A DNA stretch of 64,000 nt, taken from contig NC_081825.1 in NCBI RefSeq assembly GCF_030867095.1, positions 51,264,501-51,328,500 on the forward strand, in the 5' to 3' direction. The notes beneath the pieces are model-generated. The model saw only the letters and a program-made list of their open reading frames with translations. It searched no databases and had not been told where the DNA came from. This document shows, in pieces, positions 1 to 64,000 of the stretch; position 1 is the first letter of the stretch, and each line of letters starts with the position of its first letter. This stretch comes from Alligator mississippiensis (Eukaryota; Chordata; Crocodylia; Alligatoridae). Made by a program: the position numbers and the translations under genes.

Positions 1-167
1 CACAGCTTCAGAAGGCCCTGACCAGAATGTTACTGATGGCTTTTGATCAGCAGTGGGTTTGAAAATCCTGAGCATGGTGAAACACAGCTTCATGTGTATA
101 TGTGTGAGCTCCCTCTGCGAGTCTATGAAGGATGATTTTTGTGGGTGGGCATAATGGATCTGTGACT

Positions 168-420
168 CTGCAGACCAATCTTTTCATCCACAGTGGAAGT
201 GACTATACAAGACGCTACTGCGCAATGGTTACTGCACATTGATTTAGTACTTGTAAAACCAAGTACTAAATAAATGCGTAGTAGCCAGAGTTACTGTAAA
301 GTAGCACAGGTGAACGTCTTTTTAGTGACACTACTGCACAGTATCCTAATAATATGCACTGCTGCAGAATATTATTTGGCTACTGCATAGTTAGTGTCTT
401 AGTGTCTCGTGTAGCTGTGC
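168..420. mobile_element. MITE-like palindromic repeat (tctacac-type)
   Basis: AT-rich non-coding repeat with an inner palindrome (12-bp arms ATTTAGTACTTG / CAAGTACTAAAT near 242-271) and repeated TACTGCGCA/TACTGCACA words. The same words and the same kind of central palindrome occur in the element at 12784-13203, so I read both as one non-autonomous DNA transposon family. The ends are not sharply defined and no target duplication was found. Confidence 0.4.
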
Positions 421-1369
421 CCAATCTGGATGGCTCTCATAAGAATCTTGCTTACATTCAGACATCTGGGTATATGATGAGATTTTCAAAAGCACCCTTT
501 GGGTAATGGACATTTTAAAATATATGGCCCTTAATTAGTTGTCCAAATGGGAAGTGAGCTCTTTTGAAAACTTTGGCACAACAGTAGGTTCTATGTACCT
601 GTAAATTTGTGTCCACCAGCTATTTATCTCCATGGAAGGTAGACAAGTGCTGAGGGAATTGCTTGAGTCATGTTGCTGGAGTAACGGGAGTGGAACATAT
701 CTGTTGGTGCTCTACTGTTTGAGAGTAGAATGTGAACATCACGGATGTTCATCATAACACACAAGTTGCTTGCCTGGGGTTATAATTTAGTCCTAGACAA
801 CAAAGGATTTCACAGACTGTAAATTAATGTGTTTTTGTATGCGTATATTTGGCTTGATCCTGACATTATTTACACTAGGGTAACCCACTGATTTCAGTGG
901 GATCAGACTGATATAAAACTGATGTAGTGAAGGAAACTTAGGCCCATTGTTTACAGATTTCTGATCAGTCAGATGAGTTAAATGGAAATAATTTTTAAGA
1001 GACATGCTTTAACTGCAAAACCTTCTTTTTTTCCTCATTCTTAGAAATCCTGGTTTCTTTTTATGTATAAAGTATAAGTGAATTTTAGTTTAGTATTTCA
1101 CATAACCACATTAGTTCTTCTAACAACACGAAACAAGATTGCATTCTTATATCCCAGCATCTTAGCCCATCCCACGGTGAATGACACATTGATAAAGAAA
1201 GTATGCTTTTGAGTCAGGGCATACAGGCCTGGTATTTTCCAACACCGATTAGGTTTGGTAGGAAATTGAGTTCTTGCTTTCAAGTGGAAACTTCCTAGGT
1301 GCCATTAAAGTTTCTATTTTCTATTTTTTAAATTATTTTATAGTACCTGGATTTTTGTACTGCTATCTG
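421..1369. other. Gene-free stretch with one old interspersed repeat
   Basis: No credible coding region. About 850-948 has the phrase pattern of a widespread old amniote repeat (cttgatcctg ... atttcagtggga ... aggccc). A similar old repeat recurs near 1675-1810 and 17035-17410. The remainder is AT-rich and shows nothing I can name. Confidence 0.5.
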
Positions 1370-1548
1370 GAGGTTTCAAATTACAGAGGAGTTTGGGGGG
1401 CTGAGCCCCCCCCATAAGAGATGAGAGCCCCCCTGTAAGATTTGAAAATCATAATCTGGGGGGATTTCCAATTTTATTAGGGCATCATGATGGGCGGTGC
1501 AATGTTTTTTGCAGACCCCCCAAGAGTCAAAGTGTAATTTGAACCCTG
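1370..1548. mobile_element. hAT-type MITE, 179 bp, copy A
   Basis: The right end reads TGTAATTTGAACCCTG and the left end is its diverged inverse (GAGGTTTCAAATTACA). It is flanked by GCTATCTG (1362-1369) and GCCATCTG (1549-1556), an 8-bp target duplication with one mismatch, as hAT elements make. The interior has a C-run/G-run pair around 'gctgagcccccc' shared with the copy at 4942-5140. Confidence 0.7.
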
Positions 1549-1556
1549 GCCATCTG

Positions 1557-2544
1557 AATCATTAGACAGTTAATAAAGTAATAACCCATGATGAAATAAC
1601 ATAGGCAGACTAGGAACTCCTTAAACCTAACCTTACCTCTACCCTTGACTAGCTGTGGGTCTGATGTATGTTCATTGAAATCTATTGACTTTAGTGGGTG
1701 TTGGGTCACGCCTTCAGTAATGCTGAGGAAGTCACTTACAGACACCAAATCAATGGTTGGCATAATTCCACTGAAGTCAGTAGGGTTACATTAGGGATGA
1801 ATTCGGCCCAAATAAATTATTTTTCTCTCCTTGCAAAATAGAATGAATAGTACTTGGATACTTGTTTTATAGGAGTTCCATGATTCACTGACAAATGGTT
1901 GCAGGATGTTTTGAAGATGCAAAGCTGCATAGTGACCTAAGTTGTTTCCCTCTATGTCATTAAGGTATTGGGGGACATTGCGTCAGTTTCCACATCTATA
2001 CTATTGGACTAATGCTACTAACTTCCTTTGAAAAGTACTTTGAGATCTGCTAATGGAAAATGCTAGAGAAGGCTGGGCATTTTATTTATCTGGATATTTA
2101 CATTTAAAATAAGGATGTATGCTGTAGAACTATAAGGAACGAGGCAAAATAATTATGTGATCATGTAACTAAAATGGGTCCAGCTAATATCTTTAGTTAA
2201 CTCTTCTGGCTTTCAGAGATTATTACTGGTATTGGCTCATTGTATTTGCTTTTGAAGGATAGCTTCTATAACTGACTACAGAAATATCTGTTCTCCCATA
2301 TTTCAGTGATTCAGTAAGGAAAGCAGGTTCAAAAACACTTGAAGAAGAGCCAACTGAAGCAGAGGAAAGAGATGTATTTATTTATTTTTATTCTGTTAAT
2401 ACATTTTTGTCCTGCATCTGTCCACACATGTGCAATATACTTTATGTTAAGCAAAAATGAGTCGATATCTGGACCTAAAACTGAATTTAAAAGTTTAATT
2501 ATATTCATGATAATTTCCATATATATATATGGAAATTATATTAT
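1557..2544. other. Gene-free stretch
   Basis: No supportable gene. It holds fragments of the old amniote repeat (about 1675-1810, ending in a 'gaattcggccc' phrase) and AT-rich unique sequence. A short TA run with perfect inverted symmetry (atttccatatatatatatggaaat) lies near 2513-2536. Confidence 0.5.
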
Positions 2545-2626
2545 AGTAAAAGCTCTGCTATCCAGCATCCATGGGGAATGGGAGGTGCTGGTTAATCAAA
2601 TAAGCCAGTTACCTGAGAGTTATACT
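2545..2626. mobile_element. Tigger/pogo-like MITE, about 82 bp
   Basis: The two ends are imperfect inverted repeats of about 22 bp (AGTAAAAGCTCTGCTATCCA against AGTATAACTCTCAGGTAACT, read inward) around a 'gggaggtgctgg' core. This is the pattern of pogo-derived miniature elements. TA lies outside both ends, as expected for Tc1/mariner-type insertion. Confidence 0.5.
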
Positions 2627-2856
2627 TATCTCCAGCCCAGCAGGTTGGAGATGTCTTTGCTGGTTCAGGCTGCCGCCCCTCCCACCATGTCCAGTGAGCC
2701 AGGGCTTTCACTCCCTGGCGTCAGTGTGCTGGGGGACAGGGAGGAGGGGCCTTGAGCCATTGTCCATGAGGAAGAAGTGGGGACTTGGCTCGCGGCGGTG
2801 AAACCAGAAGTGCCACAGTGGGACAGATTTTATGATTTGCACACTTGAAAATCATA

Positions 2857-3727
2857 AATCATAGAAATTAGGGTTGGAAGAGACCTCAGGAGGTCATTTA
2901 ATTCAACCCTATGCTCAAAAAGGGACCATCCCCAACTACAGCATTCTAGCCAGGGCTTTGTCAAGCTGGGTCTTAAAAGCCTCCAAGGATGGAGATTCTA
3001 TCATCTCTAGGTTACCTGTTCCAGTGCTTCACCACCCTCCTAGTGAGAGTTTTTCCTAATATCCAACCCAAACTTCTGTTGCTGCAACTTGAGACCATTA
3101 TTCCTTGTTCTGTCATCTGCCACCACTGAAAATAATTTAACTCCAATCTCTTTGGAACCACCTTTCAGATAGTTAAAGATGCTATAAAATCCCCGCTAAG
3201 TCTTCTGTTCTGCGGACTAAATAAGACCAGTTCCCTGAGCTTCTCCTCAGAAGTCATATTCCTCAGACCCCTCACCATTTTTGTTGTCTTCCACTGGACT
3301 CTCTCCAATTTGTCCACTTCCTTTCTATAGCGGGTGGCCTGAAACTAGACACAGTACTCCAGATGTAGCCTTACCAGTGCAGAATATAGAGGAGAATAAT
3401 TACTTCGCTCAATCTGCTGACAACACTCCTACCAATACAGCCCGGTACACTGTTAGCCTTCTTCGCAACACTGTTGACTCATATTCAGCTTATTGTCCAC
3501 TGTAGCTTCTGGGTCCTTTTCTGCACAGCTGCTGCTTAGCCAATTGGTCCCGAGCCTGTACCGGTGCATGGGATTGTTTTGTCCTAAATGCAGGACTTTG
3601 CACTTTACCTTGTTGAAACACATGCGATTTATTTTGGGCCAATCCTCCAATTTTTCTAGGTCACTCTGAATTTTAGCCCTCTTCTCCAGAGTATCTGCTA
3701 CTCCCCCCATCTCCAGTCTTCTCCAAG
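2857..3727 (-). mobile_element. CR1 LINE, old 3' fragment (antisense)
   Basis: Read on the minus strand this is the 3' third of a CR1 retrotransposon. The tail phrase near 2860-2890 (atagaaattagggttggaagag) is the typical CR1 3' end, and the frame at 3453-3731 carries the reverse-transcriptase thumb words MHRYRLGTNWLSSS and KLNMSQQC. It is 5'-truncated and has many stops, so it is an old copy. It belongs to the same subfamily as the copy at 61238-62960. Confidence 0.85.
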
Positions 3728-4941
3728 CCATCCAAAAGCCAGAGGAAATAGATGGGGTTTAACGTGTCTTAAGAAAACTAGGTTCTACCAGACTAAAGAA
3801 TAGTTACAATTAGAAGGAATATGGCATTTCCTTGCTTAGGACCCATTAAAGATGCATCCTTGATGGAAATTATTGGTGTAAAATTGTTAAGAGTTCACTT
3901 TTCTGTTGTTAAAACCAGGAAAGAAAGATTGTTAAGTTTGCCTTATATAATTTTTTCCCAGTTTGTTCCATTGGCATCACAAAGGTTTGTGCCTCTGGGG
4001 GAAAAAAACAAACCAGGGAATTTGGTTTTCAAATTCCACAGATCTTCTGAGATCTAAATTCATCTCAAGGATCTCTGAGAGGCAGAGGAAAATCTCTAAG
4101 CTTCTGTGACAGGTATTTCACAACCCCCTACTAGATCACTGCCAGGGAAATCTATATTCTTACTTCTATAACTCCCCCAGCTTTTGGTTCCTTGAGACAT
4201 TTTGGGAAAAGAATGTACTTTCCATCAGCTTTGCAATAACTTCCTCTCCTCTTTCTCTTCCTCCTTCTAAAGCTAGTTTAAGGCATGGGCTCTCCTGGAG
4301 CCAGGTAATTATATCAAAATGATAGCTTTCAATTTTTTAAAATCTATGACTAGGAAGGAGATCCTCAGACTTCCAACCAATGTACGGATATCTACTGGAG
4401 TGGGCAGATAGCCTGAAACAATAGCTTTATGATAATATTGTTCATGTATCTTAAGAGGTTAACTGCAAAAGCCACAAACTCCATGAGAGCAGAGGAGTCC
4501 CTGAAGAGATGGGAGGCTCTCATTACTGCAACCCCATGAGGCTCTGCTGGAATAGCGTCAGTACACGCAGGCCTTGTAAGTAGGAGGAGGCCTTATACCT
4601 GTTTCCTTCAGAATGGACCTTAGCCGGCCTAAGGCAGCAAGCAGTAGTTTGGGAAATGGGGAGACCTGAGCCAGCCCGAAGAAAAGTTCATGTCATCTGT
4701 TCAGCAATGAGCTCTTGTGTGGATTGTCATGGCTGTAACAAGTTTTCATCCCAGGGGTGATTGCAGTGCTCCCTGGTGGCCACTCAGCACTTGCCAATGT
4801 GGCTCCCTTTGGGTACTTTCCTCTTCACTCACCTGCTACACCTTGATGTTATTAACTTTTATGGAAAGGGAGGCTGTCCCAGGGCTTCCCAAGCATAATC
4901 TTACTCTCATGACCACAGGCATCCGTGGTCATTGCCTTGAC
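3728..4941. other. Gene-free stretch
   Basis: No coding region, RNA gene or repeat that I recognise. The short open frames here have no domain signature and overlap one another in different frames. Confidence 0.5.
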
Positions 4942-5140
4942 CAGGGTTTGAAATATGGGGAGGTGGGGGGCTGAGCCCCCCCATAAGAAACGAGAGCCCC
5001 CATAATCGCCCCCCATAAGAGATGAGAGCCCCTGGCTAGCCCTGCACCTTTCTAAGCAGCTCAGGCAGTGGTGGTGGTAGCTCCTTCCGGCTGCCACTGC
5101 CACAGACCCTTCCTAGACTAGGAGTGTAATTTGAACCCTG
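4942..5140. mobile_element. hAT-type MITE, about 199 bp, copy B
   Basis: The same family as 1370-1548: left end CAGGGTTTGAAAT, right end TGTAATTTGAACCCTG, with the shared 'gctgagcccccc ataag' interior. CCTTGA occurs just outside both ends (about 4935-4940 and 5141-5146) and is probably what remains of the 8-bp target duplication. Confidence 0.65.
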
Positions 5141-5324
5141 CCTTGAGGGCTAATTATATGTCTCCGACTTCCCTTTACACTACACCTATGTCTCACAGAG
5201 TTGCTTACCCCAGCTCCAATGTTATCCCAGGGGCCCTAATACAGTCCTGCTGCCAGAAACTCCTCTTCCTTTGGCTCTCAGGGCTAAACTTCCTGAACAA
5301 CTCAGGCACTGGGCTTATATGGTT

Positions 5325-6927
5325 CAACCCCCAGGGGTTGGCCTCAGTGCCCCAGGGGTCAGTCCGAGTGCCCCAGGGGTTGGTCCTGGGGCCGGTTTTG
5401 TTCATGTCTTCATCAACAACCTGTAGGATGGCATAGAATGTATCCTCAGCAAATTTGCAGATGACACCAACCTGGAAGGAGTAGTAGATACTGCGCTGGA
5501 GGGTAGGGCTAGGATTCAGAGTGACCTAGACAAATTGGAGGATTGGGCCAAAAGGAGGTTCAACAAGGTAAAGTGCAAAGTACCCAACCTGGCGAGATGT
5601 GAGCAGTGGGGTACCCCAGGGCTTGGTCCTCGGGCCCGCACTGTTTAACATCTTCATCAGCGACTTGGACGAGGGGGTGGAAAGCATGCTGTCCAAATTT
5701 ACTGATGACACTAAGATGTGGGGCGAGGTGGACACACTTGAAAGGAGAGAGAGGCTGCAACTAGATTTAGACAGACTACAAAAATGGGCAGATGAGAATA
5801 GGATGGGGTTCAACAGAGACAAATGCAGGGTGCTGTATCTTGGGAGAAGGAATCCACAGCATACATACAGGCTGGGGAGTTCCCTTCTTGAAAGCACAGA
5901 GGCGGAAAGGGATCTTGGAGTCATTAGTGACTCCAACATGAACATGAGCCGCCAATGCCAGACCGTAGCCAGCAAGGCCAGCCATACCTTGTCATGCATC
6001 CAAAGGTGCATCTCAAGCCAGTCCAGAAAAGTGATACGCCCCCTCTATGTGACTTTGGTCAGGCCGCAGTTGGAGTACTGCATCCAGTACTGAGCACCGC
6101 ACTTCAAAAGGGATGTGGCCAGCCTGGAGAGGGTTCAGAGGAGGGCCACCCGCTTGGTGAGAGGGCAGCAGGACAGGCCCTACGAGGAGAGACTGAAGGA
6201 CCTGAACCTGTTCAGCCTCAGCAAGAGGAGGCTGAGGGGGGACCTTTTGGCTGCCTACAAGCTCATCAGGGGAGATCAACAGCAAATAGGCAGAGCCCTT
6301 TTCTCCCCAGCACCACCTGGGGTGACAAGGAACATTGGTAATAAGCTGATGGAGAATAGGTTTAGGTTAGAGATCAATATTTTACAGTTAGGGTGGCCAA
6401 AATCTGGAACCGACTTCCCAGGGAAGTGGTTCTTGCCCCTACCTTGGGCAAATTCACGAGGAGATTGGATGATCACCTGTCTGGGGTGTTGTGAACCCAC
6501 CATTCATTCCTGCCGGTGGCAAGGGGTCAGGCTAGATGATCTGTTCAGGTTCCTCCTGACCCTAGCTACTATGAAACTATGAAGTCCTGCACTTAGGACG
6601 GAACAATCCCATGTACTGGTACAGGCTGGGGACTGACTCGCTGGGCAGCAACTCTGAAGAAAAGGAGCTGGGGGTTACAATGGACAATAAGCTGAATATG
6701 AGCCAACAGTGTGCCCTTGTTGCCAAGCAGGCTAACGGCATACTGGGCTGCATTGGTAGGTGTGTTGTCAGTAGGTCAAGAAAAGTAATTATTCCCCTCT
6801 AGTTAGCCCTGGTGAGGCCACATCTGGAGTACTGTGTTCAGTTTTGGACACCCCACTACAGAAAGGATGTGGACCAATTGGAGACAGTCCAGTGAAGGGC
6901 AACAAAAATGGTGCTGAGGGACATGAC
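5325..6927 (+). mobile_element. CR1 LINE, old fragment interrupted by a younger CR1
   Basis: Two pieces (5325-5581 and 6582-6927) form one sense-strand CR1 3' region. The left piece has the reverse-transcriptase palm motif [12 protein letters not shown] and the right piece has MYWYRLGTDSLGS, NKLNMSQQC and ILGCIGRC. The text continues across the gap when the 1.0-kb insert at 5582-6581 is removed. The motif codons for VPQG are present three times in tandem (5328-5390). The right end is cut by the antisense CR1 at 6928. Confidence 0.8.
5582..6581 (+). mobile_element. CR1 LINE nested in an older CR1
   Basis: A 5'-truncated CR1 on the plus strand. The frame at 5599-6093 starts at the palm motif [22 protein letters not shown], includes FTDDTK (the place of the catalytic FADD box), and runs to LVRPQLEYC. 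The frame at 6115-6582 continues with [12 protein letters not shown] and ends with CR1 tail sequence (ctatgaaactatga). AAGT occurs at both junctions (5578-5581 and 6582-6585), a probable short target duplication. A stop and frame changes make it inactive. Confidence 0.85.
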
Positions 6928-9900
6928 TTTCATAGATTCATAGATTCATAGATGTTAGGGTCGGAAGGGACCTCAATAGATTCATAGATTCATAGATGAA
7001 TCATCGATCATCAAGTCCGACCCCCTGCATAGGCAGGAAAGAGTGCTGGGTCTAGATGACCCCAGCTAGATGGTTATCTAACCTCCTCTTGAAGACCCCC
7101 AGGGTAGGGGAGAGCACCACCTCCCTTGGGAGCCCGTTCCAGACCTTGGCCACTCGAATTGTGAAGAAGTTCCTCCTAATGTCCAATCTAAATCTGCTCT
7201 CTGCTAGCTTGTGGCCATTATTTCTTGTAACCCCTGGGGGGCGCCTTGGTGAATAAATCCTCACCAATTCCCTTCTGTGCCCCCATGATGAACTTATAGG
7301 CAGCCACAAGGTCGCCACTCAACCTTCTCTTGCGGAGGCTGAAAAGGTCCAGTTTCTCTAGTCTCTCCTCGTAGGGCTTGGCCTGCAAGCCCTTAACCAT
7401 ACGAGTGGCCCTTCTGTGGACCCTCTCCAGGTTATCCGCATCCTTCTTGAAGTGCAGCGCCCAGAATTGCACGCAGTATTCCAACTGCGGTCTGACCAGC
7501 GCCCGATAGAGGGGAAGCATCACCTCCTTGGACCTATTCGTCATGCATCTGCTGATGCACGATAAAGTGCCTTTGGCTTTTCTGATGGCTTTGTCACACT
7601 GCCGACTCATGTTCATCTTAGAGTCCACTAGGACTCCAAGATCCCTTTCTACTTCCGTGCCACCCTAGGTCATTCCCTAGGCTGTAGGTGTGCTGGACAT
7701 TTTTCCTCCCTAGGTGCAGCACTTTGCATTTCTCCTTGTTGAATTGCATTCTGTTGTTTTCTGTCCACTTGTCTAACCTGTCCAGGTCTGCTTGCAGCTG
7801 TTCCCTGCCCTCCGGCGTGTCCACTTTTCCCCATAGCATTGTGTCATCTGCAAACTTGGACAGAGTACATTTCACTCCCTCGTCCAAGTTGCTGATGAAG
7901 ACATTAAAGAGTATCGGTCCAAGGACCGAGCCCTGCGGGACCCCACTGCCCCCACCCTTCCAGGTTGAAGCCGACCCATCCACCACGACTCTCTGGGTGC
8001 GACCCTCCAGCCAATTTGCCACCCACCGGACTGTGTAGTCATCCAAGTCACACCCTCTTAACTTGTCCACCAGTATGGGGTGGGATACCGTATCGAACGC
8101 CTTCCTGAAGTCTAAGTATACGACATCCACCCCTCCTCCTGTGTCCAGGCATTTTGTAACCTGGTCATAAAAAGAGACTAGATTGGTCAGGCACGATCTG
8201 CCTGCCACGAACCCGTGCTGGTTTCCCCTCAGCATAATTTGTCCTGCCGGGCTCTTGCATATGTGAGCCTTGATAATTTTTTCAAAGACTTTGCCAAGGA
8301 TGGAGGTGAGACTGACTGGCCTATAGTTGCCCGGGACCTCCTTCCTCCCCGTCTTGAAAATGGGAACCACATTGGCCCTTTTCCAGTCCTCTGGGACTTG
8401 GCCCGTGCACCACGAGCGTTCGAATATTCCCGCCAGTGGCTCTGCAATGATGTCGGCCAGTGCCTTCAGTACCCTCAGATGGAGCTCATCCGGGCCTGCC
8501 GACTTAAAGGCATCCAGTTCTTCCAAGTGACTCTGCACCATCTCAGGGTCTACGCATGGAAGTCTGGCGTCTTGCTGCTGCCTCTCTACAATCCCAGTGA
8601 GAGCCTTGTCCTGCCCCTCACTTAGGAAAACTGAGGCAAAGAACTCGTTGAGGAGTTCAGCCTTGTCCCCCCTGCCCGTCACCAATTGTTTCTGCCCATT
8701 TAGCAGGGGTCCTATTCCTCCCTGGGCCTTCCTTTTACTCCCTATATATCTAAAAAACAATTTCTTGTTGTCCTTTACTTGGGATGCCATCCTCAGCTCC
8801 ATGGTAGCTTTGGCCCATCTAACTGCCTCCCTACAAGCACGAGCAGAGGAGGTATATTCGTCTTTGGTGATCTCTCCTTGTTTCCACTTTTTGTGTGCTC
8901 CCCTTTTGGCCCTTAGGCTGCCCTGGATTTCTGCGGTCAGCCAGGGAAGCCTCCTGGCCCCTTTCCCTCTTTTACCCTGCACGGGGATTGTCTCGCTTTG
9001 TGCCTGAAGGATCGTTTCCTTAAGGTACAGCCACCCTTCTTGGGCTCCCATCATTTCAAAACTCCTACTCTGCAGTGCATCTTTGACTAATTACCTGAGT
9101 TCATTGAAATCAGCTTTCCTAAAGTCTAGTACTTTCACCCTGCTAGTTACCTTATCCACTCGATGTCTTATGGTGAATTCTATTATTAGGTGATCACTGT
9201 CCCCCAGATGGCTACCAATCTGTAGGTCCCCTACTATGTCATCCCCCATTGCCAATACCAGATCCAGTATGGCATTCCCCCTAGTGGGACCATGTACCTC
9301 CTGTGTCTGCCGTCTGTGTCTCCCAGCAGATGTCTGGGTAGTTTAGGTCCTCCATGACTACCGCCTCTTTAGCTTTTATGGTCTCCGAGAGTTGCCTCAG
9401 GAGCCTCGCATCTATTTCTTCCCCTTGGTGTGGGGGTCTGTAGCAGACCCCTACCACCAAATCCCTTTCTCCTTGCCCCCCATGTAGCCTAACCCACAAT
9501 CCTTCTACTTCCTCATCCTTGGATTCCGTCTTGATGAGGGTTGACGCATATTGCTCATTGACATAGAGCGCAACCCCTCCTCCTTTTTTCCCCACCCTGT
9601 CCTTTTTGTACAATCTATAACCCTCAATATGTACTGCCCAGTCGTGGGACGAATCCCACCAGGTTTCCGTTAGCCCTACTAAGTCGTAGGTGTTTTGTGC
9701 AAGCAGGAGCGCTAGTTCATCCTGCTTGTTCCCCATGCTCCTAGCATAAGTATATAGGCACTTGAGCCCTGTGACAGGTGCCTTTGCTGCCCCCCCGCTC
9801 CGAGTCCCAAGGAACTCCTTATTTCTTACCTTCATGTTTCTTACCTGTGCCGTAGATGGCTTAAATGAACAGGCTGAGTCACTCATTTCTGCACAGACTA

Positions 9901-9930
9901 GGAGAGACTTGCACAGATCTGGGCCTTAAG
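6928..9930 (-). mobile_element. CR1 LINE, near-full-length ORF2 (antisense)
   Basis: Minus-strand CR1 of about 3 kb. The frame at 9886-9281 is the apurinic-type endonuclease N-terminus (YARSMGNKQDEL, LTETWWDSSHDWAV, GVCYRPPHQGEE, LNYPDICWE). The frame at 9054-7618 (478 aa) is the reverse transcriptase with [38 protein letters not shown] and FADDTM. Frames at 7628-7218 and 7318-7052 carry the thumb and C-terminus. The 3' tail with repeated ATTCATAG units lies at 6928-7010. The endonuclease and RT are separated by only about 230 bp that also reads as endonuclease (SDHLIIEF), so only a few stops or frameshifts separate it from a continuous frame. The GDFN-type endonuclease box reads EDLN. ORF1 was not seen. 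Confidence 0.9.
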
Positions 9931-12783
9931 GGGCTGCAGTGTAATAGCTATGAATTTTAACATAGCCATTCACAAGTTAGATCAACTTCTTATTTATGCT
10001 CTTTCTTAAAGAAAAAAAGGAGACACACATAGGTAAAGAGCAGAATCCTAAAAACTGAATGGTGAGCATGGGGAGGCCTTCTTGACATTCTTGTATATCA
10101 TCAGTTTTTAGTCTATTCTAATTAATTTTAACACTCTAGTTTAATTTTTATATTTTGGGAAGGGAAGGATATGTTCAAGAGAGACATGGCAAATAAGGAA
10201 CAGGCGAACTCTCTTATTATTATGGGTACCCAGAGATGTACTGGGCCCTTTCTGAAAGAAAAATAAGGCAGGAACCCTGCCATGAAGAATTAAAAAAACT
10301 AAGGGCCGATACAGAACACATGATGATGTGGGGTGGTAGAAGAGTTTTATCAGCTCTGCTCCAGGGTGATCTGTATAAATAACATGTGACTATTGCACCC
10401 AGGATTGTTACCACTTTTTGGCTGCATAAGGATTTTATATTTATCCCAGGATAAACCAGGACAAAGTGCAATCCCAGGGCAAAGTGCAGTCGTACAGATA
10501 GCCATGGCTGTTGTCTCAGCATAAATCCTAAAAGAGCTTCGCAAGTAAGAAATAGTAACAGTTTATTCCAGTATATTGCAAAGCATATCTGTACAGTTAT
10601 CCCGAGATTGCATCATTGAATCAATGGCAGAAAAGTGTTGCTGCATTTAGCAGCTCACTAACCCTAATCAGAAGGGCAACATATGTACATGCTAATCTCT
10701 GGGTTTTTTTGTTTCAGGATAAACACAAGCATAATTTATCCAGGGACAAATGCACCATCTGTTCCTAGCCTAAGTTCCTGACAGTGCAATTCTATTTGAC
10801 TGTATCTCAGGCATCTCATTCTACTGTATCATCAGAGCACCAGAACATGACATAACCAGAACTGAAGATAACTGTGGTACTTAAATTTCAGGGAACATAG
10901 TCACACACAAAAACACAGAGTGCCTCAGAAATATATGGTATGTTGCTTTTAAGTGTTGGAAATTTTGTATTATGTTACTATTGATTATTAATTGCTGCTA
11001 TTGCTACATTTGATTTAAGAATAATATGGTGGATTATACCTTTAAGAGCCTCTTGCAAATACCAGCTGGAAACATTTATTTTATCCTGCAGAGAACTCGT
11101 ACAGTTATCAATAGCCCTTAGTGAGAACTCAGATACTAAATGAAGCAGACATTTGTCAGACTTCTTGGCTGTGAATTAATACTGAATAATATAGATTGAA
11201 GAGATTTTTCAATTACTTCAAGCTAGAATATACTGTTCCTCCCCCAGGATGTGAGGCTTCTTCACGCTTTTCTCTGGGTTTGCATTAATTACCCTTATGC
11301 CAGAGGTTTTAGCCCCTGCAGGAAATGTTTGTAATTCCCCATAGAGCTAGAATAAATGTCATTGTTCATACAGATATATACAACTCTTATAAATTGGTTT
11401 AATGGTCACAAAGATACATGTAACATTACAAAGCTGCTATTAGGATTGTCAAATGTTCTGTGTATCTGTAAAGATCTATCATACTCAGTATTAAACAACA
11501 TAATTACACAAGTTTTCCTTGAGCAAATGTCACAAAACATAGAAACATAAAACTATTGTTAGGTTTAAGGGGAGAGCTGAAGACACTGAGGTATGTATCA
11601 TGAGAAAATTATATATTGCTATGGGTTTGAAGAGCTTTGCTGCTGAGATCAGGACAAGACCTAGTAGGAGTGACTGGTGCATGTGTTTTATGCTGAGTGA
11701 AGACTTATTAACTTCACTGAAACCGTGTGCCAGCTTCAACGGTGTGATGAATAAAGATATGTGTAGAAATAATTGTTGGCAGGATCTAATACACTAAACT
11801 GTTCTGTATCTAGGAATACACTAATACATGTAATACACTAAACTTTTTTGTATCGAGGAATTAGCTTAGGATAGAGAACCAACATATATTGCTTGGCTCA
11901 AACATGAAACATGCTTTTTCTATAGCAGCACAAACTTTTTTTAAATCAATATGGATACTCTTTTTAAGGTGCATTGCAACTAACAACCCATAATCTAAGC
12001 ATCTACAGATATTAACTGTAAGCTGAAATACTGTGAGCATTCAGAACAATGCTAGACCACTAGACCAAGAAGCAGGACAGTCTACAATAGTGCCAGTGGC
12101 TCTTACAACGAACTAAAACATACGGATGTGGTTTGTTCTATAGAAGGACATGGGGGGAGGGAGAAAGGTGGGGTAAATGCACATGACAAGGTAGTAAAGG
12201 GCACTTCTAATGTAGCAAGAGCAAAAGGAAATGGTTGAAGCTGAAACAAGTGAAAAAGGTTACTGAGATTCAAAGAAAATGGAGAGAAGAGAGACAGTCT
12301 GACCAAAAAAAAGCTTTGACTGAGCTTATTGTTTCTGTTTTTTTTAAGCTAAACTCTGTGGTTTTTAATGAAAGGGTGCACTCAAATATTTTAATTCAAG
12401 AGCTGGGACCTTGACTATATGTTTCTCAATGTTGCTCTGAGTCCTTCTCCATCACAATACTTTTAGCTAATTCCTGAAATTAAAAAGTAGTGCTAGAGAC
12501 TGCAAGTAAGTAAATAATCTTATTCACCTGCTCATCGTATTCCAAGGGCTCATCTTTTCAGATGAATAGTGCATCCAACTAGATAAGCAAAAGAGCTGGT
12601 TGCTCTGGAAGCAAGGAAATAACAAAACTAAAATTTAAAGTTTCCTTGTAAATCTTTCAAATTAAATCCTCATTGAGATGACTGGAGGTTCACACTTGTC
12701 AGAGCTATTGTTTCAGTCTTCCCAAACCTAATTACACTGTTAACTAATTGTAACCTGCCACGGGAGAAATGCCTGTGAATCAC
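9931..12783. other. Gene-free AT-rich stretch
   Basis: No supportable coding sequence. Around 10440-10750 related GGATAAAC/TTATCCAGG words in both orientations suggest an unrecognised short inverted-repeat element. A 31-bp phrase (taatacactaaac...) occurs twice with a 44-bp period at 11787-11817 and 11831-11861, a small local duplication. Otherwise it looks unique. Confidence 0.45.
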
Positions 12784-13203
12784 TGGGCATGTCCTCACAT
12801 GAGCATTTACTACGGAGTAACCAAAACTACTCTGTTGTACAGATACATGTCTACATGTTCATTTCCAGTAAATATGGTGGCCACAGTATGGTTCATTCCC
12901 AGTAAATATGGTGGCTTACACTGACTTATAAGTGTAAATTTGATGCCTGCATCATGCCAGTATCAAATTTACACCCGATTAGCTACTGCGCAGTAACGCA
13001 CATGTAGATACCTTACTGCACAGTAACACTGTGTGTGTGGACTGATTTGGTACTAAAGTTAGTTAGGACTAACTTTAGTACCAAATCAGTCCACACACAG
13101 CATTCATGCGCTTTAATGCCCCTGCACATGTAGATGCTGGCCTACTTCTGCTTACTGCGCAGTAAATTTAAGCTGGCATAAATGCATGTGTAGACATGCC
13201 CAC
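12784..13203. mobile_element. MITE with a perfect 31-bp central hairpin
   Basis: The ends are inverted repeats (GGGCATGTCCTCACATG at the left; GGGCATGTCTACACATG read inward from the right). In the middle, 13033-13063 and 13068-13098 are perfect inverted repeats of 31 bp around the 4-nt loop TAGG. TACTGCGCAGTAA words occur on both sides. No coding capacity; a non-autonomous, foldback-like DNA transposon. The family also appears at 168-420, and the element at 46887-47456 shares the tctacac end. Confidence 0.7.
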
Positions 13204-13296
13204 TGAGACAGAGCAGTTTACACTTGATGTAGGCTCAAATAAAGTTTAAAGTAATTTAAAACCATAGTTAATTTAAATCTATCATTAAGATTAAAT

Positions 13297-13518
13297 CAGG
13301 GTAGGCAACCCCTAGCATGGCTGCCAGAGTGGCACGTGCATTTTGCTTGGCATGTGAGCCTTGGGGTGGACGGAGGGAAAGGGGCCAGGGCTGTGCTGCC
13401 ACAACAAGGATCAGGCCCCTTGTGGCTCCCCTGCCATTCGCCACTTGCATCCCAACAACCTACAAGTCAAGTTTATGGGTGTTTTTGGCACTCTGCCCGA
13501 AAATGTTGCCAGTCCCTG
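13297..13518. mobile_element. hAT MITE, 222 bp, perfect 8-bp target duplication
   Basis: Flanked by identical GATTAAAT at 13289-13296 and 13519-13526. The left end CAGGGTAGGCAACCCC and the right end GTTGCCAGTCCCTG are imperfect inverted repeats of the hAT kind (CAGGG...CCCTG). The interior contains 'gtggcacgtgcattttgcttggcatg', typical of a common vertebrate hAT-derived repeat. No open frame. Confidence 0.85.
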
Positions 13519-13768
13519 GATTAAATGCATATAAAGTAGGATTTAGGCCTTTTCAGGATTTCAGGCATTTGACGACCATTGAAGATCCATCAAAGGATAC
13601 CCCTTCTATAAATCATCAGCTGAAATGCTGTCTATACACTGTTCCTACAAATAAGCTATAATGAATTAATGTTGTGAAAACTTGTGACATCTGATTGAGT
13701 TAAATCTAAGGGAAGCCTAGACTTCACATTGACCAGCAGACAAATGTAGAAACTGAGACTTTAACATG

Positions 13769-14570
13769 CTAGGCTATGTACAGATATTCAAAAAGCCCCT
13801 GGAGGAAGTGCTCTGTTGCACTTTACTTAAACTGCTGTAAGTCAGAATGCAAGCAAACTGAACAGATGCTCGCTGTTCACTGGAGGAGGTGGGGCTCAGA
13901 GGCTGCCTGCATTGTTCACTGGGGGCACTCCCAGGAGGCTGCCACAGTGACCTCTCTCCCCAGCCCCGTTCCCCCCACTTCCAGTGGCAACTATCATCAG
14001 TAGCTGCAGGGTAGAGACACTGGACTTCCTTCCCCTGCAGTCCCCCAGCCAGGCAGCAGCATGCTGCAGGACCAGGGCTGCTGCAGGGAGAGAGACCCTG
14101 GACCCCTTCTGGATGGGGTGCTGCACACTGTAGGGCTGAGATGGTTATAGGGAGAGCAGTCTCCCCTCTCCCCCACCCAACCCGACTAGGGTGAGGCTTA
14201 CAGCTGGCCTGAGGGAGGAGGCGGGGCTGGGATCAGAGGTGGTCATTGACTCAGGTCAGTGACAGCCAAGGGGTTGGAGCCAGCCCAGAACTCAGGCAGA
14301 GCAAAACAGCTCTCCCTGAGGCTAGATTATAGCACTCTGCTATGCCACCTGTGATGGTGGCAGAACGTGAGCTAGCTTAATTTGTGATGGATGAGGCACA
14401 GACATTTTAAAAAGCACTCTAAGAGAAAGTGCTTTAGTCTAGTACCACGTCTGTTGTGGGTTAACATTTTTAAGTGCTCTATGAGCCATGAACATCTGTT
14501 CAATTATGGCTTTAAAGCACTCTCTGTATGCTTAAAGTGCAATAGGTGCAATGTCTGTACCTAGCCCCAG
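13769..14570. mobile_element. hAT-like non-autonomous element, 802 bp, with TTAACATG duplication
   Basis: Identical TTAACATG lies at 13761-13768 and 14571-14578. The left end CTAGGCTATGTACAGATATT pairs with the right end read inward, CTGGGGCTAGGTACAGACAT, differing by a small gap and few changes. The interior is GC-rich with overlapping meaningless frames and no transposase motif. Its end sequence resembles that of the element at 35183-35910 (GCTAGGGACAGACATT). Confidence 0.75.
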
Positions 14571-14604
14571 TTAACATGAAATATATCATGTTTCTAGTGG
14601 AGAC

Positions 14605-15015
14605 ATAAGATCACAAGGTAGGAAGGGATCTCAAAGGTCATCTAGTTCAAAGGAAGGATGCACTATCCTGTGCTATCCCAGACAAATGCCTATCTAAATT
14701 CTTCTTGAAAATTTCCAAGGAAGGAGATTTTATAACTTTCCTGGGCAGCTTGTTCCACTGTCCTACTGTTCTGACAGTAAAGATGTTTTTTTTCTGAGAT
14801 TTAATCTAAATATTTGCTGCACTTTAAACCCACTGCTTTGTGTTTTAACCTCTGCTGCAAGGGAGAATGGTTGTTCTCCATCTCCTTTATGGCAGCAGCC
14901 TATCAAATATTTGAAAACTGCTCTCATGTCCTCTCCCTCCCCATATACCTTAATCTCTTTCCCTGGCCCCCCAAACTATACGTACCCAGTTCTTTCAATC
15001 CTTCTGTATACAAGT
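14605..15015 (-). mobile_element. CR1 LINE 3' fragment, old (antisense)
   Basis: Minus-strand CR1 tail. The region begins with 'aggtaggaagggatctcaaaggtcatctag', the CR1 3' signature, and continues with the usual 'cttcttgaaaatttccaagg' and 'cttgttccactg' phrases. It is highly diverged with no intact frame, among the oldest copies here. Confidence 0.7.
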
Positions 15016-17034
15016 GCTAAACTTGTGAATTTAAACAATTTAATTTAAGAAATTTCAGTTCATAATGGGTTAAGAACTCAAAATCTTTTATGTAGGTTTG
15101 CCACTGGAGACTATATATTTAATCCTCTAAAGTAAATATGGCACTCTCTCCTATACAGAATGGAAATTATTAAACTATGCACAGACCTAATGGGCTGTGA
15201 CATGGAAATAGAGAAGTGTTCTGACTCATCTACTGTGCAAACAGCCTCATGAGACTGCAGTTTCACTTTTTGATGTGGTTTCATTACAGAAGTTTAGGCT
15301 GATTAAATTATTATGATGAAATGAAATTCCTTCCATTTGGCAAAACTCTGTAATTTTTCTTTGGTATATGGTGGTGGGGAGAGGCCAACATGCCAAGCTG
15401 TGTTTTATAGACACAGTTCAAGAAAGAATATAATCCTTAACACAAACAAGAAAGAAACAAAGTCCTCCGTCTGCTTGTCACCTAGGAGAGAAGGAAAATG
15501 TATGAAGGATTTATGCTTTGAGACACATCCAAGAAAGATTAGAGAGCTCAGAGAAGTCCCACGGAATCTTGTAGTCCTTTTGCATATAAATTTTAGGAGA
15601 TGGATGCTACAAAAATGCTTGTAAAATAATGAGCATTAGTGGCCTCAGTCCAGTTTCTAGGGCACAATTGTCAATATACTTACTACTTAGCTCCACCAAC
15701 AGCATTAATTGGCATTCTCATTAGGATAATGGTTCATCATCCAGGAGCTGAATACTAACAGAATCATCCAGGAAATGAATACTAACAGCCACTGAACTCC
15801 TCTGCAGAACAATGTTTTTAAATATGCCATGACCAATGACTTCTTGCAGGGAAGTAATCTCCAGGGCCATCAACGATGCAATCCTCATTTAAACGTAAGT
15901 AAACTATAGCTTTTTCTTTTCTACAAGCATTAGAGCTTATTATGGGATCATTCAGTGCTTACTCAAAGAAAACTCTCATTAACTTCTTGCATGGGTTTGA
16001 ATGTTCCTGGAATAAGGACATAAAGATGTAACATAATCAATCAATCAATCAATCAATCATCATCCCCCTGTCTTTATCCCAAGGGTATTGCACTGTTTAT
16101 TAGGGAATGACAACAGACCTTTATGGTTAAAATTGCAATCCAATTCCCAATGTTTGTCACTCCTAGGATGTACAAATAAAGGCCAAAAAGGTTGGATTAC
16201 TTTGGGGCCAAGGTAAAAGGTCTGTGGAAACTTTTACACAAATGGAGCAGGAGGTTTTGAAGTTAGAAATGTCTTCTTTCCTTCCACTTTCCCCCAGTAT
16301 GTCATGGTTTGCATCATATGTACCCAGAAATAAAGGCCTGATTGAAGATAGCACACAAGCTGGAAAACATAAACATCCAAAGTAGTATTAAATTAAAAAT
16401 AGTAAATTTGTTGTCAGCCAGCATGAGACAGTTGATAGTTTCAGAGTCTTTGCTGAATAGTTCAGATTACATGTTTGTAGTTTTTCCTAGGATTTAGAAT
16501 TTCTAGGGAAGAGAATTTCAGAAAAAACAGACCCCCATGGTTATTGTTGTAGGGGTTCTATGTTGCCAAATAGAGGGTATTAATTATGTGGCACAATTAA
16601 TGACCATGTTACAGAGGCAAGGGTAGAAGGATTCTATCTCCTGTCTCCACTATGATTTTAGAGAAAAAGATCTAACCCAAATTGTTTTGTTTGCTTTGAA
16701 GAAAATATTTTTTTGGCAGTGAAGAAAGAAAATTCAGATATTCCTAAACTCTGCAACTTTGCATCAATTACTTCACTTTTTAATGAATAGGGATCTCTAA
16801 CCAAACATAAGTATAAATCTTCTGACCTGAAGGTGAGATGTGATTTGCTTGACATTTTGATCCAACCCCTGAAACACATTAAATTTCTGAACTGAACAGT
16901 AAGTTTCTATCTCCCATTGGAAAGACGAAACCCTTTCAGAGATGGTGCTGAAAATACGGCTGTCGAGCACCAGCAGTGAGAGCTTTGCTTCAAGTAGGAC
17001 TGAATCCTGAAATCTTCAAATTAAAAACACCTTA
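15016..17034. other. Gene-free AT-rich stretch
   Basis: No gene that I can support. There is a tetranucleotide run (AATC)n at about 16036-16063. The longest open frames (for example 15337-15624) have no recognisable domain and no splice or promoter context. Confidence 0.5.
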
Positions 17035-17412
17035 AAACCTTGAGCCAATACTCAATGAAGTGAATACAAAGAGTTTTGTTGACTTGAATAGGCACTGAGT
17101 AGGGCCATAAATTACGTGTGGATTGCTCCATTCATCTCAAATTATGGCACCTCTTTTTCAAGGAGGTGAAGTGTCCAACTGCCCTTGCTTTTCAATGGGA
17201 TTCAGGTGAGTCACTATTTTAGACCTCTTTGAAAATCCTAGCCTGAACTAGGATTATTTTAACAGACTATTCATCCAGTTGATGAGCCTGAGTTCTCTTC
17301 TACTCACACTCATATAAATTAAGAGCAATTTCCAGGGAAGACAGACATCTTTCCAGCTCTCTGGAGTAATTACACCAGTTCAAAATGAAGTGGGAGCAGA
17401 ATTAGGCCCCGA
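17035..17412. repeat. Old amniote interspersed repeat fragments
   Basis: Two phrases of the type 'ttgacttgaataggcactga...agggcc' and 'ggagtaattacaccagttcaaaatgaa...gaattaggcccc' match the pattern of a widespread, very old amniote repeat tail also visible at 850-948. The class cannot be fixed by eye. Confidence 0.4.
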
Positions 17413-17919
17413 GTGCTGATCAGTATTGTGGTATGCTGCAGCAAATAGAGGGTAAGGGGCAGGGCTAAAGGTCCTTACACTCCACGACATCCAGGTCCAC
17501 TTAAAGCCAGATGCAGTAAAGGACTTGGGTAACTAAGAGTTAAATATTACAATGCCTAACTTTTAGGCATCTGGACCCTGGGATAAAACCTAGAGCCCTG
17601 ACTTCAGTGCTTATACTCTTTATGTGATATATGGGGAGAGGCAAGTACCTCAGAAGACAATTCAGCACAGGTATCACATTGAGCAGGGAGACTTCAAAAG
17701 TGCACACTGTGCAACTTCTTAGAACTAGGTAACAGATAAACTTCAAGAACCTTAAATCCTTTTTTTTTTTTTGCTTCCGGTACCTTACTCAGGGCTGCAG
17801 AAAGGCACCTTTGTAGCCCTGAACCTGTACCACAGGTACTTGCGTATACTTTTTCTTCAAAATACTAAACAGGTGTAGCTCCTTTTTCAGGAGAGGTTGC
17901 TTCTGCCCTTTTATACAAT

Positions 17920-18545
17920 TGTCTAGTGATTAAAAAACTCGGGAAGCAGGAGACCTAAGTTCAATATCCTCCTCAGATGGATGGGATTCAAACTACATCT
18001 CCCACTTCCTTGGTGAGTTTTATAACCACCACGTTCCGGGGTAGAACGCACTATTCATCCCTCCAGATTGCTGTAACATTGTGTGGGCAGAATTCATGAT
18101 TCATAAGACTAGGAGAGTGTGACTGCAGCCTAGAGGTTAGAGTACTCATCTGAAAGGGAAGATGTGGGACTGTTCCCAGGACTGTTTGCACATTCATATT
18201 AGACCGTCATAATTTACACCCCCGCCCCCAAACAAAGCAAAACCAAACAACACAACACAAAACAAAACAAAACAAAACAGTAATATACCTTGACAGCAGG
18301 GCTCAAAGCTGAAAACTCTCCCTGGAAAAGAAGTGCACTAATTACTGGTCTACAGAGTCATGTCCCTTTCTCTATTTCTCTTTAACTCAATGAACCTTGA
18401 ATTATTTTCTGCCTAATTTCAACAGGATGAATGGAGTGCCTCATTCCCAATTCAGAACAGTTAGGGCATTGTTCTTGTGGTTAGGGCACCCTCCAAAGAG
18501 GTGGATGATATGGGTTTGAATTCACCCAAGTAGATGAAAAACCTG
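17920..18545 (+). repeat. Three tRNA-like SINE remnants
   Basis: Three phrases resemble the tRNA-derived head of old amniote SINEs: about 17922 (gtctagtgattaaaaaactc ... gacctaagttcaat), 18131 (gcctagaggttagagtactc ... gactgttcccag) and 18477 (cttgtggttagggcaccctcc ... gggtttgaattcac). Each has an A-box-like and a B-box-like word at tRNA spacing. None folds as an intact tRNA. An (AAAAC)n tract at about 18230-18279 lies between the second and third. Confidence 0.4.
18230..18279. repeat. A/C-rich simple repeat (AAAAC)n
   Basis: Run of AAAAC/ACAAA units. It may be the tail of the SINE-like remnant just upstream. Confidence 0.8.
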
Positions 18546-19381
18546 AACCCTGCCCTCCCTTGCTCCCTAGGCAAATGCTACATTGATTAGGTTATTATAT
18601 AGAAGAAGGTAGGTGTTGCTGACTCCTTCTCTCCTCATATTTTAACATATGGGGGGCAGGAGAATCAATAGCACATTTCAAGGTGCCATTTGTCTTAGTG
18701 TTTGTTAAGGGTGTTCTGAAAATACCCCTGCATAATGCCCATCAGAGAACCAAGGCAGGGGAACACCTGGTTTCAGATCCTGACCAAGACTGAGGCATGA
18801 GCTACATGCTGAGCTGCTGAAGTGTTTCTGTGCCCATGCAGAAACAGAAATCACAAATGCCTTGGAACTTTAAGGTCACAAACCTATGAGTCTGAGACTC
18901 CTTCGGGTTTGGGTAGCAGCTGAGTGCAGTTTTTCAGGACTGCGGTTTTGAATATGGGCACCTAAGTTCATACTTTAAGGACCTACATTCCTCTTTTGGA
19001 CTTAGCCCCTCATCCTTAAACAAGAAAAATAGGAAGATAAACAAGCTACTATTTGCTTCCACTGAGGGGGAAGAGGAAGATAAAACTACAGTTATTACTG
19101 TACTTCCCTGCCCTCTGTTCAGAGATTATAAACGAACGTTGGTCTTTGTGGAAAACAAGTACCATTGATTTGGTATAGTTTGAAGCCATTTTTCAAACTA
19201 TACTTCAATAAAAGTATATTGAAGTCATTTTTGTCCCCAAGTCTGTAGCACTGGCACAAATAAAAAACATACCCATGGGATACTTTGGACATCTTATATC
19301 AGACTGTACTTTCCCTATAGCTAGAGACCAAGGGCATTCATTGGATTTTTACTTCAGCATTAGTACATAATCATTTAAGAG
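18546..19381. other. Gene-free stretch
   Basis: Nothing recognisable apart from a short inverted pair (about 19165-19215, GGTATAGTTTGAAG.. and ..TTTTTCAAACTATACTTC). Confidence 0.4.
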
Positions 19382-19994
19382 CAAGAGTGCTCAACCTCCA
19401 GCCTGAAGGCCAAATATAGCCTACGGAGCCATGACATCCAGCCCACAGGGATCCCCACAGGTCAGAAAAAACTGGCACTAGGGGAGTGGGGAAGCTCTGT
19501 GCGGCACTGTCTAGCTTTGCCTGGACCATTGCCGCAATGGCATCAAGTCTGGCCTGGCCCCCTGCTTGTCCAGATTAGGCCAGACTGCTCTCCACTCCTG
19601 CCATGCATGTGGATAGGGGCCACTCCACCCTATCCACCCCCCAGCATTTGGATCAGGGCTGGGTTACTCCCCTCACTTCACACCCTGGTACATCTGGATT
19701 GAGGCCACTCTGGCCCACTACCCTGACTCCCCTAAGGGTCCAGATCTGGGCTGCAGCACCCTGTCATTCCTCCACTCCCACATGCATCCAGATAGAGATT
19801 GGGCTGCTCCCTGCCCCTGTGCCCCTCCCCAGCAGATGGATCAGGGTTGGGCTGTGTACTTACCCATGGCAGGATGAGGCTCCTCTGCTAGCCTCACATG
19901 CCAGCTTGATCAAGCCCACCATCCAGATTTGGGCCGCAGCTGGACCTGGTACTGCCCATCTGGCTGAGGGGGCAAAAAAGGTTGGCCACCACTG
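19382..19994. mobile_element. hAT-like non-autonomous element, 613 bp
   Basis: The left end CAAGAGTGCTCAACCTCC and the right end GGTTGGCCACCACTG form the CAG-GTG-CCAACC / GGTTGG-CACCACTG inverted ends typical of hAT repeats. The interior is CT-rich and imperfectly repetitive ('ccagattgggctgctcc' type phrases recur), with no protein motif. The flanks TTTAAGAG and TTTTAGTT only weakly resemble each other, so any target duplication has decayed. Confidence 0.55.
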
Positions 19995-22010
19995 TTTTAG
20001 TTCATTTTAATGTGTGGGGTACATGGGATGTGTGGGATTGACTAAAGTGTCAATACAACACTTTCGATATATTTAAGCATTTTAGTGGTACTCAAAGTTG
20101 CCTCCATCTCTTTGAGGTTATTTTTAATAATAATGCTTGTTTATTTTTAAAAGATTTTTTCTGATTTCCAATCTCTGTCCCTTCATTTTGATATCACCTC
20201 CTGAGGCAGGTGATATAAGGACTACAATGATATTGGGAGCAGGGACATCAGGAACAACAGAGTCAGGGACCCAATGGCTGGTCTGAGACCACCTGTGGAC
20301 AGAACATGTTCCCATCCTCTACTTGTTCTTTTCTGGAGTCAGATATGGGAGAGCAAGGTGTGTTCACATCAGATCGACACCCCCATGTTACTGGGAAAAA
20401 TGTGTCATATTCCCTTTGGCAAAGGCCACCATTATGTTTCACTCAGAATTTTACTAAGCTAGGAAATAGCAGGATGAGACAAGAAAGGTGAGCAGGGGTC
20501 TTTAAAATAAATCCCTTAGTTAATCTAATTGGAATCTAGTTAGTTAGTTTAGACTAGTTAATTTAATTTGGAATATATTAGACATAACTTTTCTAGCCAA
20601 TGGAGGCCAGTAGAGCTACACTGAAAGAAAACTGGCATAACTGAGACCAGGATCAGAACCACATTCTAGTCATGTCTCAATTGCAGAATTCCTGTGCGGC
20701 ATTTAGCAAATCACTTATTTTCAATGTGCCTCAATTTTCTCAGCTTAAAATGGGGGCAGCAATACCTGCCTGCCTGACTGGGTGTTGACACCCATTCTGT
20801 ATGGTGATGAGTTTAACTGGAGGGCACCACAAAAGGGCAAAGTAAATTTGTTGTTTTTCTGGTGTTTGTTAGGTTCACTGGAGCGGTGCTAACACATTTT
20901 CATTTGCCTCAAATCTGCGTGTATTATAGTAGGAAAACTGAGAGTGATTTGCATTTTAAATCTACTACTATCTTAAGTAACTTAAAAAAATTCTGTGTTT
21001 GTATAAAAGAATTATAGCTCAGCGTTACTATATTTTACATGCTCTGGGGTTTTTCACATAGGCCCCAAATAACGTGGTTAAGCTTCATGCACTCCAAGCT
21101 GATTGGTGAATACGTTGAAGTACAGTAAACTCAGCAGCTTAACCACAGAGATATGTTTTCTTTCTCCACCGGAAACACCTGCCAAAAACATGCCCTCAAG
21201 CTGCATAGAGAAAGGCTCAGTGCTAAACTCCCATCTGTAGAATAGTTAGAAAGTGCTAGTGTGCATTTGGTAAGTAGATTTAAACTAAAACTACTTAACT
21301 GTCCTTTGTTGCCACGAACATGGCAAACAATTAAACGCTGAAGAAATGTTTGTGTATTGTATTTTTTCCAGAAGTCACCGTGCACTGCTAGTGTACTTCC
21401 ATATTGATTTTGTTCCTCTCTCAAATGATAAGATCTTGGCAAATTCACTGCAGGAGAACAGAACTGGTGACAAGTCACAGCATGAGGTTGCACCCCCGGT
21501 ATTAGTCCTGCTTACAACCAAAGCTCGTGCATAGCTGTTGCTAAGCTCAATTACAGAAACAAAGTTCATTGGTTCAGATGGGAACATATGGCTGTAGGTC
21601 TGGCTGGCAAACCCCAACAGTCCAGCCCTAGGTGCCTGCTGCAGTCTGAATCCTTCCAACGCCCGCAGGCAGCACTGGGGGCAGGAAGAAGGCTCTACCA
21701 AGATGCCTCCCTTGTTGCATCTCCAACTTGTGCTGTCGAGGCCAGGCTTGGGGCCCGCTGCGAGCCTGGCAGATCAGTGGACCATCTTCCACCTGGTTAC
21801 TGCTCTTCGGGCTGCCTGGTTCTGAGGCTTTGCACTCCCATCAGCATAGCTCACGGGATCATTGGCACTACCAGCCACCGCGTGCACCACGTTAACAGCA
21901 TCTGCTCTATTACTTCCCAGGATGCTGTCTCCAGGCCCCAGCCAGCCCCAGCTTTCAGCGGGGCAGAGACCCCGCACGGGGAGGGGGGAAGGGGGAGGGG
22001 CGGGAGCTGC
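19995..22010. other. Gene-free stretch upstream of the CpG island
   Basis: No coding exon that I can defend. GC content rises from about 21600 toward the CpG island at 22050. Overlapping open frames at 21588-22100 are products of GC-rich sequence. Local TTAGTTAGTT words lie near 20520-20570. Confidence 0.45.
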
Positions 22011-22236
22011 CAGGTGATTGGCTCAGCCTTAACAGACCACCCAATAGCAATGCCCTGGGGGCTGGATGAGACGATCCCACCAGTAGAAAGCGCGGGATGA
22101 GATAGCTCGCCCTGATTGGTTCCTTCCGGCTTGGCGGGCTATAAAAAGGGGCGGAAGCGGCGGCCGGATGCCTATTGGTGCAGGTTGCTTGCTTCCTCGC
22201 ATCAGGAACGTGGTACGTGTCGCTATCTTGGCCGCC
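22011..22236 (+). promoter_or_regulatory. CpG-island promoter with CCAAT and TATA boxes
   Basis: A CCAAT word (cacccaatag, near 22040) and three inverted ones (gattggctc near 22016, gattggttcc near 22114, ctattggtg near 22173) surround a clear TATA box, CTATAAAAAGG at about 22139-22149. CpG density jumps here and stays high to about 22560. A start site near 22170-22180 would give a 5' UTR of about 60 nt before the Kozak ATG at 22237. This layout belongs to a host-type RNA polymerase II promoter and is not something a transposon coding region would normally carry. Inference: it drives the recombinase-like gene. Confidence 0.75.
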
Positions 22237-22516
22237 ATGTCGCGCTGCAGGAGCGTCGCGACTCAGACCCGGCCCGAGTCCGAGCTCGGCCCCGGCCCCG
22301 GCCCCGGAGCGCCCTTCTGGGAGCTGCTGAGGCTGCTGTCCCGGGAGCCCGGCATGGGCTGGCTCCGCGCCGTGCTGGCCGGGCGGGGAGCGGCCGAGGG
22401 CGGCCGGGCCCGGGCAGAGCCCGGCGGGAGCGGCTCGGACGGGCCCGGCGCCTCGAGCGAGGGCGGCCCGGTTGGGCCTGGGGCCGGAGACGCCGCCGCG
22501 TCGTCGGCTGCTGTCG
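22237..22516 (+). CDS. Recombinase-like gene, coding exon 1
   Basis: 280 nt, very high CpG, encoding a leader that starts MSRCRSVATQTRPESE and then becomes Gly/Pro/Ala-rich. It has no similarity to the recombinase domain and was probably recruited with the promoter. An upstream in-frame ATG at 22168 would add 23 residues but has a weaker context and lies at the expected transcription start, so I prefer 22237. Confidence 0.7.
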
Positions 22517-24563
22517 GTGAGTGCGGGCCCCGCTAGAGCGGGGCGGGCGGGAGGAGTCAGGTCCGGCCTCGCGTGTCGCCCCCCGGCGTCCCTGGGGAAG
22601 GGGCGGGAGGCCGGGGCAGCCTTGCGGTGTGTCTGCAGCCCGGCTTTGTACGGGGTGGTTGGGATAGGGCTGAGCCGCCGCAGGCAGGGTCTGGACGGGC
22701 TGCCCTCGCCAGGGCCCAGCCCTGCTTCTCTGCCGATGAGGCAGGCGCCCTTTACGGAAGGAACTCGGTACTTTCTTTCATTCCCGAAGTTTAAAATGGG
22801 CTTAAAAGTTTAAGGCTCTGACAGCCAGCCCCAGACTTGACCTCCGGGGTTGGCCTTGCCTGCAGGCTCTGGTCCCTCAGATAGTTCCCAGACCCCCTCC
22901 CTCTTCCAGCCTGTAGCTCTACCTGCAGGTGGGCTTCAAAACCCTGCAACTTAAGGGTTGTTGTGATTTAGTATACTAAACGGCACTGTTGTCCTATTGG
23001 TCAGTTGGCTTTTGTTCTGGGACCTAAGCTTGCATGAGCTAGTGGGTTGTATATAACACTCCCTTTCTAGAGAATGGGTTGGCCCGGAGTTTCCTGGGTT
23101 TAGTCGCTGGGTGCGGTCAGTTTTAGCCTTTGCGCTGCTTAAGCTGTTTTTCTGGTGTCCACCTGGGACTTACCCTACATGCCACCCTGCATGCGTGGAA
23201 ATGACAACGACAAGATGTAGTCTTGAAAGGAATGTTTGGCTGCATGTAACTGGATCCAGTGATTTAAGAATTTATTTTTTTGCAAGCAGTTCCTGTGCCG
23301 GAGGGGACTGACTTTTTTTTTTTAAGCAGTGGCGGTCAACATTTTTAGACTCAAGGCACCCCAACATAACTTGCATATTGAGCAGCACCCCATTTCAGAA
23401 ATGCACGTATTGCAGTGCTTGCCTTTTTGCAGGGGGGCTGAGCAGCGAGAGTAGGGAAACAGTTGTGCAGGGAGAGCTTGAGCCTGCCTTTATCTACTTA
23501 TTTCCTCACACTTGCTGTGGTGTCCTGATTTAGAATTACTGCTTTAGGCATATGACATTTTGGACAGACTAACAAGTTGAGTCATAAGTTTTACTCTTGC
23601 TAAACATTAACCTGCTATCTATTTATTTTTGCTACAGGAAGTGTTATTGGAGATGGGGCTGAGAAGAATCCATTAGGCCCTTGGCCTCTGAAGACCTTGG
23701 ACTTGTTGGAGCATTCGGTAGATGTAAGAATGTGGCAAGCCTACCATACAGGCCTGGTAAAGTTTCTTGCCTTCAGAGAAAACATGGGAATGCCTCCAGA
23801 ATGGCCAATTCCACCGTATCAAAGTAGAGGATTTGTGGTGGCTATGGAGTCCCTAGGCTTACCTTCACCAAAAATACTGATGTACTTGGCAGCACTCTCC
23901 TATCTCTCCAAATTGACAGGTCATACTGATCCTCTTGAAGACTTTGTAAACAGGCATATGGTGGTAGCATTGCGTCAGAGGGATGATGCTCCAAGGGGTG
24001 GTGCTGCTCCTATAACCATTGAGGTCTTGCGATCAATCTTGGGATCTGTGGAGTCTGTTTGCAGCTCACAGTACGAGTGTTTACTTTTTCGTGCTGTATT
24101 TACTGTGGCATTCTTTGGAGCACTTCGGGTGCAGGAAATGGTGGCAGAGCATCAGAACTGGGCACAGCCAGAGCTTTTGTTCCTGAGTGATCTGCAGCTG
24201 ACGGAAGAGAGAGCAAACCTTCAATTACATACATCCTTCCTGGGTCAAGAAAGATTTTCGATTTCTCTTGGACTATGTGGAGAGACCTGGGTATGCCCTG
24301 TTGAAGCACTCTGGAACTATGTGGCAGCTAGGCCACGCGGGGAAGGACCTCTCTTTGTTCATTCTGAAGGTATACCTCTAACAAAGAGACGGTTCTTGGC
24401 TGTCTTCCGTTCTTCTTTAAGGCTACTTGGCCTTCGTTCAGAGTGCTATGGTGCCCATTCCTTCTGGTTGGGAACTACTGTAACACTAATAAGAAGTGGA
24501 TACTCTGAGGAAGATGTTATGCGGCTAGCAAGATGGCCTTGTAAGATCCTTGGAAGGACATAA
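22237..24563 (+). CDS. Tyrosine-recombinase-like gene, two exons, probably domesticated
   Basis: Predicted join(22237..22516, 23638..24563), 401 aa. The ATG sits in a perfect Kozak context (GCCGCCATG). The donor GTGAGT and acceptor TTGCTACAG keep one frame across the intron (phase 1). Residues 1-93 are a Gly/Pro/Ala-rich, GC-rich leader. From about residue 114 comes an integrase-fold protein: an N-terminal SAM-like helical domain (about 114-210) and a catalytic-type domain (about 218-395) with AFFGALRVQEMV, CPVEALWNYV and GAHSFWLG. R257, H367 and W393 fit the family's first Arg, box-II His and His/Trp. The box-II Arg position is Trp370, no Lys is seen in the beta-hairpin, and there is no terminal Tyr before the stop. 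It should therefore be unable to cut DNA as in the active family but may still fold or bind. Closest relatives by eye are the XerD-like recombinases of DIRS/Crypton-type elements. Function unknown. Confidence 0.75.
23326..23546. mobile_element. hAT-like MITE remnant in the recombinase-gene intron
   Basis: The left end CAGTGGCGGTCAACATTTTT and the phrase 'ctcaaggcacccc' match the general pattern of hAT-derived repeats (CAGTGG..CAACC..GGCACCC). The right end 'gtggtgtcctgatttagaattactg' is a diverged inverse. No target duplication is clear. Confidence 0.4.
23638..24563 (+). CDS. Recombinase-like gene, coding exon 2 (integrase fold)
   Basis: One uninterrupted 926-nt exon ending in TAA at 24561-24563. 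Base composition is close to the local average and lacks the CpG richness of exon 1. No stop interrupts the long domain, which suggests selection or recent origin. A good donor word, T|GTAAGA, lies at 24540/24541 just after the RLARWP residues, so an isoform skipping the last eight residues is possible (see findings). Confidence 0.75.
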
Positions 24564-25160
24564 CGTAACAAGTAATGTGGTGACCTCACTAGGTTTATCC
24601 CAGCCTTAATTTCCTACTGGTGGTCTACTTGTATTACAAATAGTATTCCCTCTAACTTCACAAGAATGTGAAGGAGTGGGGAGGGCAGCTGTCAAAACAT
24701 TAAAAATAATGGGGATAATCTCTTGCAGCTGCATTCTCCTCTCTTTCCCCTCCCCTCATCTTTAAGGACTTTGATAGTGGCCCTTGAATTGACTAGCTCC
24801 ATCCACTTTTAAATGCTGCTAATGCCACAAGCACTGCACTGCGAGTGCTGTAAACTTTACTCATTAAGTAATATAGAGCTGCTTGTGCTGGAGTTCCAGC
24901 AGCCCTGAAACAGACTAGTTTCTTCTCACTTGTAAAGCTTCTAGTAGTTGCTTTCAGTGCTGCTGTTTAGAAGCATTGAAAATGAGGAGCTAGTCAGTCT
25001 CATGGCTGTTAATATTGCAGCCCTGACAGTGCTGTGGACCTTTTATTAAACTCCTTATTAAGTTTGGATAGATGTCCAAAGTACAAAGTGCATGTGCTTT
25101 ATTACCTACAATGCAAGGTTAAATGCTAGCTGTATTTCTGCTTGTTATCTAGTGTGTTTT

Positions 25161-25166
25161 AATAAA
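25161..25166 (+). terminator. Candidate polyadenylation signal AATAAA
   Basis: Canonical hexamer about 600 nt after the stop of the unspliced form of the recombinase-like gene. This is a typical distance for a vertebrate 3' UTR, but no transcript evidence is available here. Confidence 0.4.
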
Positions 25167-25445
25167 CTTATTAACAAAACTAATTTGTCTACCAAACTTT
25201 AATAATTAAAAAAGCATCCAACCCAACAAAGGCCAGCATATAGGGACAGAGGTCAACAGTGCTTCTATAACTCAAGTCAGTGTCTTCTGAGGAGAGTTTT
25301 ATGTTCTGTTCTTTTCTTCCTTTCAGGCTCAGATAGGCTATGAAGTGTAAGGAAGCTATGTCAAGCTCTTGTTTCTTCACCTCTATGTAATCTGTTTAAG
25401 GATTCCTTCCTTCCTTGTCCCCTTTAGTTTCCTGAAATTCTGCAG

Positions 25446-25451
25446 AATAAA
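25446..25451 (+). terminator. Second candidate polyadenylation signal AATAAA
   Basis: Lies about 120 nt after the strong acceptor at 25326, where the signal of a small alternative terminal exon would be expected. Confidence 0.35.
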
Positions 25452-26008
25452 AGGGGCACTATTGTGCTTTTTGTTTTTTAATTTGTTTTTAACAGATAGA
25501 ACTTCCATTCTCCTTACCCTTCCTGGTCTGGAGGGAGAAGTCCTTTTTCCAAGGACTTATGCCAGGTTTCTAAGTAAGCATTTCTTCTCATCTGTAGAAT
25601 GCTGATGTGGTAAGATGGCTTTAACTGAAAAGCTTCCCAAACTTTTTGAACCCAGTCAATGATTTTTCTCTCTCCCTCTCCCCCTACCTCCCTTGTAATT
25701 GTAAGTCTTTTAGCCACTGAATACAAGGGATTAATTATCTATTACTTTGTTGCAGAATTCTCAGGAGCATGTTCAATAAGAACATTATGGGGTTATCTGG
25801 AAAAAAAATTATTTTAAAAATTGGATTTTAAAAATTTATTTAAAATAATATAAATTGTTTTCCTTAAATATAAACTGGCTTAAAATTTTAAATTTGAATT
25901 TAATGCAGCATAGGCCAGGGTATACATTTAGTGTAATGTATTTTAAAATTTCATTTAACTCTTGAAGTCAAGCTTTAAAAATATAGCACTATTTCAGGTA
26001 TTTGGGGC

Positions 26009-26590
26009 TTGAGTCCCCCCCACACAGGGGAAGCAGGGTCTGCCTTAAAGGATGCAAAGGATCCGCAAAGTCATCGCAGGTACGGGAACCTTGCCTCTGA
26101 CTCCAGCAGACACCAACATGTGTACTTCTTGATGTTGAAGTTTGAAAAGAACTTCAAGAAATACCCAACAGACAGTAAAATGGATGGATCAGACACTTAC
26201 TCTCTCATTTTTTTCCCAATATTCTTATACAAAGTACCACGGTAGATGCCTAATTGCTGAAAAGGAAAATGCTGCTATGGCATGGACATCTACTAATCAC
26301 ACATTCATGCCAACCATAATAAATGTCAGGACTAAAGGTGAACCACTGAAGCAGCACATGATTGCTCGGGATGTTTTAAAGAAAGTGACACCGCTGTGGA
26401 AGTCACTAGTGAAGCACCTGAAACCAAAGTTTTTTGAAGTGCTAAACCAGCTTTTACCAGCAGTAGCCTCTCTTGCAGGTGCTGAAAGAATATTTCTTTC
26501 ATTTGGTCCCCCCCATGTAAAAAAACCCAAAAAAACTCCCTCTTTTTTTTTTTTTTTTTTAAGAGAATTAGGCAAATAGGAACCGGCACC
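26009..26590 (+). pseudogene. hAT (ZBED-like) transposase C-terminal remnant
   Basis: The frame at 26142-26579 contains HMIARDVLKKVTPLWKSLV followed by LLPAVASLAGAERIFLSFG. This matches the hAT dimerisation region, where a Trp-rich helix is followed by a 'PAS(S)A..ER.FS.FG..HSK' core. After HVK an A-run and T-run (26520-26560) interrupt the place where the usual LRNRLG follows, and LRELGK comes after it. Zinc finger and catalytic core are absent, so this is a dead 3' piece of a DNA transposon or of a ZBED-type host gene copy. An AATAAA lies near 26813. It is on the same strand as the recombinase-like gene, 1.5 kb downstream, with no sign that the two are joined. Confidence 0.6.
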
Positions 26591-26599
26591 TAGGGAAAG

Positions 26600-28402
26600 C
26601 TGCATTCACTAACCACCCTTCACACTTGTAATACAGTATGTGAGCAAAAAGTTAATCATGTAATGAATTAGATGTATATATTTTGCCATTTTATTGTGTA
26701 CTAAATTGTAGGATTTCTAGCAGTCTAAATGTTTTTTTAAATTTTAATGTGTAGCTTATCTAGTTTGTGTACTTAAAATGTGTACCAAATCTGTAAAAAC
26801 TATTTAGTTTGTAAATAAAGGTCTTAATTATATCAACAAATGAAAATATATGTTTGTTTTTTAAAATACACAAATACAGTGGGAGAGTTAATAAAAAAAA
26901 TAAGTTATTTAAATTATCTTTTGGCTTGCTGATTTAAATTGGTTCACCCTGTAATTTCCCTTGCTGTCTTTTCAAGCTTTTTGATTGTGGGACATGCCCA
27001 CAAAATATTGTTGTATTCTTCCCAGCTGACCACACTTTCTCCAGCAATTTCTTATTCCTGTGCAATAGATGCATTTTAACTTTTAAGTGGGTTGAGATGC
27101 CATTTAAAGAAATCCCAAAAAACTACTTTAAAATTCTGTTTAAGGTTATGCAGATGTTTTGTTCAGGATTTTTTTTTTTGGATCTAAAGATTAAGTTTTA
27201 TAATACATCCAATGTGGATTTTCATCCACTTACTAAATCATTTGGAGCTCTGTGCTTTATTTTTAGTGTCACTATTTTTTTCTAATTGGATTTGTCAATA
27301 GCCTGTTGCTTTTTTTCTTTTTATAATACAACTCTTGTATATCTAAATGCTTTTTTTTTTGTCCTTTCACTTTGTAACAAATTTAACATTTCAGTTTTTT
27401 GTTTGTTGTCACAGAAAATATATATCAAAAGAATTAATTGAATTAAATTTTTTTTTTTAAATAAAGTCCTTTTACCTCACTAGTCAGATCTGACATTCTA
27501 ATCTTGCTAAATTGACTCCACTTCTTAGGCTGCTGCTGGTTACTGCTTTGAAAGCATCCATAAAATATTCTTTTTAATTTGACATGCATTATTTTCTGTG
27601 AAATATAGCCTGGTTTTCTTTCTAACAACAGCTTAAACTTTCCTGGCTGTTCAGAATGGGGAATGCAATTGCCAAGCTTGGGTACATTCTACTAATACCT
27701 AATAACTGTATTGGACCATGGTCTGACCTGACAATTCTACTTTGTTTTGCTGATACAGAATTATTAAACAATGATTTGAAAATCAAGGTTATATCAGTTT
27801 GTGATATTGGAAAAAAAGATACCTTTCTTTTGGGTTTAATCATCTCCAGGATTCACAAAGTACATATCTGCTGATCTTAGCTTTGTGCCTGGTGGTTTGC
27901 TTGCGTGTGTGGTTTTTTTTTTTTCCTGTCCTTTATTTCCGCAAGACTAGTCATCTCCTGCATCCAGAACGCAGTTACGGTCTCCTCCCAACACAGGGAC
28001 TTCTCTGATGAACAGGGCTCTTCGGCTTTTGAGAAGCCATGGGTAGCCGGAGAAAGCAGAAGCAGGAAGAGAACAACATCTTGTCCTGATTAGATATGCA
28101 GATATACTTCCTGAAGTCAACTCTATCACAGGCAGTATATACATCTGCCTTAATAATCCATAGCTTTTCTCATGTAGCTGAAGAGATGCATGTTTTGCTA
28201 TGATAATTTCAACTCCCTTTTTTAATTTGGATTACTTGGAGATGCATATACATATGGGAAGGGTGGTGGAACCACTTCCCTAATGTGTAACTACTGTTTC
28301 TTTTGAAGGTGGATATCTTGGATGAAGCAAAAAATGTGGTGCTTCATCTTGGGTTGTAGTATTTTCTGTCTCTTAACAATAAGACCCTTAAGGTTTATAG
28401 CA
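26600..28402. other. Gene-free, T-rich stretch
   Basis: No gene I can defend. AT-rich with several poly-T runs (near 27170, 27350, 27450, 27910). The open frame at 27656-27874 has no domain and no exon signals. Confidence 0.45.
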
Positions 28403-28590
28403 GGGGTGGGCAATGCATGGCCCACAGGGGCATTTTGTCCAGCCCGGGGCAGGTCCCTTGGTTTTGCCCAGCCCAGGTGCAGAGGGCAGCCAAGGTAGGG
28501 GTGCCTGACAGGGCTAGATGCCCACCAAGACAGTGGGGGCAACCGGTAGCTTCTGAACCAAAGCCCTAGCACCAAAGCAGCTCATCCCAT
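28403..28590. mobile_element. hAT-like repeat, left end only
   Basis: The phrase CAGGGGTGGGCAATGCATGG is the usual left end of a hAT-type repeat (CAGGGGTGGGCAA). A matching right end was not identified, so the limit is arbitrary. Confidence 0.35.
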
Positions 28591-30272
28591 GTTCTGGGCA
28601 CCTTGGAACAGGAGTCTGGTAGCACCTGGCTGTATTCAGGGAGCTGCTGCTCCTCATCACCCCTTCTACCCGGCAGCTCCAGCGTGACCCCATTGTGCAG
28701 CTGTTGTCCAGTGTGTCCTGTACAGCTCTGCTCAGCTTAGTTTCTGTTTATAGCTTTTTGCCTGATTAGTTATATTAGGGATACTGTTTTTCTCTCAGTT
28801 GTTATAATAAAATAAATCCTAAATACCTATATATTTTGGGGTTTTTTATCATAGAAGATCAGAGCTTCCCTTGCCCCTTTCCTCTCCAGGATGTGGGTCC
28901 AGCTGCAGCTGTTGTCTTCTGCCCCCTCCCCGACCCCAGCCACTTGGTGGCAAGGAGCAGCCCTGATAGGCTGATGCACCTCTCTCAGGCCGCAGCCTCC
29001 CCAGCCCTGCTGGTGCCTCTCACTCCTGACCTGCTTGCCCCCCACCCCAGGCCCCAGCCTCCCCCAGTATGTAGAGCAGGGATGGGGGATACTTAACCAT
29101 AAGCAATACCATAGGTGATGCATTGGAGGGCCACGGTGGGGTGGGGGCATGTGCCTGTTCCAGGTCTGCCAACCCACAGTGACCATGGTACTGACACTTG
29201 GATGGACTGGCACAGGCAGGAATTGCTACTGTGGTGCAGGAAGATGGAGCAAGGGTGGCAAGGCATGTTGCTGCTGCAGGGACCCCAGCACCAGCTGTGC
29301 CCCCAGCAATGTGAGGAGTAATGGACTGATGGTGGTGCACATGCTGCCCTTACCTCCTCCTGCTGCCAGGTGCTTTTGTGCTGGCTGCAGGTTTACCCTG
29401 CTGCCATAGCTTGACTGCCGCTACTCTTCTCAGGTCACCTGCACTGCACCCCACCCCACCTGCTCTGGAGTATTGCTGCAGCCTGGTGTGTGAGCAGCTG
29501 GTGGCAGGAGGAGGTGAGGGCAACATAACGCCTCCCCTTCCCCCATGGTTCATTACTCCTTGCACTGCTGGCAGTGTGGTTGGCGCGGATGTCCTGGGAG
29601 CAGCAACAAGTCTCACCAACTGCCCAGCCGGGATGCAGCACTGTGGCCACTGGGTGCAGAAATCTGGGGTCATGTGCCCTCCCTATGCATTACTTATTCC
29701 CCTCTGGCCTATTCCCCCCTGCCCCTGCCAGCACCCCCAATGCCCTCATAGAACTGCAGGAGCCGCCCTCCGGGTTGCTGCCTGGCTACCATGTGCACAT
29801 GCATGTGGCTCCCCCTGCCAGTCTGCAAGGGGAAACCTTTTTTTTTCTTTAAAGGAGAATATCTGCTTTTTTCTGCAGCAAATGGAAAACTGGGATCCTT
29901 TGTTATTATTACTTTCTCTATTTATATTTACATTGTTTAAGAAAAAAGGGCTGGGGGGTGGGGGGGAGGCAAAACTTTGTTGTGCCTTTCTTGTCTTTCC
30001 CCTGCCCTAAATCCCCTCCCCAACACTTGAACTAAGTGTCCAAAGCTTCTTCATAATTGTGTAAAGTAATGCATTATTAGAAATATCTCTCTAGATATGT
30101 CTGTGTTGAAGAAGAATACAGTTGAAAAGGGAGCACAGATGTGTGTATACCTTCTAGAGATAGTTAAGTATATACTTTTTAAAGAAGTTTGAAGTGCTTT
30201 TAAGAACTGAGTAAAATTTCTTTCTTCAGCCCATTCTCATGAGGGAGAAAAGAGGATCTTTTTTTTTTTTCT
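28591..30272. other. GC-rich, low-complexity intergenic stretch
   Basis: C/T- and G-rich sequence with many overlapping open frames on both strands and in several phases (29020-30010). That is the signature of biased composition, not of a gene. No motifs are recognisable. Confidence 0.45.
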
Positions 30273-33200
30273 TCAGTGTTTTCTACATTTTCTATGAGTG
30301 CTTCCCGTTTTTCCTTCTGTGCTGCCCCTCCCCACCCACATCAGATTAACTTTGTTTTGAAGGTCCATAATTGATTGAAGGTTTTTAGCTACACTTTTCT
30401 CCATGTCTGTTACTCTGCTCCCAACTTCTTTCTTTTCTAATCTTATCAAATTTCTGTGAAGGATTTGAAACCTGAATTCTGATATAATTTGCCAAAGCAG
30501 TCTGGAAACAAGAACTGTTCTAGCCTTCTGGTTTTCTGCCTTGAGCGACCGCATTTCCAGCTTCAACAGCTATGTTTGAAGTTGAGCTGGCCTTAGGGTA
30601 AATGATGCCCTGGGTAAACTTGTATTTTGGTGTCCCTCTGCCTTCCCCCCTCAAGTCAGTGGTGCTGCTGCAGGCAGAGGCAGGTGGGCAGGGGTGCAGG
30701 GCACAGACTGGCAGGGAGGCAGGGTGGCATGGTGCATCAGGCAGGTGGTGGGGGGTAGAGCAGGCATCACTGCTGCTGTGTGGGAGTAAGGCGAGCAGAC
30801 TGGAGCAGGTGCCACCCCACCCGCACGTGCCTGGCCTGACTTCCTCTGAGCAGTGACTGGGGGTAGGGAGCAGGCTGGGCTGGGCACCATTTTTCCTCCC
30901 TGAGGTGGGATGGGGGGAGAGCACTGCTGTGAGCACAGGCTGCTCGTGTGTGCGTGCATGTGTGCGCGCATGTGTTTGGTGCCCCCCGACCACAGTGCCC
31001 AGGGTGGTCACACATTTCTCCCAATCCTAAAGCCAGCTCTGCCCCAGCAACATTATGTGACTCCATGTTACCTAGTTTTATTTCCTGCAGTGGAGGATGT
31101 CTATAGTCTATTGACCCACCCCCTTGCCATTTTAGTAAAAAGTTATTTACCCCCTCCTTTTTTTTTTTGCCCCCATAATTTATCTGTGGTCTTAAGCTTG
31201 AAGTACTTTGTCTTGGTTTTAGGCTATAGATATTATTGGGTGGTCATGTCCTTTTGCAGTGTAAACTTGCAAGGGTTGACTACTTAGAGATCTATATCAA
31301 TAAAACTGCTCTAATTTATTACCCAAATTAAGACTATGAGTTTAAACCAACACTAGGTATTCTCTCTCCTTTCATTAAGTGCCTTTTGAGGTGATACACT
31401 AAAAGGAGCTGGAAATGATGGGGCAATGCAGCCTTCCTAAGGCAAACACTCACATAAGGGAAAGGATTTGTGTTATATCTGTAGCCATTCTCAATGAAGA
31501 TTCAGGGCTGTGGGGTGCAAGCCTAGGTTGGCTAAAGCTAAGTGGCTGTGGAAAAACCTCCATGTGTGCTGATAGAAATTCAGTTTCTCTTCAGAACTGT
31601 TGATGCTGCCCTTTAAGAGAGGGTTGGGAATTAATTTTTGTCCCAGTTCTTCAGCATCAAATGAAGACCCTTCTTGCAGCCTTGGAAAGACTGTGGTTCC
31701 TTCATTACAGTTATACGTAACATCTCTCAATGATACCATCTCTCCAGATAATTTCATCTGAAGAGTACTCCAATAACTAAGTCAAAATAAGTATCTTGGG
31801 TATAAAAACTGGTGCATTGATGATCTTAGATGTGTGTTGCTACAGACATGTTACATCTGCCACAGCTGTACCTACAGGAGGGTATTTTTGACTTTCATTT
31901 CTGCCATAAACATTACAGCAGCATAAGCTGCACTAACTAGGTGGGTTTGCTGGTATACCAGTTTGGACAAATGCCTTCTAACCTAGGCCACTAATCTAGT
32001 TTTAACTAGGTCTGACTACACTTCCCAAATGAGAATTTCAGGGTACTTTTCAGTTGAGTAGAAGGAACAAATAGTATCTTAATGTTAAACTGTACCATGT
32101 AACTTGTAAATGGGCTCTTCTTTATGCCAGCATTGTTGGACAGATGGAGCTCATCTAGGGCTGGTTTTGTCTGGAGGAGAAAAGTCCACTCTTAGCAGAA
32201 CATGATGCAAGTTGTGGAAGCTTGTAGGGAAGGGCTCTGAATGTTTTGCCTGCCCAGACTCAAATGTTTTCCCCAGAAATTGATGAATACTCTGCCAATA
32301 TTTGCCAAGTTGTGTAAAAGTATGGATTGCTATTTTAAGTACTTCATAGCTTGATGCTGCTAAAAATTGGTTTGAGTTAGACCAGTATTAAAATAAGATT
32401 AAACTTTGTCAAAAGTGTTAGAATGTTAAAGGGCTCAAAATGCTCAACTCATGCTTACAGTTTCTGTACATTTGGTGAAATGCATACTGCTTTTGCATTG
32501 ACCTGACTCTCACCTTTAGTTTAGTTCCTGTCTTGTCTGCCCCATGTGCCCCCCTCTTCTTCATTTTTTCATTCTGATTTTTTTCATATACAAACTCCCT
32601 TACTCCATACCTTCTTTTCCCAGCTGTCAAAGCTACATAGCTGTTTAGTTATCAAATCTCATGTGAATAATCCCACCAATTTATTTTATCTAACTTCATT
32701 TTTGACCTCTCCTGAAACTAATTCTTCTATTTGTTATTAGATCACTCTTGATTACACTTTTTAACTTACACTATTTCAAAATTCTCAAATCAGCTATCTT
32801 AACTTCTGCTTTGGCTTTGGTGCCAATGTTCAATTTTTGGAAGTCAGTCCTCCAAAAAAAAGAGAAACCTGGGAAGGAGAAGACTACTTTCAAACTAATA
32901 GTCCAGATATTGCCAGCTGCTGCTGAACTGTGTTCATGTGTAGTAAACTAGAGCATGGTAATATTTGTAGATTTTTGCCTCATAGCTCATTCACAGCTGC
33001 ATCAGAGCAGTCTTGTGGCAGGTTCTGGTGGTCATGTTTGTTGTGTTGAAACAGCACGAAAGCACTTGTGTAGCCTGCTCCTGGATAAAGGTGGGGCAAG
33101 TCATTCTAAGATGGGTATAGCCAAGTGACTGACCAGAAGGGCTTCCTCAGGACTATCTTGAGTTCACAGACTACTCATTCTGGATCTAAGAAATCTGGGC

Positions 33201-34930
33201 TGGTGGCACAGGATTGTGCTACAGGTGTGGATCAAATAGTTGTGATGGGCTGCTTATGGAAATAGCAGCCTAACTAACACAAAACCTTTCTATAGTTTTG
33301 GTTGCAGGCTTCTGCAAGGAGATCTGGTAGTGGGTACCCCAATTGTTACTAGCAGTTTAGTGTGGGCAGATGGACTGTATGTACTCTCATGCATGAGGTG
33401 TACACACAAAAAAGGTATTGTCCCGGCATAAGATTTGCAAACCCTTGGGCTGTTGTTGATAGCTCAGCATTGCAGGGAGTTTCCCAGCTGCACTGAAGCA
33501 TGAGAAAAGAACTTTTTTCCATTCTTTCTTGGGCACCCCCACCCTCCCAGCATGTCTGCATTGCACTGCCACACATTCTTCCTTACATGGATGTGCTGGG
33601 GTGGGTCACCAAACTGAATGTAATCAAGACCAGTGTATGACAAGAATTACCAGCAACTCCTTGGTTTCCTCATGGGGATGTTTAACTGTGAGCACTTTTA
33701 AAACCAATGGTGTAAGCATTCCCCTACTTACACTTACACTTACACTTTCTACCTTTCTTCTGCTGGTGACATTGCTTATGTGGGGTAGATCAGTTGCAGG
33801 AAAGAACTGTTTAATTCATGCCTGAGCAGTTGCAGGTGATGCAGTATAAGTTCAAGTAGCTGAAGGTTTCAGTGATGGGCAGTTGATGTGAGGTGGGAAG
33901 CAGTCAAGCAGTACATACCCAGGATTTTAATTGCCAGGTGTATATCACTCAACACTTTCAAGAGCAAAGGATAAACATGGCAGAACCAGGTAGACTGGCA
34001 TAGTATTCCCAATGGTCAAGATGTCAGCTGATGTCCGGCAACACCTAAAGCATTTATCTTGAGAAAAAGACCTGAAAGTCCTGAATGGCTGCTTGAGTTC
34101 CCCAGTCAGCTGTTTTAAAGACACATTTGTTGGCTGGAGAACTGCTGGACACTCCTTCTATTCTTTGAGTTGCTCTATTTGCCAAGACTTTGTGGGGTTG
34201 CCATACTGTGTGGGTTCCCTGGCAGTTTGTGTTCAGCACTTATACCTACTGGCCTGTGTGGGCAGAAAGGCCTCACAGGCTGGGCTGAGCTGAGGCACAA
34301 CAGCCAGAACCCCTCTTTTCCCCGTGCAAGATTGAAGTCCCTGGGCCCTACAAGGATGGGCAAACAGGCAGGTATGGGGGAATTGGCTACTACCCTTACC
34401 CCCATCTGGGCTGGGCGAGCCATATTTTACAAAAAAGTTTGTGTTTGCAGTTGCAGTACCACTGTCAAGTAAAGCCCTGTTGGGGATAGACGTTGACTGC
34501 TGTGCGAGGACTGACACTGAAAAAGGGGATGTTGAGCTTGACTCTAACAGTGCTGAGGTACTTCATTAGGACATCCCAATGTGGTATGTTGCATTTGTTA
34601 CTCAAACTGGGTGTTGACCAACCTAGTTCAGAAATCTCCTCTGCAGTAGCCACAACCTGTTTAGCACCAGGTTTTGCTGTGCCAGGTCCTTGAATTGGCT
34701 TATGTTTGGAGTCTGCTTCTCTGGTTCTATTGGTGGAGTTGACAAGATCATCCAGCATCCCTTTGCTGTGCTTTTTTTCCTTTTTCTTTTTTCCAGGCCC
34801 TCAAGTTTGCAAGATGGTTGTCTGTTGTCTTTTGTCCTTGAGGGTCTGGTATTTACAGTACTGAGCCACAGGAAAGCTAACTGTTTTAGGTTCCATTCCA
34901 ATTGTTTTGAAATGTGTGTCACAATTTGAG
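30273..34930 (-). pseudogene. Possible decayed minus-strand gene copy, identity uncertain
   Basis: Several minus-strand fragments look protein-like: 34922-34623 (KRKRKKSTAKGCWMILSTPP), 34758-34465, 34239-34054, 31757-31491 (KLSGEMVSLRDVTYNC) and 30566-30273 (KLEMRSLKAENQK ... LIRLEKKEV ... DMEKSVAKNLQSI). From memory, the last two, in this order, faintly resemble the C-terminal coiled coil of SPAG5/astrin (SGELISLREEVT, then KLRVMFLEMKNEKEK). The span minus the 456-bp element at 30584-31039 is about 4.2 kb, near the length of that mRNA, which would fit a processed copy. Stops separate all pieces, and coiled coils match by chance easily. The identity is a guess. Confidence 0.22.
30584..31039. 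mobile_element. Terminal-inverted-repeat element, 456 bp
   Basis: The left end GAGCTGGCCTTAGGGTAAAT and the right end read inward, GAGCTGGCTTTAGGATTGGG, share 14 of the first 15 bases. CCCTGGG words follow on both sides at similar depth. The GC-rich interior has no transposase motif. Target duplication not seen. Confidence 0.55.
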
Positions 34931-35182
34931 GTGCCTTCTTGGATACCCTTCTTCCCAGTCTTTAAAGAATTAGGAATTTCTAAGAGGACAGAGAATCTGG
35001 TTAATTGCACTTATTCTCCTTGGGTTACATTGGATTAGAGTTTGCAAGGTTGTGAACTGCCAACTTCCCTGTGGTATACCAAGGGTGCCCTTCTGCTCAT
35101 AGGTGTGTCTGGGGCTCTGGTGTTATTCCATACCCTTAAATGCCTGCTTCTCTGTACTTGAAATCTACAGATAGACTCCAAG
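31040..35182. other. Intergenic stretch without intact genes
   Basis: Apart from the uncertain minus-strand fragments described for 30273-34930, I see no repeats or exons here. A plus-strand pyrimidine tract ending CCAG near 34797 looks like a splice acceptor, but the frame behind it is short and unrecognisable. Confidence 0.4.
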
Positions 35183-35910
35183 GCTAGGGACAGACATTAC
35201 ACATAAACCAGTTTAAGTAATCAGAAACTGGTTGAAACCTGTAACAGAACAGATGTTCACTGCACATACACTGGTTTGGAAATGGCTGAGACTAGATTGA
35301 GATAAACCAGGTCAGGCCACAGTTGGAGTATTGCATCTAGTTTTGGGCACCACGCTTCAGGAGGGATGTGGACAACCTTGAGAGGGTTCAGAGGGGGGCC
35401 ACTTGTATGGTTAGGGGCCTGCAGGCAAAGCCCTACAAAGAGAGATTGAGGGCCATGGATCTCTTCAGCCTCCACAAGAGAAGGCTGAGAGGTGATTTTG
35501 TGGCCGCCTACAAATTCATCAGGTGGAGGGGACAGCAAGGAATAGGAAATGCTCTGTTTACCAGGGCACCCCTTGGAGTAGCTAGGAACAATGGTCACAA
35601 ACTGATGGAGAGCCAGTTTAGGTTAGAGATCAGGAAGAACTTCTTTATGGTAAGGGTTGCCAGAATCTGGAGGGGGCTTACAAGGGAGGTGGCGCTGTCC
35701 CCTACCTTGGGGGTCTTTAAGAGGAGGCTAGACAAGCACCTGGCTGGGGTCATCTAACCCTAGCACTCTTTCCTGTCCAGGCCAGGGGGTTGGACTCAAT
35801 GTTGTACTAAGGTCCCTTCCAATCCAAACAACAACTTTGCATCTGGTTGAATGTAGTATCAGACTTACCTGATTTGAGTCAAACCGGTTTATGCAAAGTC
35901 TGTCCCAGAC
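35183..35910. mobile_element. TIR element carrying a CR1 insertion
   Basis: The left end GCTAGGGACAGACATTACAC..ATAAACCAGTTT and the right end read inward, GTCTGGGACAGACTTTGCATAAACCGGTTT, form a TIR of nearly 30 bp. With the CR1 at 35311-35832 removed, the element is about 200 bp, a typical MITE size. The end motif (gctagg-acagacatt) also occurs on the 802-bp element at 13769-14570. Confidence 0.6.
35311..35832 (+). mobile_element. CR1 LINE 3' fragment inside a MITE
   Basis: Plus-strand CR1 tail. The frame at 35368-35757 gives [20 protein letters not shown], then [47 protein letters not shown] and FKRRLDKHLAGVI followed by the stop, all standard for the CR1 ORF2 C-terminus. The 390-nt frame is open throughout. 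The 3' end (tggactcaatgttg...aggtcccttccaatcc) is present; the 5' part is missing. Confidence 0.85.
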
Positions 35911-36128
35911 CCCTTCCTGGTTTAAATTAAATTGGAGTTCCCCAGAATCCCAGATGCTTTGCAGTGATGGGCTGGGCCCTCCCCCTTACTCCCTGGCTGC
36001 AGCTCCAGCACAGACGACAGGTACAGGGCATCTGCTTCTCTTCCTCCTGGTTCCCTCCCTTCCCAGCTCAAGCTGGGATTCCCCCCTCCCCTCTGCCTTA
36101 CACAGACACCTCTCAGCATTAGCTACTT

Positions 36129-36445
36129 TGGCTGTGTGAAACATCACTGTTTTGTTCCAACTTCTGTTTCACTGTTTCAAAGGGACAGTGGTTTTGCTTT
36201 GTTTTGAAGCACTGTTCTGTTTCATTTTGTCAAAACTATTTCGACGTTTCTCCCATAGGCTATAATGGGGAGTCATGAAAATGCCTAAAACTTTGTAATT
36301 TCTTTCCTGATTCAGATGAAAATTGCAGGGATCATAGCCCCTTCTGAGGGCATGAAGCCTGGCAAGTTTCAAGGAGATAGGTGCAGAGGTTTCTGGGAAA
36401 TTGCACCTTAAACTGTTCAAAGCAAAACTCATGACACATTCCTAC
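36129..36445. mobile_element. hAT-like non-autonomous element (TAGGG-TGTGTGAA ends)
   Basis: The left end TTTGGCTGTGTGAAAC and the right end read inward, TAGGAATGTGTCATG, fit the same end type as the 740-bp element at 45848-46587. The interior 'tctcccataggctataatgggg' phrase and GTTTC-rich words resemble a reptile repeat family. No target duplication is clear. Confidence 0.45.
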
Positions 36446-36450
36446 AGTGG

Positions 36451-36572
36451 CAGCCTCCTGTCATCTGGCGCACAGATCCGGGGTCCCACACCCCCAGGAG
36501 GGCTGTAGGGTTGTGCTGGGCTCTTCCCGGGGGTATGGGCCCCTGGATCTGTGTGCCGATGACAGGAGGCTG
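36451..36572. repeat. Imperfect inverted repeat, arms about 36 bp
   Basis: 36451-36487 (CAGCCTCCTGTCATCTGGCG...) and 36537-36572 (...GATGACAGGAGGCTG) pair over about 36 bases with roughly 90% match, enclosing a 49-nt GC-rich loop. It lies immediately beside the element ending at 36445. It could be a foldback unit or a local inverted duplication. Confidence 0.6.
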
Positions 36573-39500
36573 CTGCTGCTGCCTGGGGCCAGCGGTAGCA
36601 GCTATTTTCCTGGTGCTGGGTGCAGGCTGCACAAGATTTTTGGGGGTGGGGGGTTGTCCATGTCTGTTAACACCTTTCAGTTTTCAACTTTTTCTCTTCT
36701 TGATTCTCTCTTTCTCCCAAGCAAACCATGAACACCTGCACATCTGGAAAGCAAATGTAAACAGACAATGTCATTCCTCTACCTAAAGGCCTCAGCACTG
36801 CAAGGATGCATTAAATCAGGACATGGCTTTGGGATATGCCAGTATTTACAGTTGTCTTTGGGGTCACCCAGTGCTATTTTAGGAAGAATGGCAGACCTTC
36901 TGGGAACAGTTTTGGCAGACAGGCCAAGGCAGAAATTGGGATGGAGGCAGAGGAGCCAGCTATTGAAGAACAAGCAGTTCTTTGTGTTCTACTGTTTTTG
37001 ACTAATCAAAATCTTTAAGGCTAGTAGCCATAACATTGGGACCTCTACCTTCTTTTGGGGGAGAGTGGTATATTTGTATATTTCCAAGGATAGACTTACA
37101 TCATAGGGTTATACCGATTCCCAGAAGACCAGTTAAGGAACTAGATTACAGTGCTCCTTTCTCTTTGTTGAATTCAGAGCCTCTACTTCCAGGCTGACAT
37201 CATGCAGTTTTTTCTCTGCATCTTAGATAAACTGGATGAAATGGACTAGTGATTCTCTCTTATGACTTCATCTTGTTTTGTTAAGTGCTGGATGATCTTG
37301 TTGAAGCAGTTTCAGTAACAAGCAGGTGTTCTAGAATTGGACAGCCATGAAACCTTTGACAATTTTCAGATTACTAATAACTGAACCCATTAAAAAATCA
37401 ATGTGTAAAGTGGACAACACATCTTAGGGGGATTCTAACATGGTTTGAAATTTTGTTTCAAGTCTTGTCAGACAATTCATGTTCTGCTGGAAACTTAGTA
37501 TCTTGCAAAGTTAGTGGCTGTTATTGGAAAACAGATGCTTTCCCTAAATCACCAACAAAACTTTCCTCTCCCTCTCCTCCCCAGCCTCTGTAGTATTTTT
37601 TTTTTTTGTCATGAAAGGCCAGACAAAAGACTAAATTGTATTTGCCCCTCCCCCCGGCTATATTTTGTAGTAGTAGCTAGAATTGCTAATCTCTTGTACC
37701 CACAGAGCAGGAAGCCAGTCTTAAAGTCAGCTTGGGGAAGTGACTTGGATTAAGAAGTACAATATTAACTCAAGTGAGCTGTGAGTCCACTAAAAAAAAA
37801 AAAGTAGTAGTCTGTTTTAAGAGAACACCTATGCCTGAGGTGGTTAGTCTTTTTTCCTTCTAGAGAAGCTTTAATAGTGACAAAGTGTCACTGTAGTAAT
37901 AACTCGTTAACACTCCATCAATGGCACACCATGTTGTAACTTAAAATCAGCCATTAAATATGACTTTTAAAAAATCTTTGAGCACAAGTGGTCAGTAAGG
38001 ATTTTCTTTTTCCTGTGCCTTCAGGAGTTTCCTATCATGAATTCAGTATCTTAAAAAGATAATTATAGCTGAATTTCATGTAACAAATGAAGCCTTATTG
38101 TTGAATGTGTTGCCCTTTTAAAGACGCTGAATGAAATAGCTTAACAAAAGTTTGTGGTGCCTTTGGCATCAGAATAATGTAATTCCATGCAAGTTCAGTT
38201 ATAACATACAGTGTTAAATACTATACTTACTCAAATATAAAATGGTTATCCCCGCCCCCCCCCGTAGTCAACAAGAGGGTGAGAAGCCCCTTATTTTACA
38301 TTCACATATAAGAAAACTGCATGGAATGCATTGCCTATCTCTGACCTGCTGCTAAAAGCAGCATGTGCTCAGTATTAGAAGCCAATTATGAAGGTGATTA
38401 ATTGAAACCAACACTGAGCATACCTATAAATTGCATGACTCATATGGGGCAAACATGCTGATGGGAACCTAACACAAGGATATGTTAGTGTAGCCAACCT
38501 AAATAAAACACACAGTAGTGCCTATTGAGCACAGTCCCCCTAAGCACAGACTCTTTTCAAGTCATGGTGAGACACTGTATTGCATACATTTCAATTTCCT
38601 CTTCACTCCCATAGTTGAGGAGTGGAGAGATCTTGGCTTTATGCCCACTTTACGGAGATAGGAAATTCCTCCCTAGTTTTCTCCTGCAGCCATATGGCCG
38701 AGGGCAAGCAAAACTCAGGGGTATCTGAACCCCAAGCCTCCAGGCTTGGCTCTGCACATAGGATGTCTGCCAAAGGATTTGGGAACATCTGAAGCCCCAG
38801 ATGGGAGTGGAGGATGTTTGCCAGTAGTAGGGCCACTTATGGTTCTGGACTGACTCATGGATTTGGAATTGATTTGGCTTGGACCACGGAAAATTAAAAC
38901 AAATATAAAATTGTACTCTCTCTAAGTGCTAAAGCTTACTTTAAAGTGAGTTTATGGAGTACCTGTGCTAAAACTTGCAGCAGTTTAAAGAAAAAAAAAG
39001 TATAATTTCTGGGTGAATTAAATCTATGGGTACTACATGCAAACTGCTACAGCTATTTTTATTTCAAGGTCAGTTTTTTCAAATTTGTTCCTTCCTTCCA
39101 TGTGCTTAGATAGAGTAGGATCTGATTGTAAGGAGAGGGGAAGGGCTGCAGGTGGGAGAAATTGGGTGGGGGCAAGGAGTTACCTGACCCTCCCAGATTT
39201 GTTATCCCTGCTATAGCAGTGAGAAGGGGAAAAATTCAAGACAAACCTCCAGTAGTTTGTATACCTGAAAAAATTACATCAAATTTATAAATTTTCCTTA
39301 CTTAGAATCTAATTATTGGGTGTGTGTGTGGGGGGGGGGCGCGGGGGGAATTGTCTTATAAATGTCATCTTATATTGAAGTCAGCATGGTAATTTTGTGT
39401 TTACAATATTGTGTGTAATATCAAAATGTAGAGACTAAACCTTTGCATCACTATTGCCCATTGCTGACTGGCCTATTTAGTATAGCTTAATGAAATATTG

Positions 39501-39589
39501 GTGAATAAATACTCATGTGAAAAAGTGGAACTTTTAATTTTTAGCTCTATATAAGCATTCATATTTTTATTTCATTTCTTTGCCTCTTC
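36573..39589. other. Gene-free stretch
   Basis: No supportable gene or element. AT-rich with short homopolymer runs (A-run near 37792, C-run near 38258, T-run near 37597) and a G-rich TG tract near 39320-39350. Confidence 0.45.
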
Positions 39590-41013
39590 AAGAAAGGCAG
39601 GGTGTCACAGGGTACCCCTTTTTTTTTAAATACCCTGCTCTATGGGCAGTCTGCCCAGCTCTCTCCTGCCATACCTTGATCTTAATTGATATACATAGTG
39701 CAGGAGCTTGCCCTAGCCTTTTTACAGTGACCATCTGAATTGTGGTCTTGGCCATATGGACCAGTTGCATGGCTCCATACCTTCCCTATACCATGCCCCA
39801 TGCCTCACAGGTGGCATCCTTACAGATGTTCTACCAATTGCTGATGCAGCACCTCTCTGGGCCTTCAAACCTTTGGTATCTCTCACCCCATTCTAAGCCC
39901 TCAGACCTCTTGGTCTTGCACAACCACACCCTGGGCTGCCAGCCCCCTTGCCAGGGTTCACTGGCCTAGCACCTTCCCGGAACCTCACTGGCCCGGCCCC
40001 TCACTGAGTCACTGGACCCACGTGGTCCCGGTCTTCTTTGGCCAAGTGCTTTTCTTTTGGGGTGTATTCCCCTAGCCTTCCCCCTCCCCGGGGTAACCCA
40101 TAAGGCAGTGGGAACTGAGGTTTCCCAGTGCCCCATCTTCACCTTTCCCTGGAGCCCATGAAGCACATGAAGCCCCAAAGCACATTTCAAGGAGGCTGCC
40201 CCACCACAGGCAGCCCCAGTAGGATGCAGTTTCAGGTCTTACCCAGGGCTAGTCTTTAGGCCTACCTGATTTTACTCGTCCCTCTCTGGGCTCCCTCCTA
40301 GATGTCCTACACTCTTCCTGGGCTGTTAACCACCAGGTCACCTGGCCCTGGCTCCATCTCCCATTAAGTTCTCCACCTCTGGCCTCCAGGTCACTCTCAG
40401 ACCTTGATCCTTCCTTATCAGATGACCTAGCACCAGCCACCATCATCCTGGGCTGCACACCTTTTAATCCCTTCCTCTTGGCTGTGGCCACACAAGGACC
40501 TTTGACCTCTCCCAGGCCCTAGTCTCGCCTCAGGCCACTCAATAACTCTAGGCTCTCCCAACTCTGGCAGTCACTGTTGTGGTCTATTCTGTTTTACCCT
40601 TTGGGCCTGCACAGGCTAGTTGAGATTCCCAGGGTCAGTCCTCCAGCTGGCAGCTCTCTCATCTCTGTGGGTCCACCCTCTTGGACCTCTCCATAGATCA
40701 CTCCCTCTCTCTGGGCTCACTGAACCTTCTATAGATCATCCAAACACTCAGCCCCTTTCCCAGGGCTCACCTGGCCTCTCAATATGCCTCTGTGCACTCA
40801 GCCCCTCTCTCTCTGGGCTCATCCAGTCTCTCAACAGGCCTCAGTCATTCAGTCACCTTCTCAGGGCTCTGGAACCCCATACTGGGTCCCCAGGAGCTTT
40901 TTCCAACCCCTTAGTTCTTACCCAAACCTCCAGATGTTTCAGATACTGTGTCCAGTCTTATCATTGCTTGGCCTTCCTTTTTGGAATCTGTATCAAGAAA
41001 ATCTTGCCTAAGG
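39590..41013. repeat. Unclassified CT-rich repeat-like tract
   Basis: Begins with 'gggtgtcacagggtacccc' and continues as CT-rich, low-complexity DNA until the CR1 fragment at 41014. It has the texture of an interspersed repeat, but I found neither paired ends nor a protein motif, so the class stays open. Confidence 0.3.
40650..40880. repeat. Minisatellite, ~46-51-bp units
   Basis: Degenerate tandem units start at 40699, 40745, 40795 and 40846. Each begins CACTC(AGCCCC) or CATTCAGTCAC, followed by CTCTCTGGGCTCA and a 'cctctcaa..gcctc' end. A further diverged unit may lie upstream near 40650. Confidence 0.65.
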
Positions 41014-41430
41014 ACCAAGCCCTACGAGGAGAGACTAGAGAAACTGGATCTTTTCAGCCTCCGCAAGAGAAGGTTGAGAGGCGACCTTGTGGCTGCCTAT
41101 AAGTTCATCATGGGGGCACAGAAGGGAATTGGTGAGTATTTATTCACCAATGCGCCCCCGGGGGTTACAAGAAATAATGGCCACAAGCTAGCAGAGAGCA
41201 GATTTAGATTGGACATTAGGAGGAACTTCTTCACAGTTAGAGTGGCCAGGGTCTGGAACGGGATCCCAAGGGAGGTGGTGCTCTCCCCTACCCTGGGGGT
41301 CTTCAAGAGGAGGTTAGATGAGCATCTAGCTGGGGTCATCTAGACCCAGCACTCTTTCCTGCCTATGCAGGGGGTCGGACTCGATGATCTATTGAGGTCC
41401 CTTCTGACCCTAACATCTATGAATCTATAA
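41014..41430 (+). mobile_element. CR1 LINE 3' fragment, young-looking
   Basis: Plus-strand copy of the same subfamily as 6928-9930 and 55235-57285. The frame reads [35 protein letters not shown] and ends FKRRLDEHLAGVI, stop at 41341-41343, then the CR1 3' UTR closing with 'catctatgaatctataa'. The coding part is unbroken. 5'-truncated, about 417 bp. Confidence 0.9.
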
Positions 41431-42129
41431 AGCTAGGGCTTCCTGTAATAGGTCTGGGGTATTAGAATATTTTATCAATGGAAAAGTTTGAGTCTCAGCG
41501 GTACTAATGCAGTCAATCACTGTGCAGCTATTGGCATTCTCCTACCATATTACTGTATAATTGGACCTTAAAATTGGGTCCTACTACCATAAGGCCCAAT
41601 TGGAAATGCCAGCAGTTTGTATTATGAAGCTAAGGAGGCTGCTTACTGACTTGCTTGTGATAGTGCCTGTAGCCACTGTGCCCAAAATGACAGCAGATTG
41701 GTAGCCAAGGCCCATATTTCAGGCCAGAGCCTTTTCAGAGGAGTCTTTCTGTATTGGAGCCTAGAAAGTACTTCAGACATAACTGATACTGACCTGAGCA
41801 CTGTTGAATATAAACCCATGATTCTGGTATAAATCTACAAGAATTCTGCTCAAGTTAGCAGAGGTTTTCAGGATTTACATTGGTATTATTGTCACAAAAT
41901 CTGCTTTTAACCTATGCTGCCTCTTCCTCTTAAAGGGGCAACCAAAAAGCAGAGGGTAGATTTCTTACCCCTCCTCCCCCAAATTTAACTCAGCCTGAGA
42001 GAGTCTAGAGGATGTAGCTAGCTAAGAAACAAGTATTAAGAAATGTCTTTCAGTCTATTAAACTGTCTGCAGTCTATTAAAAATATTTTTCTCCAAAACA
42101 AATAATTACTGTTTTGTACACCATAGAAT

Positions 42130-42147
42130 GGGGGGGGGGGGGGGGGG
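42130..42147. repeat. Poly-G run, 18 bp
   Basis: Uninterrupted G homopolymer. Its length may partly be a sequencing or assembly effect. Confidence 0.9.
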
Positions 42148-45100
42148 TTCCTCAGGTATAAATAAGGAGTGTTTGCACTGGGATAATTCAGTTTTCTTTC
42201 TGTGAAATAAGTTTTCTCTTTTTAAATGACAGATATGTAATTGTAATTGTTGTTAGACCATAACTTTCACGTTGTTGGTTTCAGAAGACCTGGTTTTTAG
42301 GAGTGGTTCTCCAAGTGATGTTCAAAACCCTGACTACAGCAGCATATATCTTTGGTATTCTTGTGAAAGTTCTGAAACGAGGGAGAATCTACCTTGAAGA
42401 TTGTTAGACATGATTAGTTAAAGAGAGGAAACAATTAGGTGAGCCCAAACTTTCTATTGCAAATGTACCTTGGTAGATTTTTTCAGATATATAGATTTTA
42501 CCATAGAAGCAAAACTTTGTAGAGCAATTGTCAATGAATGAGGTTCAAGCAAACCCTTTTACTTTTAGAATCTGGAGTTATATGCACTCTGTCTGTTAAA
42601 GTCAGAGTCAAAAGCTTGGTTGGTACATTATTATTTATCTTCTTTCTTTTCAGTTGTCTATATCTTTTGGCACTGAGCCCGCATTGCCAGCTGCACTACT
42701 TTGGTCCATGTTGATGCTCACTCTGACTTTGCGGTCTTGGAGTCTTAGAAACTAAGGTAAGGGTGTAGGCAAAAGTGCTCTTTATTCCCTAATGCTGGTG
42801 AACGTGCTTATCTAACACAAGTGTTCTGTTCCCCAAACAAGAAAGCCTAGGCATCGTGCATTTCCTAACACTGGAGACAGAAATACTATTTTTAATGGGA
42901 GGCCTTTTTTCCTTCCTGAGACTCCTGAGTCCTGAGTTTGCAACTAAAATGCCTTTTGCTCCTGCTTCATATAGTATTAGGCATAATATCACTTTAATAT
43001 CTGATAGACACTCTATTTGGTAAACTATAGCTGTCAAAACTATGGTGGTCCCCAGTTTCTGACTCTGGCAGAGACATCTCTAACCTACTCCTAGTTTCAT
43101 TTTTTTACTTCAGGGTAGTGGTCTCTGACCTTCAGTAGTCAGGCAGAGAAAAGTGCTCAAGTTGTTCTTTTCACACCTGTGTAATGGGGGAATGTTTCTG
43201 TAGCCCATTTTGTTTTAAATCCACTGGCTGGCTGTCAAAGCCAGATCTGTGATCTTGTACTAGTGTCTATTCCTTATGGTTTTCTTTTTTTGTTTTTTGG
43301 GGGATTTTTTTTTGAACAGCAGAGATCCTAACTATCGACAATTCAAAGGTATAATACAAAGATAGGTATGCTACTAATAAGAAAGAGCTGTATATAGAAA
43401 ACGCTTTGATCTCAGCAGTGAAGGCAGCACTCCTAGCGCTGCTGGATATCAAATGTCTTTAAAGAGCAGACACAAAATGTTTGTTAGTTTGTACATATCC
43501 AGATGAAAAGCAGAATGAGTGTGATACTCTGAAGCAGACCAAATAATACAGTGCCTTTTTAAGGCTTAAAGTGCTGAAGGAAAGACCAACAGCAAAGCTG
43601 AATCTACGTGGATCTAAAGAATATTTCACTAGCTAGGACCTGTATTTCAAACAAACTGTCACTGCACCACTTACTATTATTCTTTTTTTTTGGAAAGTGT
43701 GGCTAAGAGTCCACAGTATCTGATACAGGTTGACATTCTGAACAGAGGCAAATACTTTTCCTAATGTGTTTCCTATCACCTTTGTGTGTGTGCAAGAGAA
43801 AATGTGAATGTGTGTGCTGGTTTCAGGGGACAGGGGATTTTTTAAGAGAGAAAAGGAAGTAGCAAGGAGTAGGTGGGTGAGAACAAATAAGGTAGACAAG
43901 CACATGTGCATACGCTATCAAGCACAAAATGCTACTTATGAAAAAGGGCCCTAATGCTGGCACTGAGACTGCCTTCTCAATCTTGTTAAGACTTCAGTTA
44001 GTCTGATGAGAAAAGACTGTGAATGTGAAGAGTGGGCATGTTGCTTGACCCATTGGAAGAGATGTGGTAGTAAAAGCTGCAAAGGCTAAGAACACAACAG
44101 CTTTAAGGGAGAGAAAACTGGCAGGAATGTAAGCAGGAGCAGACTGTGAGACGCTTCTCACAAACAGTGCTTGGAAACCAATCTGTTTGTTCTTCCCTGA
44201 TGGAAGGTATTTTGATTGTAAATGGCACAGACAGTCTCAGGGCCTGTCATGGTACAATATTTGGAAGGTTTCCAGTGTAGAGTTTGAACTCTTGTTGAAA
44301 ACCTAATTGAGACAAAAAGGCTGCAAAATGGTTTTTCACACAAAACTCTCAAAACATTTGCTTAAGAAAAATTGCATATTTATATGTCTAATGGATGATG
44401 TTGAACGGAATGGCTGTTTACTTATGTAATCTGGAGTTACACGGACTAATTTTCTTTTCTTTTTTCCCCTTAACCATAACTAAATCTCTAAGCAAAAGTA
44501 CATGATCAGCTAAACCTTACTTTGATGTCTCTAATGTGTCAATCCAGGAATTTTTGTGTGTCAGCGTGCCTTGATCCATGAAGACTTATCAACATGTAAA
44601 ATAATTTACATGTAGTGAGCTCGGTGCATGTTTCATGAGTCATTCCCAAAGGATATACAAAGAAAAACACAATGTCCTGTCCATAAACAGAATCATGTAC
44701 TTGCTTACAAGGTCAAATATTCAAAAATAGTATCCAGAGACAACAGCCATACATTGTGCTCTGTGACTCTTAACTATTGTCTGTAGCAGCACAAACTATC
44801 TTAAATTATACAGCTGTCAGCACTGATTTATGTTTGTCTATGCTGAAGCCATTTTACAATACGATGGATTAGACAAACCAAAGAGCCAAATTCACCCATT
44901 AAGTAGTTTTATTTCTTCTGCTTATCTTATTTCTTGTTTGTCAGAACATCTTGTCTCTGCTTTGGCTTAGATCAGTGTGAAGCAAATAATCACTTGGTGA
45001 GATTAATCAAAATAGATTAAAATAATATGATATGATCTTTACAAGATAAACAGAAAGTCATCTTGAATGCCTGGGGAAATAAGTGGGATGGTTAACAGGG

Positions 45101-45338
45101 CCATCTACTGGTTGATACACTGTAATGAAATAACTTAAATTTCCCTGAAAGGGTCTGGATTTAGAAAAGGTTGATTTCATTCCAACTTCTAAAAGCTTAT
45201 TTTTTTTAGATATTTTTTAAGCTGCTTCTTTGCATTTTGTACAAATTCATGGTTTTGTAGCATCATCTCCTGTTGTGCAAATGGAGAACAACAACAGCTT
45301 ATTAATATGTTTAACATTCATTCAAATTTGAAGAGGTG

Positions 45339-45340
<2 letters not shown>

Positions 45341-45384
<44 letters not shown>
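45341..45384. repeat. (TG)n microsatellite
   Basis: About 21 perfect TG units. Confidence 0.95.
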
Positions 45385-45385
<1 letters not shown>

Positions 45386-45847
45386 GCTTATTTGGGAGGA
45401 CTAGTACCTGGGAATAGTGTTGCCATGGAGCAAACTATAAATAAACAGTTGTTTCCTAAAAATTCCAGTTTTATTTCCCTATCTCAAATCTAAAATAACT
45501 GTATAATAATAAAACTGTTATAAAATGTTTGTGATACAGTTTGAGGAATGCAAAATGAGGGTTTTATTTCTGGACAGTCTGTTTGCATTAGAGGCATTCT
45601 AATGTAAATCACAGAGTAAATACCCGATGAATGTAATAAAGTAGTGTTAGTAAAGTCTCCATCGTTCATACTGGTATTTTGTTAAATGCTTTATGCCCTT
45701 GTTCCCTAAGAATACTTGTGTGTGTGTGTGTGTACACCATGCAGTATCTCATAATTAAGAGAATCAAGTGTGTTTATATATAAAAATGAATAAAACGTGT
45801 TCCCACATATTCCATGTATTGTTCCTCATGGAGGCCTACATGGACAG

Positions 45848-46587
45848 TAGGGCTGTGTGAAGCTTCAGTCGCTGATTAGATTCGGTGGAGATTTGGCCCA
45901 ATTCAGCGGCTGAATCTCTGAATCCAGATCAAATCAGGAGACCCTTTAATCTCTCTGCAAATTGAAACCCTCTGAATCGATTTGGAGAGATTCAATGATT
46001 CGGACATAGACACAGCTTTAAAAGTTTTTTTACATACCTCAAGGTATCAGGTGGCTCATGAATGCTGAGATGCTGGGGCAGATGGAACGTCCTACAGGAG
46101 AATGGGGGGGTCCCCAGCATGCTCGACACTGGACCCTCCCCCTGCCCCCTGGTTCAGTGACTGGTGCCTCCTGGGTCTGGAGGTGCACCCAGGGTCCCCA
46201 TGTGGCTGATCATCAAGCTGAGAGGGTGCGGGGCGGGGGGTACCTGCATGCTCAGCAGTGGACCTGGAAGTGGACCAGAGGTACTTCTGATCCACTTCCA
46301 GGTCTGCTGCTGAGCTTGTGGGGGGCCCTCCTTGCACTGCTGTGGGACACTACATCCACCCCACCATCACAGAATTCATGAGCCGCACCTGGTATTTCGA
46401 GGTATGTAGAAAAAACATTTAAAGCTGTGTTTATGGCCAAATCATTGATTCTCTGAATCAGCATCGAATCTTTAGATTCAGATTCAGCCAAAACAAATCG
46501 GGACAGTGATCTGAATCAACAAATCGAATCACTGTCCCTTTTTTGGGTTGAATCCAAATTGAATATGGCCCGTTCTGCACATCCTTA
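45848..46587. mobile_element. hAT-like non-autonomous element, 740 bp, perfect 8-bp duplication
   Basis: Flanked by identical ATGGACAG at 45840-45847 and 46588-46595. The ends are TAGGGCTGTGTGAAGC and, read inward from the right, TAAGGATGTGCAGAAC. Long subterminal inverted stretches rich in GATTC/GAATC words fill both flanks, and a GC-rich core (46070-46360) sits between matching 'acagctttaaa' / 'tttaaagctgt' phrases. No transposase frame. A second family member starts at 63154, and 36129-36445 has similar ends. Confidence 0.85.
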
Positions 46588-46886
46588 ATGGACAGAATTT
46601 ATTTTTTAGTAATAATTGTGAATTTCCAAATAGTCCTTATTGAACCCATTATGTTATTGATGCTGATGACTCTTTTTTGGCTTGCAAGACTGTTCCCTGC
46701 AGACCATTTCAGTTTTTCCAGCTTGTTGACATATGTGCCTCTCCAAAGTTTTTCCCCACTCCTTTTCCTGTGCCTGGATATGACAGTTGTGTAACTGACT
46801 CTTAGCAAAGGTAGGAAAGAGAAAGTAGGATTAGAGTGACTGAGAGCCAGATGCATCCCTCTGTGTAAAATTGTTTTCCTACATGG

Positions 46887-47456
46887 AGGGTGCATCTACA
46901 CAAGATGCTTTGTTGTGCATTAGACTAGTTCAATGCACATTTAAGTGTCACTGTCAACATGAGTAGCAATTATTGCACATGAAATTAGTCTAATGTGCCG
47001 TTTCCTAGTACCAGTACATACAGGCATTAGAAAAACGGTTCATTAAGTAATGTGCCAAAGTGCACATGTAGCCTTGACTGGCTCAGGGCAGCCCAGGAAG
47101 CAAAGGGTCACAGTCTCAATCTCCGTGGGGCAGAAGGAGCTATCCCAGCTCTGGGGGCAGCTGCCTCCCAGCCGTGTGGAGATTGGGACTGGCCCCAGTG
47201 CCCCCTGTCAACCCAGGGCTGGCACCTTCAGCTCCCTCTGTGGCCTCAAGTCTTACTGATTTATGTAGCCAGACAGAGCACAAACACTGTGGGGGCAGAG
47301 AAGGGCAGGCACAGCTCCTGACTGAACTGCTACTGTTGGGAGCAAATTTGCTCCCTACATGGAGACACATTCAGATGCATGCCCAAGCACAATTTAATGC
47401 AACTGAATTTTCTGCACAGAAAATTCAGGTGCATTAACTGTATGTGTAGTTGCGCC
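46887..47456. mobile_element. MITE with tctacac-type ends, 570 bp
   Basis: The left end GGGTGCATCTACACAAG and the right end read inward, GGGCGCAACTACACATAC, are imperfect inverted repeats. GCATTA/TAATGC words repeat near both ends. The GC-rich core contains a 50-bp phrase (47240-47289) found again at 48614-48663. Related in end sequence to 12784-13203. Confidence 0.6.
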
Positions 47457-49958
47457 CACAGTTTACTAGGAAGAAAACAAAATGTATATACTTAAATCCT
47501 TAAGTGAATAAAACTTCATGCAATTGGAGGGTGGGAGGAGTGATAAAGTGAGTTCCTTCTCTGTAGTCTCCCTAATATTATCCCATATGTCTTGGGGCAA
47601 GTTGATAAGTCCACCTGCTTGTTAACTGGGTTTAGTTTTACTGAAATCCCATGTTATGGAACATGTGATTGCAGGGGACAACTCTTCAAAACTCTAGGGA
47701 TGACACAGGCTACTTAAGGCAAATGCTTACAAATTTTTGTAAAATAATGTTTTTAGTATCTGTCCAGGCAGCTGAGAATATATAGGTTTACCATTCCTAC
47801 CTTTCTGCTATTCTGTTCCACTTGGTTTCTTCATATGCAAAGATGCACAATAATTTTCAGTTATAGTCTAGGCTACAGGGAGATAGAAGTGTCAATGCAA
47901 CCATTACTGTGAGATGGGCAAATGAGCACTGGATTCAAAACCTGAAATTTGTATGAAAATACTATGAGAGCAATGGAAAGGGGTGTGTGTGAAACATGAT
48001 TGTTAGAACAGATTCTTTTGTGCAGTGTTAACTCTTTATAATTTCCTGATCATCCATTTAGGATTTCATAGTAAACGATAAATGACATTTATGCAGAATA
48101 ACTTGAAAATACATAGTAGAATATACTTTAAAATGCTGCATGGCATATACTATTCAGTTTTAATAGAGGTATAATTTATATCATATACATATTATAAGTA
48201 CAGCTGTCAGTACAGTCTGTTGCAAAGCAGACTTAGCCCTGGCATGAGTAGTGGTTGGAGCAGAATGCTTTGAAGAGCCGTAGTCTTCATTCTAGTGTAA
48301 TTACAATAAGCAACAGTAGCTACTCCCAGGCATCATGACAAATAGATAACAGACTAATGTTATCTTCTGAGATCATACTGACCTGACCATATCCAATAAC
48401 TCTTTCAGCTCTAGCACCTTAGACTCTGTATAGCTTTGCTTCCCCTGGAAAAAGCCACACATTCCATATCACTCAAGAGCTACCTTGACTGCTCTCACTT
48501 TTAAATTACTTCTAACTTTTTTTTTCCCTTTTGGGAATTCAGAAAATGATGTAACAGAGATAGATTCCTTTACAGAAACTAACACTGATATTTATTGCTT
48601 AGCTATTAAACGTGTGGCCTCAAGTCTTACTGATTTATGTAGCCGGACAGAGCGCAAACACTGAATACTGATAATACTACTATAAGGAAATCATTTTGTG
48701 TATGAAACTTAGTTCACAAGTGGTGTGAATAGACCAGTAGTGTTTAATCTTACTTCACAAAGCAGAAATGTCCTGCCTAATTTCTAATGTTGGTGATTTC
48801 ATTCTGTCTCTCTACATTTCCTTTTGCATTTTCAGCTGAAATGGCATTCCTTATAACCAGCTTTACAGCGATGCGAAAGGTTATGATTTACTGCATACTG
48901 CTGAACCCTTGGGATAGATTCTTAAAACTGGTTGCATCTATATAGAAAGGAGAGAGTCATTCTCCACCTCCACTTCTTCTTTCTGTCAAAAGTTATCTCC
49001 AATGGCAGTAGGCTAAAATTTGACAAACTTCTTTGGCCAACAGTCTGGGGAATAGAAATAAAAGATTAATGATGAGTATCTGCTATACATCACTAGGATT
49101 AGATGAAAGTGAAAATGCCTGAGAGAGTTTTGAAGTAGTTTACAAATTGGAGTAAATCTCAGGTTCTCAGACATATGTGAGACTTTAGGTGTCATCTAGG
49201 TAATAGATGCAACAAAACACCATAGGCTGTTTACAGTGGATGCATATGTATGCTTGTATATACACATACATAAAAGTGTTTCTCATTGAAAGTGGAGTTC
49301 TGCTGTCCTGGAAAAATGGTGGCAGAATCTGATCACTGTTCTTTATGCTGAGTAGTAGTAATTTAGACTTTGTCTACACTAGAGAAGTCTCTGCTACTAC
49401 AGTCAGGCTGGCAGAGCCCATTTAATGCAGATTCAGCATGTGATGAGAAAAGTGTTTTTCTGCTGGCACAGCAACACCCCTTCACTGAATGATGTAAGCT
49501 GAGAAACATGCTGTTTTGTCAGCATAGGTGCATCCAGACTAAGGGTTTTTCTAGCAAAGGTAAGATCTGGCCCATAGTGAGGGAGTCTAAATGCACCCTT
49601 CTCCATATACTGACTTTCTAATAATGCATTAACCATAAGAAAAAAATGACCCTGTGACACACAGTGTTTCTCATGATATCCCATCTGCCTGCTTTCTCAC
49701 TCAGCATCAAATGGGGCAGTTCTCAGGTTACCAGGAGAGCAGTGTACATTCAGCACCCAGGAAAAAAGAGAGAGTGGCCATAGCTTCCACTGAGGACCCA
49801 GGACTCTGGCTGCTCTTGAGCACAGCGGTCTTAGTAACAGCACACCAATGTCTCCACTGCTTTTGCACTTCCGTACAACTAACCTTCCTTACAGCTTTGG
49901 AAGGTGAAAACAATCTTTCTGTGCCTGTGGTTGAGCAGAGTTACTGTATGGTTCAGAA
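47457..49958. other. Gene-free stretch upstream of CHRNA9
   Basis: Presumed 5' flank and 5' UTR of CHRNA9. I see no CpG island and no convincing TATA box close to the first exon. The only repeat noted is the 50-bp phrase at 48614-48663. The 'ctttgtctacact' phrase near 49370 may be the end of another tctacac-type element. Confidence 0.45.
48614..48663. repeat. Isolated copy of a 50-bp phrase from the MITE core
   Basis: 48 of 50 bases equal 47240-47289. The two differences are both CpG here against CpA in the other copy, as expected from methyl-CpG decay of the other copy. Confidence 0.85.
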
Positions 49959-50028
49959 ATGAAGACAAACAGATTACCCTTCTGCTGCTGCTATCTTTGG
50001 TTGGTTTTCACAGCATTGATCTTAAGAG
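49959..50028 (+). CDS. CHRNA9: CHRNA9 exon 1 (signal peptide)
   Basis: 70 nt starting ATGAAGACAAACAG. It encodes [12 protein letters not shown] and then a hydrophobic stretch ([10 protein letters not shown]), a normal signal peptide. Donor AGAG|GTAAGA. Phase 1, matching exon 2. The start was chosen because it is the only ATG giving a signal peptide in phase with the acceptor at 51200. Confidence 0.85.
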
Positions 50029-53000
50029 GTAAGAGCATTTTTCAGAAGCAAAGTACCACACCAAGGCTTCCTTTACACCAAGAATCTGATCCTGCCTCCT
50101 TTCATGTATCCACTGCCTTCATGGTTTGAAGCATACAAAACTTAAAGTTCAGTATCAGTGGATCCTCTTCTATGTTTTGATTTGTATTATCTCATTAATG
50201 TATAAATATTACAATGGTTTAACTGCTTTTTGATCATGCATTGTCAAATCTAAATGCCCTCGGGGTTGTTTCAATATAGTAGGAGTTTTTTCTTAATTAC
50301 ACTAATGGAGTTAGTCCAGAAAGTTGCCAAGAAAGCAAAATTGGAAGTACCCTAAAATACTTTTTGCCTACAATGTGTAGATTGACATTTGGATAGGCCA
50401 TACATTTGTTAGCATTCTTGTCCCTTGATTTTTTTTAAATCAAAGAATCCATTAAATGATAACGTAGTACAATTGAGAGAAATTGTATCGCACAAATCAT
50501 GCTGGCACAGTAAAGGCATTATTTTAAAGAGTTTGTCAGTGGATTAGCTGGTTAAAAGAAAGCAGGATGGATAATGGAATTTTCTTTTAAATATATTGTT
50601 TGAAAAACATTTCTAAAATTCACTTGAAAATAAATTATTTTTAATGCATTTCATAATTATGTAACCATCTCTACACATCAGTCAAATAATGAACAAAATT
50701 CATCTCAAGTTTGTTGAGCAAAAACAGTATAATTATTGTATTGGGTGATTTACGAGTAGTCTTTGACTGTTTACTAGAAAGCAGGAGTAGAAGTTAGTCT
50801 TTCTGTTTCTAGCTCAGCAAGTATGTAATTTAATCTCTCTGCACTTTATTTTCCCTCATACATAAAATAGGAATAATTATATATATCTTCATATGTAAAG
50901 ACTTCACAAGGCATGGATGCTGTAGTAGGGCAAAGTGTAATACAATGCGAGTGTGAAACACTTATTAGTAATATCTACTTAGTTTCTACAAATTAATGAC
51001 CTTCTCATTTGCATCATCTCACCAGCTTTACTACATATAGTTTTTCTAGATTAGATAGTATTATATACACTATATTATATCTGGTTGGCAGCATGTAAAA
51101 GTATTAGGTACTGTTTGGAGTTCTGGACACAGTACGCTTTTTCTGATATTGCGCAGTGCTTATTTGGTATACTGAATAGACTTATTTTATATAGCTGTAG
51201 AATCAGCACATGGAAAATATGCTCAGATGCTGTTTAATGAACTGTTTGAAGACTATTCAAATGCTCTAAGACCAGTGGAAGATACAGATACAGTACTGAA
51301 TGTTACTCTTCAGATCACATTGTCCCAAATTAAAGATATGGTGAGTAGCAAGACAGTTCTATATTCTAGACATACACAAGTCTATTGGTTGTAAGCTGTA
51401 GAACTGCATGAGTTTCAGAATTTAAGATTTCACATTTTCCTTTGAAGTGAGAACATTTTACATTTTCCTATAATAACTTTAGCAATGTTTTCTCACAGGT
51501 TTTATGTTCTCCTGTTTCTAATATATACTTGTCCATTTACAACATACCTGTAGCTAGTTTACAAATCACTAGACTTTAGTAAATAATGACTGGATATTGA
51601 ATATTTCTGCCTTAAAGCATTTCTGATTTGTCCCATTAAACTGATCCAACCTCCCCCCCCCCCGATTTCTTTTTTTACCCCTATGTCTTACCAGTTGTTT
51701 TCCAGAAGTAGTATTAAAGGTGGTAACTAGTTTCTAAAATCACTATTTCAGCCCTCAGATAACTTTGCCAGATTTTACTTTCAAGGCAATGGAGAATATA
51801 TGTGCATAGAGTGGTGACAATTACAGGTGATTAAATTCTAAACTAACGTGCACATACCATACCAGAGTCTCCCAAAACTTTCAGAGACTTCATTGTAAAT
51901 GATAGGTAATTGGTACCTCTTACATGGTAGCATAGATTTCTTGAGCTACAGAAGATATATTCACCTTCTGAATCAAGTGAACTTGACCTGAATCAAAAGT
52001 GCATTATTGTTGAGTAACGAATTAGAAACATTTATAAATATTATCTTTCTTTGTAGGATGAAAGAAACCAAATTTTGATTGCCTACTTATGGATTCGACA
52101 AAGCTGGTATGATGCATATCTCAAGTGGGACAAAGACAAATATGATGGGTTAGATTCTATCAGGATTCCTAGCAATCTCGTCTGGAGACCAGATATTGTC
52201 CTGTATAACAAGTAAGTATAATTGAAAGTTTGTTAACTTAGCTGCAGCAGTAGTTTGGATGGAGTAATTCTAAAGCAGGAATAGTTGTAGTTGCCTTGAG
52301 ATGAGGGTCAGCCATAGGTATGGGCAACTGAATCCTGATCTCCTGGCTGTTCCCAGAACAGTGAGATCATCTTTCTTCACTCAGGACTCAGAGGTTTGTG
52401 GCTGCTGCTACTTTGAGCTTTTATAGTCATGTCAGGAATACAGTGCGATTCCTCCCCACTTTTCTAAAAGCAGAGCCCTTTTTGCTTGAGCTGCAAGATG
52501 ATTTCAAGTAGCAACACTAGTCTTTGGCACATTGCTGAGTAATTCTGAATCCACCCGAAGATGGAATCTGTATGTAATTGCTAGTTCATTACAACATTAA
52601 ATATAAGTCAATGAAGTGAATTTAGTATTCTGAATGTGTGGCCTATATGCTATTCTAATTTAGCAGCCTTTACTGTTGTTGTTATATCATCTTTTTAGGG
52701 CCGATGATGCCTTTTCAGACCCAGTGAATACAAATGTTGTGTTGAGATATGATGGAAAAATTACTTGGGATGCACCAGCTATAACAAAGAGCTCATGTGT
52801 GGTAGATGTGTCTTATTTTCCCTTTGATAGTCAGCAGTGCAACCTTACTTTTGGTTCCTGGACCTACAATGGTAATCAGGTTGACATCATTAATGCATTG
52901 GACAGTGGAGACCTATCTGACTTTATAGAAGATGTGGAGTGGGAGATTCATGGCATGCCAGCTATTAAGAATGTAATTATGTATGGCTGTTGCTCTGAGC

Positions 53001-54300
53001 CTTATCCAGATGTTACATTCACACTCATTTTGAAGAGGAAGTCTTCCTTTTATATATTTAACCTGCTGCTCCCTTGTGTTTTGATATCTTTTTTGGCTCC
53101 ACTGGGATTCTACCTTCCTGCTGACTCTGGAGAAAAAGTGTCTTTAGGTGTTACAGTTCTCCTAGCATTGACTGTATTTCAGCTAATGGTTGCAGAAATC
53201 ATGCCTCCTTCAGAAAATGTACCCTTGATAGGTGAGTATATCATGCTTTTATCATGGCTTATTCATAGTAGAGGGGTTTTTTTGTGTCAGGAAAACAACA
53301 TATCACTAACTGAACCTGGAAAGATAAATGTTGTGACGCAAGTTTCTAAAACCCTGTGTAGTACTTAATGTGAATTGAACTTGTAAAAATATATTGACAT
53401 TCTGTGAGAAGATTATTTTGCACTGAGTGGTAATACATGATTATGCTAAGAACCAAGCTGTAATGTACATAAAGTTAAACACACAGTCAGTTGTATTGTT
53501 TCAAGGTGTGGTCCCAGCATATATACAAACTATTCCAGGCCAGTTATTGACTGGGAAATGCCATAGTGCACTCAGAACTGGTTTAGTGATTCATTAGATT
53601 GAAATGTGATGTCTGGAAAATGAGAAGTATATGGTGAGTTGTAAATTGGAAGTGAAGGGGGAGTTTACCTGCAGGGGGAGAGCCCTTTTTATACAATATG
53701 GAACTGGTATGCTGCAAAGGACTTCTTGTTATGCTGCAGATGCACATACCTACTTCCCATAAATTATACAGTCCACACTCAGGCTATAACTAAGCAGTCG
53801 GATTTAAGAAACTGAAGGCCTGTTAGGCTCTATAGAAACTGAGGATGCCTTCAGTACAAACTACAGTACCTTGAAGTACCAGGACTCCTCCTCTTGATTC
53901 ATAGCTGATGACAAAATAAATACTAATATGTGCCTTCCCCCCCTGCACAACTATGCTGCCCCTCAGCTCCTCCTCCTGATACTCTTTGCTTCCTGCACCC
54001 TTATATAGTCCTTCCTGCTTAATTCCCAACTACAGACATACTCAGGGTCACTTGCATCTGTGGAAGTCCTGTTTTCCATTTGCTTGTATGGGCTCCATAG
54101 ACAGATAAGTCTTATAACTCATATGAAGTAAAGCATCAGGAAGAGGTGTTTCAAATTTGATGTGTATATGTACTGACATTGTGAATTTTTAGGGACTGAA
54201 TCTGGAAATTCAATTTTTTCTATTTTAAAGTTTGTAATTTTAAATTTAATTTTTATTTTAATTATATATAAATTTAAAATTAAATTCTCACACTTTTTCA

Positions 54301-54387
<87 letters not shown>

Positions 54388-57300
54388 AATATTCACACTC
54401 CCAAACCCCTAGTTTAAAAAATGTGTGTGTGTGTGTATGTATACATTTTTTAAATGAGAGGTTTCATAGTTTCATAGTAGGTAGGTAGGGTTGGAAGAGA
54501 CCTGAGCAGATCATCAAGTCTGACCCCATGCCATGGGCAGGAAAGAATGCTGGGGTCAAACAACCCTGGCTAGGTGATCATCTAGCCTCCTTTTGAAGAG
54601 CCCCAGGGTAGAAGCAAGCACTACTTCCCTTGGAAGTTGGTTCCAGATCCTAGCCTTCCTGACTGTGAAGTAGTGCCTCCTGATATCTAGCCTGAATCTA
54701 CTCCTGGTCAACTTAGGGCTGTTATTCCTCGTTACTCCCAGTAGTGCTCGGGGTAACAGGGACTCTCCCATAGCCTGCTGGTCTCCCTTGTCCAGTTTGT
54801 AGACTGCCACCAGATCCCCTCTCCAGAAGCCTTCTCTTGTGGAGGCTGAACAGGTTCAAGTCCAATAGCCTCTGCTCGTAGGGTCTGCCTTACTGCCCCC
54901 TGATCATGTGAGTGGCCCTCCTCTGGACCCTCTCCATGTTGTGCACATCCCTCCTGAAGTGCAGCACCCAGAAATGGACACAGTACTCCAGCTGTGGCCT
55001 GACCAGTGTCGCCTAGAGGGGGAGGATCACCTCCTTGGACCTGCTCGTAATGCATCTATGGATGCATGACAAAGTGCGGTTAGCCTTCCTGACTGCATCC
55101 TCACATTGTCGGCCCATGTTCATCTTGGAGTTAATAATGACACCAAGATCCTTTTCTGCCTCTGTGCTGACGAGAAGGGAGTTCCCCAGCCTGTAGGTAT
55201 GCTGCTGGTTCTTTTTCCCCAGGTGTAGTACCTTATAGATTCATAGATTCATAGATGTTAGGGTCGGAAGGGACCTCAATAGATCATCGAGTCCGACCCC
55301 CTGCATAAGCAGGAAAGAGTGCTGGGTCTAGATGACCCCAGCTAGATACTCATCTAACCTCCTCTTGAAGACCCCCAGGGTAGGGGAGAGCACCACCTCC
55401 CTTGGGAGCCCATTCCAGACCTTAGCCACTCTAACTGTGAAGAAGTTCTTCCTAATGTCCAATCTAAATCTGCTCTCTGCTAGCTTGTGGCCATTATTTC
55501 TTGTAACCCCTGGGGGCGCCTTGGTGAATAAAACCTCACCGATTCCCTTCTGTGCCCCCATGATGAACTTATAGGCAGCCACAAGGTCGCCTCTCAACCT
55601 TCTCTTGCGGAGGCTGAAGAGGTCCAGGTGCCCCAGTCTCTCCTCGTAGGGCTTGGCCTGCAAGCCCTTAACCATACGAGTGGCCCTTCTCTGGACTCTC
55701 TCCAGGTTATCCACATCCCTCTTGAAGTGTGGCGCCCAAAACTGCACACAGTACTCCAACTGTGGTCTGACTAGTGCCCGATAGAGGGGAAGTATCACCT
55801 CCTTGGACCTATTTGTCATGCATCTGCTGATGCATGATAAAGTGCCATTAGCTTTTCTGATGGCTTTGTCACATTGCCGACTCATGTTCATCTTGGAGTC
55901 CACTAGGACTCCAAGATCCCTTTCTGCTTCCATTCCACCAAGCAGGTCATTTCCTAGGCAGTAGGTATGCTGGACATTTTTCCTCCCTAGGTGCAGCACT
56001 TTGCATTTCTCCTTGTTGAATTGCATTCTGTTGTTTTCTGCCCATATGTCCAACCTGTCCAGGTCTGATTGTAGTTGTTCCCTGCCCTCCAGCATGTCCA
56101 CTTCTCCCCACAGTTCTGTGTCATCCACAAACTTGGACAGAGTACCCTTCACTCCCTCGTCCAAGTCGCTGATGAAGATATTGAAGGGTATCGGTCCAAG
56201 GACCGAGCCCTGCGGGACCCCACTGCCCACACGCTTCCAAGTCGATACCGACCCATCCACTACGACTCTCTGGGTGCGACCCTCTAGCCAATTCGCCACC
56301 CACCGGACTGTGTAGTCATCTAAGTCACAGCCTCTTAACTTGTTTACCAGTATGGTGTGGGATACCGTATCGAAGGCCTTCCTGAAGTCTAGGTATACGA
56401 CATCAACTCCTACTCCTGTGTCCAGGCGTTTTGTAACTCGGTCATAAAAAGAGACTAGATTAGTCAGGCATGATCTACCTGCTACGAACCCGTGCTGGTT
56501 TCCCTTCAGCATAATTTGTCCTGCTGGGCTCTCGCAAATGTGAGCCTTGATAATTTTTTCAAAGACTTTGCCTAGGATGGAGGTGAGACTGACTGGCCTA
56601 TAGTTGCCTGGGTCCTCCTTCCTCCCCTTCTTGAAAATGGGGTCCACACTGGCCCTTTTCAAGTCCTCCGGGACCTGGCCCATGCGCCACGAGTGTTCAA
56701 ATATTACCGCCAGTGGCTGTGCAGTGACATCAGCCAGTGCCTTCAGTACCCTCGGATGGAGCTCATCCGGGCCTGCCGACTTAAAGGCATCCAGTTCCTC
56801 CAAGTGACTCTGCACCATCTCAGGGTCTACGGATGGCAGTCTGGTGCCTTGCTGCTGCCTCTCTACAATCCCAGTGAGAGCCTTGTCCTGCCCCTCACTT
56901 AGGAAAACTGAGGCAAAGAACTCATTGAGGAGTTCAGCGTTGTCCCCCCTGTCCGTCACCAATTGCTTCTGCCCATTTAGTAGGGGTCCTATTCCACCCT
57001 GGGCCTTCCTTTTACTCCCTATGTATCTAAATAACAATTTTTTGTTATCCTTTACTTGGGATGCCATCCTCAGCTCCATGGTAGCTTTGGCCCGTCTAAC
57101 TGCCTCCCTACAAGTGTAAGCAGAGGAGGTATACTCCTCTTTGGTAATCTCTCCCTGTGTTTAAATAATCAGCTGGCCATCCTCAGCTCCATGGTAGCTT
57201 TGGCCCGTCTAACTGACTCCCTACAAGTGCGAGCAGAGGAGGTATACTCCTCTTTTGGTAATCTCTCCCCCAGGATTCAATACTGACCTTGCACTTGTCA

Positions 57301-59950
57301 GTATTGAATCCCATCCTGTTCTCATCTGCCCACCCCTGTAATCTGTCTAGATCTAGTTGCAGCCTGTCCCTCTCCTCCAGTGTGCCCACTTCTCCCCACA
57401 TTTTAGTGTCATCCGCAAATTTGAACAAGGTGCTTTTCACTCCCTCATCCAAGTCGCTGATGAAGATGTTGAACAGTGTGAGCCCAAGGACACAGCCCTG
57501 GGGGACCCCACTGCCCACATACCTCCAGTTCAAAAAAGACCCATCCAGCACCACTGTCTGGGTGAGGCCCTCTAGCCAATTTGTGACCCATCTGACTGTG
57601 TAGGCATTGACGCCACAGCCGCCTAATTTCTTAATGAGAACAGTGTCGAAGGCCTTCCTAAAGTCCAGAAAGACTACGTCCACCACGACACCTGCATCCA
57701 AGGATTTTGTTACCTGGTCATAGAAGGCAATCAGGTTGGTCTGACAGGACCTGCCTCTAATGAACCCATGTTGGTTGCCCCTAAGCATAATCTCCCCTGC
57801 TGGCCCCTCGTGGACATGCGCCATGATAATTCTTTCAAAAAGCTTACCCAGGACTGAGGTAAGACTAACAGACCTGTAGTTTCCTGGGTCCTCCTTCCTC
57901 CCTTTTCTGAAAATAGGAACCACATTGGCCCTTTTCCAGTCCTCCGGCACCTTGCCAGAGCACCATGAGTGCTCGTAAAGCTGTGCCAGGGGTTCCACAA
58001 TGACCTCTGCTAATTCCCTCAGCACTCTGGGGTGGAGATCATCAGGACCTGCTTACTTGAACACATCTAGACCCACCAGAAGTTCCCTGACTAGGTCCTC
58101 AATGACCCTGGGCCTGGCTGTGCCTCCCCTGGGTCCGTTGGGGATCCCAGTGGGGGGGATGCCCCAATCCCTGCTCAAAAAGATGGAGGCAAAGAAATTG
58201 TTAAAGAGGTTAACTTTGTTGTCTCGTGCGGCCACCAGATTTCCTAGTGTATCCTGCAGAGGCCCTATGTTACCCAGTACCTTCTTTTTACCTGCTATGT
58301 GTTCAAAAAAGGACTTCTTGTTATCCTTGATCTGGGTCGCTAGTCCCAGTTCCATCTCTGCCTTAGGCTTCCTAACAGCCCCCCTACAATCTCAGGCAGT
58401 GGAAGTATAATCCTCCTTGGTGATGGCCCCTCCCTTCCATTGGGTGTACACCTCCTTTTTAGCTTTGAGACGTTAGTGGATGCTTTTGGTGAGCACTCCT
58501 GCGCTCTTTGATCCATGTGGGGATTGTCATCCTTTGGGCTTTGAGGATCATCTCCTTAAGGAGCGACCACTCTTCCTAGACTCCCAACTCCCCTCCCCTC
58601 CCCTCCCCTCTGGGACCTCAGTGCCTCCCCAACTAGTCTCCTTACCTCATTGAAATCCACCCTCCTGAAGTCTAGGGCTATTGCCTTGCCACAGGCTTTT
58701 GACACCCTGCGCTGGATGGTGAATTCCAGTAGGCGATGATCACTATTGCCCAGGTGGTCGAGAACCCGCAGTCCACTCACTAGGTCATTGCCTGTGGCCA
58801 GGACCAGGTCCAACAAGGCATTTCCCCTGGTGGGACTGTGCACCTCCTGGGTTAGATGGAGGTTCTGTAACTCAGCTAGGAACCTACGTGAGCGGTCAGA
58901 CCTGGCTGACTGCTCTTCCCAGCAGATGTCTGAATAGTTTAGGTCACCCATGATGACTATGTCCCTTGACTTAACTGCCTCCGCAAGCTGACCTGAGAAT
59001 TCCCAGTCCAGCTCTTCCCCCTGGTTGGGTGGCCTGTAGTCAACCCCTACCGTTAAGTCCCTTCCCCCCTGGCCCCCTTGTATATGGACCCAGAGCACTT
59101 CAGTGTGCCCCTCCTCTGACCCAGTGCTGTCAGAATGTGGGAGTGTGGGAGTGTGAAGAATATTGACCTTGATTATTCAATAAAGATTCTTATCCAAATG
59201 GTATAATTATAGTAATGATCTGTGTGAGGTCTTTATTTTAATAAATTAATTCCTTTTTAAGTGGCAAATTTAGTGCAAATAGCTTCTTACCATTATGTTT
59301 AGCTTCATGTTGTGTTTTTTCATTTCTGGAGAAGATGATTTAACATTAATATTTTTAATACACATTCACTTTTGAACATTACAGGCAAATATTACATAGC
59401 AACTATGACGATGATCACTGCCTCCACTGCACTGACAATCATCATAATGAATATTCATCACTGTGGGTCAGAAGCAAAACCTGTTCCACAATGGGCCAGG
59501 GTGGTTATTTTGGACTATATGTCAAAAATTTTTTTTGTTTATGATGTGGGTGAGAATTGCATAAGTCCACAAAGGGAGAAAGATCAAGAACATAAATTAA
59601 GGAAGGATAAGTATCAGAAAAGACAAGACAGATATGAAGAGGTAAGGAATCAACTTTCCAGGAACAGAAACAATGACAGTGACCTCAAAAAGCAGCTGAA
59701 TGGACCTATAAATAAAAGCTATGGAATTCAGTGTGAAAATGCAAAAGATGGTGTCAACTGCTGTTCTTGCTATAAAATCCTGATAAAAAATATTGAGTAT
59801 ATTGCTAATTGTGTTAGAGACCACAAAGCAAACCGTGCTAAAGGGATTGAGTGGAAAAAAGTAGCAAAAGTGATGGACAGATTCTTCATGTGGATTTTTT
59901 TTATTATGGTGTTTTTTATGAGCATGCTGATCATTGGTAAAGCAGTTTAA
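49959..59950 (+). CDS. CHRNA9: Nicotinic acetylcholine receptor subunit alpha-9 (complete)
   Basis: join(49959..50028, 51201..51340, 52057..52211, 52699..53231, 59385..59950), predicted 487 aa; every junction is GT-AG and in phase. Alpha-9 forms homomeric or alpha9/alpha10 pentameric cation channels, best known for cholinergic efferent input to hair cells. Visible: signal peptide (1-23), glycosylation sites in NVT and N170-LT, Cys-loop C155-C169, the vicinal pair C219-C220 that marks alpha subunits, transmembrane segments near 240-261, 268-290 (pore helix [17 protein letters not shown]), 303-325 and 465-487. [21 protein letters not shown] and [10 protein letters not shown] agree with vertebrate alpha-9 and less well with alpha-10. 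The human protein has 479 aa; the difference lies mainly in the cytoplasmic M3-M4 loop, rich in Lys/Arg/Asp here. No damage seen. Confidence 0.97.
51201..51340 (+). CDS. CHRNA9: CHRNA9 exon 2
   Basis: 140 nt after acceptor ATAGCTGTAG. Encodes the mature N-terminus through [11 protein letters not shown] and [15 protein letters not shown]. Donor ATG|GTGAGT. Confidence 0.95.
52057..52211 (+). CDS. CHRNA9: CHRNA9 exon 3
   Basis: 155 nt after acceptor CTTTGTAG. Encodes [17 protein letters not shown] through WRPDIVLYN (ligand-binding loop region). Donor AA|GTAAGT. Confidence 0.95.
52699..53231 (+). CDS. CHRNA9: CHRNA9 exon 4
   Basis: 533 nt after acceptor CTTTTTAG. Encodes the rest of the extracellular domain (Cys-loop, vicinal cysteines), M1 and the pore-lining M2, ending at ENVPLI. 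Donor ATAG|GTGAGT. Reading on past the donor gives only intron sequence. Confidence 0.97.
54301..54446. repeat. Compound microsatellite (ATCT)n(AC)n(AT)n
   Basis: About 13 ATCT units (54301-54353), then (AC)n to about 54371, (AT)n to about 54387, and a TG/AT tract near 54421-54446. It lies in the last CHRNA9 intron just before the CR1 cluster. Confidence 0.9.
55235..57285 (-). mobile_element. CR1 LINE, young copy nested in the older CR1 (antisense)
   Basis: Minus-strand, 5'-truncated. One unbroken 583-aa frame (57079-55328) runs from the region before the RT palm to the natural ORF2 stop: [49 protein letters not shown] at the catalytic FADD position, [17 protein letters not shown] and [13 protein letters not shown]. 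The endonuclease is missing. The 3' UTR ends with ATTCATAG repeats at 55235. ACCTT flanks the insert (55230-55234, 57286-57290), so it landed within the older CR1. Its 5' end is rearranged (see findings). The catalytic box reads VDD, so the product would probably be impaired despite the open frame. Confidence 0.92.
57063..57270. repeat. Tandem duplication of ~95 bp at the 5' end of the young CR1
   Basis: 57063-57156 and 57176-57270 are near-identical (few substitutions, one extra T), separated by a 19-nt spacer at 57157-57175 that is not CR1-like. Confidence 0.9.
57273..57311. repeat. 14-bp inverted repeat at the nested CR1 junction
   Basis: GGATTCAATACTGA (57273-57286) and TCAGTATTGAATCC (57298-57311) pair perfectly around an 11-nt loop. 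The right arm belongs to the older CR1; the left arm is extra sequence at the 5' edge of the younger insert. Confidence 0.9.
59385..59950 (+). CDS. CHRNA9: CHRNA9 exon 5 (terminal)
   Basis: 566 nt after acceptor AACATTACAG. Encodes M3 ([17 protein letters not shown]), the cytoplasmic loop with its amphipathic pre-M4 helix ([18 protein letters not shown]), M4 ([17 protein letters not shown]) and the stop at 59948-59950. Confidence 0.97.
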
Positions 59951-61237
59951 ATATGTTTAACTTTAAAAAACTTTAAAGCAGTTTAAAGATGTTTGAATAC
60001 ATTTAATTTTATGTATGAATGAATGTTTAACTAATTTGCCTTAATGGTACTCTGCCACTGAGAGATGTATTTCTGTTTTCATAGCTCTAATTCTGTAAAA
60101 ACAAGCAAAGTCATTTGAGAGAGCAGTAAGACAGGCATCTGGTTAGAATGACTTAATCAGGTGAGGCATCCAAATTTTGCTTAGCTAAGGGCCATATTAA
60201 AAACTTGCTAGGGGTTGCAGACAATTTAATGGAGGCAACTGTTTTGAACTTAGAAGTGCAACCTATGGGAGCTTGCTGAACAAGCACACTGTCTTGATTT
60301 AAGTGAGTTATAGCTTGGATCATGGTGAAATGTTGCCCTCTAGAAGCAGTGATCCCCGAGAGATGCACTTCCATATTTAAGATCACAGGACTCAAAGAGC
60401 TATATCTACTCTGCTGCCTAGTCTTATCTGCCCTTACTTTGTCCTAGAACACTTGACAGTCCTTCAACAGTTCCCTTAAGACCATTTCTGCCTGGCCCTG
60501 ACTTCTTTTCCTCCCTTCCTTGCTTCATTTTTCTAACTGGGGCTTTCTCATCATCAACACCTACCTCTAACTGCTGTTAGAATTTTACCTCTAAATACTT
60601 TGGGAACTTGCTAAAGACAATGTCTGCTTTGATTGCCTACAGCTAGTCTGCTGCTGGATCCTGTCCAATATCACTTTTTTGTCACCAGGACTGCTATTTC
60701 ACTAGTTCTAAGACCTGTTTCTTGATGTCTCGGGGCCACCTCTATCCTCTTTTCTTTCATCTTTTTATTGGCTTTGAGAACTGCCTTCTCCCCTCCTGGT
60801 GCCATTTCCTCCTGTACATTGGTACAGTGAAAAGCCCAGGCTGGTCCTGGTCTTGTTTGGAAGCTTTAAAGCTTGTGTATACAACCAATGTGGTGAGTCT
60901 GCAAGTGCTGTTATCCCACCTGCCTGGTCCTGCTCAGCATGAGCCAAAACCCTGATAGTAGGCAGAGTATAAAGTTTAGCACAGCCCTGACCTGTGCCCC
61001 AGCATTGTCCTCAAGCTCTTTGTCTTCTTCATGCTTCTTGGCATGCTACCAGAACTATGCTAAACTAGGTACACTGCCTGTTTTTCATGCTTTTATGTAC
61101 ACAGAGTGGGAGCATGTAGGCTGGCTGTACTCTTATGCTCAGGATGGAAGCAGCATAGACATGGCCTTAGACACTTGCAATACTGCTACTGCTGCAGTTG
61201 GGAACTGTGACTGCTGCTTCAACCCTGTCACTTCATC
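59951..61237 (+). other. CHRNA9 3' UTR and flank
   Basis: No second gene. I see no AATAAA in this stretch; the variant ATTAAA lies at 60196-60201, about 250 nt after the stop, and is the nearest candidate polyadenylation signal. The remainder has no recognisable repeat or exon. Confidence 0.5.
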
Positions 61238-62960
61238 TTAGAATCATAGAAAATTAATGTTGGAAGGGACCTCAGGAGGTCATCTAGTCTAACCCTTGCT
61301 CAGAGCAGGACCATGCCCAACTATATCATCCCAGCCAAGGCTTTGTCTAGCCGTGTCTTAAAAACCTCCAAGGAGGGGGATTCCATAACCTATTTGGGTA
61401 GCCTGTTCCAATGCTTTACTACCCTTCTAGTAAGAGCTTTTTCCTAATATGTAGCCTGAACACCCTCTTCTACAACTTGTGACCATTGCCCCTTGTTCTG
61501 TCAGCTGCCACCACTCAGAACAGTCTAGCTCCATCCTCTCTGGAACCACCGTTGAGGTAGTTGAAGGTTGTTATTAAATCCCCCTCAGTCTTCTCTTCCG
61601 CAAACTAAATACACCCAGTTCCCTCAGCCTCTCCTCAGAAGTCATGTGCCCCTGCCCTCTAATAATTTTTGTTTCCCTCTGATGGACTGTCTCCAAATTG
61701 TCTATATCCTTTCTGTAATGGGGAGCTCAAAACTGTACACAATACTCCAGATACTAACCAGTGCTGAATAAATGGGAATAATTACTGTCCTTGAGCTGCT
61801 AGCAACACACCTACCAATGCAGCCCAGTATGCTGTTAGCCTTCTTCGCAACGGGGGAACACTGCTGGCTCATATTCAGTTTATTGTTCACTCCAACCTCC
61901 AGGTCCTTTTCTGCAGAGCTGCTACTTAGCCAGTTGGTCCCCAGCCTGTACCAATGCATGGGATCCTTTTGTCCTAAGTGCAGCACTTTGTACTTGTGCT
62001 TATTGAACTTCATGAAATTTTTTTGATCCAATCCTCTAATTTGTCTAGGTCACTTTGAATCCTAGTCCTATCCTCCAGTGTATCTACTACTCTCTCCAGC
62101 TTGGCAACATCCAGAAACTTGCTGAGGGTGCACACCATCCCATCTTCCAGATTGTTCATGAAGATTGAACAAGATTCATCCCAGGACTGACCCCTGGGGC
62201 ACTCCACTTGAGACTGGCTGCTAACTAGACATCAAGTCATTGATTACTATCCTTTGAGCCCAACCATCCAGCCAGTTTTCTATCCACTTTACAGTCCATT
62301 CATCCAACCCAAACTTCCTTAGCTTCCTTGCGAGAATGTTGTGGGAGACCATATCAAAAGCCTTGCTAAAGTCAAGTTACATCACATCCAGTGCTGTCCC
62401 TGTATGCACAGAGCCAGTCATCTTGTCATAGAAGGCAATCAGGCTGTCCAGGCATGATTTGCCCTTGGTGAATCCATGCTGACTGTTCCTAGTCACTTCC
62501 TTCTCCTCCAGGTGCTTAGAAATGGATTCCTTGAGGAATCCTGCTCCATGATCTTTCAAGGGACTGAGGTAAGGCTGACCAGTCTGTAGTTCCCCAGATC
62601 CTCCTTCTTGCCTTTCTTCAGGATATGCACTATAATTTACCCTTTTCCAGTCATCTGGGACCTCTCCTGATCGCCATGAGTTTTCAAAGATAATGGCCAG
62701 CGGCTCTGCAATCACATTGGCCAACTCCTTCAGCACCCTCAGGTGCATTGCGTCTGGCCCCATGGACTTATACACATCCAGCTTTTCTAAAGAGCCCCTA
62801 ACTTGTTTTTTAGCTACTGTCAGCTGCTCACCTTCTCTTCCAACTGTGCTGCCAGGTGCAATAGTTTAGAAGCTGACCTTGCCCGTAAGGACTGAAGTAA
62901 AAAAGGCATTGAGTACTACTTCAGTCTTTTTCCGCACCAGAACTTAAAAAGGTATTGAGT
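61238..62960 (-). mobile_element. CR1 LINE, old 5'-truncated copy (antisense)
   Basis: Minus strand. The 3' signature (atagaaaattaatgttggaagggacctcagg) is at 61245-61280. The frame 62775-62377 carries the RT fingers (MGPDAMHLRVLKELANVIAEPLA, GEVPDDWKRV, HGFTKGKSCLDSLIAFYDKM), 62207-62010 the palm, and 62031-61702 the thumb (MHWYRLGTNWLSSS, NKLNMSQQC, SILGCIGRC). Many stops and frameshifts. Same old subfamily as 2857-3727. Confidence 0.85.
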
Positions 62961-63153
62961 ACTTCAGCCTCCCCCATTCAGTAAGGGACACATACTCTCT
63001 CAGATCTTCCTTCCAAATGACTCTCACCCCAATTGTGTATTTTGTCTACTTGCTGCATCCTGCCTTAGTTGTAAGCTCCCTGGGACAGTGCATTCAGTGC
63101 TGTTAATGCAAAATATATACCACCATTGGTATAATCCTTGATTGGCTATCTTT

Positions 63154-64000
63154 TAGGCCTGTGTGAAGTGGCTAGTATTCACTTTGGATTCAGATTTGGC
63201 CAATTCAGGGACAGTGATTTGATTCAGTGATTCGAATCAGTGTCCCGAATCGATTCAGCCAAATTTGATTCAGAGATTCTGTTGCTGCCAAATCTCTGAA
63301 TCAGCCAGGCCCATCCACCGCCTGCTCTCCGAGCCTGGCAATAGCTGCCCTGCCTGCCCCAGCTCCCAGCACTTGATAAAAAAAAAAAGCTCTGACTCAG
63401 TGGGTGCTGCTGGGCGGTGGGGCGATCCCTGGTGCCCCCCACTGCACCACGCTGTGTGGGGAGCTCTTCCACAAGCCCCCTGACCCCCCCCCCACTCCCC
63501 CAGTTCCCCTCCCATGGCTGCCCCACTTGCCATGGCTCTGGCCCTTTAAGAAACCCCCCCTGAAAAACCCCACCCTCATCACTCCTGCCAGCAGGGGGTG
63601 ATATCCGCTGCCTTGCACTGCATGGGGGCCTCTTCCATGAGCCCCCTGAGGCCACTGCAGGAGCAGTGAGTCCTGGGGTTTTTCTCCATTTTTTTCTTAA
63701 AGGGCCAGAGCTGTGGTGGGCGGGGCAGCCATGGGGGGGCTGGGGGAGTGGGAGTGGCATTGGGGGGGCTCATGCAGAGCCCCCCATACAGCATGGGGAA
63801 GTGGGGAGCAACAAGGACCGCCCCCCGCCTGGCAGCACCTGGTGAGTACCAGGACTTTTCTTTAAAGGGCCGGGATCTGCGGCCAGTGGGGCAGCCATGG
63901 GAGGGGGTGGCTGGAGGAACGGGTGGGGCCGGGGGGGATGGGGGCTCCCCTGGTCCCTTCCCAAGCCCCCCCCGCCCCCGCCCCCACCCCTAGTACTTAC
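63154..64000. mobile_element. Second copy of the TAGGG-TGTGTGAA element, cut by the window end
   Basis: Starts TAGGCCTGTGTGAAGTGG, followed by GATTC/GAATC-rich subterminal sequence (TTCAGGGACAGTGATTTG, CGAATCGATTCAGCC) like that of 45848-46587, then a long GC-rich core with CCCC/GGGG runs from 63300 to the end. The right end is outside the window. Overlapping frames in the core are composition artefacts. Confidence 0.65.

Follow-up and report, generated by a model that had tools for sequence, protein, structure and literature searches.

Is the two-exon locus that lies between RHOH- and CHRNA9-type genes a host gene made from a tyrosine recombinase, or is it the remains of a mobile element whose reading frame happens to be open? 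The question arises from a sequence-only reading of the window (the whole 64-kb stretch of DNA analysed, G000:C2:51264501-51328500), which proposed that a recombinase domain with relatives of DIRS and Crypton type had been captured behind a host promoter and had become a new gene. Our analysis, in which 2.35 Gb of genome in 195 contigs was searched, leads us to suggest that the locus is an ancient domesticated gene derived from a tyrosine recombinase, with two predicted exons, and we would put the probability of this at roughly two in three. The features on which the argument depends are collected in Table 1.

Table 1. Predicted features of the locus, numbered by position in the window.
Feature	Position	Strand	Basis or remark
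CpG island, putative promoter and first exon	21941..22860	.	GC 0.70, CpG observed/expected 0.80
Four CCAAT/ATTGG boxes: 22017 (ATTGG), 22041 (CCAAT), 22115 and 22174 (ATTGG)	22017..22178	+	consensus match only
TATAAA	22140	+	consensus match only
Predicted exon 1, coding part, Gly/Pro/Ala-rich leader	22237..22516	+	93 codons from ATG plus 1 base
Predicted GT-AG intron, phase 1	22517..23637	+	splice scores; about 1.1 kb
Predicted exon 2, tyrosine-recombinase domain without Lys, second Arg and Tyr	23638..24563	+	stop 24561-24563
First catalytic Arg, kept (ALRVQE)	24126..24128	+	integrase alignment
Lys position (SK in integrases), Phe here	24237..24239	+	integrase alignment
Box II HSFW (for HxxR): His kept (24456), second Arg replaced by Trp (24465)	24456..24467	+	integrase alignment
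Domain end: Trp (24534) at box III His/Trp position; frame ends without nucleophilic Tyr	24534..24563	+	
AATAAA, possible polyadenylation signal	25161..25166	+	motif only

Ancestry and catalytic residues of exon 2

The tyrosine-recombinase ancestry of exon 2 is confirmed by sequence comparison. With a profile built from 10 plasmid integrases the exon reaches 52.8 bits, whereas neither its reversed sequence nor any of 200 shuffles exceeds 2.0, and hhalign aligns profile and exon with a probability of 97.7 over 252 columns (query columns 35-300, 22% identity) with the boxes in register. The match spans both the core-binding and the catalytic domains of the tyrosine recombinase superfamily. The query protein, P0001, has 309 residues counted from 23634, the first of them intron-derived; the profile was made from 10 annotated plasmid records (L046-L055) of 220, themselves found with an XerD-like probe. 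That probe, a metazoan XerD-like composite, matches exon 2 with z 48 and E 1e-21 and on its own clears the threshold of the Pfam phage-integrase profile (27.8 versus 27.1 bits). It was composed after exon 2 had been read, so its alignments are not fully independent and serve as supporting evidence only.

The domain is divergent, since exon 2 has no match in Pfam (E up to 1, PF00589 included), NCBIfam or PHROGs, and its single match in the PDB is unrelated and weak (E 1.2). No relatives emerged from the viral contigs, where exon 2 drew three pattern-matching stretches and the XerD-like probe four, and where two back-translated motif scans gave no match; nor from tblastn against phage at E up to 10, nor from the collection of genome contigs, where the XerD-like probe drew 70 pattern-matching stretches. 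An Rfam scan of the window was likewise without a match.

Active tyrosine recombinases carry the set R-K-H-R-(H/W)-Y. In the integrase alignment exon 2 has the first R, the H and the W of this set and lacks the K, the second R and the Y; the second Arg and the C-terminal Tyr are visible in the 10 plasmid integrases, and the Lys that aligns with the Phe of exon 2 is, from what is known of the family, presumably the catalytic one. With these three residues gone the recombinase looks catalytically dead, a loss that the sequence-only reading had overlooked and that fits domestication.

Exon 2 might instead be part of a longer gene, in which a third exon restores the Tyr and with it an active recombinase. 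Such a reading can draw on a donor of moderate strength at 24541 (GTAAGA, score 5.4), which is placed just past the box III Trp in phase 1, so that T would begin the next codon. The exonic side of this donor is poor, however (CTT), and no convincing third exon emerged from the acceptors examined as far as 30 kb: 16 of them score above 5 and place a Tyr within their first 16 residues, but none leads to a recombinase-like end by eye. The second Arg, moreover, is Trp both here and in a decayed relative on another contig (described below), so activity would still be impaired even if a third exon were present. We consider this reading very improbable.

Genomic setting and predicted gene structure

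CHRNA9 is confirmed by alpha-9 as its best PDB match, and a further receptor exon is found at 59339-59947. A single-exon gene of the Ras family (by Pfam), which we take to be RHOH, lies upstream at about 31 kb from exon 1, and farther upstream is a gene that we assume, from its sequence and the gene order, to be N4BP2. Downstream, on the minus strand, is a gene with three RRMs (again by Pfam), presumably RBM47. Between two exons of CHRNA9 (52664-53368 and 59339-59950), at 55328-59176 on the minus strand, there are frames that by eye resemble a CR1-like LINE, one of them open for 610 codons.

The CpG island is the sole one within the window under the criteria applied, and a scan of 264 kb located one further CpG stretch of at least 400 bp, which overlaps a LINE-like ORF. 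Candidate TATA and CCAAT/ATTGG boxes are found inside the island, as had been described, and together they give the locus a putative host-style promoter region. The CCAAT/ATTGG cluster is unremarkable when taken alone, because three further clusters with at least four such boxes per 200 bp occur elsewhere in the window.

The ATG of exon 1 at 22237 had been credited with a perfect Kozak context, which is incorrect: the context is GCCGCCATGT, with T at +4. The exon is GC-rich and does contain the 93 codons claimed for it, together with one extra base, but the leader is only weakly supported as protein-coding. Several reading frames are open across this GC-rich stretch, so its open frame is weak evidence; codon usage, scored after training on 2001 codons from neighbouring exons, gives frame 0 no advantage (-0.28 bits/codon, versus +0.09 in frame +1); and the codon-position asymmetry is mild, being equalled in 59 of 2000 simulations.

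The predicted splice agrees with the earlier description. The donor (GTGAGT) has the top score of the region from 21.9 to 26.5 kb (8.7, the next being 8.6); across the window it ranks 38th of 3509 GT sites, and the acceptor at 23637 ranks 13th of 4386 AG sites under the matrices used for scoring. The two exons join in phase 1, and the joined frame stays open for 401 codons, giving a predicted protein of 401 residues. Exon 2 supplies 307 whole codons and part of a split Gly codon. Its description as an uninterrupted integrase-like exon is upheld both by the profile score and by the stop-to-stop frame (23604-24563), whose 319 codons were not reached by any of 1000 sequences of 1100 bp simulated with a first-order Markov model, the longest frame there having 192. 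The codon-position asymmetry of exon 2 is equalled in one of 2000 simulations, and its codon usage makes frame 0 the best of six, yet by a score of just 0.03 bits/codon. The frame has no early ATG of its own, the first Met being at 23730.

The intron contains a dispersed repeat of about 200 bp (approximately 23317-23526), to which at least 39 further copies (among the best 40 of 446 candidates) show 71-80% identity, and the intron is therefore not young. Beyond the possible polyadenylation signal of Table 1, further AATAAA motifs occur at 25446 and farther downstream.

Copy number, the decayed relic and the age of the gene

Searches with the promoter, exon 1 and exon 2 support a gene that is effectively single copy and has no element structure. 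Exon 2 finds itself intact and one decayed relic on contig C5 (all 10 candidates scored), exon 1 finds itself only (all 54 candidates scored), and the promoter joined to exon 1 finds itself only, bar one 39-base piece. With the XerD-like probe the exon 2 locus scores E 4.6e-25, and the other match (44 of 44 candidates scored) has E 0.51 and two stops. These searches score the best candidates, and very weak copies could escape them. A motif pattern gave six matches in the gene's own genome and 13 in its reversed control, which is chance level. PF00589 finds two weak places in the genome, both below the cut-off and one of them an ATF7IP-Crypton-like ORF, and the exon 2 locus is not among the 19 places listed for DUF3504 (PF12012). 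The sequence around exon 2 (22.9-26.6 kb) contains no element-like ends, just two 16-base repeats of a size expected by chance, and RT-like frames elsewhere in the window were read by eye as CR1-like LINEs. Dispersed near-identical copies with element ends had been named as the outcome that would overturn domestication; what we found was one intact copy, one relic and no ends, and in these searches the exon 2 locus shows neither the multiple copies nor the ends of a DIRS/Ngaro element.

The relic comprises 59 residues at G000:C5:20170943-20171101 (L003 4859-5102) and is 73% identical to its parent over 232 columns. It has an in-frame stop, a 6-residue gap and frame-shifting gaps of 1 and 3 bases, whereas the parent frame has no stop and no frameshift. 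The relic has the same Trp in place of the second Arg (HxxW) and the same shortened end as exon 2, and we suggest from these common defects that it was probably copied from a gene that was already dead as an enzyme. Its status as a processed pseudogene was considered and could not be proven: unrelated-looking DNA adjoins it, there is no clear poly(A) tail, and homology is clear over the 232 columns only. The gap-lenient scores of its flanks do exceed those of reversed controls (620 versus 419 and 939 versus 684), in alignments that look overextended.

The K80 distance between relic and parent is 0.319, and the differences by codon position are 17/75, 17/77 and 24/76. The corresponding dS is 0.48 and dN 0.27; a dN/dS of 0.56 would result if the parent were conserved and the relic free to change, but it is suggestive only, since a Fisher test on rounded counts (p 0.08) does not place it significantly below 1. 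Under neutral evolution with assumed rates (transitions weighted 3, indels at 8%, of which 80% shift the frame) the intact parent frame survived in 1.18% of 4000 simulated runs at 0.05 substitutions/site and in none of 4000 at each of 0.10, 0.16 and 0.32. Exon 2 was noticed for having an open frame, and the simulation for this reason gives indirect support only.

On a rival reading there is no host gene here at all: a recombinase fragment, left by a mobile element that is dying or already dead, came to lie beside an unrelated CpG island and is open by chance. The loss of catalytic residues and of the C-terminal end is what is seen in decaying elements, and the unremarkable codon usage of the leader, the barely positive score of exon 2 and the non-significant relic comparison are all compatible with decay. 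We nevertheless judge it unlikely on the following grounds: other intact copies and element ends were not found in the searches described above, the long frame without an early ATG begins right at a high-ranking acceptor, and the relic has acquired a frameshift and a stop where its parent has neither. The locus could also have persisted for long and now lack a function, its frame being open by luck.

For the domesticated gene that we prefer, the history might have run as follows. An XerD-like tyrosine recombinase, its source most likely a mobile element of eukaryotes, would have come under the CpG-island promoter between the RHOH- and CHRNA9-type genes, where the recombinase exon either gained a short leader exon or was captured by one. 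Three catalytic residues, the Lys, the second Arg and the Tyr, would have been lost while the frame stayed open, leaving no detectable mobile source in the genome. Such a gene would be transcribed, spliced and kept under purifying selection. The two-lobed recombinase clamp, most likely retained to judge by homology, may bind DNA without cutting it, in a regulatory or element-repressing role. We offer only tentatively, and with some doubt, the suggestion that the protein serves as a non-cutting DNA-binding regulator that perhaps acted first against its source element. The capture proposed at the outset fares well in its ancestry, single copy and promoter region; its DIRS/Crypton wording is imprecise, as the DUF3504 profile of Crypton-derived domains does not match.

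How novel the gene is must be judged separately. A real host gene at this place may already be annotated as an uncharacterised or xerD-like locus, which would be compatible with domestication, and we see the chances of this as even. The relic dS of 0.48 suggests an old age, from which one would expect the gene to be present in several lineages and probably to have been modelled by annotation pipelines. Against this, no report of the gene was found in the open PMC literature, which was the scope of the search, although a gene missing from the literature may still be present in annotation.

Comparison with known recombinases and domesticated genes

The plasmid integrases are homologous to exon 2 over the whole domain (52.8 bits, 22% identity), but they keep the second Arg and the Tyr. 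The recombinases of DIRS1-like and Ngaro-like retrotransposons also have a tyrosine-recombinase domain, with the boxes in the general order of tyrosine recombinases, and were likened to exon 2 by description only. For DIRS1 the reported motif is HSTR, which 13 of 28 elements keep (PMC3266345); exon 2 has HSFW in its place, and the searches above yielded no such family in the genome and no element ends at the locus. The LAP2alpha domain of TMPO/ZNF451 offers a parallel in architecture, being described as one large exon that a host gene captured from a DIRS1-like element (PMC4495291), but it stems from a GAG ORF, whereas exon 2 is a recombinase. A gene of trypanosomatids derived from VIPER is reported as the domestication of a tyrosine-recombinase retroelement outside the Cryptons (PMC5146736); its host is a protist, unlike the vertebrate host of exon 2.

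The Crypton in an intron of ATF7IP is a recombinase frame that has persisted for long in the genomes of vertebrates (PMC9004415, PMC3212892). Its CPV and HSxx boxes align in register with exon 2, yet it keeps HSLR and the Tyr, and its similarity to exon 2 (z 2.0) was reached by 16 of 300 shuffles. One locus of the genome searched (L025, on G000:C4 at about 89640 kb, minus strand) has an uninterrupted ORF of 511 aa (1141-2676) that is ATF7IP-Crypton-like by the published description. Both H-x-x-R and the Tyr at the C-terminal end are present in this ORF (NHSLR...GHRSESAIRHYW), which is possibly still catalytically complete.

Closest in outcome are the Crypton-derived DUF3504 genes (KCTD1, KIAA1958, ZMYM2/3/4, QRICH1 and WOC), host genes whose recombinase domain, like exon 2, has no second Arg or Tyr; all of them are reported to have lost both residues (PMC3212892). 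Exon 2 differs from them in that it fails PF12012, is attached to no known host domain, and has similarity that is XerD-like rather than Crypton-type. Compared with five ORFs from DUF3504/Crypton places (the longest ORF per locus), exon 2 showed weak similarity, with z values of 2.0, -1.6, 0.4, 0.9 and -0.9, the value for the L045 ORF being void because of masked bases and perhaps the wrong strand. At another place (G000:C16:3332670) a 311-aa ORF matches DUF3504 on a contig other than that of the main KIAA1958-like matches; presumably it resembles a KIAA1958-like gene.

The vertebrate domestications of tyrosine recombinases described in the literature examined are of Crypton origin (PMC3212892). 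The gene studied here may be an independent, non-Crypton domestication of an XerD-like recombinase, a stand-alone gene with a CpG promoter that is older than its host's order and whose cleavage-dead DNA-binding clamp may have outlived, and perhaps helped to silence, its parent element; we regard this as a real possibility that falls somewhat short of even odds. If it is true, a separate XerD-like case without the second Arg and Tyr would suggest that the fold is retained time and again as a DNA-binding module that does not cut, and a single-copy gene would allow that role to be tested directly.
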